Shown: in pieces, positions 1 to 64,000 of the stretch
Layout of the letters: each line of letters begins with the position of its first letter
Position numbering within the stretch: position 1 is the first letter of the stretch
Source: Streptomyces sp. NBC_00536
GTDB taxonomy: Bacteria > Actinomycetota > Actinomycetes > Streptomycetales > Streptomycetaceae
NCBI RefSeq assembly: GCF_036346295.1
Contig: NZ_CP107819.1
Location: forward strand, 7,812,001-7,876,000
DNA: 64,000 nucleotides
Direction: 5' to 3'
Translations under genes and position numbers: made by a program
Notes under the pieces: generated by a model
Seen by the model: the letters and a program-made list of their open reading frames with translations, nothing else
Database searches by the model: none
Told to the model about the DNA's origin: nothing

Positions 1-393
1 CGCATCCCGATCACCGGCCCCCCGGCCACCCCGAACCAGGTCGCCTGGATGGAACGCGGGCTGGTCTCCCTGGCGGACAGCGGTCTGCGCGAGGGGGAGA
101 AACTGTCGACGCTGATGCTGATCGGCGGCCTGGTGCGCAACGAGACCACACTGACGGCCGACATCATGGACGCCATGATCAAGACGGGGATCACGCCCGA
201 CCGGATGCTGGCCCGCTACACCAACACCCTGACGCTGCTCACCGACCCCGAACGCCATCCGGCGGTGACCCGGCTCCTCGCCTCCGGAGCCATCGGACAA
301 GCCGACGCGCCGGACGCGGAGTTCGCCTTCGGCCTCGGCCGGATCCTGGACGGCCTGGAGGTCCTGATCGACGGACGGGCCGCCGCAGGCTGA
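1..393 (+). CDS. TetR/AcrR family regulator, C-terminal part (partial)
   Basis: The reading frame is open from base 1, so the N-terminal helix-turn-helix lies outside the window. The visible 130 residues resemble the ligand-binding C-terminal domain of tetracycline-repressor-like proteins: an all-helical segment with a 'GLREGEKLSTLMLIGGLVRNE' type helix (shown only in part: GEKLSTLML), and the usual ending FAFGLGRILDGLEVLID. It would be a cytosolic dimeric repressor. Its target cannot be told because the upstream neighbour is missing. It converges on the phosphatase gene, with a hairpin between them. The family assignment rests on C-terminal pattern only. Confidence 0.7.
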   Translation, partial: RIPITGPPATPNQVAWMERGLVSLADSGLREGEKLSTLMLIGGLVRNETTLTADIMDAMIKTGITPDRMLARYTNTLTLLTDPERHPAVTRLLASGAIGQADAPDAEFAFGLGRILDGLEVLIDGRAAAG

Positions 394-455
394 CCGCTGC
401 CCGAGCCCGGGCCGGCCGGCCCCGACGCGCCGTGACGGCGGTCCGGGGAAAACGG

Positions 456-487
456 CCGGGGCCCGTCCCTTTCGGAACGGGCCCCGG
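456..487 (-). terminator. Hairpin terminator between convergent genes
   Basis: Arms 456-468 and 474-487 pair over 13 bp with one bulged A and a CTTTC loop. Read on the minus strand, the hairpin is followed by a short T run (complement of GGAAAACGG at 446-454), so it most likely terminates the phosphatase transcript. Confidence 0.6.
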
Positions 488-507
488 AGCGCACGGCGGT
501 GTCCGGA

Positions 508-2079
508 TCAGTGGCCGCGCTGGATCTCGAAGTGGTCGATGCGCTGGCCCGTCTCGGCGAGGGCGCTGACCTTGAGCTTCGGGAAGCGGCCGGTCTCCAC
601 CTCCACCGCGAGGAACGAGTAGTTGGTGTAGCGCACCCGGGACCACTCGACCGTCTCGGTCGCCTTCGCCCCGCCCTTGACCCAGTGGTAGCTGTCCACG
701 CTGTCGCGGTCCGCGACGTGGCCCTCGTACGAGTCGGGCACCGGGAAGCTGTACAGCGAGCGGCCCGCCGCACCCGCGGTGACGTACACGATGCCGTCCC
801 GGGTCGGGTCGGTGCGCTCGCCGATCGGGACCTTGCGGCCCACCTTGTTGCCCTTGATGGCGTCGGTGCGCTCATACACGTGGTTGTGCCCGTTGATGAC
901 CAGGTCCACCTGGTGCTTCTCGAAGAGCGGCACCCACGCCTCGCGCACGCCGCCCTCCGAGGCGTGTGCGCTGGTGGTGGAGAACGCGCAGTGGTGGAAG
1001 AACACCACGATGAAGTCGACGTCGCGGTGGTGGCGCAGCTCGGCGAGGCGCCGGTCGAGCCAGGCCGTCTGCTTGCCGCCGCTGATGCCGAAGTTGGCGG
1101 TGATCTCGTACGAGACGTCATTGGCGTCGAGCGCGACGACACCGACGTTTCCGTGCACGAAGGAGTAGACGCCGGGCTGGTTCACCGGGTCCGGGCCGTT
1201 GTCCGGGAGGGACCAGCGGGCGTTCTGGCCGCCGTAGCCCTGCGGGGAGTACCAGGCCTCCATGTCGTGGTTGCCGGTCGTCACCATCCAGGGCACGGAC
1301 TTGGCGACCGTCTCCGTCTGGGCCAGGAACTGGTCCCAGGTGCGGGCGTCGTAGGAGTCGCCGGAGGTGCCCGAGCCCGAGGAGTCGGCGTAGCAGATGT
1401 CACCCGCGTGCAGGTGGAAGGCCGGGTTCTGGGCCAGCAGCACCGCGTCGTTGCCGAGGGCGTGGTAGCTCACGCCCTGGTCGCCGAAGGCGGTGAAGGT
1501 GAAGTTCTCGGCGCGCGCGGGCGCGGTGGTGAAGGTGCCGAGCGTGCCCAGGTTGCGGTGGTCGGCCGGGTCGAACCCGTCGTGGCCGACACCGTAGTAG
1601 TACGTCTGGCCGGGGCGCAGCCGGTCCAGGCCCGCGTGCATGTAGAACTGCTCGGCCGCCGCGATCTTGCCGCCGTTCAGGACGGGAGTGCTCAGGTGCC
1701 GGACCTCCGCGTCGATCCTCCGGCTCAGCGACCAGGGGCTCGTCCCGACCCGCAGGTACGGCTTCTTCACCGCGAACGGGGTCTGCCAGGACACCCGCAT
1801 CTGCGTCTTGGGGTCCGCACCGAACTGCAGGTGGCGGCCGAACGGCGCGGCCAGCGAACCGTCGACGCCGCGCCGCTCGGTGGAGGTCACCATGGTGGGG
1901 GCCGCGTAGGCGGGCGAGGCCGCGCCGGAGGCCAGGCCGACACCGGCCACCGCCGCGGTGACCGCGCCCGCGCGCAGGGCGCCGCGCCGCGTGAACTTCG
2001 AGCGCAGGTAATCGTGCTGCTCGGCCATGCTCATGCGGGCGGCGAGCTTCTCGGGGATGCCGAAGCTGGGAAGGTCCAT
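508..2079 (-). CDS. Tat-exported purple acid phosphatase / metallophosphoesterase
   Basis: 523-residue secreted phosphomonoesterase. The N-terminus has a twin-arginine signal (FTRRGALRAG at about residue 30, then a hydrophobic stretch ending AYA). A fibronectin-like purple acid phosphatase N-domain follows (about 70-190), then the metallophosphatase domain with all five metal-binding blocks: FGDQG, GDICYAD, TTGNHD, VVFFHHC and NGHNHVYERT. These are the dinuclear-metal ligands of the family. The ATG start has a GAGGAGG ribosome site just upstream. It probably scavenges phosphate outside the cell. No PHO box was identified by eye. Confidence 0.9.
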   Translation of the reverse strand: MDLPSFGIPEKLAARMSMAEQHDYLRSKFTRRGALRAGAVTAAVAGVGLASGAASPAYAAPTMVTSTERRGVDGSLAAPFGRHLQFGADPKTQMRVSWQTPFAVKKPYLRVGTSPWSLSRRIDAEVRHLSTPVLNGGKIAAAEQFYMHAGLDRLRPGQTYYYGVGHDGFDPADHRNLGTLGTFTTAPARAENFTFTAFGDQGVSYHALGNDAVLLAQNPAFHLHAGDICYADSSGSGTSGDSYDARTWDQFLAQTETVAKSVPWMVTTGNHDMEAWYSPQGYGGQNARWSLPDNGPDPVNQPGVYSFVHGNVGVVALDANDVSYEITANFGISGGKQTAWLDRRLAELRHHRDVDFIVVFFHHCAFSTTSAHASEGGVREAWVPLFEKHQVDLVINGHNHVYERTDAIKGNKVGRKVPIGERTDPTRDGIVYVTAGAAGRSLYSFPVPDSYEGHVADRDSVDSYHWVKGGAKATETVEWSRVRYTNYSFLAVEVETGRFPKLKVSALAETGQRIDHFEIQRGH

Positions 2080-2203
2080 GGCGCGAACCTCCTCTCCACA
2101 GGCGACGCGCGGCTCACCGGAAGGTGAACGGGGGAGGTACAGATTCCCATGTGACGTCCCGGAATCCCGGGTGCCGCACGCGCGCGTCGCCCGGTGGCGG
2201 CGG

Positions 2204-2674
2204 TCAGGCGGGTACGCAGACCTCCTTGCCCTTGAGCGTGCCCTGGCCGACCACCTCGATCAGCGGGTACACGCAGCCGGCGGCCAGGTACGTCCGCCAC
2301 GTCTCGGTGCCCGTGTCGGTCCCCGGGACCAGCGGACCGTGCACGTTCCTGCTGAAGTTCGCGCCGCCGCCCGTGGTGTTCTGCCAGCCGAGCCGGACGT
2401 GGACGGAGTCCCCGGCCCGCTTCCAGTAGCCGACGCCGATGACGCCCTGAGCACCGACCCGTCCGTTGACGTCGATGCACAGCGTGCCGTTGCCGAGGTC
2501 CGTGCAGCGCTGGACGTAGGCCTTCACGGAGGTCTTGACGGAGGAGGGCGCGGTCGTGGCCTGTGCGGAGGCCGTCGCGGTCGCCGGCGCCGTCACGAGC
2601 AGCGCGCCCGCCGCGATGGTCGTGCAGGCCTTCGCGAGCGTGCGGACGTGTCCGCCGTGGAGAGCGATGGGCAT
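2204..2674 (-). CDS. Small secreted protein, unknown function
   Basis: 156 residues from an ATG preceded by GAAAGGGA. There is a cationic N-terminus, a hydrophobic signal segment (about residues 12-32) and Ala-x-Ala cleavage options near residue 35. The mature part has four cysteines (CTDLGNGTLCID, GCVYP and CVPA), suggesting two disulfides in a small beta-rich exoprotein. The frame is open further upstream, but the extra sequence lacks a ribosome site and would bury the signal peptide. No family was recognised. Confidence 0.7.
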   Translation of the reverse strand: MPIALHGGHVRTLAKACTTIAAGALLVTAPATATASAQATTAPSSVKTSVKAYVQRCTDLGNGTLCIDVNGRVGAQGVIGVGYWKRAGDSVHVRLGWQNTTGGGANFSRNVHGPLVPGTDTGTETWRTYLAAGCVYPLIEVVGQGTLKGKEVCVPA

Positions 2675-3036
2675 GGCGATTCCCTTTCGTCGCAGGAGTG
2701 ATCCGAACGATCCGAGTGATCCGAACGATTCGAGCCTGGAACACCCCACGGCCGGCCGTCGATGACGCGGCCGTCTCCTGCCGGGGACGGATCCGGGAAA
2801 CCCCGGGGAAACCCCTGACGGGCCGCAAGCCCCCTCCGGATTCCTGGTGTTCACCCCTTTCCATGGCCAATGGCCTTGGCGGGCAGGTTTTTGAAGGTCA
2901 TGGGAGTCTTTGGGGCAACCTTGACGGTCCGCTGGGGCACACATGGGAGACAACTGACCAATTCGTGAGATTCCCGATTACGTTCGCTGCAGAGCGGGTC
3001 GCAGAAGCGCCCCGACGAACACTGGAGGTTCCAGGA
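2675..3036. other. Divergent intergenic region, 362 bp
   Basis: This separates two oppositely transcribed genes for secreted proteins. Apart from the 9-bp tandem repeats at its left end it is locally less GC-rich (around 2850-3000), as expected of promoters. A TTGACG box sits near 2921. I could not pair it with a convincing -10, and I see no gene or RNA here. Confidence 0.4.
2697..2735. repeat. Four tandem copies of a 9-bp unit
   Basis: GATCCGAAC, GATCCGAGT, GATCCGAAC and GATTCGAGC follow one another exactly at 2700-2735. They lie 26-61 bp upstream of the minus-strand start at 2674, where they could be regulator half-sites or part of the promoter/leader. No known binder is identified. Confidence 0.6.
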
Positions 3037-3495
3037 ATGCGACGTACCCTCACCAAGGCCGGAAGTCTCGCGGCGGTCTCCATGGTCGCGCTGGCGCTCG
3101 CCGCGCCCGCCGCCCAGGCGGCGCAGCTCGACACCGCGGCCCCCGCGGCCTCGTCGACGGCGTACTTCGAGTTCACCGACGGCAAGAACACCTTCGTCTT
3201 CAAGCTCAACGACGCCGCCCGGATCCAGCAGGCGCGCGACATCCTGAGCGGTGTGGACACGGAGAACCGCGGTGTGATGGGTCGGGTCGTCAAGGCCCCC
3301 GCCTCGTACAACCAGCCCTGGAAGTACACGCTGGCCCCGGAATCGGTGAAGTTCTTCGGGATGGCCATGGAGGTCTGCGACGCCAGCATCTCCTACGTCA
3401 ACAACCACCTCAGTGAGGTGGGCGGCGCGCTCCTGCCCGGTTCGACCTGGTGCCCGTGGCAGTCGAAGCTGACGCGTGAGGTCACCGCGCCGTAA
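3037..3495 (+). CDS. Secreted BP74-like (calmodulin-binding-annotated) protein
   Basis: 152 residues. The ATG is preceded by GGAGG with 8-nt spacing. A Sec signal peptide (about residues 1-29, ending AAPAAQA) leads into a small domain containing YFEFTDGKNTFVFKL and ARDILSG, then MGRVVKAPASYN, VCDASISYV and LPGSTWCPW. This pattern is that of Streptomyces exoproteins usually annotated as BP74 or calmodulin-binding domain proteins. The two cysteines could form one disulfide. The function in bacteria is unknown, and the family name is from memory of pattern only. Confidence 0.65.
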   Translation: MRRTLTKAGSLAAVSMVALALAAPAAQAAQLDTAAPAASSTAYFEFTDGKNTFVFKLNDAARIQQARDILSGVDTENRGVMGRVVKAPASYNQPWKYTLAPESVKFFGMAMEVCDASISYVNNHLSEVGGALLPGSTWCPWQSKLTREVTAP

Positions 3496-3701
3496 GGCAC
3501 GGCTCCGGGAGCCACCCGCTCCGGGTGCCGACCGCGCCCGACGTCACCCCGGCCGCCGCTTCCCCCCGGCGGCCGGCGGTGCCGGCCGGGCCGCGGGCGG
3601 CGCCCGGTCCGCGAAGCGGCCCGTGGCCCGTGGCCCGAAGTAACGTGACTCCTCACCGGTGGCCGCAAGGCGGCGGCCGTGGGACGGGGGAGGTGTGTGC
3701 G

Positions 3702-5597
3702 GTGGTGCGGGAACGCGTGGCCGCGGCCACGGACGGGATGCGCTTCCGGATGCTCGGGCCGATGACCGCGCGCACGGCCGCCGGGGCGTCACTCGACCTG
3801 GGCCCGAACCAGCAACGGGCCCTCCTTGCCGTGCTGTTGCTGCGCACCGGCCGGACCGCGACCACGGCGGAGCTGTGCGACGCGCTCTGGGGGGAACGCG
3901 TACCGCCGCGCGCCGTCGGAACCCTGCGGACCTACGCGTCCCGGCTGCGTGCCCTCTTCGAACCGGACCGGCCGCCCCGGGCCCCCGCCCGGCTCCTCGT
4001 GTACACCTCCGGCGGGTACGCCCTGCGCCTCGCCCGCCCCCTGCTGGACGTCACCGCCTTCGAACGCGGGCTGGCCGAAGCCGCCCGGCTGCGTGCGGCC
4101 GGAGCCGTCCGGCAGGCGCACGGCGTCCGCGGCCGGGCCCTCGCCCTCTGGGCGGGCAGCCCGCTGGCGGGTCTGCCCGGCCCGCACGCCGAGGCGCAGC
4201 GCGACCGGCTCACCGGGCTGTGGCTGGCCGCCCGGGAGGACCACTTCCACGACGCGCTGGAGCTGGGACCGGACCGCGACACGGCGGCGGTCCCCGCCCT
4301 GCGGGCCTTCGCGGCGGAACACCCGCTGCGCGAGCGCGCCCAGGCACTGCTCATGCGCGCCCTGCACCGCGGCGGCCGGTCCGGCGAGGCACTGGCCGTG
4401 TACGAGAGTGCCCGCGAGACCCTCGGCCTGGAGCTGGGGGTCACTCCCGGACCGGAACTCGCCGCCCTGCACGGTGCGGTACGGAAGAGCGTGGGGGGCG
4501 TCCCCGGCGGCCCGCGCCGCGCCGAGCCGCCGTCGGTGCCGGTCGCTCTGCCCGAGCCGGTTCCTGCACCTGTACCTGCACCCGTACCCGTACCTGTATT
4601 TGTGTCCGGGCCGGACCTCGGTGCGGGGATCCCGCCCGACGGCGACGGCCTCGCCCCGGCGCCGCTCTTCGTGGGCCGGGCCGCCGAGTGCGCGCTCCTG
4701 GCCCGGCTGTTCTCCGGCGCCGCGACCGGTGTGCCCGTCGCGGTGCTCACCGGTATGCCGGGCGTCGGCAAGACGGCGCTCGCCTCCCGGGTGGCCGGGC
4801 AGGTGCGCGCCCTCTTCCCGGACGGGGTGCTGCGGGCCGGCCTCGGCGCCGGACGCGGCGCCGCGCTCGGCGTCCTCCTGCGGGCCCTGGGAACACCGGG
4901 CGCGGCGGTGCCGGAAGACGTGGAGGCCAGGGCGGCGCTGTACCGCTCGCTGCTCGCCGGGCGGCGCGTCCTGGTCCTGCTCGACGACGCCCGGGACACC
5001 GCGGAGGTGCTCGCGCTGCTGCCCGGGGCGCCGGGGTGCGCGGCGCTGGTGACCGCCGCCTCGCGCGCGATCGTCGTACCGGGAGCGCGGATGATCGACG
5101 TACCGGAATGGGACGAGGCCACCGCGCGGGAGTTCCTGGGTGCGGTCTCCGGGGCCCGGCGGGTCCGTCGGGACCCCGCCGGACTGCGTGAACTCCTGGA
5201 CCGGTGCGCGGGGTTGCCGCTGGCGCTGGAGCTGGCCGCGTCGCCACGGGCGGACGGCCGGGCCGTCGAGGACGGTTTCCGGCGCCGCGCCGAAGGGCTG
5301 TCGGAGGCGGCCGTACGGGCCCTGCGGGCGGTGGCGATGTCCACCGCGGTGACCGGGGCCGCGACGGCGCCGGACGGTTTCACCGTCGCCGAAGCGGCCG
5401 CGCTGCTCGACGGCCCTGCCCCCGCCCTCCGTTCAGACCTCGCTCCCGGTCCGGAGACCGCCCGCGCGCTGGAGGAACTCGTGGATTCCTGTCTGCTGGC
5501 GCCCGGGCCTTCGGGCCGTTACCGACTCCACCCGCTGGTGGGGGAGTTCGCGGTGCGGGAGTTCGGCCCGTGGCCGGGCCCGCCGCATCAGATGTAG
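3702..5597 (+). CDS. SARP-type regulator with NB-ARC ATPase domain, no TPR
   Basis: About 631 residues. An OmpR-like winged helix (FRMLGPMTARTAAG...LGPNQQRALLAVLLLRTG) and the bacterial activation domain (AFERGLAEAARLRAAG...LRERAQALLMRALHRGGR, ending LGVTPGPEL) form the DNA-binding SARP half. A Pro/Val linker then leads to an NB-ARC module with Walker A GMPGVGKTAL and Walker B RVLVLLDDA. Unlike AfsR it stops after a short winged helix (YRLHPLVGEFAVREF) and has no TPR sensor. Start is chosen at GTG 3702, 8 nt after GGGGGAGG; GTG 3693, 3705 and ATG 3738 are alternatives. Its last 10 bp overlap the convergent LuxR-type gene. Confidence 0.85.
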   Translation: MVRERVAAATDGMRFRMLGPMTARTAAGASLDLGPNQQRALLAVLLLRTGRTATTAELCDALWGERVPPRAVGTLRTYASRLRALFEPDRPPRAPARLLVYTSGGYALRLARPLLDVTAFERGLAEAARLRAAGAVRQAHGVRGRALALWAGSPLAGLPGPHAEAQRDRLTGLWLAAREDHFHDALELGPDRDTAAVPALRAFAAEHPLRERAQALLMRALHRGGRSGEALAVYESARETLGLELGVTPGPELAALHGAVRKSVGGVPGGPRRAEPPSVPVALPEPVPAPVPAPVPVPVFVSGPDLGAGIPPDGDGLAPAPLFVGRAAECALLARLFSGAATGVPVAVLTGMPGVGKTALASRVAGQVRALFPDGVLRAGLGAGRGAALGVLLRALGTPGAAVPEDVEARAALYRSLLAGRRVLVLLDDARDTAEVLALLPGAPGCAALVTAASRAIVVPGARMIDVPEWDEATAREFLGAVSGARRVRRDPAGLRELLDRCAGLPLALELAASPRADGRAVEDGFRRRAEGLSEAAVRALRAVAMSTAVTGAATAPDGFTVAEAAALLDGPAPALRSDLAPGPETARALEELVDSCLLAPGPSGRYRLHPLVGEFAVREFGPWPGPPHQM

Positions 5598-6256
5598 CCC
5601 TCGCGCAGCGCGTGCGCCACCGCGTGCGCGCGGTTGTTGAGCTGGAGCCGGGTCATCAGGCCGTGCAGGATGTTCTTGACGGTCCGCTCGGAGTAGGCCA
5701 GCTTCTCGGAGATCCGGCGGGTGTCCAGCCCCTCGGCGATCAGCCGCAGTACCTCCGTCTCGCGCGGCGCCAGACCGAACCGCGGCGCGCCGCCCGGGCC
5801 CGTACGGGCGGCCGCCGTCTCCGAACGCCGCAGCCGGTTCACCTGCCCCAGCACCCGGTCGACCAGGTCCGGCGGCAGTACGCATTCCCCTCGCGCGGTG
5901 CGCTGGACGGCCTCGAACAGCCGCTCCTCGGTGGCCTGGTGGCGCCAGACGATCGAGCGCACGCCGTACTCCACCACCGCGAGCAGCTCCGGTTCGCGCA
6001 GTTCGCGGGCGACCAGGAGCACGCGCTGGGCGCCGCCCCGCAGCACCTCGCACAGCGCGGCCCCCGACGGTCCGTCGATCCGGTCGATCGTCATCACGGC
6101 GACCGAGGCGGCGGGCGCCGGGGGCGCGTCCCGCCCGGGTAACAAGGGCACGATGTCCACGGTCGGCTGGTGCTGCAGATGGCGGACGACTCCGGCCCGG
6201 CTGAGCGGATCGGCGGCGTGGATCGTCACGGTGATGCGGTCGGTCAGTACCGGCAT
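5588..6256 (-). CDS. LuxR/NarL-type regulator with degenerate receiver domain, TTA codon
   Basis: 222 residues. The C-terminal 65 residues are a classic LuxR helix-turn-helix (LAPRETEVLRLIAEGLDTRRISEKLAYSERTVKNILHGL, quoted in part). The N-terminal half has the receiver fold pattern but lacks the usual features: the DD pair is AAD, the phospho-acceptor strand reads VAVMTID, and the conserved Lys is replaced (IVWRHQ). Phosphorylation-independent control is therefore likely. Codon 39 is TTA (bases 6140-6142 read on the minus strand), implying dependence on bldA tRNA. It lies between two SARP genes, suggesting a small regulatory island. The open frame continues far upstream without a plausible start. 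Confidence 0.85.
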   Translation of the reverse strand: MPVLTDRITVTIHAADPLSRAGVVRHLQHQPTVDIVPLLPGRDAPPAPAASVAVMTIDRIDGPSGAALCEVLRGGAQRVLLVARELREPELLAVVEYGVRSIVWRHQATEERLFEAVQRTARGECVLPPDLVDRVLGQVNRLRRSETAAARTGPGGAPRFGLAPRETEVLRLIAEGLDTRRISEKLAYSERTVKNILHGLMTRLQLNNRAHAVAHALREGYI

Positions 6257-6484
6257 GTGTCTTTCCCCTCCCCGTTTCGTGTGGTGCGGGCTCGTGGTCC
6301 CGCTGCGCACAGGGTCGCGCAGGCGGATCAACAGCCCGTCGACGAACGATGGGTGACCGTCCATCGGCCGGGCCGCCGCCCGCGCGCACCGTTCCTCCCG
6401 TTCCGCGCGCTCTTGGTAGAGTTCCGGCTGGGTGGCACGCGCACGCATATTTTCCCCGTAGAAGCGGGAGTGGGAAGAAGAACA

Positions 6485-9301
6485 ATGAGTGGCACGCGAC
6501 CCGAACCGTACTTTTCCCTGCTCGGACCCCTTCAGGCGCACTGCGGCGAGGCCCCGCTCGCGCTGGGTCCGCCACAGCAACGCGCCCTGCTCGCCATGCT
6601 CCTGTGCCGGCGTGACGCCGTGGTGGGCCTGGACGAGCTGATCGCGGGCCTGTGGGACGGGGAGCCCCCGTCCGCGGCCGTCGGCACGGTCAGGTCGTAC
6701 GTGTACCGGCTCCGGCGCATCCTGGGCCCCGGCCTCGTGACCCAGGGCCGCGGCTACGCCCTCCACATCGGCCGCGACGCCCTGGACCTGGCCCGCTTCG
6801 AGGGCCTCGTGGCCCGGGCGCGGGCGACGGCCGCGGCCGATGACGCGTCGGGGGCGCGGGACCTGCTGGCGCGGGCCCTGGCGATGTGGCGCGGCGCCGC
6901 GCTGGCCGGGCTGCCCGGCCCGCAGGCCCGCATCCGGCGCGAGAGCCTGGCCGAACTGCACCTGTCGGTCCTGGTGGAGCGGATCGAACTCGACCTGGCC
7001 CTCGGGCGCCACGCCCGGCTCGTCGCCGAACTGACCGGTCTGTGCCTGGAACACCCCCTCAATGACCGGCTGCGCGCCCTGCGGGACACCGCCCTGGAGC
7101 GCGGCGGCCGGTTCGGCGAGACACACCAGGCCCCGGTCGTCCCCCAGGCCGCCGTCACCGCTCCCCAACCACCGATCCCCGCGCAACTCCCGTACGTCCC
7201 CAGCGATTTCACCGGCCGCGACGAAGAGGTACGGGCCCTGCTCGACCGGCTGGCCCGGACCGCCTCCGACAGGGTGGTGATCGCCGTGGTCGGCGGGATC
7301 GGCGGGGTCGGCAAGACCACCCTCGCCGTGCACGCGGCCCAGCGGCTGCGGGAGCACTTCCCGGACGGGCAGTTGTACGCGAACCTGCGCGGCGTACGGG
7401 AGGACCCGGCGCGGCCCGACGCCGTGCTCGCCTCCTTCCTGCGCGCGCTCGGCGTGGCGGGCCCGTCCCTCCCCGACGAGCCCGAGGAGCGCGCGGCCCT
7501 CTACCGGACCCGGCTCGCGGGCCGGCGGATCCTGCTGGTCCTGGACGACGTGCGCGACGCGGCGCAGATCGCGCCCCTCCTGCCCGGTTCGCCCGGTTGC
7601 GCGGTCCTGGTCACCAGCCGCAGCACCCTGCCCGAGGTGCCGGCCGCGCTGCGCGTGCGCCTCGACGTCCTGGCCACCGGGGAGGCGCTGACCCTGCTGG
7701 GCCGCATCGTGGGGGAGGAGCGGATCGGCGCCGAACCCGCCGCGGCCGCGGCCCTGGCCGAGCGCTGCGGCGGGCTGCCGCTGGCGCTGCGGATCGCGGG
7801 GTCCCGGCTGGCGACGCGGCCCGCCTGGGCGCTCGCGGACTTCGTCCGGCTCCTCGACGGGAGCCGCGACGCACCCCTCTCGCCCGGGCCGTCCGGCCGG
7901 GCCGGGGCCGAGGACAGCGTCGAGGCGTGCTTCCGGCTCGGTTACGACCTGCTCGCCCCGGAGGAGGCGCGGCTGTTCCGGCTCCTCGCGCTGCCCCACG
8001 CCCACACCGTGCACCTGGCCGCGGCGGCGGCGCTGGCCGGGCTGGAACGGCCGCGGGCGGAGCGGTACTTGGAGCGGCTGACGGCGCTCGGGCTGCTGGA
8101 GTCCCCGGCTCCCTCCACCTACCGGTTCCACGATCTGCTCAAAGCGTTCGCCGCCGCGCGGTCCGCGCGGGACGACGCGCCGCCGGAGCGGACGCGCGCC
8201 CTGCTGCGGCTGGTCGACCACATCCTGGCCCGCGCCCGGTACGCGTACGCCGTCGAGCGCCCCGGACATCCGGTGGTGGGCCTGCTCACCCCCACGGCCG
8301 CGGACGGCGTGCCCGTCGCCGCCCAGGACAGCGGGGGGCACCCGGTGGCGCCGTACATCGAGGCCGTTCTCGCGGTGGCCGTACAGACGCTGGAGGCGAG
8401 CCCGTCGGCGGTCGGGCTGATCGCGGACATGGTCCTGGTCCTCGATCCGCCGCTCGACGGCTCGTTCCTGTGGGCCGCGCTGGTGGCCCCGGCCCGCCGC
8501 ATCCTGCGGGCCGCCGAGGAGCAGGGGGACCCGAGGGCGGCGGGCCGCACCGGATACATGCTGGGGTCGGCCCTCACCCGGCTGGGCAGGCTGGCCGAGG
8601 CGCAGACCGCGCTGCGCGACGCCGAGCGGGCGGCGCGGGAGGCGGCCGACGAGGTGGTGCGCACCGACATCCTCACCTGCCTGGCCGTGGTCCGGCAGGC
8701 GCGCGCCGACTGGCGCGGGGCCGACGCCCTCTACCGGGAGGCGATCGCCCTCGGGACGGCCTGCGGCAGTACGTGGGGCACGACCAGCGCGCGCTCGAAC
8801 AGCGTGAGCACCCTGCTGAACCTGCACCTCTTCGAGGAGGCCGCCGAGGCCTGCCGGCTGAGCCTGACGGCCGCCCGCGACACCGCGGACCGGCACGGCG
8901 AGGCCCACGCGCTGTACAGCCTGGGGATCGTGGCCCGGCACGCCGGGTGTACGCGGGAGGCGGTCGCCCGGCACCGGGAGAGCGCCGGGCTGGCCGAACG
9001 CGGGGGATACCCGGCCCTCGTGGTCATGAACCTGATCTCGGAGACCGCGGCCCGGCTCGCCGCGGACCGGGCCGGGGAGGCCGTGCAGTGCGGTGAGCGG
9101 GCGCTGGCGGCGGCCGAGCGGCTGGGCTGGCGGGCCGCGCGGGCGCGGACCCTGCGCCTGCTGGGCACCGCCCTCGCGGTGGCCGGGGACCACGACCGGG
9201 CCAGGGACCGGCTGGCGGAGGCGGTGGAGCAGCTCGCGGCGCTGGGCCTGCCCGAAGTGGCCGCGGCCTCCGCGACCCTGACCTCCCTCACGGCCCGGTG
9301 A
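6485..9301 (+). CDS. AfsR-like SARP regulator with NB-ARC and TPR domains
   Basis: 938 residues in the full AfsR layout. A winged-helix DNA-binding domain (LGPPQQRALLAMLLCRRDAV), then a bacterial activation domain (DLARFEGLVARARA...LNDRLRALRDTALERGGR), then NB-ARC with Walker A GGIGGVGKTTL and Walker B RILLVLDDV, a GLPLALRIAG motif, and a C-terminal helical TPR region from about residue 640. Such proteins activate transcription after ATP binding and signal sensing by the TPRs. The ATG at 6485 follows a purine-rich GGGAAGAAGAA site. It is divergent from the LuxR-type gene, about 230 bp apart. No biosynthetic cluster adjoins it, so the target is unknown. Confidence 0.9.
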   Translation: MSGTRPEPYFSLLGPLQAHCGEAPLALGPPQQRALLAMLLCRRDAVVGLDELIAGLWDGEPPSAAVGTVRSYVYRLRRILGPGLVTQGRGYALHIGRDALDLARFEGLVARARATAAADDASGARDLLARALAMWRGAALAGLPGPQARIRRESLAELHLSVLVERIELDLALGRHARLVAELTGLCLEHPLNDRLRALRDTALERGGRFGETHQAPVVPQAAVTAPQPPIPAQLPYVPSDFTGRDEEVRALLDRLARTASDRVVIAVVGGIGGVGKTTLAVHAAQRLREHFPDGQLYANLRGVREDPARPDAVLASFLRALGVAGPSLPDEPEERAALYRTRLAGRRILLVLDDVRDAAQIAPLLPGSPGCAVLVTSRSTLPEVPAALRVRLDVLATGEALTLLGRIVGEERIGAEPAAAAALAERCGGLPLALRIAGSRLATRPAWALADFVRLLDGSRDAPLSPGPSGRAGAEDSVEACFRLGYDLLAPEEARLFRLLALPHAHTVHLAAAAALAGLERPRAERYLERLTALGLLESPAPSTYRFHDLLKAFAAARSARDDAPPERTRALLRLVDHILARARYAYAVERPGHPVVGLLTPTAADGVPVAAQDSGGHPVAPYIEAVLAVAVQTLEASPSAVGLIADMVLVLDPPLDGSFLWAALVAPARRILRAAEEQGDPRAAGRTGYMLGSALTRLGRLAEAQTALRDAERAAREAADEVVRTDILTCLAVVRQARADWRGADALYREAIALGTACGSTWGTTSARSNSVSTLLNLHLFEEAAEACRLSLTAARDTADRHGEAHALYSLGIVARHAGCTREAVARHRESAGLAERGGYPALVVMNLISETAARLAADRAGEAVQCGERALAAAERLGWRAARARTLRLLGTALAVAGDHDRARDRLAEAVEQLAALGLPEVAAASATLTSLTAR

Positions 9302-9337
9302 CCTGACCCGGTGACACGCACATGGCCCGGTGAAACG

Positions 9338-9360
9338 TATATGTCGTTCACCGACATATA
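9338..9360. promoter_or_regulatory. Perfect 9-bp inverted repeat overlapping a promoter
   Basis: TATATGTCG and CGACATATA are exact inverted copies around a 5-bp centre. The right arm runs into TATAGT (9356-9361), a good -10 hexamer for the methyltransferase, so a protein bound here would repress it. The ATGT/ACAT dyad resembles PadR-family sites, and a PadR gene lies at 11.1-11.5 kb; that link is inference. Confidence 0.65.
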
Positions 9361-9443
9361 GTGGCCGCATGAATCCCGGTCCGGCGGCGGTCGACGCGCT
9401 CCCGCGTGCCCGGACTTCGGCATGTGACGGAGATGGAGCAGGC

Positions 9444-10220
9444 ATGGCCAGCAAGAAGAACCTCGTCGCCAACCGGGCGTCCCTCGCCCACAAGGTCCGG
9501 TACGCCGCGAGCAGCCCGCACCGCATCGCCCCGTACCTGAAGCGGGCCGCCCGCGACCGCTGGCTGGCCTTCAAGCACCCCGACCACGTGAGCTACTACC
9601 GGGCCGTGATGGCCTCGGACACCCGGCGCAGCCCCGAGGCGGCCGTGGGGAGCCACACGCACGAACGGTGGCTCGCACTCGGCCGGATGCAGTTCGACTA
9701 CCTGCTCCGGCACGGCCTCGAACCGGGCGCGCGGATGCTGGACATAGGCTGCGGCAACCTGCGCGCGGGCTGGCGCTTCATCGACCACCTGGAGCCGGGC
9801 CACTACTACGGCATCGACATCTCGCCCGACATCCTGATCGCGGCCAAGCGCACCCTGACCGAGCGCGGGCTCCAGGCCAAGGTCCCGCACCTGACCATCA
9901 CCGGGAACCTGACGCTGGACTTCCTGCCCGACGCCCACTTCGACGTCGTGCACGCGCACAGCGTGTTCTCGCACTCGCCGGTCGAGGTCATCGACGAGTG
10001 CCTCGCCCACGTGGGCCGGGTACTGGCGCCCGGCGGGCACTTCGATTTCACCTTCGACCGCACCACCGGCTCCGAACACCAGGTGCTCCGCGAGGACTTC
10101 TACTACCGCACCGAGACCCTCGTCGCCCTGGCCGAGCGGCACGGACTGGCGGCCCGCTTCATGGCGGACTGGGAGGAACTGGGCCACGGCCAGTCCAAGA
10201 TCCGGGTCACCGCGCGCTGA
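9444..10220 (+). CDS. Class I SAM-dependent methyltransferase
   Basis: 258 residues. Motif I is MLDIGCGNLRAGW. It is followed by the acidic strand end HYYGIDISPDILIAA, FDVVHAHSVFSHSP (motif IV region), and GRVLAPGGHFDFTF. The basic N-terminal tail has no signal peptide, so the enzyme is cytosolic. Start at ATG 9444 has GGAG/GGAGCAG just upstream. ATG 9369 in the same frame would lie about 7 nt from the TATAGT box and could be a leaderless start adding 25 residues. The substrate cannot be inferred from the sequence or neighbours. Confidence 0.8.
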   Translation: MASKKNLVANRASLAHKVRYAASSPHRIAPYLKRAARDRWLAFKHPDHVSYYRAVMASDTRRSPEAAVGSHTHERWLALGRMQFDYLLRHGLEPGARMLDIGCGNLRAGWRFIDHLEPGHYYGIDISPDILIAAKRTLTERGLQAKVPHLTITGNLTLDFLPDAHFDVVHAHSVFSHSPVEVIDECLAHVGRVLAPGGHFDFTFDRTTGSEHQVLREDFYYRTETLVALAERHGLAARFMADWEELGHGQSKIRVTAR

Positions 10221-10244
10221 GCGGAGGCGGCCCGGGGCGTCGGC

Positions 10245-11135
10245 TCAGGTGGGCGTGGCCGTCCCGGAGTTCCGGCTCCGCCACAGCCGTACGGCGAGGG
10301 CCGCGCCCGCCAGCAGCAGGAGGGCCGTCGGGATGCTGTCCTGGTCGAGCACTCCGCCGAAGAACCCGGTGATCATGAAGGGCAGCGCCGCGACCACGAC
10401 CTGAGGGGCGGTGCGCAGCCCGGACAGGGCCGACCGGCCCGCCAGGGCCAGGGCCGCGATGACCGGAACGCCGTAGCGCCAGTGCACGAAGAGCCCGATT
10501 CCCTTCGAGTCGAGCAGAGCGAACAGGAAGGCCGCCAGCGGAGCCCACAGGGCCAGGGCCAGCACCCCCGAGGTGCTGCGGATCCGGCGCGCCGGCCGCA
10601 GGTCCGGCGGACAGGCCAGGGGCAGGACGGCGGGCACCATCGGCAGCAGCAGGAAGGCCGGGAGCTGCCACGGCACCGGCAGGTCCGCGGGCAGCACGGT
10701 CACGAGGACGGAGACGGCGCCGCCGACCAGGCCCGCCAGTGCCCACAGGGCGCCCGAGTGGCGCCCGGACAGGGCCACGACCGCGCCGATCAGGGCCACC
10801 AGATGGCCGCCGCCGGTGGCGTAGGTGAGCGGCACGAGGAAATCGGGGTTGTCGCTGATCTGCCAGTCCGAGACCGTCGAGACGAGGTCGAAGGCCGAGT
10901 ACGAGGCCGTGGCGGCCAGGGCGAAGGGCGACGCGGCGGCGAAGAGCCGCCCGCCCCGCTGGGCGGAGCCCAGCCCCAGGCGCAGCCGCAGCGCGTGCGC
11001 CGCGATGTCGCAGGCCTCCTGGAAGCGGGTCCACCGGCCGGCCCCCTCGGTCGCCTCCCGGTACGCCTCGGCCATCTCCTCGCCGAATTCGCGGCGGAAC
11101 TTCGCCGGATACAGGCGCAGCAGCGGCAGGCTCAC
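10245..11135 (-). CDS. Integral membrane protein partnered with PadR regulator
   Basis: 296 residues. The cytosolic N-terminal segment (LYPAKFRREFGEEMAEAYREA) is typical of permease-prefix-like membrane proteins encoded next to PadR regulators. About six to seven hydrophobic segments follow from residue 60 to the end. Its GTG/ATG start overlaps the PadR stop by 4 bp, so the two genes are translationally coupled. The likely role is a membrane partner or signal-transduction component. No transport motif is visible. Confidence 0.75.
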   Translation of the reverse strand: MSLPLLRLYPAKFRREFGEEMAEAYREATEGAGRWTRFQEACDIAAHALRLRLGLGSAQRGGRLFAAASPFALAATASYSAFDLVSTVSDWQISDNPDFLVPLTYATGGGHLVALIGAVVALSGRHSGALWALAGLVGGAVSVLVTVLPADLPVPWQLPAFLLLPMVPAVLPLACPPDLRPARRIRSTSGVLALALWAPLAAFLFALLDSKGIGLFVHWRYGVPVIAALALAGRSALSGLRTAPQVVVAALPFMITGFFGGVLDQDSIPTALLLLAGAALAVRLWRSRNSGTATPT

Positions 11136-11467
11136 GCGGTGGCCTCCCCGGTGATCCCCAGGCGGCGGGTCGCCTCGCGGGCGGTCGCGGCGATCCGCTG
11201 GACCTCGGCGCCGAGGCTCTCGCGCCCGGCGGGGGTGAGCGTGTACGTACGGCGCAGGCGGCTGTCCACGATCTCTTCCTCGTGCACCTCGATCAGGCCC
11301 TGCCCCAGGAGCCGCTCCAGGGCGCCGTACAGGGTGCCGGTGCGCAGCTTGACCCGCCCGCCCGAGATCGTCTCGACCTCGCGGGCGATCGCGTAGCCGT
11401 GCCGGGGCTCGTCCGCGAGCGCGGTCAGGAGGAGGAGGGTGGGTTCCTGCATCGCACGATCACTCAT
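11132..11467 (-). CDS. PadR family transcriptional repressor
   Basis: 111 residues with the compact PadR winged helix: MQEPTLLLLTALADEPRHGYAIAREVE, GTLYGALERLLGQGLIE and RRTYTLTPAGRESL (quoted in pieces). A C-terminal dimerisation helix follows. These cytosolic repressors usually control an adjacent membrane-protein or pump gene and themselves. Here the partner is the overlapping membrane protein gene downstream. A near-palindrome lies in its promoter region. A second in-frame ATG 15 bp inside (MQEP) is possible. Confidence 0.9.
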   Translation of the reverse strand: MSDRAMQEPTLLLLTALADEPRHGYAIAREVETISGGRVKLRTGTLYGALERLLGQGLIEVHEEEIVDSRLRRTYTLTPAGRESLGAEVQRIAATAREATRRLGITGEATA

Positions 11468-11488
11468 CCCCGCATCGTAAGTCACCCA

Positions 11489-11502
11489 CCGGCATATACC
11501 GG
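11489..11502. promoter_or_regulatory. Near-palindrome in the PadR promoter region
   Basis: CCGGCATATACCGG is symmetric at 12 of 14 positions and sits 22 bp upstream of the PadR start. Its TATA core could also be the -10. It is a candidate autoregulatory site. Confidence 0.4.
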
Positions 11503-11603
11503 CGGGGGAGCGGGCGGGCGGGCCGAACCGCCGGGGCGCCGTCATGGAGGTTCCTACGAGCGCCATAGGGTGAGGGGGCAAAGCGTCAGAGGGGACATTC
11601 GGA

Positions 11604-13817
11604 GTGAGCAGTCGCGGCGGGGCATCAGGGGGCCGGTCGGGCGGCAGCGGTCCGGAGAACGGGGCCGAGGCCGAGTCCGGGCCCGGTCCGGTGGCCGGTT
11701 CGGGGTCCGCTTCCGGATCCGGGTCCCGGGGCAGGTCCGCCGCGGGCCGTCGGCGCAAGCGCCGCGCCCCCGGCGGCGCGCTGGCCGGATGGGCCGCCGT
11801 CGCGCCCGCCCTCGCCCCGCTCATAGCCCGTGGGCGCCCGCTCATCGCCCGCGCGCGCCCCCTCGCACGGCGCCTGCGCCCCGCCTACCCCCGGCCCGGC
11901 CGCACCGACTGGCGCCGCTGGATACCGTCCTGGCGCCAGTGGCTCGGCGCGTTCCTCTACGGGCTCCTCACCGCGGTCGCCTTCGTCGGGATCGCCTACG
12001 CCGTCACCGACATACCCGACGACCTCAACTCCTTCGCGAAGCAGCAGGACAACGTCTACTACTGGTCCGACGGCTCCAAAATGGCCCGCACCGGCTGGGT
12101 CAGCCGCCAGGAAATGCCGCTCGACAAGGTCCCGAAGCCGGTCCAGGGCGCCATCCTCTCGGCCGAGAACGCGAGCTTCTACTCGGACCCCGGGGTCTCG
12201 CCCTCGGGCTTCCTGCGCGCCGTGAAGGCCGCCGTCACCGGCGGCGAAACGCAGGGCGGCTCGACCATCACGCAGCAGTACGTGAAGAACGCCTACCTGA
12301 ACCAGGACCGCACGGTCTCCCGGAAGTTCACCGAGATCCTCCTCGCGGTGAAGCTGGACCGCGCGAAGAGCAAGCAGCAGATCCTGCAGGACTACCTCAA
12401 CACCAGCTGGTTCGGCCGCGGCACCTACGGCATCCAGCGCGCCTCCCAGGCGTACTACGGCAAGGACGTCTCCCAGCTCAACGCCAGCGAGGGCGCCTTC
12501 CTCGCCTCCCTCCTCAAGGGCGCCGCCCTGTACGACCCGGCCGTCAGCAAGGAGAACCGGGCGCGCGCCGTCGAGCGCTGGAGCTGGACCCTGGACCGGA
12601 TGGTCACGACCGGCAACCTCTCGGCGGCCGAGCGAGCGAAGTACACGAAGTTCCCCGACCCGCTGGAGCGCTCCGTCGTCAGCGACGCCACCGGGCAGTC
12701 CGGCTATCTGGTGGAGCTGGCGAAGGCGTACGCGATCAAATCCGGGCACATCAAGGACTCGGACTTCGACCTCGGCGGCTACCAGATCTACACGACCTTC
12801 GACAGGAACCGCACGGACGCGCTGACCGCCGCCGTGCAGAAGACGCAGAAGGCCTTCGACGCCGAACACCGGCCCACCACCGACCAGTACGCGAAGATCG
12901 GCGCGGCGAGCGTCGCCCCCGACGGGCGGCTGCTCGCCGTGTACGGCGGACCCGACTACCTCAAGCAGGGCTTCAACGAGTCGAACGCGACGACGATCCC
13001 GGTCGGCACCGCCTTCACCCCGTTCGTCTACGCCGCCGCGCTGGACGACGGAGTGATGCGCGACCGCGGCAAGCCCCGCACCAAGGTCTCCCCGACCGCG
13101 ATGTACGACGGCAACGACCAGGTCACCGTACAGACGCCCGACGGACCCTACTGGGACCGCAGCGGCAAGGTGGTGAAGGGCCACAACGACGGCGGCCGCA
13201 GCTGGGGACAGATCCCCCTGAGCAAGGCCGTCGCGGACTCCGTCAACACCCCGATGCTGCAGCTCGGACTCGACGTCGGACTCGACCGGGTGGACGCCCT
13301 GGCCCAGCGCGCCGGGCTGCTCGGCCCGAGCCTCGGCCCCCAGGTCCCCCTCTTCGCCCTCGGGGAGAACTCGACCCCCAGCGCGATCCGCATGGCCGGC
13401 GCCTACGAGACCTTCGCCGCCGCGGGGATGCACACCGAGCCCTACTCGGTGCGCGCGATCACGCGCAACGGCAGCGCGCTGCCGGTCGTGGCGCCCAAGC
13501 CCGCCCGGGCGATGTCGGCCACGGCGGCGGGCGCGGTGACGGACGCCCTGCGCGACGCCGTCACCGACGGATCGGCGAAGGCCGCGAGCAAGGCGTCCCC
13601 GGGCGCGGCGGGCAAGACCGGGACGACCGCCGGGAACACCGCGGGCTGGTTCGTGGCCAGCACCGGGCAGGAATCCACGGCGGTCGTCGTCTACCGGATG
13701 TCCCTCACCGACCTGATCCCCCTGCCGCTGACCGGCCTTGGCGAGGACGCCCCCGGCACCCCCGGCAGCGACCGGGCGGTCAAGCTGTGGGCGGACTACA
13801 TCAAGGCGGTGCACTGA
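11604..13817 (+). CDS. Class A penicillin-binding protein (glycosyltransferase-transpeptidase), altered SxxK
   Basis: 737 residues. An Arg/Pro-rich cytosolic tail (1-110) and one membrane anchor (about 112-136) precede a GT51 glycosyltransferase domain with catalytic Glu (LSAENASFY), QGGSTITQQYVKN and KILLAVKL-like helices. The transpeptidase domain (about 380-720) keeps SVN (S546) and KTG (K671, GKTGTTAG), but the active-site SxxK reads T469-A-F-T472 (ACC GCC TTC ACC). Peptidoglycan glycan polymerisation is likely intact, while transpeptidation and beta-lactam acylation look compromised. It starts at GTG 11604 and is divergent from the PadR gene. A 17-bp hairpin separates it from the next gene. 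Confidence 0.85.
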   Translation: MSSRGGASGGRSGGSGPENGAEAESGPGPVAGSGSASGSGSRGRSAAGRRRKRRAPGGALAGWAAVAPALAPLIARGRPLIARARPLARRLRPAYPRPGRTDWRRWIPSWRQWLGAFLYGLLTAVAFVGIAYAVTDIPDDLNSFAKQQDNVYYWSDGSKMARTGWVSRQEMPLDKVPKPVQGAILSAENASFYSDPGVSPSGFLRAVKAAVTGGETQGGSTITQQYVKNAYLNQDRTVSRKFTEILLAVKLDRAKSKQQILQDYLNTSWFGRGTYGIQRASQAYYGKDVSQLNASEGAFLASLLKGAALYDPAVSKENRARAVERWSWTLDRMVTTGNLSAAERAKYTKFPDPLERSVVSDATGQSGYLVELAKAYAIKSGHIKDSDFDLGGYQIYTTFDRNRTDALTAAVQKTQKAFDAEHRPTTDQYAKIGAASVAPDGRLLAVYGGPDYLKQGFNESNATTIPVGTAFTPFVYAAALDDGVMRDRGKPRTKVSPTAMYDGNDQVTVQTPDGPYWDRSGKVVKGHNDGGRSWGQIPLSKAVADSVNTPMLQLGLDVGLDRVDALAQRAGLLGPSLGPQVPLFALGENSTPSAIRMAGAYETFAAAGMHTEPYSVRAITRNGSALPVVAPKPARAMSATAAGAVTDALRDAVTDGSAKAASKASPGAAGKTGTTAGNTAGWFVASTGQESTAVVVYRMSLTDLIPLPLTGLGEDAPGTPGSDRAVKLWADYIKAVH

Positions 13818-13821
13818 GGTA

Positions 13822-13857
13822 CGCCCCCGCGGGCGGGTCAACCCGCCCGCGGGGGCG
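13822..13857. terminator. Bidirectional hairpin, 17-bp perfect arms
   Basis: Arms 13822-13838 and 13841-13857 are exact complements around CA, so the innermost pairs must open. It sits 5 bp after the PBP stop and 7 bp from the permease stop, and should terminate both convergent transcripts. There is no T tract, as is common in Streptomyces. Confidence 0.75.
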
Positions 13858-13863
13858 GTGCGG

Positions 13864-15858
13864 TCAGCCGCCGACGTGGATGCCGGGGCGGCGGGCGGGG
13901 TCGGGCTCGTGCTTGCGGATGATCTCGCGGGTGACGGGTGCGGTGTCGCCGCGGCCGAGGAGGAAGTAGCGGAACATGTGGGTCAGCGGGCTGCCCTCGG
14001 CCCACGCGAAGTAGCAGTGCGGCTGGACTCCGGTCGTGTCGCGCAGGGCGAGCAGGATGGCGGCGATCGCGTTGGGCGCGGCGGGCGCCGCGGCGCGCAG
14101 GACCCGGTACCCGTCGACCTCGACTCCCCGGACGGTGAGGACTTCGCTGAAGTCGGAGGGGTCGACCACGTCGATTTCCAGGAACATGACGTCGGCGGGG
14201 CCGGGCACCGGGTTGTTCCCGCGCTGTTCGCGCTCCTTGTCGGCGTATTCGGGGCCGTCGCCGGTCTGGCGGCGGTTGGCGATGATGTTGATGGCGTTGT
14301 CGTACACGATGGTGTCGGTGATGAACTGGCGGGCGGCCGGGTCGAAGACCAGGTGGTCCGCGCGGAGTTCGGTCGTGCGGGAGACCCGGGAGACCAGGGA
14401 CACCACGACGATGCCGGCGATGAACAGGCCGGATATGGCGATCCCGTCGGGCTTGTCGACGATGTTGGCCACCAGCGCGTAGAGCAGGACCGCGGTGAGC
14501 AGGGTGAATCCGACGGTGGCGGCCCGCCGGCGGCGCCGGAAGGAGGAGACGGTGACGGCGAAGGCCCCGGAGACCATCATGGCGAGGATGCCCGTCGCGT
14601 AGGCGCCGGCCTGCGCGTTGACGTCCGCGTCGAAGGCGATGGTGATGCCGACGCACAGGACGGTGTAGACGAAGACGACGGGCCGAACGGCGCGTCCCCA
14701 TTCGGGCGCCATGCCGTAATCGGGCAGGTAACGCGGGACGATGTTGATCAGGCCCGCCATCGCCGACGCACCCGCGAACCAGAGGATCAGGATGGTGCTG
14801 ATGTCGTAGACGGTGCCGAAGGTCTGTCCGACGTGCTCGTGGGCGAGCCAGGCCAGGGCGCGGCCGTTGGCCGCGCCGCCGGGCTCGAACGCCTCGTGGG
14901 GGATGAGGACGGTGGTCACGAAACTCGCGGCCAGCAGGTAGACGCTCATGACGAGGGCGGCGGTGCTCAGCAGCTTGCGCGTGTTGCGGATGCGCTCCCG
15001 CAGCCGCTCTTCGGGATCGGCGCCCTCGGCCGCGACGAGCGGCATCATGCTCACCCCCGTCTCGAATCCGGAGAGGCCGAGGACGAGCAGCGGGAACGAG
15101 AGCAGGGCGGGACCGAGCAGCCCGCCGAGGCCGCCTCCGCCGTTGAAGAGCGCGTCCGTCCACGCCGACCAGGCGCCCGGCGTGGTGATCACGTCCACCA
15201 CGCCCACGCCGATGGTCACCGCGTTGAGGAGGAGGAAGACCGCGACCAGGGGGATGGCGACGCTGACCGCCTCGCTGAACCCGAGCAGGAACACCCCGCC
15301 GAGCAGCAGGAGCAACGTCACGGTGATGGCCACTTCATGGCCGTGCAGTGCCTGCGGGAAGAAGGGGTTCTCGACCACGTGCACGGAGGCGTCCGCCGCG
15401 GACAGGGTGATCGTGATGATCCACGAGGTGGCCACGAAGCCGAGGAGGACCAGGACGAACAACTTGCCCCGCCAGAACGGCAGCAGGTCCTCCAGCATGG
15501 CCACCGACCCGGCGCCGTGCGGGCTCTCGTGCGTCACGCGGCGGTACATGGGCAGCATGCCCAGCAGGGTCAGCGCGACGATCACGAGGGTCGCCAGGGG
15601 TGACACCGCCCCGGCCGCGAGCGCCGCGATCGCCGGTACGTAGGCCAGGCTGGAGAAGTAGTCCACTCCGGTCAGGCACATCACCTTCCACCAGGCGTGC
15701 GACTCGGTGTGCCCCTCGCCGGCCCCCGGCCCGATCGGCTGCACCCGGTGCCGGAGCAGCCACCGCGCCAGGCCGCCGTTCGGCTGCGCCCGCAACGCCG
15801 GGCTCTCCATCACTTCTGGCACGGCCAGTTCGTCGCTCGCCTGCTTCATGTCCCCCAT
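13864..15858 (-). CDS. APC-superfamily amino acid/polyamine-type permease
   Basis: 664 residues. A short cytosolic start, then [28 protein letters not shown], the first conserved APC helix (only a part quoted), and about 12 hydrophobic segments to around residue 470. A soluble C-terminal domain of roughly 190 residues follows, with [11 protein letters not shown] and [18 protein letters not shown], as in large APC permeases of actinobacteria. The ATG at 15858 has GAGGGAAGGG upstream; the frame extends a little further without a ribosome site. Substrate unknown. A TACCCC/GGGGTA dyad lies 84 bp upstream. Confidence 0.8.
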
Positions 15859-15941
15859 CAACCCTTCCCTCGCCGAGTCCACCGGGCCCGGCCGCCACCG
15901 CACTCACGGCAACGACCACCGAGTATGCGACCTCGCTTCCG

Positions 15942-15962
15942 TACCCCTTTGCGGAGGGGGTA
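15942..15962. promoter_or_regulatory. TACCCC-N9-GGGGTA dyad upstream of permease
   Basis: TACCCC at 15942-15947 and GGGGTA at 15957-15962 form an inverted repeat on the permease's upstream side. The half-sites recall CsoR-type copper operators, but nothing else here concerns copper, so this is only a candidate regulatory site. Confidence 0.3.
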
Positions 15963-16049
15963 TGCGCGCCCCCACGTGTCCGTGGCACGGGTCGGCGTGG
16001 GATACGATTGACCTCGTACTCGCGGCCGGGATTCCCGGTGGTGGGGCTC

Positions 16050-16119
16050 GCGTTGGTGGTCCAAGGAAAGGCACCCCACTTCCCGTGGGGGGATGCAGGT
16101 GCAAGGCCTGCCCAGCGCT
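16050..16119 (+). tRNA. tRNA-Gly-like gene with GUGC T-loop
   Basis: A 70-nt cloverleaf can be drawn without a mismatch. Acceptor GCGTTGG/CCAGCGC has one G-U. The D arm is GTC/GGC with loop CAAGGAAA, containing G18G19. The anticodon arm is CCCCA/TGGGG with loop CTTCCCG. There is a 4-nt variable loop, and T arm GCAGG/CCTGC with loop TGCAAGG. The anticodon reads UCC (glycine); a shifted reading gives CCC, also glycine, with one A-G mismatch. G1-C72, C2-G71, U73, C35 and C36 are the known bacterial glycine identity elements. Odd points are G55 in place of U55 (GUGC instead of GTPsiC), C37, and a minimal D-loop. CCA is not encoded. It lies alone, opposite in strand to its neighbours, 8 bp before a strong terminator. 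Confidence 0.6.
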
Positions 16120-16127
16120 CGATCAAG

Positions 16128-16159
16128 GCCCCGGTCTCCTCAGGGAGACCGGGGCTTTT
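16128..16159 (+). terminator. Intrinsic terminator, 12-bp stem plus T tract
   Basis: GCCCCGGTCTCC (16128-16139) pairs perfectly with GGAGACCGGGGC (16144-16155) around TCAG, followed by TTTT. It is one of the few hairpins in this window with a U tract. It begins 8 bp after the tRNA-like gene, marking that as a short independent transcript. Confidence 0.9.
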
Positions 16160-16180
16160 CCGTACCCGGTGCGCGGTGGC

Positions 16181-16759
16181 CTACTTCCAGCTGACCAGCG
16201 CGCCCTCGTGCCGTACGCAGCCGCCGTCGGCGACCAGTTCCGGCTTGCCCGAGAACCAGCCGGGGCGCAGCGACAGTTCGACGCCGTGGTCATCGGTCGT
16301 CCGGATACCGGGCAGGCCCGCTCCCCGCTCACCCGCGTCCGGGGCGGGGATGTCCCGCACCGTCAGGCCCTTGGCGGACCACGCCTCGCGGAGCGTGGCG
16401 ACCGCGGTCGCGTATGCGGCGGGGCTCGCGAAGTCGGGGGTCCAGGTGACGCTCGGCTGGTCGCGGCTGACGCCCTCCGCGTCGAGACCGAGGTCGTCCT
16501 TGCAAGAGGAGTTGGACATGTCGTGCCGGTCCACCACCGCCGAGGGGTTCAGCCCCAGCTGCCGCGCGGCCTCGTCACCCGCCCGCTGCGTCCGTTCCAG
16601 ATGCGTGCGGAACTCCGTCTCCGACATGACGTGGCCCTGGACCAGCGCGCAGCCCTGGACGAGTACGGCGACGAGCAGCACCGCGCCGCCCCGGACCAGC
16701 ACCCTGGCGGGGCGGCGGCGGAGCGGTGCGGGTGCGGTGGGAGAAGGAGTTCGGGTCAT
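16181..16759 (-). CDS. Putative lipoprotein, unknown function
   Basis: 192 residues. A basic N-terminus (RRRPARVLVRG) and a hydrophobic stretch end in a lipobox-like LVQGC at about residue 37, predicting lipid anchoring on the outer face of the membrane. The mature part has two further cysteines (NSSCKDD, GGCVRHEG), a likely disulfide, and an ELSLRPGWFSGKPELV segment. No family was recognised. It is divergent from blaI and separated from it by a 13-bp inverted repeat 37 bp upstream of this start. Confidence 0.65.
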   Translation of the reverse strand: MTRTPSPTAPAPLRRRPARVLVRGGAVLLVAVLVQGCALVQGHVMSETEFRTHLERTQRAGDEAARQLGLNPSAVVDRHDMSNSSCKDDLGLDAEGVSRDQPSVTWTPDFASPAAYATAVATLREAWSAKGLTVRDIPAPDAGERGAGLPGIRTTDDHGVELSLRPGWFSGKPELVADGGCVRHEGALVSWK

Positions 16760-16796
16760 GGGCCCATCCCAGCAGGCGCGTCGGCCGCCCGGCAGC

Positions 16797-16830
16797 GCTC
16801 CCGTACTCAGGCGCCGGTGAGTACGGGAGC
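16797..16830. promoter_or_regulatory. Perfect 13-bp inverted repeat between lipoprotein and BlaI genes
   Basis: GCTCCCGTACTCA (16797-16809) and TGAGTACGGGAGC (16818-16830) flank the 8-bp GGCGCCGG. It lies between two divergent genes, so it is better placed as an operator or regulatory hairpin than a terminator. The arms lack the TACA/TGTA half-sites usual for BlaI proteins. Confidence 0.55.
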
Positions 16831-16938
16831 CCCGGCACCCGCCGTCCGCACGCCACGGCGGGGGCGGCGTACGCTCCGCCCTCGACCCAGGTCCCCGATA
16901 ATGGTGTCCGCAGACGATCTCCCCGAGAGGAAGGTTCC

Positions 16939-17310
16939 ATGACCGACAAGACGGGCGAACGCCGCCCGGCCGGTGAGCTGGAGGCCAGCGTCCTGGCGGC
17001 CCTGTGGGCCGCGCGCGGGCCCCGGTCCGCGGCGCAGGTCAGGGACGCGATACCCCAGGACCTGGCCCGGACCACGGTCGCGACGCTGCTGGCCCGGCTG
17101 CAGGAGAAGGGCGTCATAGACCGCAGGCCCGGCGGGCGGGGCTTCCTGTACTTCCCGGTGGAGGACGCGCACGGGCTCACCGCGCGCCGGATGCACCGCG
17201 AACTCGACCAGGACGGCGACCGCGGCGTGGTCCTGGCCCGCTTCGTCGAAGGCCTCAGCTCCGACGACGAGGCGGAGCTGAGGCGGCTGCTGGAGGGCGG
17301 CGGGCAGTGA
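16939..17310 (+). CDS. BlaI/MecI/CopY-type transcriptional repressor
   Basis: 123 residues. The winged helix (LEASVLAALWAARGPRSAAQVRDAI, LARTTVATLLARLQEKGVIDRR) and the C-terminal dimer helices (VLARFVEGLSSDDEAELRRLL) match the penicillinase-repressor family, quoted here in pieces. Such repressors are cleaved or released when an M56 membrane protease senses cell-wall damage. Exactly that partner follows, overlapping by 4 bp. The ATG has GAGAGGAAGG upstream. Targets are likely itself and cell-envelope genes. Confidence 0.9.
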   Translation: MTDKTGERRPAGELEASVLAALWAARGPRSAAQVRDAIPQDLARTTVATLLARLQEKGVIDRRPGGRGFLYFPVEDAHGLTARRMHRELDQDGDRGVVLARFVEGLSSDDEAELRRLLEGGGQ

Positions 17311-18248
17311 TCGGGCTGCTGATCGTCCCCCTGCTGCTGCCCTGGCTGCTGCCGCCGCTCGCCCGGCGCACGGCCGCCCGGGTGCGGCCCGAGGCCGCCC
17401 TGTGGACGATCACCGCCGCCACCCTGGCCCTCGCCGTCGGCGTCGTGGCCTGCCTCGGTGCGCTGCTGCTGCCACTGGCCCTGTCGATCGGGCCCCTGGC
17501 CGCCCTCGCGCACCTCATCCAGCCGCTGCGGGCCGGTCCCGCGTTCCTGACGCTGGGCGTCTCCGCGCTGTCCGCCGGGACCGTCGCGGTCATCGCCGCC
17601 ACCGTGGCCCGGCGCGGCCTGTCCGAGGCCAGGCGCCTGCGCTCCGCCCACGGCGACGTCGCCCACCTGCCGGCCGTCGGCGGGCTGTGCGTGCTGCGCG
17701 ACTCCCGCCCGGACGCCTACGCCCTGCCCGGCGGTCCGCGGGGCAGGGGCCGGATCGTGGTGACCACCGGCATGCTGCGCTCGCTGGAGCCGCGCGAACG
17801 CGAAGCCCTGCTGGCCCATGAACGCGCGCACCTCGCCGCGCGCCACCACCTCTTCCTCGCCGCCGCCCAGCTCGCCGGATGGTGCCACCCGGCACTGGCC
17901 GCCGCCGTCCCGCAGGTCTCGTACGCCGCCGAGCGCGCGGCCGACGAGTCCGCCGCCCGGGCCACCGGCAGCCGGACGCTGACCGCGCACGCGGTGGGGC
18001 GGGCGGCACTGGCCGTCACCCGCGGCGGCGAGCGGCCCGGGGGATCCGTGCTCGCGGCGGGTGCGGTCACCGGTCCGGTCCCGGCCCGGGTACGGGCCCT
18101 GCTCACCCAGGAGCCCGCCCGGCGCGTAGCCCCCGCCCTGCTGGCCATGGCCCTGCTGTGCGCCGCGGCCGGGGCCTCCTCGGTGGCCGGGGCGGTCTGG
18201 CTGCACCACGGTGTCGAGATCGCCCAGGGCGAGGCCTCAGCCGCCTGA
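17307..18248 (+). CDS. M56 (BlaR1/MecR1-like) membrane zinc metalloprotease, no sensor domain
   Basis: 313 residues, starting at a GTG that overlaps the blaI stop (GTGA). Three N-terminal membrane segments lie within residues 1-100. The gluzincin motif LLAHERAHLAARHH (HExxH) is at about residue 172, an AERAADESA acidic ligand helix follows, and a final membrane segment is near residue 270-290. The extracytoplasmic penicillin-binding sensor of BlaR1 is absent, as in most actinobacterial members. It probably inactivates the BlaI repressor upon an envelope signal. It converges on uppP, itself an envelope gene. Confidence 0.85.
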   Translation: MIGLLIVPLLLPWLLPPLARRTAARVRPEAALWTITAATLALAVGVVACLGALLLPLALSIGPLAALAHLIQPLRAGPAFLTLGVSALSAGTVAVIAATVARRGLSEARRLRSAHGDVAHLPAVGGLCVLRDSRPDAYALPGGPRGRGRIVVTTGMLRSLEPREREALLAHERAHLAARHHLFLAAAQLAGWCHPALAAAVPQVSYAAERAADESAARATGSRTLTAHAVGRAALAVTRGGERPGGSVLAAGAVTGPVPARVRALLTQEPARRVAPALLAMALLCAAAGASSVAGAVWLHHGVEIAQGEASAA

Positions 18249-18281
18249 CGGCCGCCCGCCTCGTGCCCGGCCGTCAGGCGG
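18241..18281. terminator. 14-bp perfect hairpin spanning both stop codons
   Basis: CCGCCTGACGGCCG (18241-18254) pairs exactly with CGGCCGTCAGGCGG (18268-18281). The left arm contains the M56 TGA and the right arm contains the uppP stop on the other strand, so one element ends both genes. Confidence 0.75.
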
Positions 18282-19110
18282 TCAGGACGCCGGTTCCGAG
18301 GAGGCCCAGGAGCAGGACGCCCACGGCGATGCGGTAGACGACGAAGGCGTTGAAGGAATGCTTCGCGACGAACTTGAGGAGCCAGGCGATCGAGGCGTAG
18401 GCGACGACGAAGGAGACCAGGGTGCCGACGATCAGGGGGAGGGGGTCCACACCGGCGCCGATGGCGTCCTTGAGCTCGTACAGACCCGCGCCGGTCAGGG
18501 CGGGGATGCCGAGGAAGAACGACAGGCGCGTCGCGGCGACGCGTTCGAGGTCGAGGATGAGGCCGGTGGACATGGTGGCGCCGGAGCGGGAGAAACCGGG
18601 GAAGAGCAGGGCGAGGATCTGGGAGCAGCCCACGAGCATGGCGTCCTTGAGGGTGGTGTCCTGCTCGCCGCGCCGGTGGCGGCCCATCTGGTCGGCGGCC
18701 CACATGAGGCCGCTGCCGACGATCAGGGAGCCGGCCACGATCCACAGCGAGGCCAGCGTGCTCTCGATGAGCGGCTTGGCCGCGAGTCCCACGACCACGA
18801 TGGGTATGGTCGCGTAGATGACCCACCAGGCGAATTTGTAGTCGTGGTGGTGGCGCTCCTCGCGGTTGGCCAGACCGCGTCCCCACGCGGCCATGATCCG
18901 CACGATGTCCTTGAAGAAGTACACGAGGACCGCGGCGATGGCGCCGACCTGGATGACGGCGGTGAAGGCGACGACGGACTTGTCGTCCACCGGAATGCCC
19001 ATCAGGCCTTCAGTGATCTTCAGATGGCCCGTGGAGGAAACGGGCAGGAATTCGGTGACCCCTTCGACGATGCCGAGGATCACGGCCTGTCCGATACCGA
19101 TGGCGCTCAA
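18274..19110 (-). CDS. uppP: Undecaprenyl-diphosphatase UppP (BacA)
   Basis: About 278 residues, eight predicted membrane helices. It hydrolyses undecaprenyl pyrophosphate at the membrane to recycle the lipid carrier for peptidoglycan, and confers bacitracin tolerance. Both family signatures are present: VEGVTEFLPVSSTGHL near the N-terminus and ALLFPGFSRSGATMSTGL in the middle (each under 20 residues). I start at TTG 19110, after AGGGACGG, giving the family's usual MSAI N-terminus. GTG 19152 in frame lacks a ribosome site and abuts a palindrome. The BlaI/M56 pair next door may regulate it. Confidence 0.9.
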   Translation of the reverse strand: MSAIGIGQAVILGIVEGVTEFLPVSSTGHLKITEGLMGIPVDDKSVVAFTAVIQVGAIAAVLVYFFKDIVRIMAAWGRGLANREERHHHDYKFAWWVIYATIPIVVVGLAAKPLIESTLASLWIVAGSLIVGSGLMWAADQMGRHRRGEQDTTLKDAMLVGCSQILALLFPGFSRSGATMSTGLILDLERVAATRLSFFLGIPALTGAGLYELKDAIGAGVDPLPLIVGTLVSFVVAYASIAWLLKFVAKHSFNAFVVYRIAVGVLLLGLLGTGVLTA

Positions 19111-19153
19111 TTGGTCCGTCCCTGACGTGGGTTCGATCGGGTGGCCCCGCACT

Positions 19154-19173
19154 CGTCTACATGAATGTAGACG
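19154..19173. promoter_or_regulatory. Palindromic operator candidate upstream of uppP
   Basis: CGTCTACAT and ATGTAGACG are perfect inverted copies separated by GA, 43 bp upstream of the uppP TTG start. It carries TACA/TGTA half-sites, which BlaI/MecI repressors are known to prefer, and a BlaI gene is 2 kb away. Confidence 0.55.
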
Positions 19174-19291
19174 TCGAGTACGACTCTAGAGGATGGGTGC
19201 GGCGGGGCCAACCTCGGGCCGGGTGGAGGTGTTTGCCCTGGACGGTCCGCTCCGGGGTGCCCCCGCCGACGTTGCCTTCGATGTCATTCAT

Positions 19292-19308
19292 TGCAACGCT
19301 CCGTTGCA
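19292..19308. promoter_or_regulatory. 7-bp inverted repeat upstream of P450
   Basis: TGCAACG and CGTTGCA are separated by CTC in an AT-richer stretch 137 bp before the P450 start. The binder is unknown. Confidence 0.35.
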
Positions 19309-19444
19309 TTCAGCCTTCGCGTCATTGCATCAATTTACCGTCTCCTGCCTGGGGAAACGGCTTTATGTTGATTGACGACTTCATGAACGCAACGTAGCTT
19401 TCGGCATTGTTCAAACATGTGATGTCGCGAGAAGAGGAACGGTC

Positions 19445-20632
19445 ATGAGTGAATCCCTCCACACCGTCACGGCACTGCCGACGGAGCGTCGGTCCGGCTG
19501 CCCCTTCGACCCGCCGGCCGGACTGACCGAGGCCCAGGGGCACGGCCCCCTGAGCGCCTTCACGCACCCCGGTGGCAGGCCCGGCTGGCTGATCACCGGA
19601 TACGACCTGGTCCGGTCGGTCCTGGCCGACCCGCGGTTCAGCTCGCGCAAGGACCTGCTGAACGTGGTCGACTTCGAACTCCCGCCGGCGCCGCCCGGCG
19701 AGTTCCTCCTCATGGACGAGCCGCAGCACGGGCGCTACCGGAAACCGCTGGTGGGCAAGTTCACCGCCCGGCGGATGCGGCTGCTCACCGAGCGCATCGA
19801 GCAGATCACCAACGACTGCCTCGACGCCATGGAGCGGTCCGGGCCGCGGGCGGACCTGGTGACCGCGTTCGCCAAGCCCATCCCCACCATCGTCATCTGT
19901 GAGCTGCTGGGGGTCCCCTACGAGGACCGGGACTCCTTCCAGGAGCAGATCGACAAGTTCATGAACGGGGAGACGGGCGACGAGGACCTGCTGGCGGCCT
20001 ACACCGCGACCCAGGAGTACCTCGCCGGGCTGGTGGCCGCGAAGCGCGCGCACCCCACCGACGACGTGCTCAGCGAACTCACCGACAGCGACCTGAGCGA
20101 CGAGGAGCTGCAGGGGATCAGCCTGATCCTGCTGGCGGCCGGTTTCGACACCACCGCGAACATGCTGGCCCTCGGGGTCTTCGCGTTGCTCCAGAACCCG
20201 GAGCAACTGGCCGCGCTGAGGGCGGACCCCGCGCTCATCGACCAGGCGGTGGAGGAACTGCTGCGGTACCTGAGCGTGGCCAAGTCCTTCATGCGGACCG
20301 CGCTGGTGGACGTCGAGCTGGGCGGTCAGACGATCAAGGCGGGGACGACGGTCGTCCTGTCGTACAACACCGCCAACCGCGACCCCGAGCGCTACGCCGA
20401 CCCCCACGCGCTCGACCTCCGGCGGGATTCCGGCGGCCACCTCGCCTTCGGCCACGGCATCCACCTGTGCCTGGGCCAGCAGCTGGCCCGCATCGAGATG
20501 CGGGTCGCGCTCTCCGCGCTGCTGGCCCGCTTCCCCGCGCTGCGCCTGGCCGTACCGGCCGAAGAGGTCGCCGTGCGCCCGGAGAGCGCGGACATCCACG
20601 GGGTGAAGAGCCTCCCGGTCACCTGGGCCTAG
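19445..20632 (+). CDS. Cytochrome P450
   Basis: 395-residue soluble bacterial P450. The heme-thiolate loop is FGHGIHLCLG (Cys near residue 344), the I-helix oxygen-activation motif is LLAAGFDTTAN, and EELLR is the K-helix ExxR. The start, CPFDPPAGL, resembles CYP105/CYP107-like enzymes. It would hydroxylate or otherwise oxidise a small molecule using ferredoxin partners encoded elsewhere (none adjoin). The ATG at 19445 follows AAGAGGAACGG. Its stop overlaps the convergent TetR gene by 4 bp. Confidence 0.92.
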   Translation: MSESLHTVTALPTERRSGCPFDPPAGLTEAQGHGPLSAFTHPGGRPGWLITGYDLVRSVLADPRFSSRKDLLNVVDFELPPAPPGEFLLMDEPQHGRYRKPLVGKFTARRMRLLTERIEQITNDCLDAMERSGPRADLVTAFAKPIPTIVICELLGVPYEDRDSFQEQIDKFMNGETGDEDLLAAYTATQEYLAGLVAAKRAHPTDDVLSELTDSDLSDEELQGISLILLAAGFDTTANMLALGVFALLQNPEQLAALRADPALIDQAVEELLRYLSVAKSFMRTALVDVELGGQTIKAGTTVVLSYNTANRDPERYADPHALDLRRDSGGHLAFGHGIHLCLGQQLARIEMRVALSALLARFPALRLAVPAEEVAVRPESADIHGVKSLPVTWA

Positions 20633-21255
20633 CTGGCCCCCGCAAGGGCCGCGTCGAGCATCCGGCGGGCGGTCGCGGTCAGTTCGGCCGGATCCGGGGC
20701 CGGCCGCGAGCGGGCGAGGGCCCCGGCCAGCCGGTCGAAGAGCAGCCCGTCCATCCACGCCGCCAGGAGCCCGGCGGCCTCCTCGGGCCGGTCCGCGCCG
20801 AGCCCGGCCAGGATCACGGCGGCCCGGCCGCGCGCGCCCTGCCCCGCCCGATGGAGCTCCGGCTCCAGCTCGGGATTGCGTGCCGCTTCCAGGCTGAGTT
20901 CGAAGCGGGCCAGCTGGCGCGCGCGCCCCACCGTCAGCCACTGGTGGAGCAGCCCCGCCAGGAGCACCGCGGCCGCCTCCCGGTCCGGGGGCGCCGCGGC
21001 GGGGGCGCCGCCGACGTCGAGGTCGCCGAGGTCGAGCTCCGCGAGCCGCTGGTAACAGGCGCCGATCAGGGCGGTCCTCGTGCGGAAGTAGTACGAGGTG
21101 CTGCCCGCGGGCAGCTCTGCCGCGCCGTCGACGGCGCGGTGGGTCAGGCCGCGCAGCCCGGCGGCGGCCACGAGGCCGATCGCCGTGTCCGCGATCAGCG
21201 TGCGCCGGTCCGGAGCGGACGGAGGAGACGTAAGAGAGGAGGCAGGGGTGGACAT
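20629..21255 (-). CDS. TetR family transcriptional repressor
   Basis: 208 residues. The N-terminal helix-turn-helix (LIADTAIGLVAAAGLRGLTHRAVDGAAELPAGSTSYYF, in part) is typical of TetR, and the C-terminal half is helical and Ala/Leu-rich. Two near-identical palindromes lie between it and the divergent FAD monooxygenase, the first only 5 bp upstream of this gene's ATG. It very probably represses both itself and the monooxygenase, responding to that enzyme's substrate. Confidence 0.9.
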   Translation of the reverse strand: MSTPASSLTSPPSAPDRRTLIADTAIGLVAAAGLRGLTHRAVDGAAELPAGSTSYYFRTRTALIGACYQRLAELDLGDLDVGGAPAAAPPDREAAAVLLAGLLHQWLTVGRARQLARFELSLEAARNPELEPELHRAGQGARGRAAVILAGLGADRPEEAAGLLAAWMDGLLFDRLAGALARSRPAPDPAELTATARRMLDAALAGAS

Positions 21256-21260
21256 GACGC

Positions 21261-21280
21261 CACTCTACAGCTGTAGAGTG
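21261..21280. promoter_or_regulatory. TetR operator O1, perfect 20-bp palindrome
   Basis: CACTCTACAGCTGTAGAGTG is its own reverse complement. It lies directly in front of the TetR start codon, so binding would block that gene. Confidence 0.8.
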
Positions 21281-21293
21281 ACGCCCGTCGTCT

Positions 21294-21311
21294 CCTCTAC
21301 GGCTGTAGAGG
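21294..21311. promoter_or_regulatory. TetR operator O2
   Basis: CCTCTACGGCTGTAGAGG repeats the core of the first palindrome (16 of 18 positions symmetric). It sits 31 bp upstream of the monooxygenase start, with centre-to-centre spacing of 32 bp (three helical turns). Confidence 0.75.
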
Positions 21312-21342
21312 ACTGGTCGGGGTGGGAAGGGCGTGGTGTGAC

Positions 21343-22515
21343 ATGTCGGAGACTCGGCTTCGTGCGGTGGTGGCCGGAGCGGGGATCGGCGGGCTCACGG
21401 CGGCCGTGGCCCTGCACCGCCGCGGCTGGCGGGTGACCGTCTGCGAACGGGCGCCCGGGCCGACCGCCGTGGGCGCCGCGATCGTCCTCGCCCCCAACGC
21501 CCTGCGCGCCCTCGGCTCCATCGGCTTCGACATCACCCGGTCCGCGGGAAGCGCCGCACCCGCCGCCCTCGGCCTGCGCCGCCCCGACGGCCGGTGGCTG
21601 AAGCGCGCCGACACCGCCGCGATGACGGCCCGGTACGGCTCGCCCCCGCTCGCCGTGCACCGCGCGGACCTGGCCGAGGCGCTGGCGGGCGCGCTCCCCG
21701 AGGGCGCGGTCCGCTACGCCGCCGAGGTCACCGACGTGAGCGACGCCGACCAGGCGGTGGTGGTCCGTACCGCGTCGGGCGAACTCGCCGCCGACCTCGT
21801 CATCGCCGCCGACGGGATCCGCAGCCCGCTGCGCGGACGGTACTTCCCCGCCCACCCGGGCCTGCGCCACACCGGCCAGACGGCCTGGCGCGCCGTCCTG
21901 CCCGCGGACGGTCCGGCCCCGGCGGAGGCGGCCGAGACCTGGGGCCGCGGCGAACGCTTCGGCGTCGTCCCGCTCGCCGACGGCCGGGTCTACGTCTACG
22001 CGACCGCCGTGGTTCCCGACGGGTGCCGCTCCGCAGACCCCGCAGACCCCGCGGACCTCCGCGCCGAACTCCTGCGCCGGTTCGGCGCGTGGCACGACCC
22101 GATCCCGGCGCTGCTGGGGCGGCTCGATCCGGCGGCCGTGCTGCGGCACGACCTCCACGACCTGGCCGCCCCGCTTCCCCGGTACCACCGGGGCCGCCTC
22201 GTCTGGCTGGGCGACGCCGCCCACGCGATGACCCCCGACCTCGGCCAGGGCGGCTGCCAGGCCATCGAGGACGCCGTGGTCCTGGCCGGTCTCCTGGGTG
22301 ACGCCGGGGCGGCCGCCGTACCGGCCGCGCTGGCCGCCTACACCGAGGCCCGTTGGGCCCGTACCGACACCCTGCGGATCCGGTCCCGCCGGGCGGGCCG
22401 GATCGGCGCCCTCACCCACCCCCTCGCGGTGGCCGCCCGGGACCTCGCCGTCCGGGCGACCCCGGCCCGCGCCGCGCGGCGCGCGATGGACGACCTCTTC
22501 GGCCGGGCTACTTGA
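21343..22515 (+). CDS. FAD-dependent monooxygenase (aromatic hydroxylase type)
   Basis: 390 residues. An N-terminal Rossmann GxGxxG binds FAD (VVAGAGIGGLTAAVALHRRG). The middle DG motif is VIAADGIRSPLRG, and the second FAD motif is WLGDAAHAMTPDLGQGG. This is the PHBH/salicylate-hydroxylase-like group, which uses NAD(P)H to hydroxylate aromatic compounds; no signal peptide, so cytosolic. The operator arrangement shows control by the divergent TetR. Its last 8 bp overlap the convergent deacetylase-like gene. Confidence 0.88.
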   Translation: MSETRLRAVVAGAGIGGLTAAVALHRRGWRVTVCERAPGPTAVGAAIVLAPNALRALGSIGFDITRSAGSAAPAALGLRRPDGRWLKRADTAAMTARYGSPPLAVHRADLAEALAGALPEGAVRYAAEVTDVSDADQAVVVRTASGELAADLVIAADGIRSPLRGRYFPAHPGLRHTGQTAWRAVLPADGPAPAEAAETWGRGERFGVVPLADGRVYVYATAVVPDGCRSADPADPADLRAELLRRFGAWHDPIPALLGRLDPAAVLRHDLHDLAAPLPRYHRGRLVWLGDAAHAMTPDLGQGGCQAIEDAVVLAGLLGDAGAAAVPAALAAYTEARWARTDTLRIRSRRAGRIGALTHPLAVAARDLAVRATPARAARRAMDDLFGRAT

Positions 22516-23845
22516 TCACGTTCTGCCAGTCCGGGGCCTGCGCGGGGTCGAGCAGGCGGAGTTGGGCCAGCACCTTCGGGTCCTGGGCGTCGAGCCAGTC
22601 GGCCAGCTCCCGGAAGGAGACGCACCGCACTTCCTGGCGCGGGCAGACGTCCTTCATGACGTCCTCGACGGCCTTCATGTAGATGCCGCCGTTCCAGTCC
22701 TCGAAGTGGTTGCCGATGTACATCGGGGCCCGGCTGCCGTTGTAGACGCGGTTGAAGCCGTTCATGTACGACATCCGGGTCTGTTCGAGCCAGGCCGCGT
22801 ACTTGGTGGGGTCGCCCTTGGTGCTGTCACCGGACTGGTTGTAGAGGAAATTGAAGTCCATGGAGAGGACTTGTACCTCTTTGTTCTGCAACGGCACGAG
22901 TTGCAGCGGAAAGTTCCATATATCGTTCATTTTGGACGGCCAGAGCTGGAAGTCCCCCGCGGAACTGGCGTCGTAGCGCCAGCCGTACGGCTTGATCGCC
23001 TCCAGCAGGTTCTTCTGGCCCTCCAGGCAGGGGGCGCGGCCGCCGACCAGTTCCCGGTCCGGGTCGAAGGGCAGCGGCGCCGTGTTCGTGAACCCCGTGT
23101 TCGTCTTCCAGTCCTTGATGAACGAGTACGTCTGGTCTATCTCGCTCTTCCACTCGGCGGGGCTCCAGTCCCCGCCCCCCTTGGGCCCGCAGAAGTGGCC
23201 GTTGAAGTGCGAGCCGATCTCGTCCCCGTCGCCCCAGGCGCCGCGCAGCTGCTCCAGCGTGCTCTTCACGTGCGGGACGGTCGGGTAGGAGATGGCCGCC
23301 GAGCCCGGGCTGTGCTGCGGCGGGCTGTACAGCATCTTCTTGCTCTCCGGCAGCAGGTAGATGCCCGTGAGGAAGAAGGTCATGTGCGCCTTGCTCTCCT
23401 GGGCCACCTGCCGGAAGTGGGAGAAGAGGTGGTCGTCGCCCTCCAGGGCGCCGTCCCAGGAGAACACCACGAACTGCGGCGGCTTCTCGCCCGGTTTCAG
23501 CCGCTCGGGCTTGAGCTGGCCGGGCTGCGGTCCGGTGTAGGAGGTGGAGCCGTCGCCCAGTACCTTGACCTTGCCGTCCCAGTTCTTGTCCTGCTCGCGG
23601 TCCGCGGCGGACTTGCCGTTCTTCTGGCCGGCCGAGAGCGCGGCGGCCGCCGACTTCTCGTCCCCGCCCGACGCCGGGGCGCCGCCGAGGGTGAAGGCGT
23701 AGGTGGTGGCGGCGGCCGCGACGAGGGCGACCGCGGCGGAGCCGATCCCCATGCGCTTGCGGTTCAGCGCCTTGGCGCGGGCCTTGCGCGCGGCCTTGTG
23801 GGCGGCCCGGGAAGCGAAGTCCGGGGCGTCGTCGGTGTCGGGCAT
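22508..23845 (-). CDS. Membrane-anchored polysaccharide-deacetylase-like protein
   Basis: 445 residues. A basic cytosolic start, one membrane helix (about 32-54), a Lys/Asp-rich linker, then a NodB-like domain. Motif 1 reads FSWDGALEGDD, so the usual TFDDG is altered. Motif 2 SHFNGHFCG keeps both metal-binding histidines, and MYIGNHFEDWNGG lies late in the domain. It probably acts on cell-wall or secreted glycan on the outer face, but the altered motif makes catalysis uncertain. The ATG has GGGGGAAG upstream. It is divergent from the amidase-domain gene. Confidence 0.75.
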   Translation of the reverse strand: MPDTDDAPDFASRAAHKAARKARAKALNRKRMGIGSAAVALVAAAATTYAFTLGGAPASGGDEKSAAAALSAGQKNGKSAADREQDKNWDGKVKVLGDGSTSYTGPQPGQLKPERLKPGEKPPQFVVFSWDGALEGDDHLFSHFRQVAQESKAHMTFFLTGIYLLPESKKMLYSPPQHSPGSAAISYPTVPHVKSTLEQLRGAWGDGDEIGSHFNGHFCGPKGGGDWSPAEWKSEIDQTYSFIKDWKTNTGFTNTAPLPFDPDRELVGGRAPCLEGQKNLLEAIKPYGWRYDASSAGDFQLWPSKMNDIWNFPLQLVPLQNKEVQVLSMDFNFLYNQSGDSTKGDPTKYAAWLEQTRMSYMNGFNRVYNGSRAPMYIGNHFEDWNGGIYMKAVEDVMKDVCPRQEVRCVSFRELADWLDAQDPKVLAQLRLLDPAQAPDWQNVIK

Positions 23846-24080
23846 GGCAGCTGTCTTCCCCCGTGGTCACCGCAGCCCCCGCCGCGCATGGATTGTTCAT
23901 ACGAATATAGAACTTGTCTGCATGTCTACCTCACCCCGGACCCTCGGCGCGCGCCGTCTCACAGCGGGGACACAGGGAGAGCGGTTCCGGACGGGTTGTG
24001 CCGGGGGAATTCAGCGGGGTCGTCGGCTGTGCGAGGATTCCGCCGCCGGTTCGTGTGGATCGGTGACAAGGGGAACTATT
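23846..24080. promoter_or_regulatory. Divergent promoter region with GTTCATACGAA motif
   Basis: 235 bp between two genes for surface proteins, with an AT-rich core at 23888-23925. The 11-mer GTTCATACGAA at 23895-23905 recurs at 45462-45472 upstream of another secreted protein, so it may be a shared promoter or regulator site. Nothing else was identified. Confidence 0.35.
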
Positions 24081-25223
24081 GTGATACCAAAGACGTTCAG
24101 ACCCGCCGCCGTCGGCGTCGTGGCTCTGGCCGCAGTCCTGTCGTACGCATTCCTGCCCTCCTCCTCCGCGAGCGAGGCTCCTCAGAAGCACACCGCGGAC
24201 AGCGCGAGTCTGAAGACCTTCGCCCGCATAGCCGACGACGTGCTGTCCCAGCGCACCGAGGCCCTCGTCGAGGACCAGCCGGGGCACCACCCCGCCACCT
24301 CGGGCCAGAAGACGCGCATGTCGCCCCAGTTGCAGAAGGACGAGAAGGACGCGCTCTCGTCGCTGCGCTCCCGCAAGACCCGCCTGCAGGCGCTCGGCGA
24401 GGCCTACAGCGCCGCCGACACCAAGGTCGTCGTGGACAAGGCCACGGTCACCAAGGGCAAGGCGACCGTGCAGGTCACCGAGGACACCACCCTCACCTAC
24501 AAGAAGGTCCACGGCGACGAGCCGACGACGACCGGCTTCAAGACGCGCTACGAGATGAACCTCGTCGGCAAGCCGGGCGGTGCCTGGGAGCTGACCTCGA
24601 TCGCCTCCAAGGAGAACGGCCCGGTCGCGGTCAACGAGCCGACCCTCGCCAAGGCGGCCGTCGTCCAGGACGACGGCCAGACCTACCCCGACGGCACCCC
24701 GGCGTCCACCAAGTACCCCGCGCCGGCCAAGCCCAAGGCGAAGACCGGCGGCGCCTACGACTACGCCGCCATGGCGACGTACGCCGAGAAGTACTGGAAG
24801 AACTACAACCCGGCGTACCGGCAGTTCAACGGAGCCGGAGGGGACTGCACCAACTTCATCAGCCAGTCCCTGAAGGCGGGCGGCTGGAAGAACGCCCCCG
24901 GGTCCACCTCGGACTACCGCGACTGGTGGTACGACGGCTCACTCCAGACCGATTCCTGGGCGGGCGCCAACGAATGGGCCTGGTTCACGAACTCCAACAA
25001 CCGGGCGCCGAACCTGGCGTACGTCTACCAGCTGGATGTCGGTGACATCCTGCAGATGGACTTCAACCGGGACGGTTCCAAGGACCACTCGATGATCGTG
25101 ACGTACCGGAGCAGCGCGGGAACGCCCTACGTCACGTACCACTCGACGAACACCTACCGGAAGTCCGTCGCGAGCCTTATCGCCTCGTACCCCAACGCGG
25201 TGTACTTCGCCTACCGCACCTGA
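24081..25223 (+). CDS. Secreted amidase-domain protein (Amidase_6-like)
   Basis: 380 residues from GTG 24081, preceded by AAGGGGAAC. A Sec signal (about 1-35) leads to a middle region of unknown fold. The C-terminal domain is YDYAAMATYAEKYW, GGDCTNFISQSLKAGGW, GDILQMDF and DHSMIVTY, the cysteine/histidine pattern of NlpC/CHAP-like amidases known as Amidase_6. C and H act as the catalytic pair in the family. It probably cleaves peptide cross-links or a related amide outside the cell. It is followed by a 13-bp hairpin. Confidence 0.8.
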   Translation: MIPKTFRPAAVGVVALAAVLSYAFLPSSSASEAPQKHTADSASLKTFARIADDVLSQRTEALVEDQPGHHPATSGQKTRMSPQLQKDEKDALSSLRSRKTRLQALGEAYSAADTKVVVDKATVTKGKATVQVTEDTTLTYKKVHGDEPTTTGFKTRYEMNLVGKPGGAWELTSIASKENGPVAVNEPTLAKAAVVQDDGQTYPDGTPASTKYPAPAKPKAKTGGAYDYAAMATYAEKYWKNYNPAYRQFNGAGGDCTNFISQSLKAGGWKNAPGSTSDYRDWWYDGSLQTDSWAGANEWAWFTNSNNRAPNLAYVYQLDVGDILQMDFNRDGSKDHSMIVTYRSSAGTPYVTYHSTNTYRKSVASLIASYPNAVYFAYRT

Positions 25224-25242
25224 CGGGTCCCGCTCCGGCGGA

Positions 25243-25277
25243 CCGGCGGACCGGCGCGACGCCGGCCGGTCCGCCGG
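25243..25277 (+). terminator. Hairpin after amidase-domain gene
   Basis: CCGGCGGACCGGC (25243-25255) pairs with GCCGGTCCGCCGG (25265-25277). A duplicate left arm at 25235-25247 can pair in an alternative register. There is no T tract. Confidence 0.55.
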
Positions 25278-25388
25278 GGCGGGGACGGAAACACCTGGCG
25301 GTCGGTGCCCGGGGAGCGGTACGCTCACCGCGATGATCACCGAAACGACTCACAGATCGGGGGACCCGTCCGCGCAAGGTGAGTGCTG

Positions 25389-26798
25389 ATGCCCACCGAC
25401 ACCGCGAACGGCGATTCCCGCCTCTCCCGCTGGCTCCGCGTACGTGCGTACGCCGTGCCGCCCTCCATGATCGAGACCGCCACCGCCCGCCGCCGCACCG
25501 GGGACTGGGCGGGGGCCTGCGCCGCCGCCAACACCGACGTCGACGCCGGTGTCCGGCCGCGCGCCGTGGCCCGCGTCCACGGCGCGGAACTCGCCGCCCG
25601 GCTACGGGCCGACCTCCGTCACCTCGCTCCCGACCTGCTGCGCTGGCACCTGCCGAGGGTCGCCCCCGACGGGCTGCTGCGCCCGGGCCTGACCGTGACC
25701 CTGGCCCGGTACGAGGCCACCGCGCGCGACGGCCCGTACCCGGTGCACCTGGTGGCCCGGACCGCGCCCGCCTGGGCCGACGGCGGTCAGCGGATCAGCC
25801 TCGCGCTGTGGGACGGCTCGCGCTCCCGGGCCGCCGGGACGCCTCCCCATCCGCACCCGCGGCCCCACCCGCGCTTCCGGCTCGACCTGCACCGGCACCT
25901 GTGGGACGCGCGCCGGACCGAGGAGTTCCGGATCCGCTCCGGGGCGGGTCTCCTGTCCGCCGATGGCCCTCCCGCCGAGCCGGATCCCGAGCTGCTCGGG
26001 TCCCTGCCCCCGGGGAAACCCTGGGCCGCCCACCGGTGGGCGGCCGAGGCCGCCATCCTGCTGCGCGCCGAGGGCCGGGCCAGCGGGCCGGTCACGGTCC
26101 GGCTGGGCTCCCGGGACCGGCTGGACCTGTACCCCGGCGACCCGGGCCGATCCCCTTACCGCTACCGGGAGTTGGCCAAGCCCGGGCCCGGCGGCGGACC
26201 GGCGGCGCCGGTCCTGCCCGATGCGGCGACCTGGGTGCCGCCCGACCTGGAGCTGCTCCGGGCCGGGCTGATCGGGGCCGACGGGCTGCACCCGCTGGTC
26301 GCCTCGGCGCTCGTACCGGGCCACGCGCCGCCCGCGGCGCCACCGGACCCGGTGGCTCCCGGAGCGCCGCGCCTGGTGGAGTGCCGCGGGTCCCTGCACC
26401 GGATCGGCCTGGTCGACGGGGTGCTGGCCGCCCTCGACCACGACCCGGCCGAGATCCGGCGGGAGGAACTGCTCGTCGCCCTGACCGGTACTCCGCTGCC
26501 CTGCCTGCGGGAGATCGACACGGCGCACCGGCGCCCGGACTGCCTCACCGGCGTCCGCGAACGCCTCGACCACGGGGACACCGCCGGTGCGCTCGGCGTG
26601 GTCGAGGGCCTGCTGGGGCCCGGGGCGCAGCTGCTCGACGGCCCGCTGCGGGACGCGCTCGAAGCGGCCGTGGACCGGCGGATCACCTACGGGCTGTTCA
26701 CGGCGGGGCTGCTGGGACCCGGCCCCGGCCGGATCCGCCCGGGCGACCGCCGCCCGCGTGACGCCCGTACGCGTCCACGGCACGCCACCACTCGCTGA
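25389..26798 (+). CDS. Hypothetical protein of the MoxR/VWA locus
   Basis: 469 residues, soluble, with no signal peptide or membrane helix. The start (MPTDTANGDSRLSRWLRVRAY) leads to an Arg/His-rich region (HPHPRPHPRFRLDLHRHLWD) and Leu-rich helices. No motif or family was recognised. It lies 55 bp upstream of the MoxR ATPase on the same strand and ends close to it, so it probably belongs to the same operon as adaptor or substrate. The ATG at 25389 is chosen over an in-frame codon 6 bp upstream because a GTGAGTG purine stretch precedes it; the evidence is weak. Confidence 0.65.
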   Translation: MPTDTANGDSRLSRWLRVRAYAVPPSMIETATARRRTGDWAGACAAANTDVDAGVRPRAVARVHGAELAARLRADLRHLAPDLLRWHLPRVAPDGLLRPGLTVTLARYEATARDGPYPVHLVARTAPAWADGGQRISLALWDGSRSRAAGTPPHPHPRPHPRFRLDLHRHLWDARRTEEFRIRSGAGLLSADGPPAEPDPELLGSLPPGKPWAAHRWAAEAAILLRAEGRASGPVTVRLGSRDRLDLYPGDPGRSPYRYRELAKPGPGGGPAAPVLPDAATWVPPDLELLRAGLIGADGLHPLVASALVPGHAPPAAPPDPVAPGAPRLVECRGSLHRIGLVDGVLAALDHDPAEIRREELLVALTGTPLPCLREIDTAHRRPDCLTGVRERLDHGDTAGALGVVEGLLGPGAQLLDGPLRDALEAAVDRRITYGLFTAGLLGPGPGRIRPGDRRPRDARTRPRHATTR

Positions 26799-26853
26799 AT
26801 CGCGGGGACCGCCGTCCCACCGGCCCCCAAAAAAACCTCAAAGGTGATGAAGA

Positions 26854-28098
26854 ATGTCCGTTTCCACGCCCTTTGTTATGCCGTCCGCTCCGCAGCTCGA
26901 CGTCGCCGGTGAGCTGCTGGCCCTGCTCCGCGACACGACCACCGAACCGCGTCCCGACATCCAGCTGGAGGCCCTCACCCTGGCCGTCGCCGCCGACCTG
27001 CCCGTCCTCCTGTGGGGCGAGCCGGGGATCGGCAAGACCGCTGCCCTGACCCAGCTCGCCGTGTCCCTGGACCTGCCCCTGACCACGGTGATCGCCAGCG
27101 TCCACGAACCGTCCGACTTCTCCGGCCTGCCCGTCATCGGGGACGACCCCGCGGAACAGGGAGTTCCGATGGCCCCGCCGGACTGGGCCGTGCGCCTGGT
27201 CCGCGCCGGGCGGGGGCTGCTCTTCCTGGACGAACTCTCCACCGCGCCACCCGCCGTGCAGGCCGCCCTGCTCCGGCTCGTACTGGAACGGCGGATCGGC
27301 GCGCTCCAACTGCCGCCCGGCGTCCGGATCGTCGCCGCCGCCAACCCGCGCTCCTCGGCGGCCGACGGCTGGGAGCTGAGCCCACCGCTCGCCAACCGGT
27401 TCGTCCACCTGCAATGGACCCACGACCACGAGGTCGTGGTCCGCGGCCTCGGCGGGACCTGGCCGCGCGCGACACTGCCCCGGCTCGACCCGGAACGGCT
27501 GCCGGGCGCCGTCGGCTTCGCCCGGCGCGCGGTCTGCGGACTCCTGGCCGCGCGCCCCGCGCTGGTGCACCGGCTGCCCGGCAACGAGGCGCGCCGGGGC
27601 GGCCCCTGGCCGTCACCGCGCAGCTGGGACATGGCCCTGACCCTGACCGCCTTCGCGACCGCGGCCGGATCCTCCCGGGAGGTGCTCTCCCTGCTGGTCC
27701 GGGGCACCGTGGGGGACGGCCCCGGACTGGAACTGCTCGCGAGCGTCGACCGGATGGACCTGCCGGACCCCGAGACCCTCCTCGCCGACCCGGCGGGCGC
27801 CACCCTCCCCGAACGCGGCGACCTGCGCCAGGCCGTCCTCGACGGTGTGGTGGCGGCGGTCCGCACGCGCCCCGAGAAGTCCCGCTGGGACGCTGCGTGG
27901 GAACTCCTGGTCAAGGCGCTGGACACCGGGGCCCCGGACCTCGTGGTCGTCCCCGCGACCGCCCTCGCCGCACTGCGCCGTGACGAGTGGGACGTACCGG
28001 CGTCCATCGAGCGGCTCGCCGGAGCGGTGTCCCTGTCCCGCAGGGCGGACCGGGCGACGGCCCGCGCCGCGGCCGCGACGCAGACCGGGCGGCCTTGA
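26854..28098 (+). CDS. MoxR-type AAA+ ATPase
   Basis: 414 residues. Walker A is WGEPGIGKTAAL, Walker B GLLFLDELSTAPP, sensor 1 IVAAANPRSSA, and arginine-finger/sensor regions lie in SPPLANRFVHLQW. MoxR ATPases are chaperone-like ring ATPases that mature protein complexes, nearly always with a von Willebrand A partner. Here that partner begins at the next base (TGATG, 1-bp overlap), so the two are translationally coupled. AAAGGTG precedes the ATG. The cytosolic client is unknown. Confidence 0.9.
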   Translation: MSVSTPFVMPSAPQLDVAGELLALLRDTTTEPRPDIQLEALTLAVAADLPVLLWGEPGIGKTAALTQLAVSLDLPLTTVIASVHEPSDFSGLPVIGDDPAEQGVPMAPPDWAVRLVRAGRGLLFLDELSTAPPAVQAALLRLVLERRIGALQLPPGVRIVAAANPRSSAADGWELSPPLANRFVHLQWTHDHEVVVRGLGGTWPRATLPRLDPERLPGAVGFARRAVCGLLAARPALVHRLPGNEARRGGPWPSPRSWDMALTLTAFATAAGSSREVLSLLVRGTVGDGPGLELLASVDRMDLPDPETLLADPAGATLPERGDLRQAVLDGVVAAVRTRPEKSRWDAAWELLVKALDTGAPDLVVVPATALAALRRDEWDVPASIERLAGAVSLSRRADRATARAAAATQTGRP

Positions 28099-29348
28099 TG
28101 GACGGCGCGGCGCCGGGGGCGCTGGATCTCGGCAAGCTCTACGCCGCCCGGCTGCACGCCACCCGGGTCCGGCCCTACCTCGCGACGGCGCTGTTCGCCC
28201 TGCACGTCGTGGAGTCACGGCGGGTGCCGACCATGGCCGTCGACCGGCACTGGCGGTGCTACGTATCGGCGGCGTTCGTGGACCGGACACCGGTGGAGGA
28301 ACTCGCCGGGGTCTGGGTGCACGAGGTCTCGCACCTGCTGCGCGACCACCACGGGCGCAGCGACCGGGTCGCGCGCGAGCGCGGCCTGACCGGCCCGGGG
28401 GAGCGGCTGCGGATGAACATCGCCGCGGACTGCGAGATCAACGACGACGCGTTCGGGGACGGACTGGTCGAGCCCGAGGGCGCCGTCGTGCCCGGGACCC
28501 TGGGGCTGACGCCCGGGGAGCTGATGGAGGACTACCTGCGCGAGTTCCGGCTCGGCCCGCGGACGCAGGGCATCATCTGGCTCGACTGCGGCAGCGGCGC
28601 CGACGGTCTGGACCGCGCGTGGGACCTGGGACCTGACGGCGCGCACGGGCTCGCCGCCCACGAACGCGACGCGGTGCGCTTCCGGGTGGCGCAGGGCATC
28701 AACGCCCGCCCGGGCGACGCCCCGAAGGGCTGGCAGCGGTGGGCGGAGGAGGCGTTCCAACCGCCGCAGCCGTGGCGGGACCTGCTGGGGGCGGCGGTCC
28801 GCTCGGCCGCGTCCGGCTCCGGCGCGGGCGAGGACTACACCTACGGCCGCCCGTCGCGCCGCTCGGCCGGGCTGCCCGGGGTGGTGCTGCCGAGCCTGCG
28901 CCGCAAGCCGCCCCGGGTCTGCGTGATCATCGACACCTCCGGGTCGGTGAGCGACGCCGAACTGGGCAGCGCCCTCCACGAGGTCGCCGCGATCTCCCGC
29001 GCGGTGGGCGGCCGCCGCGACCTGATCACCGTGGTCGCCTGCGACGCCGCGGCCCAGAGCGCGCACTCGCTGTGCGCGGCCGGGGGAATCCCGCTGCTGG
29101 GCGGCGGGGGCACGGATCTGCGCACGGGCTTCGCCAAGGCCCTGCGCGCGGGAGCCCCGCCCGACGTCATCGTGGTCCTGACCGACGGGCAGACGCCCTG
29201 GCCGGACGCGCGGCCGCCGTGCCGGACGGTGGTGGGGCTCTTCCCCCGGCAGCGGTCCGGCGGATCGTGGGACGAGGATGATCCTGACTACGAGCCCGAC
29301 ACGCCGCCCGCGTGGGCGCGAGTGGTGACCATCGGGTCGGCCGCGTAG
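28098..29348 (+). CDS. VWA-domain protein with N-terminal HExxH metallopeptidase-like domain
   Basis: 416 residues. The N-terminal half has VWVHEVSHLLRDHHGR, a zincin-like HExxH followed by more histidines, and an ADCEINDDAF helix that could supply the third ligand. The C-terminal half is a VWA-like domain with MIDAS CVIIDTSGSVSD, a threonine loop in GGGGTDLRTGF, and VVLTDGQTPW. This matches the DUF2201/VWA-like architecture found beside MoxR ATPases. Metal-dependent partner binding is likely; proteolysis by the N-domain is possible but unproven. Confidence 0.85.
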   Translation: MDGAAPGALDLGKLYAARLHATRVRPYLATALFALHVVESRRVPTMAVDRHWRCYVSAAFVDRTPVEELAGVWVHEVSHLLRDHHGRSDRVARERGLTGPGERLRMNIAADCEINDDAFGDGLVEPEGAVVPGTLGLTPGELMEDYLREFRLGPRTQGIIWLDCGSGADGLDRAWDLGPDGAHGLAAHERDAVRFRVAQGINARPGDAPKGWQRWAEEAFQPPQPWRDLLGAAVRSAASGSGAGEDYTYGRPSRRSAGLPGVVLPSLRRKPPRVCVIIDTSGSVSDAELGSALHEVAAISRAVGGRRDLITVVACDAAAQSAHSLCAAGGIPLLGGGGTDLRTGFAKALRAGAPPDVIVVLTDGQTPWPDARPPCRTVVGLFPRQRSGGSWDEDDPDYEPDTPPAWARVVTIGSAA

Positions 29349-29444
29349 ACGAGTCGGCCCCCCGTAAAGCGGGTGCCCGCACACCGGCCGCCACCCCATA
29401 CTTTCGGCATTCGCATTCGGCATTCGGGGAACGGGGGAAGCCGC

Positions 29445-30173
29445 GTGGACGTGGGGGAGAACGAGCCGTACGAGCCGAACGGCACGTCCACGGACGAGCT
29501 GTTCGTGAGGGCCCTGGCCGAAGTCCGCGCGGACGCCGGCCCCGCCCCCGCACTGCTCGCGCTGCACGCCCGGCCGACCCGTGAGGTCTTCGGCCGGGCG
29601 GCGCGCCTGCTGGCCCACGACGAACCCGAGGAGCGCGAGCTGGGGGCGCAGATCCTGCGCGAGCTGGGCCCCCGAGACGACGACGGCCGACGGCCGTTCA
29701 CCCGGGAGACCATCGCGGTCGTCCTGGCGGAGCTGCCCAGCGAACCGGACCCCGGGGTGCTGGGCTGGCTGATCTCGGTCCTCGGCTACCACATCGCCGA
29801 GGAGACCCTCGACCTCGTGCTCGGCCACCTCTCCCACCCCGCGCAGCCGGTCCGCTTCTCCGTCGCCGCCGCCCTTCCCCGCCTGGCCGATCCCGACCGT
29901 ACGCAGGACCGGGTCGTCGACGCCCTGCTCCGGCTGTCCGAGGACGAGGATGCCGACGTCCGCTGGTACGCCGTGTACGCGCTGTTCCACGAGACGGCCG
30001 GGGTCGCCGACGCGGACCGGGTGGCCTGGGCCACGGACCTGACCACCCGGGGGGACCCGGAACGCCGCGACGCGCTGCGCCACCTCGGCACCACCCTCGA
30101 CGACGACGCCGACCCCGCCCTGCGCGCGGCCCTCCAGGGAGGCGCCCCGGACCCGGCTAGCCGGCCTGCTTGA
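29445..30173 (+). CDS. HEAT-repeat protein
   Basis: 242 residues from GTG 29445, with ACGGGGGAAG upstream. After an acidic start, paired helices repeat about every 32 residues (AARLLAHDEPEERELGAQIL, VRFSVAAALPRLADPDRTQD, VRWYAVYALFHETAG), the signature of HEAT or PBS-lyase-like repeats used as scaffolds. No catalytic motif is visible. The 17 terminal bp overlap the convergent hydrolase gene. It is on the same strand as the VWA gene, 96 bp away, and could be co-transcribed. Confidence 0.8.
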   Translation: MDVGENEPYEPNGTSTDELFVRALAEVRADAGPAPALLALHARPTREVFGRAARLLAHDEPEERELGAQILRELGPRDDDGRRPFTRETIAVVLAELPSEPDPGVLGWLISVLGYHIAEETLDLVLGHLSHPAQPVRFSVAAALPRLADPDRTQDRVVDALLRLSEDEDADVRWYAVYALFHETAGVADADRVAWATDLTTRGDPERRDALRHLGTTLDDDADPALRAALQGGAPDPASRPA

Positions 30174-31749
30174 CGCAGGTCGGGTCCGTCGCGGGCAGCC
30201 GGCCGCTGGCCAGGTAGGCGTTGACACCGTCGTCCACGCAGGTGTTGCCGTAGAGGCCGTAGACCGCGTGCCGGTTGGCGCCCTGGAGGGTGAGCAGCCG
30301 GGAGCCGGGCAGCTGTTCGTGCAGCTTGCGGCTGCTCTTGTACGTGGTGCGCGGGTCGCCCTCGGCGGCCACGATCAGCATCGGAGCGTCACTGCTCACC
30401 CGGGTGGGCTCCTCCCGCGGCCGGTCCCAGAAGGCGCACGGCCCGATGTTGTTGCTCATCGGCCCGAACAGCGGGTGCGTGGCGCGGCTGCGCTCGATGT
30501 CCCGCCAGTAGACCTCGGGGTCGCGCGGGGCGGTCCCGTCCGCGCAGATGATCGCGGCCTGGACGGCGCCCGACTGGGCGTGCTCACCGCGCAGCGCGAA
30601 CCGGAGGGTCGCGGCGAACTGCGGTGACAGCCGGGTCGGTTCTCCCTTCGCCGCCTTGGCCAGCACGGACATCTGCTCGGCGAGCGCGGCCCGCGCGGGA
30701 CCGGTGTCGTCCGCGTTTCCCATGAAGAGGAGGAACGGCACCTGGGTGTCGTCGAGCCGGAAGGCGTCGGGGGCGGCGCCGACGGTCAGCGGGCCGCGCG
30801 CGGCCGCCGCGATGACGGAGTCGACGGTGGCGAGCACCTCGGCCCGGGTGCGGCCCAGACCGTAGGCGTCGTCGCGGCCCGCCGCCCAGGCGGCCCAGTC
30901 GGAGAGGGCCCGCTCGTTCTCCGGCTCGGTGCCCTTCAGCAACCGGGGGACGAAGTCGCCGGGGGCGAGCGCTCCGTCGAGGACCACCCGGTCGTAGCGG
31001 CCCGGGAACATCTGGGTGTAGACCGTGCCCAGATAGGTGCCGTACGAGTAGCCGAGGTAGGAGATCTTCCGCTCGCCGAGCGCGCCGCGGATGACGTCCA
31101 TGTCCCGGGCCGTGTTGCGGGTGCTGATGTACGGGAGCACCGCGGCGTTGGTGGCGCGGCACTTGTCGGCGAGGCTCTTCTGCAGGGTGACCTGGCGGTC
31201 GAAGCCCGCCCGGCCGGCGCCCGAGGAGAACCAGGAACTGCCCACGGGCCAGCCGCAGTCCAGCGGGGTGCTGCGGCCGACGAAGCGCGGGTCGAAGCCG
31301 ATGATGTCGTAGCGGGCGCCGACCTCCTTCATCGACTTGCGGACGTCCGGCGGCGATTCCACGGCCGTGCCGCCGGGCCCACCGTTGTTGAGGAGGATCG
31401 AGCCGATGCGGTGGCGGGTGTCGGTCGCCTTGAGCCGGGACAGCGCGACGGTGATCGTCCGGCCGTGGGGATCGGCGTAGTCCAGGGGTACGGTCGCCTC
31501 CGCGCACCGCACCCCGGCCTGGTCGAGGTCGCGGCCCACCGTGTCGTCGGGGCCCTTGGCGCAGCCGCCCCAGTCCAGGCGCTGCTGGTGGAACCGGTCG
31601 AGCCCGGTTCCGGGGACGGTCCCGGCGGGCGCCCCGGCCGCCGGGACCGCCGGGGCCGCCGAGGCCAGGGTGGGGCAGGCCGTCAGCGCGGCGGCGAGGG
31701 CGAGGCCGGCGGCCGAGACGCGGAGCGTGGACGGGCTGGGCATGGTCAT
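30157..31749 (-). CDS. Secreted alpha/beta hydrolase, tripeptidyl-aminopeptidase-like
   Basis: 530 residues. A Sec signal (about 1-32) precedes an alpha/beta-hydrolase domain with oxyanion loop LLNNGGPGG, nucleophile elbow YSYGTYLG, acid VVAAEGDPRTTY in the TAP-like C-terminal region and histidine GANRHAVYG. Paired cysteines (C81/C160 region, CRATNA, CAFW, CVDD) suggest disulfides. Close relatives trim N-terminal peptides from secreted proteins such as transglutaminase pro-regions. Its ATG overlaps the upstream serine hydrolase stop by 4 bp, so the two are made together. Confidence 0.85.
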   Translation of the reverse strand: MTMPSPSTLRVSAAGLALAAALTACPTLASAAPAVPAAGAPAGTVPGTGLDRFHQQRLDWGGCAKGPDDTVGRDLDQAGVRCAEATVPLDYADPHGRTITVALSRLKATDTRHRIGSILLNNGGPGGTAVESPPDVRKSMKEVGARYDIIGFDPRFVGRSTPLDCGWPVGSSWFSSGAGRAGFDRQVTLQKSLADKCRATNAAVLPYISTRNTARDMDVIRGALGERKISYLGYSYGTYLGTVYTQMFPGRYDRVVLDGALAPGDFVPRLLKGTEPENERALSDWAAWAAGRDDAYGLGRTRAEVLATVDSVIAAAARGPLTVGAAPDAFRLDDTQVPFLLFMGNADDTGPARAALAEQMSVLAKAAKGEPTRLSPQFAATLRFALRGEHAQSGAVQAAIICADGTAPRDPEVYWRDIERSRATHPLFGPMSNNIGPCAFWDRPREEPTRVSSDAPMLIVAAEGDPRTTYKSSRKLHEQLPGSRLLTLQGANRHAVYGLYGNTCVDDGVNAYLASGRLPATDPTCVKQAG

Positions 31750-32987
31750 GAGCCCTCCTGGGGCGGGGTGCGGTCGGTGGTGCAGAAGGCGCTGTCCACG
31801 ACGGCGCGGTAGTCGGCTTCGGCCGGATCGCCGTCCGGCACCTTCGTGAGGGCGAGGGCGATGCTCCGGCCGCCCGGGCCGGTCGCGCCCAGCGCGCGGT
31901 GGCCGCCGGGCACCGTCCCGCCGTGCCCCCACCACATCCCGCCGCACGACAGCGGCGAGGCGATCAGCCCGAGCCCGTACCGGGCCCCCGGCCAGAGGCG
32001 TTCGGGGTCGGCGGGGACGGTGCGGCGCATCTCGGCGAGCCAGCGCGCGGGCATCAACTCGCCCCCGAACAGGGCGCGGAAGAACCGGTTCACATCGGCG
32101 GGCGTGGAGATCAGCGCGCCGCCCGCGCCGCCGAAGGTGGTGTTCCACTCGGTTCCGTCGGCCAGCGGGCCGGGGCCGGTGGGGAAGTAACTGTGCGAGT
32201 GCGGGCCCCGGATGTCCGTGCTGTCGCCCGGCCAGTAGGTGTCGCGCAGGCCGAGGGGCGCCAGGATCCGGCGGTTCACCTCCGCCTCGACCCCGTGTCC
32301 CGTGACCTTCTCGACGATGAGACCGGCGATGAGGTAGTTCGTGGTCGCGTAGTGCCAGGTCTTGTCCGGGTGCGGCATCCGGAGCGCGGTCGCGATCAGC
32401 TCGCGGGGCTCGAAGTGGCGCAGCCGCCAGTCGTCGACCGGTGTGACGGCGATGGCCTCGACGTAATCGGGAAGGCCGCTGGTGTGCTGGAGCAGCTGGC
32501 GCACGGTGATGGAGCCGCCGTCGTAGCCGTTGCCCCGGATCAGCCCGGGCAGGTACCGCTCGACCGGGACGTCCAGCCCGATCCGGCCCTCCGCGGCGAG
32601 CTGCACGACGACGGTGGCGGTGAAGGTCTTGGTGACGCTGCCGATCCGCAGCCGGTCCCCGGCGTTCATCGGGCGGCCGGTGGCCAGGTCCGCGACGCCG
32701 CGGGCCGCGGTCCAGCGGCCGCAGGCCGGGTCGCTCCCCTCGGCCGCCGCACCCGGGATGCCGTGCCGGGTGACCAGGCCGTCCAGCCCGGCGGCGACCG
32801 CCGCCCGCGCCCCGCCGCAACCGGCCGACGCGGGCCCGCCGTTCGCCGCCCGGGGGGCGGCCGACGCGTGCGCCGCGGGGGCGGCGAGCGTCAGTAAGGC
32901 CGAGGCGACGGCCAACGCCGCGACGGACCGCCCGGGCCGGCACCCGCCAAAACCGGTTTTCTTCGCTTTGTTCCGTACATATCTCAT
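31746..32987 (-). CDS. Secreted serine hydrolase (class C beta-lactamase / DD-peptidase fold), TTA codon
   Basis: 413 residues. A signal peptide (about 20-45) leads to the beta-lactamase-like domain with SVTK (S117, K120), the Tyr motif HYATTNY and GHGG near the end. These match D-alanyl-D-alanine carboxypeptidase-like serine hydrolases of Streptomyces. Codon 31 is TTA (minus strand, bases 32895-32897), inside the signal peptide, so translation should depend on bldA. The downstream aminopeptidase-like gene is coupled by ATGA overlap and would share this control. It is divergent from the kinase gene. Confidence 0.85.
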   Translation of the reverse strand: MRYVRNKAKKTGFGGCRPGRSVAALAVASALLTLAAPAAHASAAPRAANGGPASAGCGGARAAVAAGLDGLVTRHGIPGAAAEGSDPACGRWTAARGVADLATGRPMNAGDRLRIGSVTKTFTATVVVQLAAEGRIGLDVPVERYLPGLIRGNGYDGGSITVRQLLQHTSGLPDYVEAIAVTPVDDWRLRHFEPRELIATALRMPHPDKTWHYATTNYLIAGLIVEKVTGHGVEAEVNRRILAPLGLRDTYWPGDSTDIRGPHSHSYFPTGPGPLADGTEWNTTFGGAGGALISTPADVNRFFRALFGGELMPARWLAEMRRTVPADPERLWPGARYGLGLIASPLSCGGMWWGHGGTVPGGHRALGATGPGGRSIALALTKVPDGDPAEADYRAVVDSAFCTTDRTPPQEGS

Positions 32988-33171
32988 GGTGTCAGACGCT
33001 ATGAGTACGGCCGTCTTTACTCACGGTGGCTGTCCCCCCGATGCGTGGTGGGGTCAACTCCACCACCAGGGCCTTGTCATGACCGGGGAGGGTCCCGGGA
33101 TTGGATACGCTCTCGGTTGACTTCGCGGCCTCGGCAGGGGCTGAACCGCCGCAGGCAAGGGATGGTTGATC

Positions 33172-35028
33172 ATGAGCAGTGCGCCTTCGGCAGAGTTCTT
33201 CCAACCGCTCAAGGCGGACGACCCGGCCGTCGTGGGCGGCTACCGCCTCGCGGCCGTCCTGGGCGCGGGCGGCATGGGCAAGGTGTACCTCTCGTACACA
33301 CCGGGCGGCCGCCCCATCGCCCTCAAGGTGATCCGCTCCGAGTTCAGCGAGGACCCCGAGTTCCGGCGGCGCTTCCAGCAGGAAGTGCGCTCCGCGGAGC
33401 GGGTGCAGGGCCTGTACACGGCCCCCGTCATCGATTCGGACACCGAGGGCGCGCAGCCCTGGCTGGCGACGGCCTACGTGCCCGGCCCCTCGCTCGCCCA
33501 CGCCGTCGCCCTGCACGGAGCCCTGCCGCTGCGCAGCGTGCTGCTGCTGACGGTCGGGGTCGCGGAGGCCCTCCACGTCATCCACGGCGCGGGCATCGTC
33601 CACCGCGACCTCAAGCCCGCGAACGTGCTCCTCGCCGCCGACGGCCCCCGCGTGATCGACTTCGGCATCGCCCGCGCCGCCGACAGCACCTCCCTGACCA
33701 GCACCGGAGTCAGCGTCGGCACCCCCGCGTACATGGCGCCCGAGCAGGCGTCGGCCGGTACGATCACCCCCGCAACCGACGTCTTCGCCCTCGGCCAGCT
33801 GGTGGCCTTCGCCGCGATCGGCGCACCCGCCTTCGGTGACGGTCCCTCACACGCGGTGCTCTACCGCATCGTCCACGAGGACCCCGACCTCAGCGGCCTG
33901 CCCGACGAGCTGCGGCCGCTGGTGACGCGGTGCCTCAGTCGCGACCCGGCCGCGCGCCCCGCGCTGACCGAGATCATCGAGCTGTGCCAGCAGATCTCGC
34001 CGCAGCCGCTGCGCCAGGGGGAGGACTGGCTGCCCCGGACGGTCGCCGGTTCGATCACCGAGCGGCTGAAGCTCCCCGCCCCCGCGCCCACTCCGCCCCC
34101 GCAGCAGCCGGCCACCGCGCCGACGCCGACGCCGCTGCCCACGCCGACCGAGTACTCCCCGCAGACTCCGCCGCCGGGCGGCGCGCACCCGTACGCACCG
34201 CCCGCGCACACGCCGCCCGCACACGCGGTGGCCGCCGCCCCGACGCAGGCGGCACCGGGTGTCCAGGCCGCACCCGCCGCCCCGGGGCTCCCGCCCGGTT
34301 ACCGGCCGCCGCCCGGTTACCAGACCCCGCAGCCCGGCCACCACCCGCAGCCGTACAACCCGCAGGCCCACAACCCGGGTTACCCCACCGGGCCGCACAC
34401 CTACCCCGGTGCCTACCCGCCGCCGGCGCGGCGCCCCCGGCGGACCGGGCTGATCGTCGCCGGGTCCGTCGCGGCCGCGGTCGTCGGGCTCGGGATCATC
34501 GGCTACCTGCTCCCGGACACCACCGGGAAGGGCGGCGACGCCAAGGCGGGCAACGGCCCGGGCGCGAGCGCGGGCGGCTCCTCGGCCTCGCCCAAGAAGC
34601 GGGCCGACCCGCAGCCCGCCGCGTACGAGGGCGTCGACGTGACGGGGAACTACGCGCTGATGCTCGCCGACAACCCGCCGCGCCCGGCCGAGGACCACGG
34701 CGGTGGCGTGATGTACGGCAAGGGCGACCTCTACTACTACAGCGACACCCTGTTCGGGGAGGACAAGCTCGGCAGCGCGAACGGGAAGCTGGTCCTGCTG
34801 AACAACACGCAGCAGGGTTCGCTGGAGACCTGCCGCGCCGAGACCCGCTACACCGAGAAGATCGGGCTCGACCAGCTCACCAAGGGATCGCAGATCTGTG
34901 TGCTGAGCAAGGCGGGGCACATCGCGGTGGCGACCTACCGTGGCAAGTCGGGACCGGACGACCCGAGCAAGTACATCACCGTGGACCTGACGGTCTGGCG
35001 CAACGCCGACGACCCGAAGGACCGCTGA
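33172..35028 (+). CDS. Membrane Ser/Thr protein kinase with Pro-rich linker
   Basis: 618 residues. The N-terminal Hanks-type kinase has glycine loop GAGGMGKVY, VAIK-type ALKV, HRDLKPANVLL (about residue 144), DFGIA and APEQA. A long Pro/Thr/His-rich linker (about 300-420) ends at one membrane helix (about 425-447). The extracellular C-terminal domain (about 480-618) lacks PASTA repeats and is unrecognised; it contains GVDVTGNYALML, DLYYYSDTLFG and one Cys pair (CRAETR, QICVLS). The ATG at 33172 has AAGGGATGG upstream. It probably relays an external signal by phosphorylation. Confidence 0.9.
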   Translation: MSSAPSAEFFQPLKADDPAVVGGYRLAAVLGAGGMGKVYLSYTPGGRPIALKVIRSEFSEDPEFRRRFQQEVRSAERVQGLYTAPVIDSDTEGAQPWLATAYVPGPSLAHAVALHGALPLRSVLLLTVGVAEALHVIHGAGIVHRDLKPANVLLAADGPRVIDFGIARAADSTSLTSTGVSVGTPAYMAPEQASAGTITPATDVFALGQLVAFAAIGAPAFGDGPSHAVLYRIVHEDPDLSGLPDELRPLVTRCLSRDPAARPALTEIIELCQQISPQPLRQGEDWLPRTVAGSITERLKLPAPAPTPPPQQPATAPTPTPLPTPTEYSPQTPPPGGAHPYAPPAHTPPAHAVAAAPTQAAPGVQAAPAAPGLPPGYRPPPGYQTPQPGHHPQPYNPQAHNPGYPTGPHTYPGAYPPPARRPRRTGLIVAGSVAAAVVGLGIIGYLLPDTTGKGGDAKAGNGPGASAGGSSASPKKRADPQPAAYEGVDVTGNYALMLADNPPRPAEDHGGGVMYGKGDLYYYSDTLFGEDKLGSANGKLVLLNNTQQGSLETCRAETRYTEKIGLDQLTKGSQICVLSKAGHIAVATYRGKSGPDDPSKYITVDLTVWRNADDPKDR

Positions 35029-35034
35029 GCGGCC

Positions 35035-35059
35035 GGGCCGGGGGCGTCCCCCCCGGCCC
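35035..35059 (+). terminator. Hairpin after kinase gene
   Basis: GGGCCGGGGG pairs with CCCCCGGCCC over 10 bp around a 5-nt loop, 7 bp past the kinase stop codon. There is no T tract. Confidence 0.6.
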
Positions 35060-35070
35060 CTCGACCACCG

Positions 35071-35112
35071 CTTCAGCTCAGCCCCTTCAGCTCAGCCCCT
35101 TCAGCTCCGCCC
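35071..35112. repeat. Three tandem copies of a 14-bp unit at a gene's 3' end
   Basis: CTTCAGCTCAGCCC twice, then CTTCAGCTCCGCCC. The last copy contains the XRE gene's stop and final codons, so the tract looks like duplication of the coding end into the spacer. Confidence 0.8.
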
Positions 35113-35973
35113 GGCGAGGACCGGCGCGGCCGACGCCACACGTTCCAGGCGCTCCAGCCGTTCGCGGGTCTCCGGGTCCAGCGGCGTGTAGGTGATGAGC
35201 CGCGATCCGGCCGCCGGTCCGAGCCACAGGTTCGTGTGTTCCAGGTGGAGCAGCCCCACCAGCGGATTGCGGAGGTACTTCGACCGGCCGCCCTGGCCGA
35301 CCACCTCGTGCCGCGCCCACACCTCGCGGAATTCCGGTGACGCCGCCTCCAGCCGCGCGAGCAGCGTCTTCCAGGCGGGCTCGGCCAGGTGCTCCGCCAT
35401 GGAGGCCCGGAACTTGGCCGCCATCACCCGGTTCACCTCCGCGCGGTCGACGACCGTCGCCCGCCACTCCTCGTTGGTGAAGGCCAGCCACATGCAGTTG
35501 CGGTCCTCGGGCCGCACCCGGTCCATGTCGCACAGCAGCCGCCCGTACGTCGCGTTGTACGCCAGGATGTCGTACCGGCTGTTCTGCACCACCGCGGGCA
35601 CCGGCCCCAGCTGGTCGAGCAGCGCCCGCAGGGCGGGGGTGACGGTCGGGCACGGCGCGTGCGGAGTCGGATCGGGGCTCCCGGCCAGCGCGAACAGGTG
35701 CGTCCGCTCGCTCGCGTCCAGGAGCAGCGCCCGCGCCAGGGAGTCCAGCACCTGCTGGGAGACCTGGATCTCGCGGGCCTGCTCCAGCCAGGTGTACCAG
35801 GTGACGCCCACGGCGGAGAGCTGGGCGACCTCCTCGCGGCGCAGCCCGGGCGTGCGACGGCGGCGGCCGCGCGGCAGCCCGACCTGCTCCGGGGTGATGC
35901 GCTCCCGGCGGCTGCGCAGGAATTCGGCCAGTTCGTGCCGGCGTACGTCCGTATCGGGGGCCACAGTGGTCAT
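35101..35973 (-). CDS. XRE-type regulator with MmyB-like ligand-binding domain
   Basis: 290 residues. The N-terminal helix-turn-helix (LAEFLRSRRERITPEQVG, then RRRTPGLRREEVAQLSAVGVTWYTWLEQ) is followed by a PAS-like C-terminal domain (LDQLGPVPAVVQNSRYDILAYNATY). This is the MmyB group, which binds a small lipid or other ligand. It is divergent from an MFS pump with two CTGGTACCAG palindromes between them, so it most likely controls that pump and itself. Start at ATG 35973 (MTTVAPD); the frame extends 6 codons upstream. Confidence 0.88.
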   Translation of the reverse strand: MTTVAPDTDVRRHELAEFLRSRRERITPEQVGLPRGRRRRTPGLRREEVAQLSAVGVTWYTWLEQAREIQVSQQVLDSLARALLLDASERTHLFALAGSPDPTPHAPCPTVTPALRALLDQLGPVPAVVQNSRYDILAYNATYGRLLCDMDRVRPEDRNCMWLAFTNEEWRATVVDRAEVNRVMAAKFRASMAEHLAEPAWKTLLARLEAASPEFREVWARHEVVGQGGRSKYLRNPLVGLLHLEHTNLWLGPAAGSRLITYTPLDPETRERLERLERVASAAPVLAGRS

Positions 35974-36014
35974 GGTCCCAGGGTGCCGCACCGCTCATCC
36001 GGTTGCCAGGTGCT

Positions 36015-36047
36015 CCTGGTACCAGGATAAAGAGACTCTGGTACCAG
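36015..36047. promoter_or_regulatory. Twin CTGGTACCAG palindromes between XRE and MFS genes
   Basis: CCTGGTACCAGG (36015-36026) and CTGGTACCAG (36038-36047) have centres 22 bp apart, two helical turns, so both face the same side of the DNA. They are the likely operators of the adjacent XRE regulator. Confidence 0.75.
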
Positions 36048-36074
36048 GCTCACGACCGGAGGATCGTCTCCTGC

Positions 36075-37544
36075 GTGAGCGACACAACGGTACGTACGAC
36101 GACCCACCCCTCCCCCCGCGCCACCGCGCCGGACCCCTCCGGCTCCCCGGGCGCCCCGGGCCCCGCGGCCATGAGCCCGCTCGGGCTGTTCACGGTGCTG
36201 CTGGGCGCCGCCCTGCCACTGATCGACTTCTTCATCGTCAATGTGGCGCTGCCCGCCATCGACACCGACCTCGCGGCCGGTCCCGCCATGCTGGAGCTGG
36301 TCGTCGGCGGTTACGGCGTCGCCTACGCCGTCCTCCTCGTCCTCGGCGGCCGCCTCGGCGACACGGCCGGGCGGCGCAGGCTCTTCCTCATCGGCATGGC
36401 CGCCTTCGGCCTCACCTCGCTCGCCTGCGGACTGGCGCCCACTGCCTGGACCCTGGTCGGCGCGCGGGTCGCCCAGGGAGCCGCGGCCGCGATGATGCTG
36501 CCGCAGGTGCTCGCCACCATCCAGGCCACCACCCAGGGACCGCGCCGCGCCCGCGCGATGAGCCTCTACGGGGCCACCGCCGGGCTGTCCATGGTCGCGG
36601 GGCAGATCCTGGGCGGCGTCCTGGTCGCCGCCGACGTGGCGGGCTCCGGCTGGCGGTCGGTGTTCCTGGTGAACGTGCCGGTCGTGCTCCTCGGACTGGT
36701 CCTCGCGGTCCGCGCGGTACCGGAGACCCGCTCCGAGCGCCCCGCCTCCGTCGACGTGCGCGGCACCCTGCTGCTCGCGCTCTCGCTGGTGTCCCTGCTG
36801 CTGCCGCTGACCGAGGGCCGCGCGACCGGCTGGCCGCTGTGGACGTGGGTCTCCCTGGCGGTCTTCCCGTTCGCGGCCACCGCCTTCTACCGCACCGAGC
36901 GCCGCCTGGACCGGCTCGGCCGGACCCCGCTGGTGCCGCCGAGCCTGCTGCGCCTCGACTCGCTGCGGCGGGGGCTGGTGATGGTCGTGCCGTTCTCGAT
37001 CGGATTCAGCGGCTTCATGTTCGTCGTCGCCGTGGCCCTCCAGCAGGGCTTGCGGATGGGACCGGTGGCGGCCGGACTCGCCCTGGTGCCGATGGCGGTG
37101 TCCTTCTTCGCGGCCTCGCTCGCCGGACCCCGCCTGGTCAGCCGCTTCGGCACCCGCGTCGTCACCGCGGGCGGCGTGTTCCAGGCCGTCGGCATGGGGC
37201 TGCTGCTCCTGGCGGTGCTGCGGGACTGGCCGGACCTCGGCCTCGCCGGGATCGCCCCCGGCGTCGCCGTCGCGGGCCTCGGCCAGGGCCTCCAGCTGCC
37301 CGTCCTGATGCGGCTGATGCTCTCCGACGTACCGGCCGACCGGGCCGGTGTGGGCGGCGGGGTCATGGTCACCACCCAGCAGTCGGCGCTCGCCCTGGGC
37401 GTCGCGACCCTGGGCAGCCTCTTCCTCGCCCTGACCCCGTCCCTGGGGATGCGCGACGCCTTCGCCGTCACCCTCGCCGTACAGCTGGGGATGGTCGCGC
37501 TGACGTGCCTGCTGAGCCTGCGCCTGCCGCGCGTCATGCGCTGA
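36075..37544 (+). CDS. MFS drug-efflux transporter (EmrB/QacA type)
   Basis: 489 residues and about 13-14 membrane helices. Landmarks are LIDFFIVNVALPAI in helix 1, the motif A loop LGGRLGDTAGRRRLF, motif C AGLSMVAGQILGGVL, and a late GVGGGVMVTTQQSALALG. These indicate a proton-driven multidrug exporter of the DHA2 group. GTG 36075 lies 13 bp after GGAGG, a rather long spacing. The divergent XRE regulator and its twin operators imply ligand-induced expression. Confidence 0.88.
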   Translation: MSDTTVRTTTHPSPRATAPDPSGSPGAPGPAAMSPLGLFTVLLGAALPLIDFFIVNVALPAIDTDLAAGPAMLELVVGGYGVAYAVLLVLGGRLGDTAGRRRLFLIGMAAFGLTSLACGLAPTAWTLVGARVAQGAAAAMMLPQVLATIQATTQGPRRARAMSLYGATAGLSMVAGQILGGVLVAADVAGSGWRSVFLVNVPVVLLGLVLAVRAVPETRSERPASVDVRGTLLLALSLVSLLLPLTEGRATGWPLWTWVSLAVFPFAATAFYRTERRLDRLGRTPLVPPSLLRLDSLRRGLVMVVPFSIGFSGFMFVVAVALQQGLRMGPVAAGLALVPMAVSFFAASLAGPRLVSRFGTRVVTAGGVFQAVGMGLLLLAVLRDWPDLGLAGIAPGVAVAGLGQGLQLPVLMRLMLSDVPADRAGVGGGVMVTTQQSALALGVATLGSLFLALTPSLGMRDAFAVTLAVQLGMVALTCLLSLRLPRVMR

Positions 37545-37609
37545 ACCCCGCCCCGGCCCCGGCCCCTGCCTGGCCGGGGGCGGCGCCCGGACGGAGGATG
37601 GGGACTGTG

Positions 37610-38017
37610 ATGACGGTCCTGGTGGTGGGCGTACCGGAGGGCGCGGAACTGGAGCGGCTGCGGTCGCGGATCCAGAGCAACCCGCACTTCCAGGTCATCT
37701 CCCACGCCCACGCCCCCGCCGTCGCCCTCGCCCACGCCCGGGTCCTGCTCCCCGACATCACCGTGCTCGCCGTACCCGCCGGCCTCGAAGCCGATCCCGG
37801 GGCCCTGGACGTCTTCCACGGGGTCCGCGCCCTGGACCCGCCGAGCGGAGTGGTCCTGCGTACGTCGCCGGGCGCATCGGCCGGCGGGACGCTGGCGGCC
37901 CTCGCCGTGGACGGCGCCGTGCACGTGGTCCGGGAGGGGGACACCGACGGGCTGATGCGCGCCCTGCGGACCATCGGCCTGCGCCGGGCCAGCTGCGACC
38001 CGGACGAGATGCCCTGA
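37610..38017 (+). CDS. Stand-alone receiver-like (CheY-fold) protein
   Basis: 135 residues. Alternating strands and helices (TVLVVGVPEG, LLPDITVLAVPAGLE, GVVLRTSPGAS, AVHVVREGDTDGLMRAL) follow the response-regulator receiver pattern, with no output domain. The N-terminal acidic pair is missing and the phospho-acceptor position (ITVLAVP) has no Asp, so it is probably not phosphorylated. GTG 37607 or ATG 37610 follow GGAGGA. It is 65 bp downstream of the MFS gene and may be co-transcribed. Function unknown. Confidence 0.6.
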   Translation: MTVLVVGVPEGAELERLRSRIQSNPHFQVISHAHAPAVALAHARVLLPDITVLAVPAGLEADPGALDVFHGVRALDPPSGVVLRTSPGASAGGTLAALAVDGAVHVVREGDTDGLMRALRTIGLRRASCDPDEMP

Positions 38018-38045
38018 GGCCAGGGCCGCGGGGGCCCCGGCCGGC

Positions 38046-39332
38046 TCAGCCCGCCTTCGTGCCCTGCGACTGCGACTGCGACTGCGACTGCGACTGCGAC
38101 TTCGACCGCGACCGGCTGAAGCGGCGTACGAGCGGGTTCTCGACCCAGGCGAAGAGCCCCCAGGACATCAGCACGGTGACCACGCCCACGCCCGCCAGCA
38201 TCGCGAGGGTGACCGGAAGGGAGTACATCGCGTCCGCGCCGAGCGCCCAGCGCAGCGAACACATCGTGATGTAGTGCAGCAGGTAGAAGGCGAAGGAGAT
38301 CTCGCCCAGCCACACCATCGTGCGGTTGCGGAACAGGCTGGTGCGGCCCTCGACGTCCGCGAGCGCGGTGGCCGCGATCAGCAGCACGATCGGCAGGATC
38401 ATCACGGCGCGCTGCCCGTACAGGTACGGCACGTGGAAGGTCAGCCAGTACCCGGCCGCCAGCAGCAGGCTCGACCAGATCATGCCGATGTTGCGCCAGC
38501 GCCCGTGCTTCACGGCGAGCGCCACCAGGATGCCGAGCGCGAAGTCGACCATCCGGACCGGGGGCAGCACGTAACTGAACCAGTACTGGGAGACCGAGCT
38601 GTCGTGACCGCTGGGGATCCGCGGGTCACTCGGGAACAGGGCGTAGGCGAGCGCGGGGGTGGCCACCACCGCGGCGATCGCACCGGTGATCCAGTACTTG
38701 AGGTGGCCGGGATCGATGCGGCGGAAGGCCTTGAGCAGCATCGGGAAGCAGAGGTAGAAGACGGCCTCCACCGCGAGCGACCAACTCGGGGCGTCCACAC
38801 TGAAGTTGGTCATGTACTCGGGCCACCACACCTGCACCATGAACAGGTTGGCGACCGCGACGCCCGCGGAGGTGTAGTACAGGGCGAACAGCGACAGGGC
38901 CAGCGCCCAGGTGACCACGTAGGTCGGATAGATCTTGACGAATCTGCGCCGCCAGAACGCCGTCGTGGTGTCCCGGTCCCGGGCCGACCAGGTCAGGACG
39001 AACCCGCTGAGCACGAAGAAGAACGAGACGCCGAGGCCGCCCGCCTGCGCGAACCAGTGGGCCAGCCGGTTCTCGGTGCCGTCGTCGCCCAGCAGCCGCA
39101 GCGGGGGTATGGGGAGGAAGGCGTGGTGGGCGAACACGGCCAGCGCGGCCGGGAACCGCAGGCCGGTGAGGGAGTCCAGCCGGGGAGTCCGGGGGCGCTG
39201 CGGCGCGGCGGCGGCCGGGGCGGTGACGCGGGCGGGAGCGGTGCCCGCGGGGGCCGGTGCGGTGCTCCCGCGGGGTGGCGCCGCGCTCGTGCGGGCCGGC
39301 GCAGAACCGGGCAGTACGTGGTCAGTGGCCAT
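38046..39332 (-). CDS. Acyltransferase 3 family membrane protein with SQ-repeat tail
   Basis: 428 residues. An Ala/Pro-rich cytosolic start of about 50 residues precedes LTGLRFPAALAVFAHHAF, the catalytic-histidine helix of acyltransferase 3, and about ten membrane helices, including GGLGVSFFFVLSGFVLTW. These enzymes O-acylate cell-surface glycans or small molecules. The C-terminal tail is basic then RSKSQSQSQ..., encoded by a hexanucleotide microsatellite. ATG 39332 has a CGGAAG site upstream. Confidence 0.85.
   Translation of the reverse strand: MATDHVLPGSAPARTSAAPPRGSTAPAPAGTAPARVTAPAAAAPQRPRTPRLDSLTGLRFPAALAVFAHHAFLPIPPLRLLGDDGTENRLAHWFAQAGGLGVSFFFVLSGFVLTWSARDRDTTTAFWRRRFVKIYPTYVVTWALALSLFALYYTSAGVAVANLFMVQVWWPEYMTNFSVDAPSWSLAVEAVFYLCFPMLLKAFRRIDPGHLKYWITGAIAAVVATPALAYALFPSDPRIPSGHDSSVSQYWFSYVLPPVRMVDFALGILVALAVKHGRWRNIGMIWSSLLLAAGYWLTFHVPYLYGQRAVMILPIVLLIAATALADVEGRTSLFRNRTMVWLGEISFAFYLLHYITMCSLRWALGADAMYSLPVTLAMLAGVGVVTVLMSWGLFAWVENPLVRRFSRSRSKSQSQSQSQSQSQGTKAG
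38065..38112. repeat. TGCGAC hexanucleotide microsatellite in coding sequence
   Basis: Six perfect TGCGAC copies (38065-38100) plus two degenerate ones encode the Ser-Gln tail of the acyltransferase. Being in frame, copy-number slippage would change tail length without a frameshift. Confidence 0.9.
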
Positions 39333-39560
39333 GGGGCTTCCGTTCTGGGATGTGGTCCTGCGGTGCATCCGGCGTGGTGCGGCCTGGGACGGCCCAGCCC
39401 TGGTCGGCAGGTACAGCGCCTTTGTACCGTCGGCCGCTCGTGGACCGCTCAAGAAGTCCGGCGTGGCCGGTTCCGCCGGTTGACCGCGCGCGGGGCGGTC
39501 CCGCCACATCCGCCAACAGCCCTTGACCTCAAGCAAAGTCGAGGTCCTACGGTCTCGGAC

Positions 39561-40034
39561 ATGACCACTCACGAGGCAGCACAGACCGTCATCCCCGAGC
39601 GCTACCGCACCGCCGTGGTGCCGCACATCATGGTGTCCGACGCGGCCGCGGCGCTCTCCTTCTACGGACGGGCCTTCGGCGCGGTCGAGGAGTTCCGCCT
39701 CGACCGCCCCGACGGCGGGGTCCTGCACGCTGAGATCCGGATCGCCGGGGCCGTGCTGATGCTCGGCGACACCTCCGAAGGACCGTTCGTCGCGCCGGAC
39801 GGCCTGGGCGGCACCACGGTCGCGCTGCACGTCTTCGTCCCGGACGTGGACGCGCTCACCGCGGCGGCCGTCGCGGCGGGCGCCGAGCTGGTGCGGGAGC
39901 CCGAGGACCAGTTCCACGGAGACCGGAACGCCATTCTCCGCGACCCGTTCGGGCACCTGTGGGTCTTCCTGACCCATCTGGAGGACCTGCCCGAAGGGGA
40001 GTTGGAGCGCCGCTTCGCCGACGGCGCGCACTGA
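39561..40034 (+). CDS. VOC (glyoxalase/bleomycin resistance-like) protein
   Basis: 157 residues in the two-module beta-alpha-beta-beta-beta fold: VVPHIMVSDAAAALSFYGRAFGAVE at the start and RNAILRDPFGHLWVFLTH at the end (quoted in part), the typical PhnB/YdcE-like pattern. Possible metal ligands are the N-terminal His and the Glu/His of the second module. The likely role is small-molecule binding or isomerisation in the cytosol; substrate unknown. An ATG start without a clear ribosome site (TCTCGGAC) may be leaderless or weakly expressed. Confidence 0.8.
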   Translation: MTTHEAAQTVIPERYRTAVVPHIMVSDAAAALSFYGRAFGAVEEFRLDRPDGGVLHAEIRIAGAVLMLGDTSEGPFVAPDGLGGTTVALHVFVPDVDALTAAAVAAGAELVREPEDQFHGDRNAILRDPFGHLWVFLTHLEDLPEGELERRFADGAH

Positions 40035-40073
40035 GGGCGCGCGCCGACGGGCCGCCCGCCCGCGCCGGGGAGA

Positions 40074-40649
40074 TCAGCCGGACGACGCGCTCCCGCCCTC
40101 CCCGGCGGGCGCGGGCACGAACACCTTCGGCTCGCCGGTCAGGCAGGCGTGGCACAGACAGCGCTCGGGGTGCTCGGAGCCGCGCCACCCCTCGGCCCGG
40201 TACTCGCGCGCCCACTCCTCCAGGGCCTTGGCGACCTGGGCCGCCCGCTCCTGGTCCCACGGCGGGCGGCGCCTCGACCCGTGGAAGCGTTCCAGCACCC
40301 GGGGCGTGTGCACGTACCGCGGGCGGAAGCTGTGCAGGTTCCGGGTCGCCATGTCGATGACGATCCACCGGCCGGTGTTCCGCTCCCGTCCGATGACGGT
40401 GCTCTGCTCGCTGCCCGGACCCCAGTGCGAGTCCATGACGTACACCTTCGCCCCGCCCCGGAAGGACTTCGTCCCGCGCCGCAACTGCTGCCCGCCCGCC
40501 CCGTACCGCCGCCACCACACGACGTTCGCCGCCACGAGCCACACCGGCTCCGGCTGTCCGCCGGACGCCCCGGCCTCTTCCGCTTCCCCGGCTTCCCCGG
40601 CTTCCCCGGTCTCTTCGGTCTCTTCGGATTCCGTAGTTTCCCCGCTCAC
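40074..40649 (-). CDS. Hypothetical protein with acidic repeat N-terminus
   Basis: 191 residues from GTG 40649. The first 40 residues are a Glu/Thr/Gly/Ala repeat (EETEETGEAGEAGEAEEAG) coded by short DNA repeats. Then a Trp-rich region (WLVAANVVWWRRYG), STVIGRERNTGRWIVIDMAT, and a C-terminal CLCHACLTGE motif whose paired Cys-x-Cys-x-x-Cys might bind metal. No family was recognised. There is no signal peptide, so it is cytosolic. The frame is open 10 codons further upstream. Confidence 0.6.
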   Translation of the reverse strand: MSGETTESEETEETGEAGEAGEAEEAGASGGQPEPVWLVAANVVWWRRYGAGGQQLRRGTKSFRGGAKVYVMDSHWGPGSEQSTVIGRERNTGRWIVIDMATRNLHSFRPRYVHTPRVLERFHGSRRRPPWDQERAAQVAKALEEWAREYRAEGWRGSEHPERCLCHACLTGEPKVFVPAPAGEGGSASSG

Positions 40650-40742
40650 CGCGCGTCCCCCTCCACGTGAATGAAGCACCCCCCCGCGGCCCTGCCACGG
40701 GCCCGCGTACGGTAGCCGCCGCGCGCGACCCGGCGCGAGCCG

Positions 40743-42401
40743 TTATCGGGACGCGCGGCCCAGGGGGAGGAGGTACTGGAGGGGCCGGTCCAGGCCGTCC
40801 AGGGCGAACAGCTCGTGCGCCAGGTCGTCGCGGAAACCGCCCAGCGGGGTCGTCACCAGCCCCAGCGCCGATGCCGTCAGCAGCAGGGACTGTGCCAGGT
40901 GACCGGCCTCTAGCAGCCCCATCCGCAGCGCCCGCAGACCGTACCGCTGCCGGAGCCGGCCCAGGTCCACGTACAGGCCGAGGACCGCGGGGGAGTCGTC
41001 CACGACCACCGTGCGCGGGTCGTCGGGCGGCGCGGACGTGTAAGCCGACAGCGCCTTGATCTCGTCGAGGGAGGGTACGTCCGCCACGCGCCGCAGCGCA
41101 CGCCGCTCGGGCACGCAGTGGTAGGTGCCCGGAGCCAGCCCGTCCACCCGGAGGGCGAAGAGCCGCAGTCCGGCCGTGTACAGGGCCCCCGCGCTCGGAT
41201 AGGGGCGGTGCGGGACGGGCGGCTCCGAGCCCGTCGTGTGGCTGACCGCGTGGGCACCCCACAGCAGCGTGCCGAGCCCGGCCGCCGTCAGCGGCCCGGT
41301 CAGCCTCCCCCGGACGGTGCGCCGCCCGGTGACGGCGGCCCGTAGGGCGATGTCCGGCAGCGGCCCGGCGGGCAGCGCCACTTCGGGCCCGGCGGGCAGT
41401 TCCTCCGGGGGCGCGTGGCGGGGAACGATCTCGTGCTCCCGGCCGATCCGGAACGCGCTCCGCTCCAGGTACTGACGGTCGGCGGCCAGATGCCCCTCGG
41501 GGAAGTACGAGCCCGGCTGCCCGGAATCGAGGAGGGCGTGGGCGGCGAGCAGGCACACGGCCCGGGCCTCGTCGGGCGCCGCGCCGAGCCGGTCGAACAG
41601 CCGGTGCAGCCGGGCCGCCCACACCCGCTCCCGCGCCCGGGCATCGCCGTCGGCGCCGCCGCCGATGCCCGGACCGGCCTCCCGGACGGTGGCCTCCTGG
41701 ATGGCTGCCTCCTGGACGGCCGTCTCCCGGATGTCCGTCTCCCGTACCGCCGCCGCCCAGCGCGCCACCGGACCCGCGGCGGCGCCGCGCCCCAGGTCCT
41801 CGCGCAGGGCCGCGGCCCGCCGGGCCAGGCTCTCGCGCTGCGCCGCGTGGACCGCGTTCACCCGCGCGTGCACCACCGCTCCGGGCAGCCGGGCCACCTC
41901 TCCGGACGCGTCGCCCGCCGCGTGCCCGCGCAGCCAGCGCGCGCTCTCGAAGCGGTCCATCCCCAGGGCCCAGGCCGTCGCGTGCGTCAGATCGGCCGCC
42001 GCGGCCAGCCGCCCGCTGCCGCGCTCCGTCGCGGAGACCACCTCGACCGCGATCCGGGAGGCGCACACGGCGATCCCGTCCGGTTCGGCCACGGAGTCCT
42101 CGGTGACCTCCGAGGCCTCGGGGACGTCCTGGACGTCCGTGCCCGGTAACACCCACTTCGATCGCTTCAGCTCCGCCACCGCGCCCCGTTCCGCGGCGTG
42201 CACCCGTACTCGTAGGTGCGGGCCGCCGCCGCCCGCGTACCGGCGTGTGAACGACCAGGCCGAGGCCCCGCCCGTACGGACGAGGCCGTCCAGCAGTGGC
42301 GCGACCTCCTCCACGAGGAAGGCGTCGGCCGCCCCCGGCTCGGTCCGCAGGACGAAGTGCAGGCTCAGCCAGGGGTGTTCGGGACCGGATGTGGACGGCA
42401 C
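40743..42401 (-). CDS. Orphan thiopeptide-type (SpaB_C) / SagB-type dehydrogenase fusion, TTA codon
   Basis: 552 residues. The N-terminal half is a thiopeptide-type bacteriocin biosynthesis domain ([49 protein letters not shown]). The C-terminal half is a SagB/ThcOx-type FMN oxidoreductase ([70 protein letters not shown]). Such enzymes oxidise azolines to azoles in RiPPs. Codon 85 is TTA. It is a paralogue of the gene at 58.1-59.9 kb with the same domain order, but has no YcaO, precursor or transporter beside it. It starts at GTG 42401. Confidence 0.85.
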
Positions 42402-42560
42402 GGAGGATCTCCTCGGCGGCGAGCGGGCGAACAGTGGTCAGGGCGCAGGTGCAGGTTCTCGTGGCGCGGTGGAGCGGCGGTCCTGCCGAGCCGGTACGAG
42501 CCCTCAGTGGTCGGGGCGACCGGTTTTCCGCGGCCGGATTCAGGCCAGTACAGTACGTGG

Positions 42561-43403
42561 ATGGTGAACCTAAGGGAGCAGATCCTCGTCGATCTCGGGG
42601 TCAAGGCGAACGTCGTGCCCAAAGTCGAAATCCGGCAGCGGGTCGACTTCCTCAAGGACTATCTGAGGTCGACCCCGGCCCAGGGCTTCGTCCTCGGGAT
42701 CAGCGGCGGCCAGGACAGTACGCTCGCCGGCCGGCTGTGCCAGCTGGCCGCCGAGGAGCTGCGCGCCGAGGGGCACGAGGCGACCTTCGTCGCCGTGCGG
42801 CTGCCCTACGGGGTCCAGGCCGACGAGCACGACGCGCAGATCGCGCTGGGCTTCATCCGGCCGGACCGGTCGATCGCGGTGAACGTCAAGCCGAGCACGG
42901 ACGCCGTGGCCGCCGAGGCGGCACTCGGCCTGCGCGAGCTGCTGGGCGAGGAGCCCACCCTGCGGGACTTCGTGCGCGGCAACATCAAGGCCCGCGAACG
43001 GATGGTGATCCAGTACGGGATCGCCGGACAGCTCGGCATGCTCGTCGTCGGCACCGACCACGCGGCGGAGGCGGTCACCGGCTTCTTCACCAAGTTCGGC
43101 GACGGCGGTGTCGACGTGACCCCGCTCACCGGTCTGACCAAGCGTCAGGGGGCGGCCCTGCTCCAGGAGTTGGGCGCACCCCCGAGTGCCTGGGAGAAGG
43201 TGCCGACCGCCGACCTGGAGGACGACCGGCCCGCGCTGCCCGACGAGGTGGCACTCGGCCTCACGTACGCGCAGATCGACGACTACCTGGAGGGCTGCGA
43301 GGTCGCGCCGGGGGTTGCGGCGAAGCTGGAGTCGATCTTCCTCGCGACCCGGCACAAGCGGACCGTCCCGGTCACTCCGCTCGATGACTGGTGGCGGAAC
43401 TGA
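42561..43403 (+). CDS. nadE: Ammonia-dependent NAD+ synthetase
   Basis: 280 residues, the usual length. It joins nicotinic acid adenine dinucleotide and ammonia using ATP, the final step of NAD+ synthesis. The N-type ATP pyrophosphatase loop [14 protein letters not shown] is intact, as are [47 protein letters not shown] (in part) and [10 protein letters not shown]. No glutaminase domain is present. TACAGT ends 6 bp before the ATG and there is no ribosome site, so a leaderless transcript is likely. Confidence 0.95.
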
Positions 43404-43449
43404 CCGACCGGTAGCCGCAGCCGCGCACCCCGCCCCTCACCGGACTCCG

Positions 43450-43875
43450 CTAGCGGGTGGCGAGCCGCTCCAGCAGGGCGGCGCTGCGCGCCAGCAACGC
43501 CCGTTCCTCATCCGTGAGTTCGGCCTCGATGGCCTGGGCGAGCCAGCCGACCCGGCGGCCGCGCTCCGCTTCGAGCGCGGCCCGGCCGTCGTCCGTGAGC
43601 TCGACCAGCGACTTGCGGCCGTCCGTGGGGTGCGCCCGGCGCGTGATCAGGTTCTGTTCCATGAGCAGCCCCACCGCCCGGGCCATCGACTGCGGGCGTA
43701 CGCGCTGATCGGTGGCGAGATCGCTGGTGGTCATGGCGCCGTCGCGGTCGAGCACACCGAGCACGGCGACCTGGCCCAGCGGGATGCGGTCCTCGTGGGT
43801 GACGCGTCGGGTGAGCTTCCCCATCGCGGTGCGCAGTTCGGCGGCGATGGCGGCGGCGGCTTCCGAGGTGGGCAT
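43450..43875 (-). CDS. MarR family repressor
   Basis: 141 residues. The winged helix is LGQVAVLGVLDRDGAMTTSDLATDQRVRPQSMARAVGLL (in part), with wing RRAHPTDGRKSLVELTDDG and flanking dimer helices. MarR repressors release DNA on binding phenolics or on oxidation; no cysteine is seen here, favouring a ligand. Three near-identical palindromes fill the space to the divergent enolase gene, so it probably controls both. Start at ATG 43875 (MPTSEA); the frame runs 9 codons further without a ribosome site. Confidence 0.9.
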   Translation of the reverse strand: MPTSEAAAAIAAELRTAMGKLTRRVTHEDRIPLGQVAVLGVLDRDGAMTTSDLATDQRVRPQSMARAVGLLMEQNLITRRAHPTDGRKSLVELTDDGRAALEAERGRRVGWLAQAIEAELTDEERALLARSAALLERLATR

Positions 43876-43896
43876 ACGGCACTTTACCCCGTTGTG

Positions 43897-43960
43897 CAGC
43901 ATTGCTGTGCACCTGACCAGTACAGCAATGCTGTACAGCAGAACTGAACAGCATTGCTGT
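43897..43960. promoter_or_regulatory. Three CAGCAWTGCTG operators between MarR and enolase genes
   Basis: CAGCATTGCTG (43897-43907), GTACAGCAATGCTGTAC (43920-43936, a perfect 17-bp palindrome) and ACAGCATTGCTGT (43948-43960). Centres are 26 bp apart. They are almost certainly sites for the adjacent MarR protein, overlapping both promoters. Confidence 0.85.
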
Positions 43961-44020
43961 AAGGTTTGGTCTCGTCGGGCTCAGCGCCAGCGTCGTCGCA
44001 GCCGGGGCCACGGCACATGA

Positions 44021-45346
<1,326 letters not shown>

Positions 45347-45369
45347 CCGGCAGGCGGAAGCGGAACCAC

Positions 45370-45397
45370 GCGGGCCCCGATCACGATCGGGGCCCGC
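45370..45397 (+). terminator. Hairpin after enolase
   Basis: GCGGGCCCCGAT and ATCGGGGCCCGC pair over 12 bp around CACG, 24 bp past the stop. There is no T tract. Confidence 0.7.
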
Positions 45398-45617
45398 TCG
45401 CGTGCCGGGGGCGGTCCGCCCGCCGGGCGGAGGGAAGGGCCGGGACGCCCGTCCGATCATCGTTCATACGAACTCGTTGGAATGAACGCGCCGCGCAGAA
45501 ACCATTGGCCCATACACGGGTGGTGCTACCAATTGCCCTGCGCTCGAACCCGAGTGGGGGAATCCCCTCGTGGTCGTGCGCGCATCACCCACCCGCAGAA
45601 CGAATGGATCCCGCCCC

Positions 45618-46097
45618 ATGGCAATCGCACTGCGTCACACGCTCGCTCTCGCCACGCTGGCCCTGACCGCCTCCGTCCTGCCGGCCGTCGGGGCGCAGGC
45701 CGCCGAGACCGCGACCCCGTCCCTGCGCGCTCCCGGCCTCTACTGCCTGGCCAACGCCTGGGACACCCCGAACATCTCCACCAAGCCGTGCGACTCCGCC
45801 GACCGAGGCCAGCACTGGACCGTCTCGGGCCAGCAGATCTCCCTCAGCAACGCGCGGGGCTACTGTCTCGCCAACACCTGGAACGCCCAGGCCGTCTCGG
45901 TGAAGCCGTGCAACCCCAAGGACCAGGGCCAGTACTGGACCGTCTCGGGCCAGCAGATCTCCCTCACCTACGCTCCGGCCTACTGCTTCGCCAACGCCTG
46001 GAACACCCCGAACCTCTCGACCAAGCCGTGCGACACCGCCGACCGCGGCCAGCACTGGGTGATCTTCAACGACCAGATCAGCCTCGCCGCCGCCTGA
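45618..46097 (+). CDS. Secreted lectin-like protein with three tandem repeats
   Basis: 159 residues. A signal peptide (MAIALRHTLALATLALTA..., cleavage near AQA-AE) is followed by three 40-42 residue repeats, each with YC.AN.WN/D, a STKPCD-like segment and GQHW or GQYW, then SGQQISL. The QxW-like GQxW motif and threefold pattern suggest a ricin-B beta-trefoil carbohydrate-binding domain. Each repeat has one Cys pair. No clear ribosome site is seen; GTG 45570 in frame is an alternative but displaces the signal peptide. GTTCATACGAA lies 146 bp upstream. Confidence 0.75.
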   Translation: MAIALRHTLALATLALTASVLPAVGAQAAETATPSLRAPGLYCLANAWDTPNISTKPCDSADRGQHWTVSGQQISLSNARGYCLANTWNAQAVSVKPCNPKDQGQYWTVSGQQISLTYAPAYCFANAWNTPNLSTKPCDTADRGQHWVIFNDQISLAAA

Positions 46098-46131
46098 CCG
46101 CCCGCCCCGCCCCGCCGCGGCCGGTTCGGCG

Positions 46132-46902
46132 CTAGAAGGCCGAGTGGGTGAACCAGAGGGTGAGCAGGTCCTCGTCGCCCAGCTGCTGGAAGGCCTCGCT
46201 GGTGCGGTCGAGGCGGCCGTAGAGGAGCAGGAGCAGATCGGCGGACGTCCCCTCGACCGTGGCGTCCGCCTTCACCGGGTCGGTGAGGTCGGCGCCCCCG
46301 GGCACCAGGCCGAAGCCGTCGGGGCGCAGGCGGACCAGCCAGCCGTCATCGCCGTCCGTGCAGCGGAAGAGGAGGGTCCGGTCGGGTCCGCGCAGGGCCG
46401 CGGTCCCGGGCGCGAAGAAAGAGGCGAACGGCAGGTTGGTGAGGAACTCGTCGATGCCGTCCACCGCCAGCGCGTGATCGATGCGCGGTGTGAGGCCGAG
46501 CGCGAGTTCGGCGTCGACCCGGTGCACGAGGGTCTCGAAGAGCATGCGGCGGACCCAGAACCGGGCGTGCTGGTCGAGTCCCCAGGCCCACATGGGCGCG
46601 TCCAGGTCGGTGGCGGCGAACACCTCCGCGGACCGCGCCGCGCTCTCGGCCAGCCAGTCGGGATAGTCGGCGGCGGTCTCCGGCAGGGACAGTTCCACGT
46701 CGCGGCTGGTCGGCGGCTGCTGGATGCGCTGCCTCAGCAGCACGCTGAACCACCGGTGCACGCTCCCGGTGTGCCGGGTCAGGTCGGCCAGGGTCCAGCC
46801 CGGGCAGGACGGCACCGGGGTGGCGGGGTCGGCACCCTTGGCCGCGGCGACGAAGCGCGCGCTCTCCGCCGCGACGGCCGTGACGTGCTGGGTGGGGTTC
46901 AT
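46132..46902 (-). CDS. Maleylpyruvate isomerase-family (DinB-like, mycothiol-dependent) protein
   Basis: 256 residues. The N-terminal four-helix bundle has PVPSCPGWTLADLTRHTGSVHRWF with the His of TRHTGSVH, and RRMLFETLVHRVDAELALG with Glu and His, the metal triad of the MDMPI_N/DinB group. The C-terminal domain (TLLFRCTDGDDGWLVRL, ATVEGTSADLLLLLYGR) matches MDMPI_C. These enzymes use mycothiol, the actinobacterial thiol, for isomerisation or detoxification. The substrate here is unknown. It is divergent from the HAD gene. Confidence 0.82.
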   Translation of the reverse strand: MNPTQHVTAVAAESARFVAAAKGADPATPVPSCPGWTLADLTRHTGSVHRWFSVLLRQRIQQPPTSRDVELSLPETAADYPDWLAESAARSAEVFAATDLDAPMWAWGLDQHARFWVRRMLFETLVHRVDAELALGLTPRIDHALAVDGIDEFLTNLPFASFFAPGTAALRGPDRTLLFRCTDGDDGWLVRLRPDGFGLVPGGADLTDPVKADATVEGTSADLLLLLYGRLDRTSEAFQQLGDEDLLTLWFTHSAF

Positions 46903-46987
46903 ATCTGGTCCTTCCTGGTCGTGTCGTCGTCGACGCTAACCCACCTGGCGCCCAGGTCATGGACGGGGGCGACCGTATGATGCGCGG

Positions 46988-47644
46988 ATGATCAAGCCGG
47001 TTGAACTCGTGATATTCGACTGCGACGGGGTGCTCGTCGACAGCGAACGCATCGCCCAGCGCCTCCAGGTCGACCTCGGTGCGGAGTTGGGCTGGCCGCT
47101 GACCCCCGACGAGGTCGTCGAGCGGTTCATCGGCCGCTCCAAGCAGTCCATCTGCGAGCAGATAGCGCAGCGGCTGGGCGCGGAGACGGCCGACCTCTGG
47201 TGGGAGCAGCTCATGCTGCGCCACCGGGAGGCGGTCGATGCCGGGCTCGAAGCGGTCGATGGGCTGCCCGAGGCGCTGGCCGGGATCACGGAGGCGGTCT
47301 GCGTCGCCTCCAGCGGCTCGCACGAGAAGATGCGCCACACCCTCGGTGTCACGGGGCTCTATGAGCGTTTCGCGGGCCACATCTTCAGCTCCACCGAGGT
47401 CTCGCGCGGCAAGCCCGCCCCCGACCTCTTCCTGCACGCGGCGCGGCGGATGGGCGTCGACCCCGCGGCCTGTGTGGTGGTCGAGGACAGCAGGCCCGGC
47501 GTCCAGGCGGCCCGCGCCGCCGGGATGCGCTCCTTCGGCTACGTGGGCGGACTCACCCCGGCCGAACGGCTGGAGGGCCCCGGCACCATCGTCTTCGACG
47601 ACATGCGCGAGCTGCCCGTCCTCATCGCCGGGGAGGGCCGGTGA
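46988..47644 (+). CDS. HAD-superfamily phosphatase/phosphomutase (beta-PGM-like)
   Basis: 218 residues. Motif I is VIFDCDGVLVDSERIA (nucleophile and acid Asp), motif II VCVASSGSHEKM, motif III lysine RGKPAPDLFLHAARRMG, and motif IV VVVEDSRPGVQAA. A helical cap lies at about 18-80 (type C1). This is the beta-phosphoglucomutase/GPH subgroup, cytosolic and Mg-dependent. The DSER and RSKQSIC segments suggest sugar-phosphate or phosphoglycolate-like substrates, but specificity cannot be fixed. Start ATG 46988. Confidence 0.85.
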   Translation: MIKPVELVIFDCDGVLVDSERIAQRLQVDLGAELGWPLTPDEVVERFIGRSKQSICEQIAQRLGAETADLWWEQLMLRHREAVDAGLEAVDGLPEALAGITEAVCVASSGSHEKMRHTLGVTGLYERFAGHIFSSTEVSRGKPAPDLFLHAARRMGVDPAACVVVEDSRPGVQAARAAGMRSFGYVGGLTPAERLEGPGTIVFDDMRELPVLIAGEGR

Positions 47645-47696
47645 CCGCGGTGGCCTGACCAGGGGAGGGGGCGTGCGGCCGTGTTAGTGTCGCGCC

Positions 47697-48101
47697 ATGT
47701 CCAAGGCTGAAATCGACGTGGTGACCGCTGAGTTCTTCGGGGCTTTCGACAACAGGGCAGGAAAGACCGCCGACTTGGAGCGTCTCCGTCGGCTGGTCCT
47801 GCCGGGCGGCGTGATCGTCATGACCGGACCGGACTTCACGGTCTACAGCGTGGACGAGTTCATCGAACCCCGCCGCCGACTGCTGACGGGCGGCCGGCTG
47901 GTCGAGTTCAGCGAGTGGGAGACCTCCGAGCGGACCGACATCACGGGTGACATCGCGTCGAGGTTCGGTGAGTACCGCAAGTCCGGAGTCCTGGACGGCG
48001 AGCCGTTCGAAGGCGGCGGGACGAAGACGATCCAGTTCGTCCGCACCACCGAGGGCTGGCGCATCGCGGCCTTCTCCTGGTACGACCAGCCCGCCGCGTA
48101 G
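47697..48101 (+). CDS. NTF2-like (DUF4440-type) protein
   Basis: 134 residues with the cone-shaped NTF2-like pattern: an N-terminal helix (AEIDVVTAEFFGAFDNRAG), VIVMTGPDFTVYSVDEFIEPRRRLL, strand pairs and a final GWRIAAFSWYDQ. These are small-ligand binding or isomerase-like domains; catalytic residues cannot be assigned. TTAGTGT lies 7 bp before the ATG with no ribosome site close by, hinting at a leaderless message. It is 52 bp downstream of the HAD gene. Confidence 0.72.
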   Translation: MSKAEIDVVTAEFFGAFDNRAGKTADLERLRRLVLPGGVIVMTGPDFTVYSVDEFIEPRRRLLTGGRLVEFSEWETSERTDITGDIASRFGEYRKSGVLDGEPFEGGGTKTIQFVRTTEGWRIAAFSWYDQPAA

Positions 48102-48155
48102 CCGCCTCCGCACTCCTCCACCGCACCTCCCACCGCCGCCGGTCCACCCTCTCGT

Positions 48156-48206
48156 GCAACTCTCCGGTTGCGTCGCTGCGGGCTCACGTGCAACCCTGGA
48201 GTTGCA
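48156..48206. promoter_or_regulatory. Two GCAAC-N6-GTTGC operators
   Basis: GCAAC-TCTCCG-GTTGC (48156-48171) and TGCAAC-CCTGGA-GTTGCA (48189-48206) have the same geometry, with half-sites 34 bp apart. They precede the SRPBCC/ArsR operon, and the ArsR product is the natural candidate to bind them. Confidence 0.75.
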
Positions 48207-48236
48207 TCTACTGGTGACGACGTGAGGAATGCACTC

Positions 48237-48683
48237 ATGAGTGAGAACCGGATCGAACGCGAAACCCTGATCGAAGCCTCTCTGGAACGGGTCTGGTCGC
48301 TCGTGGCCGAACCGGGCTTCTGGGTGGCGGACGAGGCGCAGCCGACCGGCGGCCCGGCGCAGGAGGGCGAGGTGACCGTGGCGAGGAACGCCGAGTACGG
48401 GGACTTCCCGGTACGGGTGGAGAAGGTCGAACCGCCGACCTACCTCGCGTACCGCTGGGCCAGTGCCTTCCCGGGGCAGGACCTGAACGACGACAACAGC
48501 ACCCTCGTGGAGTTCACGCTCAGCCGCGAAGGCGACAAGACACGGCTCCGCGTCGTCGAGAGCGGCTTCGCGGCCCTCGCCGGGTCCGAAGAACTGCGCG
48601 CCCGCGCGCTCAAGGACAACACCGGCGGCTGGCCGCAGGTGCTCGACGCGTTCAGGAAGCGCGCCGAGCAGCCCTCCGCGTGA
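48237..48683 (+). CDS. SRPBCC/AHSA1-type protein
   Basis: 148 residues: IERETLIEASLERVWSLVAEPGFW, then a beta sheet (VTVARNAEYGDFPVRVEKVEPPTYLAYRW, in part), STLVEFTLSREGDKTRLRVVESGF and a C-terminal helix. This is the START-like ligand-binding fold of the AHSA1 group. It is commonly paired with an ArsR repressor, as here (GTGA overlap with the next gene). The likely role is binding or altering a hydrophobic molecule sensed by the system. ATG 48237 follows GTGAGGA. Confidence 0.85.
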   Translation: MSENRIERETLIEASLERVWSLVAEPGFWVADEAQPTGGPAQEGEVTVARNAEYGDFPVRVEKVEPPTYLAYRWASAFPGQDLNDDNSTLVEFTLSREGDKTRLRVVESGFAALAGSEELRARALKDNTGGWPQVLDAFRKRAEQPSA

Positions 48684-49030
48684 CGGAGGAGCGCCGCACC
48701 GGCGACGAGGCGGTCGACAGCGTCCTCGCCGCCCTGGCCGACCCCACGCGACGCAAACTGCTCGACCTGCTCGCGGCGCGCGGCGAGGTCACGGCGACGA
48801 CCCTCGCCGAAGGCCTGCCCGTGTCGCGCCAGGCGGTGGTCAAGCACCTCGCCGTCCTGGACGCCGCCGGGCTGGTCTCCGGCGAGCGGGTCGGACGCGA
48901 GGTGCGCTACGCGGTGCGGCCCGCCGCCCTGGACGCCACGGCCCGCTGGATGGCCACGCTCGCCGCGGACTGGGACCGGCGGCTGGCGAACGTCAAGCGG
49001 ATCGCCGAGGCGGCGGAGCGGGACGCCTGA
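48680..49030 (+). CDS. ArsR family repressor
   Basis: 116 residues from GTG 48680. The winged helix is VLAALADPTRRKLLDLLAARGEVTATTLAEGLPVSRQAVVKHLAVLDAAGLV (in part), with wing GERVGREVRYAV. No Cys pairs are present, so it does not sense metals by the classic sites. It belongs to the group coupled to AHSA1 proteins. Autoregulation through the two GCAAC/GTTGC palindromes is likely. Confidence 0.9.
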   Translation: MTEERRTGDEAVDSVLAALADPTRRKLLDLLAARGEVTATTLAEGLPVSRQAVVKHLAVLDAAGLVSGERVGREVRYAVRPAALDATARWMATLAADWDRRLANVKRIAEAAERDA

Positions 49031-49035
49031 AACCC

Positions 49036-49064
49036 GCCCCGGGGCCCCTCCGGGGCTCCGGGGC
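49036..49064. terminator. 13-bp hairpin between convergent ArsR and SoxR-like genes
   Basis: GCCCCGGGGCCCC pairs with GGGGCTCCGGGGC with a single G-U, around a 3-nt loop. It fills exactly the gap between the two stop codons. Confidence 0.75.
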
Positions 49065-49508
49065 TCAGGCGTCGGCGGCCGTCCCGGAGGCGAGCAGCCC
49101 GCAGTCGTCGAAGTTCATGCACCCGCACGCCAGACAGTCGGCGACGGCATCGCGCAGCGCTCGCGCGTCCTCGATGAACCGGTCCAGCTCGGGGAGCTTG
49201 CGCTCGGCGAGGGCCCGCCACTGCCGGGTGGCCCCGCGGTCGGCGCCGGAGTCCAGCAGCTGGCGGATCTCGGCCAGGGTGAACCCGGCCCGCTGCGCCA
49301 TTCTGATTAGCGCGATCCGCCGTACCGCGCCCACCGGGTAGACCCGGCGGCCCGCCACCCGCCGGGCCGGTGGCAGCAGGCCGAGGCCCTCGTAGTACCG
49401 CAGGGCCGACGCCCGCATCCTGACCCGCCGTGCGAGGTCACCGATGCCCAGCTCCCGTACCGGCCCCCGCAGCGGGCCCGCCGCGGATCCCTCCACGAAT
49501 CCCCCCAT
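49065..49508 (-). CDS. soxR: SoxR-like MerR regulator with [2Fe-2S] cysteine motif
   Basis: 147 residues. A MerR winged helix (LGIGDLARRVRMRASALRYYEGLGLLPPARR, in part) and coiled dimer helix (RKLPELDRFIEDARAL) precede CLACGCMNFDDC, the exact C-x2-C-x-C-x5-C spacing of the SoxR iron-sulfur site, which senses redox-cycling compounds. In Streptomyces, SoxR responds to endogenous antibiotics and controls pumps and oxidoreductases. Here the divergent MFS pump is the obvious target. ATG 49508 has AAGAGGGGGA upstream. Confidence 0.82.
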   Translation of the reverse strand: MGGFVEGSAAGPLRGPVRELGIGDLARRVRMRASALRYYEGLGLLPPARRVAGRRVYPVGAVRRIALIRMAQRAGFTLAEIRQLLDSGADRGATRQWRALAERKLPELDRFIEDARALRDAVADCLACGCMNFDDCGLLASGTAADA

Positions 49509-49567
49509 GGATCCCCCTCTTCTTGCTCCTGATCCTCCCTGATCCTCTCCTCTTGACGTCACTTGAC

Positions 49568-49583
49568 TTCAAGCGGGCTTGAA
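49568..49583. promoter_or_regulatory. MerR/SoxR-type operator in promoter spacer
   Basis: TTCAAGC-GG-GCTTGAA is a perfect dyad directly after TTGACT (49563-49568), the place where MerR proteins bind between -35 and a distant -10. The -10 is weak by eye. It is the likely activation site for the MFS gene. Confidence 0.65.
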
Positions 49584-49599
49584 CCGCGAGCCTGCGCGG

Positions 49600-50904
49600 G
49601 TGACCTCTCCCGCGCTGACCCGCCTGCTGCCCCCCACGTACCGGCCGCTGTTCGCCCACGCCGGGTTCCGGCGCCTGCTGCCCGCACTCGCGGCCTCCGA
49701 CCTCGGCGACGGGATGAGCATGGTCGCCGTGGCCTGGCTGGCCCTCCTGATCGCGCCGCCCGGCCGGTCCGCCTGGGTCGTCGGCGCGGCCCTCGCCGCC
49801 TACGCGCTCCCCGGGGCCGCGGGGGCCCTGCTCTTCGGCCGCCGGCTGCGCGGGATGCATCCCCGGCGGCTGATGGCCGTGGACAGCCGCCTGCGTGCCC
49901 TGCTCCTCGGCGCCGTGCCCCTGGCCTGGGCGCTGGGGATGCTGCACCCGGTGCTGTACGTCGGCCTCCTGGCCGCCTCCTCGGTGCTGCACGCCTGGGG
50001 GAGCGCGGGAAAGTACTCCCTGTTCGCCCGCATGCTGCCCCCGGATCAGCGACTCGCCGCGAACGCGCTGGTCAGCGCCTGTACGTCGGCTTCCGTCATC
50101 GTCGGGCCCGCGCTCGCCGGGTTCCTCGCGGCGGCCGTCGGCCCGGCCTGGATCATCGGTCTCGACGCGCTGTCCTTCGCCTTCCTCGCCGTCCGGGTCG
50201 CCCGGATCCCGGAGGTGCCCGAGGCGGCGGAGCCCCCGGCCGACGGCGGCCGCCCGCGGGGCGACCGCGTCCTGCGCATGCTGCGCGGGCGGCCCGAACT
50301 CCTCGGCGCCCTCGCCCTGACGTGGTTCTTCAACTTCCTCTACGGACCGGTGGAGGTAGCCCTCCCGCTGCACGTCACCGACGACCTCCGGGCCGGTGCG
50401 AGCACGCTCGGGCTGTACTGGACCGCCTTCGGCGCGGGCGCCGTGCTCGGCACCCTGGCGGCCGGAGCCCTGCGCCGGCTTCCCCACTGGCCCGTCACCC
50501 TGGCCATCGTGGCCGGGTGGGGTCTGATCCTGCTGCCCTTCGGCCTGGGCGTGCCCGTGGCGGTCTCCCTCGCCTGCTTCGGCCTGGGCGGCCTGATCTA
50601 CGGACCCTTCACCGCCCTGTCCTTCACCCTGTTCCAGGACCGCACACCGGCCCCCTGGCTGACCGGTGTCCTGGCCTTCCGGGCCGCGGCCCTGCTCACC
50701 GCCGGTCCCGTGGGCACCGCCCTCGGCGGCCCCCTCACCGCGGTCATGGGTCCCCGGCTGGTCCTGGCCGCCTCGGGGATGGCGACCCTGGTCCTCGCCG
50801 CGGTGGCCGCCGCCGTGCTCGGTCTCGGGGCGAACCGGCGGGTACGGCGCGCCCGCCGGGCCCGGGGGAGCCGTTCCGGCCCGCTGGAGACCGGGTTCCG
50901 GTGA
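49600..50904 (+). CDS. MFS transporter
   Basis: About 434 residues with roughly 12 membrane helices (FRRLLPALAASDLGDGMSMVAVAWLALL at the start, ASSVLHAWGSAGKYSLFARMLPP mid-loop, in part). This resembles the Tet/enterobactin-exporter-like branch, proton-driven efflux. GTG 49600 is preferred because TTG 49579 would lie inside the operator dyad; transcription starting at or near 49600 would give a leaderless message. The Cys-rich SoxR-like regulator opposite suggests induction by redox-active compounds. Confidence 0.82.
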   Translation: MTSPALTRLLPPTYRPLFAHAGFRRLLPALAASDLGDGMSMVAVAWLALLIAPPGRSAWVVGAALAAYALPGAAGALLFGRRLRGMHPRRLMAVDSRLRALLLGAVPLAWALGMLHPVLYVGLLAASSVLHAWGSAGKYSLFARMLPPDQRLAANALVSACTSASVIVGPALAGFLAAAVGPAWIIGLDALSFAFLAVRVARIPEVPEAAEPPADGGRPRGDRVLRMLRGRPELLGALALTWFFNFLYGPVEVALPLHVTDDLRAGASTLGLYWTAFGAGAVLGTLAAGALRRLPHWPVTLAIVAGWGLILLPFGLGVPVAVSLACFGLGGLIYGPFTALSFTLFQDRTPAPWLTGVLAFRAAALLTAGPVGTALGGPLTAVMGPRLVLAASGMATLVLAAVAAAVLGLGANRRVRRARRARGSRSGPLETGFR

Positions 50905-50973
50905 ACCGCGCACCGGGTTCCCCACCGGCCGTTACCGTGAGTGCTCCGGTGGCTTCGGGGAGGGGTGCGCGGG

Positions 50974-53900
50974 GTGGGAGAGCGTCGGCTGGGCGTGGTG
51001 CTCGTACACGGGTTCCGGTCGGGTCCCGGCGCCTGGGATCCGCTCCGGGCGCTGATCGCCGGAGACGACGGCCTCGGGTTCGTGGACACGCTCCCCTTCG
51101 GGTACGCGACGGGGCTGGGGCGGCTCCATCCGCTGCGGGTGAACCCGAGCATCGACACCGCGGCGGACAGCCTGGGGGAGTACCTGGCCACGGAGGCCGG
51201 CGGCTTCGAGGAACTGATGCTGGTCACCCACAGCCAGGGCGGCCTGGTCGCCCAGCGGCTGCTGGCCCGCATGCTCGGCGACGGGCGGGGGCGGGAACTG
51301 GCCCGGATCCGGGCCGTCGTCATGCTGGCCTGCCCCAACAACGGCTCCGAGCTGATGCTGTCGCTGCGCCGCGGACTGTTCGGCTCCGGTCACCCGCAGG
51401 AGAGCCAGCTGCGGCCGCTGAACGAGCAGGTCACCCGTACCCTCAGGACCGTCCTGCGGGACGTCGTGGGGGCGCGGGAAGTCACCGAACGCACCTGCCC
51501 GATCCCCTTCGCGGTCTACGCGGGAGAGAGCGACGGAGTCGTGTCGCCCGCCTCCGCGCAGAGCGTCTTCCCCGACGCCGCGGCCCTGCCCGGCGACCAT
51601 TCCGGCATCCTCAAGGCCACCACGGCGGACCACCGGACCTTCACCACCCTGCGTCGCCTCATCCTGCGCACCCGGACCGGCCCGGGCCCCGGCGGCCCCT
51701 CGGTGGGCGGAGCGGCGGGGGCGGCAGGGACGGCCGGTGACGCCGGGGAGGCCGCGCCATCGGCGCCCCCGCCGTCCTCGCCGCCCCCGCCGTCCGTGGA
51801 AGAGACCGTGGCGGGACTGCCCGCGCGCTCGACGACCTTCACCGGCCGCGCGGCGGCCGTCGAGGCCCTGCTCGCGCTGCTCGCACCCTTCGGCGACCCG
51901 GCCCCGGCCGGAGGCGACCCGGCCCCGGCCGAACCGGAAGCCTCAGTGGCTCCCACCGCCCCCGCGCGAGCGGCCACGGTGGGCGTGGTGGTCGGGATGC
52001 CCGGGGTCGGCAAGACCGAGCTGGTGCTGCAGAGCGCCGAACGCGCGCTGCGCGAACCCGGCTGGTTCCCCGGCGGGTTCCTCTTCGCCGACCTGGCGGG
52101 CTACGACCCCGACCCCGCGCGCCGCGCCACCCCCGCCGACGTCCTCGACGACTTCCTGCGCACCCTCGGCGTCCCCGCCGAGGGCATCCCGCCCGGTACG
52201 GACGCCCGTTCCGCCCTGCTGCGCAGCACCCTGGCCGCCCGGGCCGCGCGGGGCCTGCGGACCCTCGTGCTCCTCGACAACGCGGGCGGCGAGCAGCAGG
52301 TGCGGCCCCTGCTGCCCGGCGATCCGGCGACGCCCGCACTCATCACCTCGCGCACCAAACTGGCCGTCGGCGCACGCCCGTTCGCGGTCCAGGTGCTGGA
52401 CGGGCCGACCTCGGTCGACCTCCTCCGCGAGGCCCTGCGGTACGCCGGCCCCGCGGACACCCGGATCGAGTCGGACCCCGAAGCCGCCCTGCGGATCGCC
52501 GAGTTGTGCGCGGGGCTGCCGCTCGCGCTGCACATCGTCGCGGCGCTGCTCGTGGACTTCCCGACCCGCCCGCCCGCGGACCTCGGCCGCGCCCTCCAGG
52601 CCGAACACACCCGGCTGGACCGCCTCGAACTGGGCGACCGGGCCGTGCGGGCCGCCTTCGACCTGTCCTACCGGCACCTGACCGCGGAGCAGGCGCGGCT
52701 CTTCCGGCTGCTGCCCGTCAATCCCGGACCCGACGTGTCCACCGAGACCGCCGCCCGCCTCGCCGCGCTGGACGAGGAACAAACGGCGGTGCTCCTGCAG
52801 GAGTTGGGCCGCGCCCATCTGATCGAGCCCGGCCGGACGTGGGGCCGCTGGCGGATGCACGACCTGCTGCGCCTGTACGCCGACGAGACGGGGGAGCGGA
52901 GCGCGGGGGAGGACGAGCGGGACGCCGTACGCCGACGGCTGTTCGACCACTACTGGATCACGGCACTGACGGCCGTCACCCTGCTGCGCCCCGATCCGGA
53001 CGGCCCGCTCACGGACAGGTTCGACACGCCCGCGCAGGCGCAGGCCTGGCTGGAGGACGAACGGCACAACGTCACCCTGGTGGCCTCCTCCGGCACTGCC
53101 TTCGGCCCGGCCGACGGGACGCTCATGCTCGGGCTCAACCTCGGGGAATGGTTCGAGCGGCACCGCTACCTCGACGACTGGTCGGTCGTGGCCGACAGCG
53201 CGGTCCACACGGCGAGGAGCGCGGGACAACGGCGCTTTGAGGCACGGGCTTTGGACCAGTCGGGCAACTGCCTGCGGCTGAGCCGCAGGTTCCCGGAGGC
53301 GATCGCCCGCCACCGTGAGGCGATCGCGATCTTCCAGGAGTTGGGGGACACGGGCGGCGAGGGCAACGCCCTGTCGAACCTCGGGGTCGCCCTGCGGCAC
53401 GCGCACCGGTACGACGAGGCCATCGCCGTCCTCTCGGAGTCCGTCCGCCTGTGCCGGGACCGGGGTGACGGCCGGTTCCTCGGCATGGCCCTGGGCAACC
53501 TCGGCATCGCCCTGCGCCAGCTCGGCCGGTACGAGGCCGCCGTCGCCGTCCAGCGGGAGACGGTGGCGCTGTCACGGGCGCACGGGGACCGGCGGAGCGA
53601 GGCCCGGGGGTTGTGCAATCTCGCCAACTCCCTGGTCGCGACGGGCAGCTACGGAGAGGCCGAGGCATCGGCCGGCCACGCCGTCCTCCTCTTCGCAGAG
53701 CTGCGGGACGAGCACGGCAGGGCGGGCGCGCTGAGCGTGCTCGGCACGGTGCTGAACGCCGCGGGCCGCTTCGGTGAGGCCGTCGGGCCACTGCACGACG
53801 CCGCGGTGACCCTGGGCAGGAGGGAAGACGTCCACGGCAGGGCGCTCGCGCTGGTCAACCTCGGTAGCGCGCTGGTCAAGACGGACGAGGCGGAGTACGC

Positions 53901-54423
53901 CGTCAGTGTGCTCCGGGAGGCCACGGACATCCTGCGCGAGTGCGACGACCCCGCCCGGGAGGCGGAGGCGTGCAAGAGCCTCGGGCTGGCCCTGTGCATC
54001 ACGGAACGCTCCGGCGCGGCCGTGGCCGTGTACCAGCGCGCCGTGGACCTCCGCCACGGGCTCGGCGACCGGTCCGGCGAGGGCGAAGCGTGGCTCGTCC
54101 TCGCCTCCTGCCTGGGCCTCGCGGGACGGCCGGAGGAGGCGGTCGCGGCCGCGGTCCGCGCCGTCGGCGTGCTCAGCGAGACCCGGGAACCGAGGCTGCT
54201 CGCGCCGGCGCTCACCGAACTCGGCACCGCGCTGCTCCGGGCGGGACGCCCGGCCGAGGCCCTCACCCCGCTGGACCAGGCCGAGCGCCTGGCCCGCGAG
54301 TCGGGGGACCGGGCCGAGGAAGCCATGGCGCTCTCGGCCCGGGGCGCGGCCCTGCGGAGCCTGGGCCGCCCCGAAGAAGCCGCGGCGGCCACCGCGCGAG
54401 CCGTCGAGATCCACCGGGGCTGA
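50974..54423 (+). CDS. STAND protein: alpha/beta-hydrolase, NB-ARC ATPase, TPR sensor
   Basis: 1149 residues. The N-terminal domain (1-215) is an alpha/beta hydrolase: VVLVHGFRSGPGAW (oxyanion), LVTHSQGGLVAQRL (nucleophile Ser near 86), AGESDGVVSPASA (acid) and PGDHSGI (histidine). A Pro/Ala-rich linker carries an AAVEALLALLAPFG lead-in to NB-ARC with Walker A GMPGVGKTELV (about 343), Walker B LVLLDNAGG and GLPLALHIVAALL. From about 745 to the end are TPR-like helix pairs (GNALSNLGVALRHAHRYDEA repeated every 40 residues). This is the sensor-switch-effector plan of STAND immune or signalling proteins, here with a lipase/esterase-like effector. GTG 50974 is 8 bp after GGGGAGGGG. Confidence 0.88.
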   Translation: MGERRLGVVLVHGFRSGPGAWDPLRALIAGDDGLGFVDTLPFGYATGLGRLHPLRVNPSIDTAADSLGEYLATEAGGFEELMLVTHSQGGLVAQRLLARMLGDGRGRELARIRAVVMLACPNNGSELMLSLRRGLFGSGHPQESQLRPLNEQVTRTLRTVLRDVVGAREVTERTCPIPFAVYAGESDGVVSPASAQSVFPDAAALPGDHSGILKATTADHRTFTTLRRLILRTRTGPGPGGPSVGGAAGAAGTAGDAGEAAPSAPPPSSPPPPSVEETVAGLPARSTTFTGRAAAVEALLALLAPFGDPAPAGGDPAPAEPEASVAPTAPARAATVGVVVGMPGVGKTELVLQSAERALREPGWFPGGFLFADLAGYDPDPARRATPADVLDDFLRTLGVPAEGIPPGTDARSALLRSTLAARAARGLRTLVLLDNAGGEQQVRPLLPGDPATPALITSRTKLAVGARPFAVQVLDGPTSVDLLREALRYAGPADTRIESDPEAALRIAELCAGLPLALHIVAALLVDFPTRPPADLGRALQAEHTRLDRLELGDRAVRAAFDLSYRHLTAEQARLFRLLPVNPGPDVSTETAARLAALDEEQTAVLLQELGRAHLIEPGRTWGRWRMHDLLRLYADETGERSAGEDERDAVRRRLFDHYWITALTAVTLLRPDPDGPLTDRFDTPAQAQAWLEDERHNVTLVASSGTAFGPADGTLMLGLNLGEWFERHRYLDDWSVVADSAVHTARSAGQRRFEARALDQSGNCLRLSRRFPEAIARHREAIAIFQELGDTGGEGNALSNLGVALRHAHRYDEAIAVLSESVRLCRDRGDGRFLGMALGNLGIALRQLGRYEAAVAVQRETVALSRAHGDRRSEARGLCNLANSLVATGSYGEAEASAGHAVLLFAELRDEHGRAGALSVLGTVLNAAGRFGEAVGPLHDAAVTLGRREDVHGRALALVNLGSALVKTDEAEYAVSVLREATDILRECDDPAREAEACKSLGLALCITERSGAAVAVYQRAVDLRHGLGDRSGEGEAWLVLASCLGLAGRPEEAVAAAVRAVGVLSETREPRLLAPALTELGTALLRAGRPAEALTPLDQAERLARESGDRAEEAMALSARGAALRSLGRPEEAAAATARAVEIHRG

Positions 54424-54474
54424 ACACTCGCCGGGCCGGAGCCGCGCGCGAAGCGGGGCCCGGCCCGCGACCGG

Positions 54475-54885
54475 TTAGTCCGGGTCGGGCATACGGCGCC
54501 AGCCGCCCCAGTTGCCGTCGTGGTCACGGATGTTGATCCACTGGTAGCCGTCATCGCCCCGGATGCTCAGCGTGAACACCCAGGGGTCGCCCCCGCTGAA
54601 GCGGTCGATGATGTAGATCTTGTCGGTGAAGACGCCGCCCATGGAGTACCAGCCGGACCACCGGCCCTTCTTGCTGGCGTCGCGGGTCCACACGGCCTGG
54701 TCGGTGCCGATGAGGAACTGGTGCTTGGAGCCGTCGGGAGCCGTCTGGGTGGCGACCCCGTACTCGCAGATGTAGATCGCGCCGGCCTCCCCGTTGCAGT
54801 GGCTCAGGGCCTGGGCCGGCGAGGCCGCGACCACGAGGCCCGCCAGGATGGTGGCCGCGAGAACGGCGGCCCTGATCCTCTTCAT
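54475..54885 (-). CDS. Small secreted protein, unknown function
   Basis: 136 residues. A clear Sec signal (MKRIRAAVLAATILAGLVVAAS, in part, cleavage near AQA-LS) leads to a mature protein with two early cysteines (SHCNGEAGAIYICEYG), many Trp/Tyr (GRWSGWYSMGG, WINIRDHDGNWGGW) and beta-strand character. The repeated GxW segments recall PLL-like lectin/propeller fragments, but no family is certain. The ATG is preceded by AACAGGAACA. It is near the collagen-like gene on the same strand but separated by a hairpin. Confidence 0.72.
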   Translation of the reverse strand: MKRIRAAVLAATILAGLVVAASPAQALSHCNGEAGAIYICEYGVATQTAPDGSKHQFLIGTDQAVWTRDASKKGRWSGWYSMGGVFTDKIYIIDRFSGGDPWVFTLSIRGDDGYQWINIRDHDGNWGGWRRMPDPD

Positions 54886-54986
54886 GTTCCTGTTGCTCCT
54901 CGGTGCGATGCGCAGGCGAGCCTGCTGACTCGTGCGAGCCTGCCGTTCACCGCTTGCGTTTCGCTAACGTTCCGCTGCCGTCGCGC

Positions 54987-55019
54987 GAACGCCGCCCGCA
55001 GGGGCTGCGGGCGGCGTTC
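54987..55019 (-). terminator. 15-bp perfect hairpin after collagen-like gene
   Basis: GAACGCCGCCCGCAG pairs with CTGCGGGCGGCGTTC around GGG, 22 bp beyond the collagen-like stop on the minus strand. No T tract follows. Confidence 0.7.
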
Positions 55020-55040
55020 GAGCTGGGGCGGTACTTCGGA

Positions 55041-55943
55041 TCAGCCGGTCCGGTTCGGCGCGAACCCGTGGGACAGTTCGCTGGAGAAGGGCACGCTGCG
55101 GCCGTGGCTGCGGACGGGGCCGGCCTGCAGCACCCATCCCGTCGTCGTGTTGGGGACGAAGGTTCCGCCGGTGATGTCGATGGCCAGCTGGTAGACCCGG
55201 CCGGTGGTGGTCAGGACCTTGACGTAGGCGGTGGTGCCCTGGGCCTCGATCGAGATGCTGCACGCGGTACCGGCGTCACCTCCGCTGGGATAGCCGGTGA
55301 TGGTCGAGAGGTTCTGCCAGGCGACCCCGGTGCCGCGGGGCGCCGCGCGCCCGGCAGAGGCGATGCCGTTGCGGACCGCGGCGCTGTACGACTCGCTGTT
55401 GGAGGGGGCATAGCTGTCGATGTCGATGCACGGCCCGGTGGCTCCGGTCGCGCCCGTGGCGCCCGTGGCGCCCGTGGCACCTGTGGCACCGGTGGCTCCG
55501 GTCGCACCCGTGGCACCCGTGCCGCCCGTGCCGCCCGTGGCACCGGTGGCACCGGTCGCTCCCGTGGCACCGGTCGCTCCCGTCGCTCCGGTCGCTCCCG
55601 TCGGTCCCGTCGCCCCGGTGTGGCCCGCCGGTCCCGTCGGGCCGGTATTGCCCTTCGGTCCTCGGGGGCCAGGGGGGCCCTCGGGGCCGCGGCACCGCTC
55701 GTGCCCGTTGGTCTTCGCGGCGTCCGGCCCCGACTCCTCGCACTCGTCACCGCCACCACCGCCCGGCGGACTCACGGCCGCGGTCTCGGCGGCCTTCGCC
55801 TGGATCGCCTGGCCCGCCGCGACGGCGGGCGAGGCGATCCCCGCCAGCACCAGCGCGATCGAGGCGAACGTTCCGCCGGTCAGCCAGCCGGATCGCTTGG
55901 GCAGCGGGCCCAGCGTGGATCGGGGTTTGTCCTCAGGACGCAT
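55041..55943 (-). CDS. Secreted collagen-like (Gly-x-y) repeat protein
   Basis: 300 residues. An N-terminal export signal (about 18-45, [22 protein letters not shown], in part) precedes an acidic Cys pair (DECEE, ERCRG). An uninterrupted Gly-x-y tract of about 85 residues begins [16 protein letters not shown] and becomes mostly GAT triplets. A globular C-terminal domain follows ([16 protein letters not shown], then [11 protein letters not shown]). Such tracts form a collagen triple helix; the ends probably drive trimerisation and surface attachment. The tract is a DNA minisatellite of 9-bp units (about 55440-55680) prone to length change. ATG 55943 has GAGGAG upstream. Confidence 0.88.
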
Positions 55944-56162
55944 GCACCGCTCCTCGTGAAGCATTTGATCGGATAGTCACTGGAATCCCGGTGACAGCAG
56001 CCATCGTGGGGATCCGGCACCGGCGACGGCGGCTGCCGCGCCCGACAATCAGTTGTTCGGCCCAGTGCATGAGGCCACCCGGGTGCGTTCCCGCGGGCCA
56101 CACGGGTCAGTCGCACGGCGCGCTGTGCCCCGTACGCTGCGCGGGATCCGTAGGGTCCGGCC

Positions 56163-57248
56163 GTGAAGCCGACCATCTGCCTCTGCATGATCGTGAAGAA
56201 CGAGTCCGCAGTCATCGAGCGCTGCCTGGCCTCGGTACGGGACCACATCGACACCTGGGTCATCTCCGACACCGGTTCGGACGACGGCACCCAGCAGCTG
56301 ATCCGCAGTGCCCTCGACGGGATCCCCGGCGAGCTCCACGAGGAGCCCTGGGTGAACTTCGGGCACAACCGGAGCCTCAACATCGCCCGCGCCCGCGGCA
56401 GGGCCGACTACCTGCTCCTGCTCGACGCGGACCTGGTGCTGCGCGAGGACGCGCCGCTGCCGCCGCTCGTGGCGGACTCGTACCTGCTCCGGCACGAGGG
56501 CGCCACCGAGTACCGCATCAAACGCCTGGTCAGCGGCAGACTGCCGTGGCGGTACGAGGGGGTGACCCACGAGTACATCACCTGCGACCTCAGCGACAAC
56601 GTGGTCCACCTCGACGCCCTGGTGATCGAGGACCACGGCGACGGCGGCTCCAAGCACGACAAGTTCGAACGGGACGCCCGGCTGCTGGGCGCCGAGATGG
56701 AACGGGACCCCTCCAACGGCCGGACCGTCTTCTACCTCGCCCAGACCATGCGGGACATGGGCGACCGCGCCGAGGCCATCCGCCTGTACGAGCGGCGCGC
56801 GGCCATGGGCGGCTGGCCGGAGGAGGTCTACCAGTCGCTCCTCCAGGTCGGCGTGCTGCACGGGGACAGCGCGGACCCGGCCGACTGGCCCGCCGCGATG
56901 GACGCGCTGAACCGTGCCTGGGAATCCCGGCCGGAGCGGCTGGAGGCGAGCTACGAACTGGCCTCGCGGCTGCGGCTGCTCGGCCGGTACCAGGCGGCCC
57001 ACGCCGTCGTGCGGGCCTGCCTGGACCGGCCCGCGCCGGACGACATCCTGTTCACCCAGCCCTGGGTGTACCGGTGGGGCCTGCTCTTCGAGTACTCCAT
57101 CACCGCGTACTGGGTGGGCGAGCCGGCGGAGTCGGTCCGGGCCTGCGACCGGCTCCTCGCCCTGCCCGACCTGCCGGACTCCTACCGGCGCCAGACCGTG
57201 CTCAACCGCGGATTCGCCCTGGAGCGTCTCGCGGTGCCGGCGAGGTGA
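56163..57248 (+). CDS. Family 2 glycosyltransferase with C-terminal TPR-like region
   Basis: 361 residues from GTG 56163. The GT-A domain holds ICLCMIVKNESAVIERCLASV, WVISDTGSDDGTQQLI and LLLLDADLVL (DxD metal site, about residue 85). A helical C-terminal half follows, with TPR-like pairs (TVFYLAQTMRDMGDRAEAIRLYERR, in part). There is no membrane helix. This is the tetratricopeptide glycosyltransferase type common in actinobacteria; donor and acceptor unknown. Its last 47 bp overlap the convergent methyltransferase gene. Confidence 0.85.
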   Translation: MKPTICLCMIVKNESAVIERCLASVRDHIDTWVISDTGSDDGTQQLIRSALDGIPGELHEEPWVNFGHNRSLNIARARGRADYLLLLDADLVLREDAPLPPLVADSYLLRHEGATEYRIKRLVSGRLPWRYEGVTHEYITCDLSDNVVHLDALVIEDHGDGGSKHDKFERDARLLGAEMERDPSNGRTVFYLAQTMRDMGDRAEAIRLYERRAAMGGWPEEVYQSLLQVGVLHGDSADPADWPAAMDALNRAWESRPERLEASYELASRLRLLGRYQAAHAVVRACLDRPAPDDILFTQPWVYRWGLLFEYSITAYWVGEPAESVRACDRLLALPDLPDSYRRQTVLNRGFALERLAVPAR

Positions 57249-57981
57249 AGCGCAGCGGCGCCGCGCGCCGCACCGGGGGCGCCGGATCCGCGGGGGCGAA
57301 GGGCTTCGAGAAGAGGGCCAGCAGCCCGGGGTGCACCGCGCACAGCGGCATCCGGCCCGTCTCCGCCGCGGCCGCGCGCAGGCGCTCGTCGGCGGCGAGG
57401 CGGTCGGCGCTCACGTACAGGAAGGCGTTCTGCGCGTACCAGGGTTCGATCTCCGGGTCGTCCCAGAGCCGTGTGCGCAGGCAGTCGACGAGTTCGTAGC
57501 CCCACCGGCCGAAGTGCTCGCGCCAGTAGGTCGGCCACTGCTCGTTGCGGTGGTCGCTGCCGGTCTGGCCGGGGATCGCGGCCGAGAACAGCACCACGTC
57601 GGACAGGGCGCAGAGATCGGCGACCAGGGAGGCGGCGCGGCCCTGGTCCAGGTGCTCGGCCGCTTCCAGGGTCATGGCCAGGTCGAACCGGGTCCCCTCC
57701 AGCCGGAGCGGGTGCGAGAGGTCGTGCCGCAGGAAGCGGTCGGGCGGGATCCGCAGGGCGCTCTCGGCGACCCAGTCCCCGTCGACCCCGAGGACCGTCT
57801 CCACGCCGAGTGCGCGGGCGGCCGCCAGCCAGGAACCGGTGCCGCACCCGAGGTCGACCACGCTGGAGGGCCGCACCAGATCGAAGACCAGTGGCAGCAC
57901 CCGCCCGGCCGAGCGGGCCGAGCCGTCCTGCTGACTCTCGTAGAACCACGCGCCGTACGCGTCGTCGCGGGGCATCGACAT
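57202..57981 (-). CDS. Class I SAM-dependent methyltransferase
   Basis: About 259 residues. Motif I is SVVDLGCGTGSWLAAA, then VLGVDGDWV, FDLAMTLEAAEHLD and SDVVLFSAAIPGQTGSDHRNEQW (in part), with Tyr/Trp-rich WYAQNAFLYVSADRL near the end. It resembles small-molecule or sugar methyltransferases. The opposing glycosyltransferase shares the 3' end, hinting at related glycan modification, though they are not co-transcribed. Start at ATG 57981, 8 bp after GAGG; ATG 57987 and TTG 58053 are alternatives. Confidence 0.82.
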   Translation of the reverse strand: MSMPRDDAYGAWFYESQQDGSARSAGRVLPLVFDLVRPSSVVDLGCGTGSWLAAARALGVETVLGVDGDWVAESALRIPPDRFLRHDLSHPLRLEGTRFDLAMTLEAAEHLDQGRAASLVADLCALSDVVLFSAAIPGQTGSDHRNEQWPTYWREHFGRWGYELVDCLRTRLWDDPEIEPWYAQNAFLYVSADRLAADERLRAAAAETGRMPLCAVHPGLLALFSKPFAPADPAPPVRRAAPLRFTSPAPRDAPGRIRG

Positions 57982-58080
57982 CCGCATCACCTCGATCGGG
58001 AGCGCCGTGGCCGGCTCACCGCGGCCGATCCGGCGGAAGCGACCCTTCCACAACGGGTCACGGGCCAGGGCGTGCCACGC

Positions 58081-58130
58081 CCGGACTCACCCGGACTCAC
58101 CCGGACTCACCCGGACTCGCCCGGAGTCAC
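58081..58130. repeat. Five tandem copies of a 10-bp unit
   Basis: CCGGACTCAC three times, then CCGGACTCGC and CCGGAGTCAC, contiguous, ending in the stop codon region of the SagB-fusion gene. The 10-bp period nearly matches one DNA turn. It looks like 3'-end duplication. Confidence 0.9.
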
Positions 58131-59875
58131 CCGGGGTTCCCCGTGCGCCGCCCCAGCGGCAGCAGGTACTGCAGGGGCTGGTCGAGGTCGTCCAGGCCGA
58201 GGAGTTCCTGGGCCAGGTCGTCGTGGAAGCCGCCGAGCGGGGTCCCGGCCAGGCCCAGCGCCGACGCCGTGAGGAGCAGCGTCTGGGTCAGGTGACCGGT
58301 CTCCAGCAGGGCCAGGCGCAGCGCGCGCAGCCCGTACCGGCGCCGCAGCAGGCCGACGTCCGCGTACACGCCCAGCACCACGGGCGCGGCGTCGATGCCG
58401 ATCCAGTCCGGGTCGCTCGCCGGCCGGGACAGGTACGTCGACAGTGCCTTGACCTCCTCCAGTGGGGGCAGCGGCCCGACGGGGCGCAGCGTCCGGGACT
58501 CGGGCACGCAGTCGTACGTCCCCGCGGGGACACCGTCCGTACCGAGCACCAGCAGCCGCACCCGGGCCGTGTAGAGGGCGCCCGCGCTCGGGTAGGGGCG
58601 GTGGGCGAGGGTACGGGTCGAGCCGTCCGCGAGGAGCTGGGCGGAGCGGCCGCTCTCGGCGAGGGAGTGCCACAGCAGGGCACCGAGGGTCTCCGCGTCG
58701 AGCGGCCCGCCGAGCGCGCCGCGCGCCGAGGCCCGGCCCGCGAGGACGGCGCCCAGCGGTACGTCCGGCAACGGGCCCGTCGGCAGCGGGATGTCGGGCC
58801 CGGCGGGCCGCACGGCCGGGCGCGGCAGCGGCGCCGTCGGCCGCAGCGCCGTGTCCTCGCCCCGGCCGATCTGGAACTTGCTCCGCTCCAGGTACTGGAC
58901 GTCGGGCGCGGTGTGCGAGGACGGGAAGTACGAGGGCGCGGCTTCGGAGCCCTCCGCCGTCTCCGCCGTTTCCAGCAGGGTCCGCGCCGCCAGCCTGCAC
59001 ACCGCCCGTTCCTCGTCGGGGATCACCCCGAGCCGGTTGAAGAGCATGTGCAGCTGCGAGGCCCATACCCAGGCGTACGGGGCCGGAGCGTCCTCCCGCG
59101 AGTCCGGCGCGTCCGGCGAGCCGAGGGCGCGCAGTGCCGCGTCGGCCTCGCGGACCCGCTCCGTCCAGCGGTTCAGCCAGGGCGCCGCGGAGCCGTCGGC
59201 GAGCCGCTGCCGCAGCTCCGCGGCGCGCCGCACCAGTGTCGAACGCTGCGCCGCGTAGACCGAGTTGACCCGCGCGTGGACCGGCGCGCCCGGCAGCAGG
59301 GGCACTTCCGTCACCCACCGCCAGCCCGCCGCGTGCCCGCGCAGCCAGCGCGCGGCCGCGAGGGGGTCCATGCCGAGGGCGTACGCCGTCGCGTGCGCCA
59401 GGTCGGCGGCGACCGCCAGCCGCGCGGAGCCGCCCGCGCCGTCCAGGGCCCGCAGCGCTTCGAGGGTCACCTCGGTCGAGGCGGCGAAGACCTCCTCGGC
59501 GACCGGCAACGCCCGTGCCCCGCCGTAGCGTTGGGTCTCGGGAACATAGGGCACGGTACGGACCTCCCCGTGCGCGGACGGCCAGGGACCCGCCACCGCC
59601 GGGACCTCCTTCGCGGCGTGCGCGAGGTGGTCGGACAGCCGCGCCGCGCCCGCCGCGTCCAGGCCGCGGACCCGGATCCGCAGGTGGGGGCCGTCCTCCC
59701 CGTACCGGATGAAGAACCACCGGGCCGCCTCCCCGGCCGCCACCAGCCCGTCGAGGCAGGGCGCCGCCTCCCGCAGCAGGAACGCGTCGGTGTCCTCGGC
59801 CGTGGAGTGCAGGAACAGGTGATGGCCGTGCCAGCCACCGGAGTGGGCGTCGGAATCGGTGCCGGTCGTCGTCAT
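58127..59875 (-). CDS. Thiopeptide-type (SpaB_C) / SagB-type azoline dehydrogenase fusion
   Basis: 582 residues. The N-terminal domain (about 12-260) is GWHGHHLFLHSTAEDTDAFLLREAAPCLDGLV (in part), WFFIRYGEDGPHLRIRVRG and VHARVNSVYAAQRSTLVRRA, the thiopeptide-type bacteriocin domain related to lanthipeptide dehydratase C-termini. The C-terminal domain (about 330-575) is SagB-like: [57 protein letters not shown] (in part) and GGFHDDLAQELLGLDDLDQ. It should oxidise azolines to azoles with FMN. It is the last gene of a minus-strand RiPP operon. GGAGG is 6 bp before the ATG. Confidence 0.87.
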   Translation of the reverse strand: MTTTGTDSDAHSGGWHGHHLFLHSTAEDTDAFLLREAAPCLDGLVAAGEAARWFFIRYGEDGPHLRIRVRGLDAAGAARLSDHLAHAAKEVPAVAGPWPSAHGEVRTVPYVPETQRYGGARALPVAEEVFAASTEVTLEALRALDGAGGSARLAVAADLAHATAYALGMDPLAAARWLRGHAAGWRWVTEVPLLPGAPVHARVNSVYAAQRSTLVRRAAELRQRLADGSAAPWLNRWTERVREADAALRALGSPDAPDSREDAPAPYAWVWASQLHMLFNRLGVIPDEERAVCRLAARTLLETAETAEGSEAAPSYFPSSHTAPDVQYLERSKFQIGRGEDTALRPTAPLPRPAVRPAGPDIPLPTGPLPDVPLGAVLAGRASARGALGGPLDAETLGALLWHSLAESGRSAQLLADGSTRTLAHRPYPSAGALYTARVRLLVLGTDGVPAGTYDCVPESRTLRPVGPLPPLEEVKALSTYLSRPASDPDWIGIDAAPVVLGVYADVGLLRRRYGLRALRLALLETGHLTQTLLLTASALGLAGTPLGGFHDDLAQELLGLDDLDQPLQYLLPLGRRTGNPG

Positions 59876-59890
59876 CTGGGGTCCTCCGCG

Positions 59891-61834
59891 TCAGGGAAAG
59901 GGGTGCGGGTGGACCGTGAGGTCCTCGTCGCGCAGCGGCCGGTCCGAGCGGCCCAGCCGGTACGGGACGTCCAGCAGTCGGGGGAGGCCCCGGACGCGCC
60001 GGTTGACGTGCCCGAAGGTCATCGGCAGCGAGCCCGGCACGATGGCCTTCACGCAGTGCAGCCCGAGCCGGTCGCGCAGCCCCGCCTCGCTCTGGTCGAC
60101 GGCGATCACCTCCAGTCCGGCCCGCGCCAGCCGCTCCACGGTCGCGGTGAGCAGGGCGCCGATGTCCCCCACCGGCGCGGGCGCACCCGGCCAGGCGTCC
60201 TCGACCGCCGCGCACGGAGTGTCGGCGTAGAGGAACTCCAGGCGCGGGCCCGCCTCGGGAAGGGTGTTGAGGCCGACGTGGTCGTCCAGGGTCGTCACCA
60301 GCTCCGGCCGTTCCAGCATCGGCCGCAGCCGACGGGGGTCGCGCGGGCCGCCCTCGGCGTGTGAACGGGGGCCCGATTCCACGACGTTGGTGACGACCTC
60401 AGCCACCGCGGAGCGGATCGCCGCGCGCGGATCGTGGTGCGCGCCCGCGGCGAGGAACATCCGGGGTGCGTCGGGATGGGACCCCTCGTAGCGGCACACC
60501 GCCACGACGGCCGGGATACCGAAGTCGTTCGTGGCGTCGAGCAGGACGAGCCGGTAGCCGGCCAGCGCGGCACGGTCCGCGAGCAGCGCGGTGTCCCGGT
60601 CCCGCGGTGGCAGCGTGATGCGGCGCAGGGGCGTCGCCGCGTACCACGCCATCAGGAAGGCATCGCGCTCCGCCACCTCGAACAGGCCGTAGAGCAGGGC
60701 CTCTTCGGGGCTGTTGCCCAGTCCGCAGCCGTTGGAGGACTCGTACACCACGCGCGGTCCGGTGTTCCCCGGCACGTCCCAGTACGCGACGTGCTCGGGG
60801 ACGGCCGTGGCGCGCCGCCGGGTGAGCGACCAGCCGTGCACCCAGTCCATCTCCAGGTCCGGGGTGTAGGGGACGGTCGGCGACGCGGGGTGTCCGTGGT
60901 GGCGGGGGTCGGGCAGGCCGAGCCGTTCCGGGTCCACGGCCCGCTCGGGCCCGAGTTCCGCGAAGGAGGCCCGCAGTGCGGTCCGTTTGCCGGTCGGGCG
61001 CATTCCCGCCAACCGCTCGATGCCTTCGAAGAGTGCGATCCGCTCGCTGTCGCCGAAGTCCAGGGACCGGCCGTAGCCGCCGTCGTCGACGGGCCGCCCG
61101 TCGCTCACGAACGCGCTGGTGAGACAGAACGCCGAGTCCTCGGAGCGCAGCAGCCGCCGCACCGGGCCGAACCGCTCGTCGTGCAGGGCCTCGCGCAACA
61201 GGGCGGACGTGGTACGGGAGTTGGGGGCCCGCAGGACGTACGGGTCGGGGAGCGGGCGCGGCGCCGACGGCAGCGGGGCGACACCGGACGCGGAGTCCGG
61301 CGGCAGGGGACGGCACACCGGGCAGCCGCCGACCGGGCGCACGTGGTGGGTGGACCAGGTGCCGCGGCCCTGGTGGACGACGTACACGACGGCCGGTTCG
61401 GAGTCCGGTGCGGTGGAGGGGGCGTGGGTGTGGGCGTGCTCCAGCAGGCCGACCGCGAGGGTACCGAGGGCCTCCGACAGGGCCGGAGACGGTACGCCGC
61501 CCAGCGCCAGCTCCGGGCTGCGCCACGGCACCCGGCCGCCCGCCGTGGCGAGCCGCTGGTACTCCGCGCAGCACAGGCAGGCCGCCGCCCCCGGCCGGAG
61601 CACCGGCCCCACCACGGCCAGGGCGCCGTCGAAGCGCACCGGGACGAGCGTCACGGGATGCCCGAGCGCACGGCGGCTCAGCTCCTCGGCGAGCCCGAGC
61701 GTCCAGCGCGTCAGCAGCACCACCGCCGGGCCGGACGGCAGCGCCAGCGCGGATCCGGCGTCGAGGACCGGCACCGGCAGCGCCCCCAAGGGGAGCGTGA
61801 CCGTGGCCGGGCTCACCGCGCTCACCGCGTTCAC
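59891..61834 (-). CDS. TOMM cyclodehydratase: E1-like/YcaO fusion
   Basis: 647 residues. The N-terminal third carries CLCCAEYQRLA and GGCPVCRPLPP, two CxxC pairs that would form the zinc site of an E1-like partner domain. The rest is YcaO with ATP-binding ERIALFEGIERLAG, GNSPEEALLYGLFEVAERDAF and RSAVAEVVTN. It ends HPHPFP, the proline-rich tail typical of azoline-forming YcaO proteins. It uses ATP to cyclise Cys/Ser/Thr of a precursor peptide. It starts at a GTG overlapping the upstream stop (GTGA), so synthesis is coupled to the F-type protein. Confidence 0.9.
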   Translation of the reverse strand: MNAVSAVSPATVTLPLGALPVPVLDAGSALALPSGPAVVLLTRWTLGLAEELSRRALGHPVTLVPVRFDGALAVVGPVLRPGAAACLCCAEYQRLATAGGRVPWRSPELALGGVPSPALSEALGTLAVGLLEHAHTHAPSTAPDSEPAVVYVVHQGRGTWSTHHVRPVGGCPVCRPLPPDSASGVAPLPSAPRPLPDPYVLRAPNSRTTSALLREALHDERFGPVRRLLRSEDSAFCLTSAFVSDGRPVDDGGYGRSLDFGDSERIALFEGIERLAGMRPTGKRTALRASFAELGPERAVDPERLGLPDPRHHGHPASPTVPYTPDLEMDWVHGWSLTRRRATAVPEHVAYWDVPGNTGPRVVYESSNGCGLGNSPEEALLYGLFEVAERDAFLMAWYAATPLRRITLPPRDRDTALLADRAALAGYRLVLLDATNDFGIPAVVAVCRYEGSHPDAPRMFLAAGAHHDPRAAIRSAVAEVVTNVVESGPRSHAEGGPRDPRRLRPMLERPELVTTLDDHVGLNTLPEAGPRLEFLYADTPCAAVEDAWPGAPAPVGDIGALLTATVERLARAGLEVIAVDQSEAGLRDRLGLHCVKAIVPGSLPMTFGHVNRRVRGLPRLLDVPYRLGRSDRPLRDEDLTVHPHPFP

Positions 61835-63672
61835 CGGACCTCCCGCGGGGTGGGCAGTACGGTGAACCCGAAGGCCCTTAACAGCGAGGCGAGTTCCGCG
61901 TTCCGTGGCGGCTGTACGGGCCCCCGCGCGGGGAGAGCGGCTCCGGCCGCCCGGCGCAGCGCGTCCTGGAAGGCCTCCTCGCGTCCGGCCAGGTCGGCCA
62001 GCCAGCGGCCGGTCCAGCCGGTGTCCTCCCAGGCGGCCGTCCGCGCTCCGGCGGCGGCCAGTGGCGCGAGCGCGCCGTCCGGGACGCGGACGGCGGTGGC
62101 GGACGGCTCGGCGGTGGCGGCGCGGACGCGGACGACGGCGGCGAGCGCGGCGAGGGCGGCCGCGTCTCCGGGGGTCGCCTCGACGGCGTCGCCGAGCGGC
62201 GCGGGCGCCGGAGCCGTCCGGGCCGTCGGGGACATCGGGGACATCGGGGTTCCGGGCGCGGTGGGACGTACGACGGCCCGGTACACCTCCTCGTGCGGAG
62301 CGAGCCGGAACACCTCCAGCCGAGCGGCCACCCCGAGGCGGGCGGTCAGTGTGGTCCACCAGTGGCGGACCTGGGGGTGCCCGGACCACCGGTCGGCGGC
62401 CACGGCGGAATGCGTGGACACGGGAGCCGGTCGCCGCAGGACGGCCGCGCGCAGGGCGCGCCCCCGGGCGTGCCCGGGAGTGGCGCCGACGGTGAAGTCA
62501 TCTTCACCCAGCAGGAGTTCGGCGCTGCGGCAGAACAGGTCGAGGCGAGCCAGGTCCAGCCGCGCAGCACCGGCGACCAGTACCACCGCCCCGGCGCGGG
62601 AACCGCCGCCCGAAGCTCCCCTGCCTGTACCGCTCCCGTCCAGGGGCACGGCGCAACGGGCCAGCGGTACGGGCAGTTGCCTCAGGTCCGCCGGGAGCGG
62701 CTCGGGCAGTGCTCCGCACCGCGCGTCGGTGAGGGCGCTCACACGCCGCAGCGCCTCGCCCAGGGTCTCGGCGGGAGCCGTCCGCACCCGCCGGTCGGCA
62801 TCGATGCGGTCGGGCCCCAGCCAGATGCGGTAGTCGGCCCGCAGCGGACGGGCCTGCGCGAGCAGCACCGCGGGCAGCCCCGGCGGCAGCCGCTCGTCCT
62901 CCCCTTCGCGGGCCGGGTCCGGCAGCTCGGCGGCCGCGCACAGCAGCCGGTGGGCCGCCGCGCCCGCGAGCAGGGGGAGGAACGCGGCGGGCACGTCCCC
63001 GGCCGCCGGCCCGGGTTCTCCCGGCGGGCCGGGGCGGCCGAGGCGCGCCGCGAGGGCCGTGGCCTCGGACCGGACCTGCGCGGGGCTGCCCGGTGCCGTG
63101 GCATAGCCGGTCCCGCTGTGGCGGCCGACCGCGACGCACCGCTCCGGGCCGGTGCCGCGCACGGAAAGGAGGACCCGCCCGGCGGGCAGATCCGGGTCGG
63201 CGGTGTGGACGACGGGCAGGCCCCCGGCCGCCAGCGCGCGCCCGGCGGCCCTGGCCAGTGGCTCGTCCGGTGCGGCGGCCACCACCTCGGCCCGCGCTCC
63301 GGCGAGCGCGGCGGCCGCGGCTCCCGGACGGTCGGCCGTCGCCTCGGTCCAGTCGGCCACCGGGCCGCCGTCCGGTGCGCCGGCGGGCCCGTCCACCAGC
63401 ATCCCGTCCACCAGCAGCCCGTGCGCGTCCAGTTGCCCGAGAAGCGTGTCCACGGCCGAGCGCAGGGACGGGCCCGCCGCCATGCCGTCGAGGAACTGTT
63501 CCAGTTTCCCCTCGCGCAGGGGCTCCGCCAGCAACCGCCAGAGCGCGGGCAGTGACGCGCTGCCCTCCAGGGTGAGGGTTCCGCGCCGGCCGCGCAGATG
63601 GAGGCCGCCGCGCAACGGGGTGACGGCGACCCCCGCACGCAGCCGCCGGGTGGTGGGGGCGTCGCCGGTCAT
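61831..63672 (-). CDS. Ocin-ThiF-like F-type cyclodehydratase partner, TTA codon
   Basis: 613 residues. The N-terminus (LRAGVAVTPLRGGLHLRGRRGTLTLEG, in part) matches the RiPP recognition element-like start of F proteins that bind the leader peptide in thiopeptide and related pathways. Ala-rich E1-like segments follow (RAEVVAAAPDEPLARAAGRALA, LPAVLLAQARPLRADYRIWLGPDRI), and the C-terminus ends LASLLRAFGFTVLP. It would present precursor to the YcaO enzyme encoded next. Codon 598 is TTA (minus strand, bases 61879-61881), so full-length product should need bldA. ATG 63672 overlaps the preceding stop (ATGA). Confidence 0.82.
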   Translation of the reverse strand: MTGDAPTTRRLRAGVAVTPLRGGLHLRGRRGTLTLEGSASLPALWRLLAEPLREGKLEQFLDGMAAGPSLRSAVDTLLGQLDAHGLLVDGMLVDGPAGAPDGGPVADWTEATADRPGAAAAALAGARAEVVAAAPDEPLARAAGRALAAGGLPVVHTADPDLPAGRVLLSVRGTGPERCVAVGRHSGTGYATAPGSPAQVRSEATALAARLGRPGPPGEPGPAAGDVPAAFLPLLAGAAAHRLLCAAAELPDPAREGEDERLPPGLPAVLLAQARPLRADYRIWLGPDRIDADRRVRTAPAETLGEALRRVSALTDARCGALPEPLPADLRQLPVPLARCAVPLDGSGTGRGASGGGSRAGAVVLVAGAARLDLARLDLFCRSAELLLGEDDFTVGATPGHARGRALRAAVLRRPAPVSTHSAVAADRWSGHPQVRHWWTTLTARLGVAARLEVFRLAPHEEVYRAVVRPTAPGTPMSPMSPTARTAPAPAPLGDAVEATPGDAAALAALAAVVRVRAATAEPSATAVRVPDGALAPLAAAGARTAAWEDTGWTGRWLADLAGREEAFQDALRRAAGAALPARGPVQPPRNAELASLLRAFGFTVLPTPREVR

Positions 63673-64000
63673 GACCTTCCCTCCGCCGCGTCGACGGCCG
63701 CGTGCATCTCCGTACGCCAGTCGCAGCCGGTCAGGGCAGGCACCGAGCGGATCACCAGGTGGGCGGCCAGGTACCGCTCCAGCGGGCGGACGTCGCAGAT
63801 GGCCAGGAGCCGGTACAGGGCGTTGGTGCAGGTGCGGTACACCAGGTAGTCGGGGCGGCTCCACATCGTCCCCCCGGGGTCGGAGCGCCGCAGCAGGTGG
63901 TGGAAGGCGCTGTAGCCGGTCCGCTCCTCGGGGTTCCAGCGCCGCGCCGCCGAGGCGTCCCCGGTGGCCGCGGCGCGCGCCCGGTAGGCGTCCGGGTCGC
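63669..64000 (-). CDS. C-terminal end of a RiPP-cluster protein (partial)
   Basis: The frame is open to the window edge (about 109 residues visible). It contains WNPEERTGYSAFHHLLRRSD, PDYLVYRTCTNALYRLLAICDVRPLERYLAAHLVIRSV (in part) and ends GCDWRTEMHAAVDAAEGRS. The helical, Leu-rich end is consistent with a lanthipeptide dehydratase-like or other thiopeptide biosynthesis protein, but I cannot assign the family. Its stop overlaps the next ATG by 4 bp, placing it in the same operon. The gene, and probably the precursor peptide, lie beyond base 64000. Confidence 0.55.
   Translation of the reverse strand, partial: DPDAYRARAAATGDASAARRWNPEERTGYSAFHHLLRRSDPGGTMWSRPDYLVYRTCTNALYRLLAICDVRPLERYLAAHLVIRSVPALTGCDWRTEMHAAVDAAEGRS

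Follow-up and report, generated by a model that had tools for sequence, protein, structure and literature searches.

The RNA gene and its flanking elements

The window analyzed here, a 64,000-nt stretch of the genome of Streptomyces sp. NBC_00536, carries a tRNA-Gly(UCC)-like RNA gene, which lies between a putative promoter element and a terminator-like hairpin. The features of the locus, all on the plus strand, are given below.

16003..16008 (+), -10-like hexamer TACGAT, putative, starting 47 nt upstream of the RNA
16019..16045 (+), leader hairpin between the putative promoter and the RNA
16050..16120 (+), tRNA-Gly(UCC)-like RNA of 71 nt, supported by ARAGORN, family searches, and covariation; U73 is 16119
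16079..16085 (+), anticodon loop CTTCCCG; U34, C35, and C36 are 16081–16083, and C37 is 16084
16095..16111 (+), T-arm with the pairs G49-C65, C50-G64, A51-U63, G52-C62, and G53-C61 (stem GCAGG/CCTGC)
16100..16106 (+), T-loop TGCAAGG, with G at position 55 (16101)
16125..16159 (+), terminator-like hairpin of 15 pairs followed by TTTT; fold of -31.4 kcal/mol, z -7.5

ARAGORN called tRNA-Gly(tcc) at 16050–16120 on the plus strand. A sequence-only reading of this locus had drawn a cloverleaf with the glycine identity bases G1-C72, C2-G71, U73, C35, and C36 and had left the anticodon as UCC or CCC; all of these bases are present, and the anticodon is UCC. Direct reading also bore out the altered T-loop with its G55, the C37, and the short D-loop. 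The acceptor stem is GCGTTGG/CCAGCGC, followed by U73, and T8, G9, and A26 are present; the D-stem GTC/GGC has three pairs and closes the D-loop CAAGGAAA, which is short and retains GG; the anticodon stem is CCCCA/TGGGG, and the variable region is GGAT. The window RNA is thus a cloverleaf with a 7-nt anticodon loop. Its folding energy is unremarkable (z -0.95, with 30 of 200 shuffles equally good).

The Infernal-type check that had been suggested for this RNA came out negative with the Rfam tRNA model RF00005, which gave no match to the window RNA even at E ≤ 1. A whole-genome search with RF00005 produced 68 matches at E ≤ 0.01, and neither own-genome copy of the window RNA was among them. When relatives with a 6-nt anticodon loop were searched with the same model, one (L189) scored 35.7 against the gathering cut-off of 29 and another (L178) was without a match; ARAGORN called none of four such loci (L172, L178, L184, and L189). 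Among 47 distinct own-genome tRNA sequences, taken as the ARAGORN calls in the fetched part of the 68 RF00005 loci, 46 have a UUCRA T-loop, the sole exception being the window RNA. Position 37 is A in 37 of them, G in nine, and C in one, again the window RNA. A second odd tRNA-Gly of this genome, the core-locus family A described below, is missing from this comparison because ARAGORN makes no call on it. Elsewhere in the window, ARAGORN called a tRNA-Arg(acg) at 19566–19639 (+) within an open reading frame (19445–20632) that looks cytochrome P450-like by eye; this is probably a false call, since the whole-genome RF00005 search omits it.

The gene had been described as solitary, but the genome holds two copies. 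The second, at G000:C1:8115564, is identical over 71 of 71 nt, and the adjoining flanks agree closely (43 of 47 nt on the upstream side, 33 of 34 nt on the downstream side), while only 21 of the next 47 nt upstream are identical. Because identity is confined to the near flanks, a transcription-unit cassette of ∼165 bp appears to have been duplicated.

The -10-like element was defined as a hexamer of the form TA...T that agrees with TATAAT in four or more of its six positions. Of 221 distinct family leaders, a set that includes related strains and is thus non-independent, 190 have such a hexamer; it starts 40–61 nt upstream of the RNA, with a mode of 47. In controls, it occurred in 18 of 2000 random 120-mers and in 27 of 221 shuffled leaders. 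The leader of the window RNA (16011–16049) folds at -19.9 kcal/mol (z -1.85, 7 of 200 shuffles equally good), and ccggAActcccGg is part of the consensus leader of the 195 members whose anticodon loop has 7 nt. For 221 distinct members, the mean folding energy of the 70 nt downstream is -41.4 kcal/mol, compared with -27.0 kcal/mol for 330 random stretches. CCA is encoded in 87 of the 221 copies. A generic promoter and terminator scan reported neither a promoter nor a terminator in the part of the window that it covered. The strong U-tract terminator claimed for the gene was upheld as to its hairpin and not as to its U-tract, which consists of only four T.

Conservation of the cloverleaf and of glycine identity

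Covariation was counted on 62 distinct sequences found with a pattern that demanded TGCAA in the T-loop, YAAG at the start of the D-loop, and U73, with minimum pairing of 6/7 in the acceptor stem, 3/3 in the D-stem, 4/5 in the T-stem, and 4/5 in the anticodon stem. The demanded features and the pairing are thus partly imposed, whereas the double changes are not; members and relatives with other loops (L120, L364, L365–L369, and L195–L197) lie outside this count. When the T-loop demand was dropped, GUGCAA was present in 26 of 26 covariance-model loci (E below 1e-12).

All 310 cells of the anticodon stem were paired, with 47 double changes, and none of 2000 shuffles was as good; for this stem, the sequences were aligned by hand because MAFFT sets the gap of the 6-nt type inside the stem. 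In the acceptor stem, 433 of 434 cells were paired and 31 double changes were counted, which no shuffle out of 2000 equaled. The T-stem gave a weaker signal: 306 of 310 cells were paired, with 2 double changes, and 18 of 2000 shuffles did equally well. The D-stem gave no covariation signal among the 62 sequences. A second count over the acceptor, D, and T stems found 33 cells changed on both sides, against 0 or 1 in slid-partner controls. These pair counts, too, include related strains and are non-independent. Both the pairing across relatives and the compensatory changes on which the sequence-only reading had staked its cloverleaf were thus found, in the acceptor and anticodon stems alike. 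These results indicate that the window RNA gene is a real, selected member of a family.

The bases G1-C72, C2-G71, G3-C70, and C35-C36 are invariant in all 62 distinct sequences; U73 is imposed by the selection pattern and was read directly in the window RNA. The bacterial glycine identity elements, as reviewed in the available text of PMC9976931, are covered by the family's invariant bases. GG is retained in the D-loop of 61 of the 62. The anticodon loop takes three forms, between which the D- and T-loops are nearly alike: a 7-nt loop CTTCC(T/C/G)G in 47 sequences, which is the window type, a 6-nt loop C(A/T)(A/G)CCG in 12, and a 6-nt loop CTCCAA in three. The 15 6-nt loops (CAGCCG in six, CAACCG in four, CTCCAA in three, and CTGCCG in two) retain CC. 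In the 47 7-nt loops, position 37 is U in 34, C in 12, G in one, and A in none.

Canonical tRNA-Gly species with the anticodons GCC, UCC, and CCC are all present in the genome, so that the window RNA is unneeded for decoding. These canonical tRNAs have G49-U65, C50-G64, and G51-C63 in the T-stem. In the family, the 49-65 pair is G-C in 62 of 62 sequences and the 51-63 pair is A-U in 60 of 62. According to the available text of PMC4052509, G49-U65 and G51-C63 are strong EF-Tu pairs that are replaced in the non-proteinogenic tRNA-Gly of S. aureus; that of PMC6097841 describes U73 as shielding Gly-tRNA from DTD. Judged by these features, the family resembles a glycine acceptor that is no longer a decoder.

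Distribution, neighbors, and candidate partners

A covariance model built from the window RNA was used for the distribution searches. In a sample of 245 genomes of the order, the model matched 130, all within one of eight genera; for one of the 130 (G343), what matched is another odd type of tRNA-Gly (L195). In a sample of the phylum, 8 of 346 genomes matched, in one genus of 218, and in a sample of the family, 22 of 121 genomes matched, in three of 17 genera. In two further genera of the family, three genomes hold clear members (L364, L370, and L371) and three more hold a different odd tRNA-Gly (L365–L369). The odd group formed by L195 (1501–1571), L196, L365, and L366–L369 has a D-arm of the form GTG...CAC, anticodon loops of 6 or 7 nt, and a T-loop of TTCAAGT, TTCGAGT, or, in L365, TGCAAAT.

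At a threshold of 1e-6, 159 of 199 genomes matched, and ∼108 of the 199 hold the RNA family after weak matches are set aside; as counted among the matches listed, the weak ones (E 6e-9 to 9e-7) account for 51 of the 159 genomes. Searches over more than 40 genomes ran with stricter filters, by which weak matches were lost. When 18 weak-match genomes were searched again, 20 of 20 matches were a core-locus tRNA-Gly, and of three others inspected, two held another odd tRNA-Gly and one a tRNA resembling the core-locus type.

This core-locus tRNA-Gly(UCC), here called family A (L227, G000:C1:4343534–4343607 on the minus strand; homologues L201–L220), is located upstream of a tRNA-Gly(GCC). It has a D-loop AGTAGYA, A37, A51-U63, and GUGC in the T-loop, and GG is absent from the D-loop in nine of nine aligned sequences. 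A T-arm with a bulged U and a loop TGCAATT can be drawn manually but does not form in the computed fold. The RF00005 model matches family A. In one sample, 25 of 25 Streptomyces genomes carried it at ≥100 bits, and the other 16 genomes stayed at or below 73.3 bits; the matches listed for the phylum sample include nine from Streptomyces above 97 bits and a best non-Streptomyces match of 74.2. Family A is thus a candidate for a glycine tRNA of general use outside translation.

Among named genomes, a pattern scan listed matches in at least 120 stretches, of which 119 were from Streptomyces and one was from Actinacidiphila. The RNA family was also found on 66 Streptomyces plasmid records, with four to eight places each on the S. 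clavuligerus plasmid records listed, and genomes among the matches listed carry up to six copies. No match was found among 50,697 phage records, and the exact pattern had none in viral contigs. In this analysis, the RNA family was seen in Streptomycetaceae only. Paired copies ∼79–94 kb apart were noted on six contigs (G193:C1, G016:C4, G233:C19, G371:C6, G358:C83, and G032:C4); in the G193 and G016 pairs, one copy follows a tsaD-like gene and the other a malate dehydrogenase-like gene, as assigned by open reading frame clustering with Pfam searches on one member per cluster.

Clustering of the open reading frames within ∼10 kb of 41 loci, including that in the window, revealed no constant neighbor protein family outside clade-level synteny, which formed groups of at most seven loci; broader protein clusters lie at varying distances, and the largest covers 11 of the 41 loci. 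Pfam searches on 20 nearby proteins, including both window neighbors, gave unrelated families, and three of the 20, both window neighbors among them, had no match at E ≤ 1e-5. Neighbor types among the loci include groEL-type chaperonin, tsaD, mdh, LytR-type, GH3/sugar, MFS, and lipase genes. The 679-residue protein encoded at 13864–15903 (-) of the window, one of those without a Pfam match at E ≤ 1e-5, looks by eye like an APC-type transporter. Seven annotated plasmid neighborhoods had no product common to all; serine hydrolase, SDR/NmrA-type reductase, DUF4232, and IS3 transposase recurred in at least two of them. An eighth plasmid neighborhood, from S. clavuligerus, is unannotated. The envelope-gene context pointed out in the sequence-only reading did not recur, and no cell-wall gene is constant among the examined loci.

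Candidate partner genes were counted in 60 Streptomyces genomes, chosen by hand from the samples as 30 with and 30 without the window-type RNA. FemAB-family genes were present in all 60. FemAB matches averaged 4.1 per genome in carriers versus 3.6 in non-carriers (Mann-Whitney p 0.50, a statistic that ignores kinship), and 9 of 30 carriers and 10 of 30 non-carriers had one FemAB gene's worth of matches. In all 60 genomes, the GlyRS matches came as two segments of a single gene, so that charging would rest on the housekeeping enzyme. No extra Fem or GlyRS partner gene was found in the 60 genomes, and no transferase gene is linked to the RNA at the examined loci. Since the RNA is missing from almost half of the sampled genus, while none of the 60 genomes lacks FemAB genes, the window RNA cannot be the general FemX donor. 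Family A, being universal in the Streptomyces genomes sampled, is the better candidate for that part, and the window family may be an accessory supply or a specialized variant beside it.

Interpretation and comparison with known systems

The explanation that we tentatively prefer, at somewhat short of an even chance, is that the gene product is a glycine tRNA dedicated to a non-decoding role, which feeds non-ribosomal glycyl transfer. As its anatomy suggests, the RNA would be transcribed from its own promoter, end at its own terminator, and be matured by RNase P, with the CCA-adding enzyme acting where CCA is not encoded. The single housekeeping GlyRS would then charge it through G1-C72, C2-G71, U73, C35, and C36, with U73 also protecting the Gly-tRNA against DTD. 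The changed T-stem and T-loop would weaken EF-Tu binding, and the pyrimidine at position 37 or the 6-nt anticodon loop would impede decoding, so that the glycyl-tRNA stays off the ribosome. In the most speculative step, a non-ribosomal glycyl transferase would take the glycine; the likeliest putative taker is of the FemX type, which attaches glycine to peptidoglycan precursors, so that the RNA would serve peptidoglycan synthesis. Additional copies on chromosome arms and plasmids would increase the supply.

A non-translational reading is favored because the identity bases are kept, the T-loop and T-stem are altered, and relatives have 6-nt anticodon loops; on this evidence, family members most likely act as glycine acceptors with a task away from the ribosome. 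The sequence-only reading had likewise proposed a non-translational glycyl-tRNA, a part of its account that these features support, with a decaying tRNA as the alternative, which did not survive. Several points count against the preferred explanation. With its 7-nt loop, U33, and UCC, the window copy itself may still do some decoding; G18 and G19 are kept and the 49-65 pair is G-C, unlike in S. aureus; the T-stem covaries little and the D-stem not at all; the RNA is missing from almost half of the sampled genus; and neither FemAB numbers nor, at the examined loci, a linked transferase gene point to a partner.

Among the rival explanations, a tRNA-like regulatory RNA that is uncharged or barely charged and acts by binding protein or RNA is possible, although unlikely. 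The Bacillus cereus pseudo-tRNA tRNA-Other offers a precedent (available text of PMC3399842), and the 6-nt and tetraloop-like anticodon arms, the dispersed orphan gene with promoter- and terminator-like elements of its own, and a D-loop conserved very strictly, beyond the needs of glycine identity, would all suit such a role; however, the glycine identity set, with C35-C36 kept inside a changing loop, goes unexplained without charging, and the 87 of 221 copies that encode CCA also speak against it. It is rather improbable that the RNA serves as a glycyl donor for specialized metabolism instead of the cell wall, through Fem-like DhpK or Orf11 or peptide aminoacyl-tRNA ligases. Enzymes of this kind that use Gly-tRNA exist in Streptomyces antibiotic pathways (available text of PMC12945691), and the RNA is accessory, patchy, and found on arms and plasmids, but its neighbors include groEL-type, tsaD, mdh, LytR-type, sugar, and lipase genes, no protein family holds a constant position beyond clade-level synteny, and FemAB number does not track the RNA.

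A translating minor tRNA-Gly(UCC), perhaps for rare GGA or GGG codons or for a growth stage, would fit the 7-nt loop with U33 and UCC of the window type, the ARAGORN call, and the elbow bases G18, G19, and C56. We consider it improbable, because a canonical UCC tRNA is already present, A37 occurs in none of the 47 7-nt loops, 15 of 62 loops have 6 nt, the reported strong EF-Tu pairs are replaced, and RF00005 gives no match. Little weight can be given to a mobile or protective element, that is, a decoy against toxins or enzymes directed at glycine tRNA or a plasmid passenger: the 66 plasmid records, the up to six copies per genome among the matches listed, and the transcription-unit cassette duplicated in its own genome agree with it, whereas syntenic positions are stable within clades, neither the 50,697 phage records nor, for the exact pattern, the viral contigs gave a match, and 6-nt loops would make poor decoys for anticodon nucleases. 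A decaying tRNA, for which the altered T-loop and short D-loop might be taken to argue, was rejected as scarcely credible in view of the near-identity over many genomes and the compensatory changes.

Returning to the dedicated glycine tRNA, we consider it possible, though we would sooner doubt than assert it, that Streptomycetaceae possess a second glycine-tRNA system. This would consist of the broken-elbow core-locus tRNA-Gly and a mobile, multi-copy accessory family in which the anticodon arm has been freed from decoding (the 6-nt loops) without loss of the GlyRS contacts. The housekeeping GlyRS would charge both, and non-ribosomal transferases would be their only users. In the open-licence literature, judged by titles and abstract openings, we recognized no description of the window RNA; the available part of a paper on S. 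ambofaciens non-coding RNA (PMC8388888) contains no mention of it.

Staphylococci provide the best-known cases of glycine tRNAs dedicated to work outside translation, and here a family of such candidates occurs in the main antibiotic-producing genus. If the preferred explanation is true, the routing of glycine away from translation would seem to have had more than one origin and to have taken a mobile form; in the members with 6-nt loops, charging would be naturally uncoupled from decoding, and the steering of glycyl-tRNA to cell-wall or antibiotic synthesis would become directly testable. The family is missed by RF00005 in its window form and by ARAGORN in some other forms.

Non-proteinogenic tRNA-Gly isoacceptors of Staphylococcus aureus were reportedly described by Giannouli et al. 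in 2009. In the staphylococcal non-proteinogenic tRNA-Gly, as in the window family, GUGC replaces GTpsiC. As given in the available text of PMC4052509, the S. aureus species have A49-U65 and A51-U63, and their G18G19 is changed to UU or CU. Like the window family, they are extra Gly tRNAs beside a canonical set, and the two share U73, glycine identity, and A51-U63 (available texts of PMC4052509, PMC9976931, PMC6097841, and PMC3656896). In contrast, the window family keeps G18G19 (61 of 62), which is lost in S. aureus, and has G-C at 49-65 (62 of 62) in place of A-U. The staphylococcal parallel of the sequence-only reading thus stands for A51-U63 and not for the loss of G18G19, although family A does without GG. 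Because it retains G18G19, the window family is not filed with the staphylococcal non-proteinogenic tRNA-Gly; by its features, it would work like that tRNA. Unlike the staphylococcal system, it has relatives with 6-nt loops, and its genes are dispersed and partly plasmid-borne; its Fem use is putative.

The Bacillus cereus tRNA-Other is, like the window RNA, an orphan tRNA-like RNA with a proposed extra-translational role, but it is a non-glycine RNA with a Trp anticodon and poor lysine charging in vitro (available text of PMC3399842). The canonical Streptomyces tRNA-Gly(UCC) (L024) shares the anticodon UCC and the glycine identity bases with the window RNA and differs from it in having a UUCGA T-loop, A37, G49-U65, G51-C63, and a D-stem of four pairs. 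Family A resembles the window RNA in its GUGC T-loop, A51-U63, and UCC, with strong matches confined to Streptomyces in the samples; unlike the window RNA, it has a T-arm with a bulged U, no D-loop GG, A37, and a core locus, and it is visible to RF00005 and invisible to ARAGORN.
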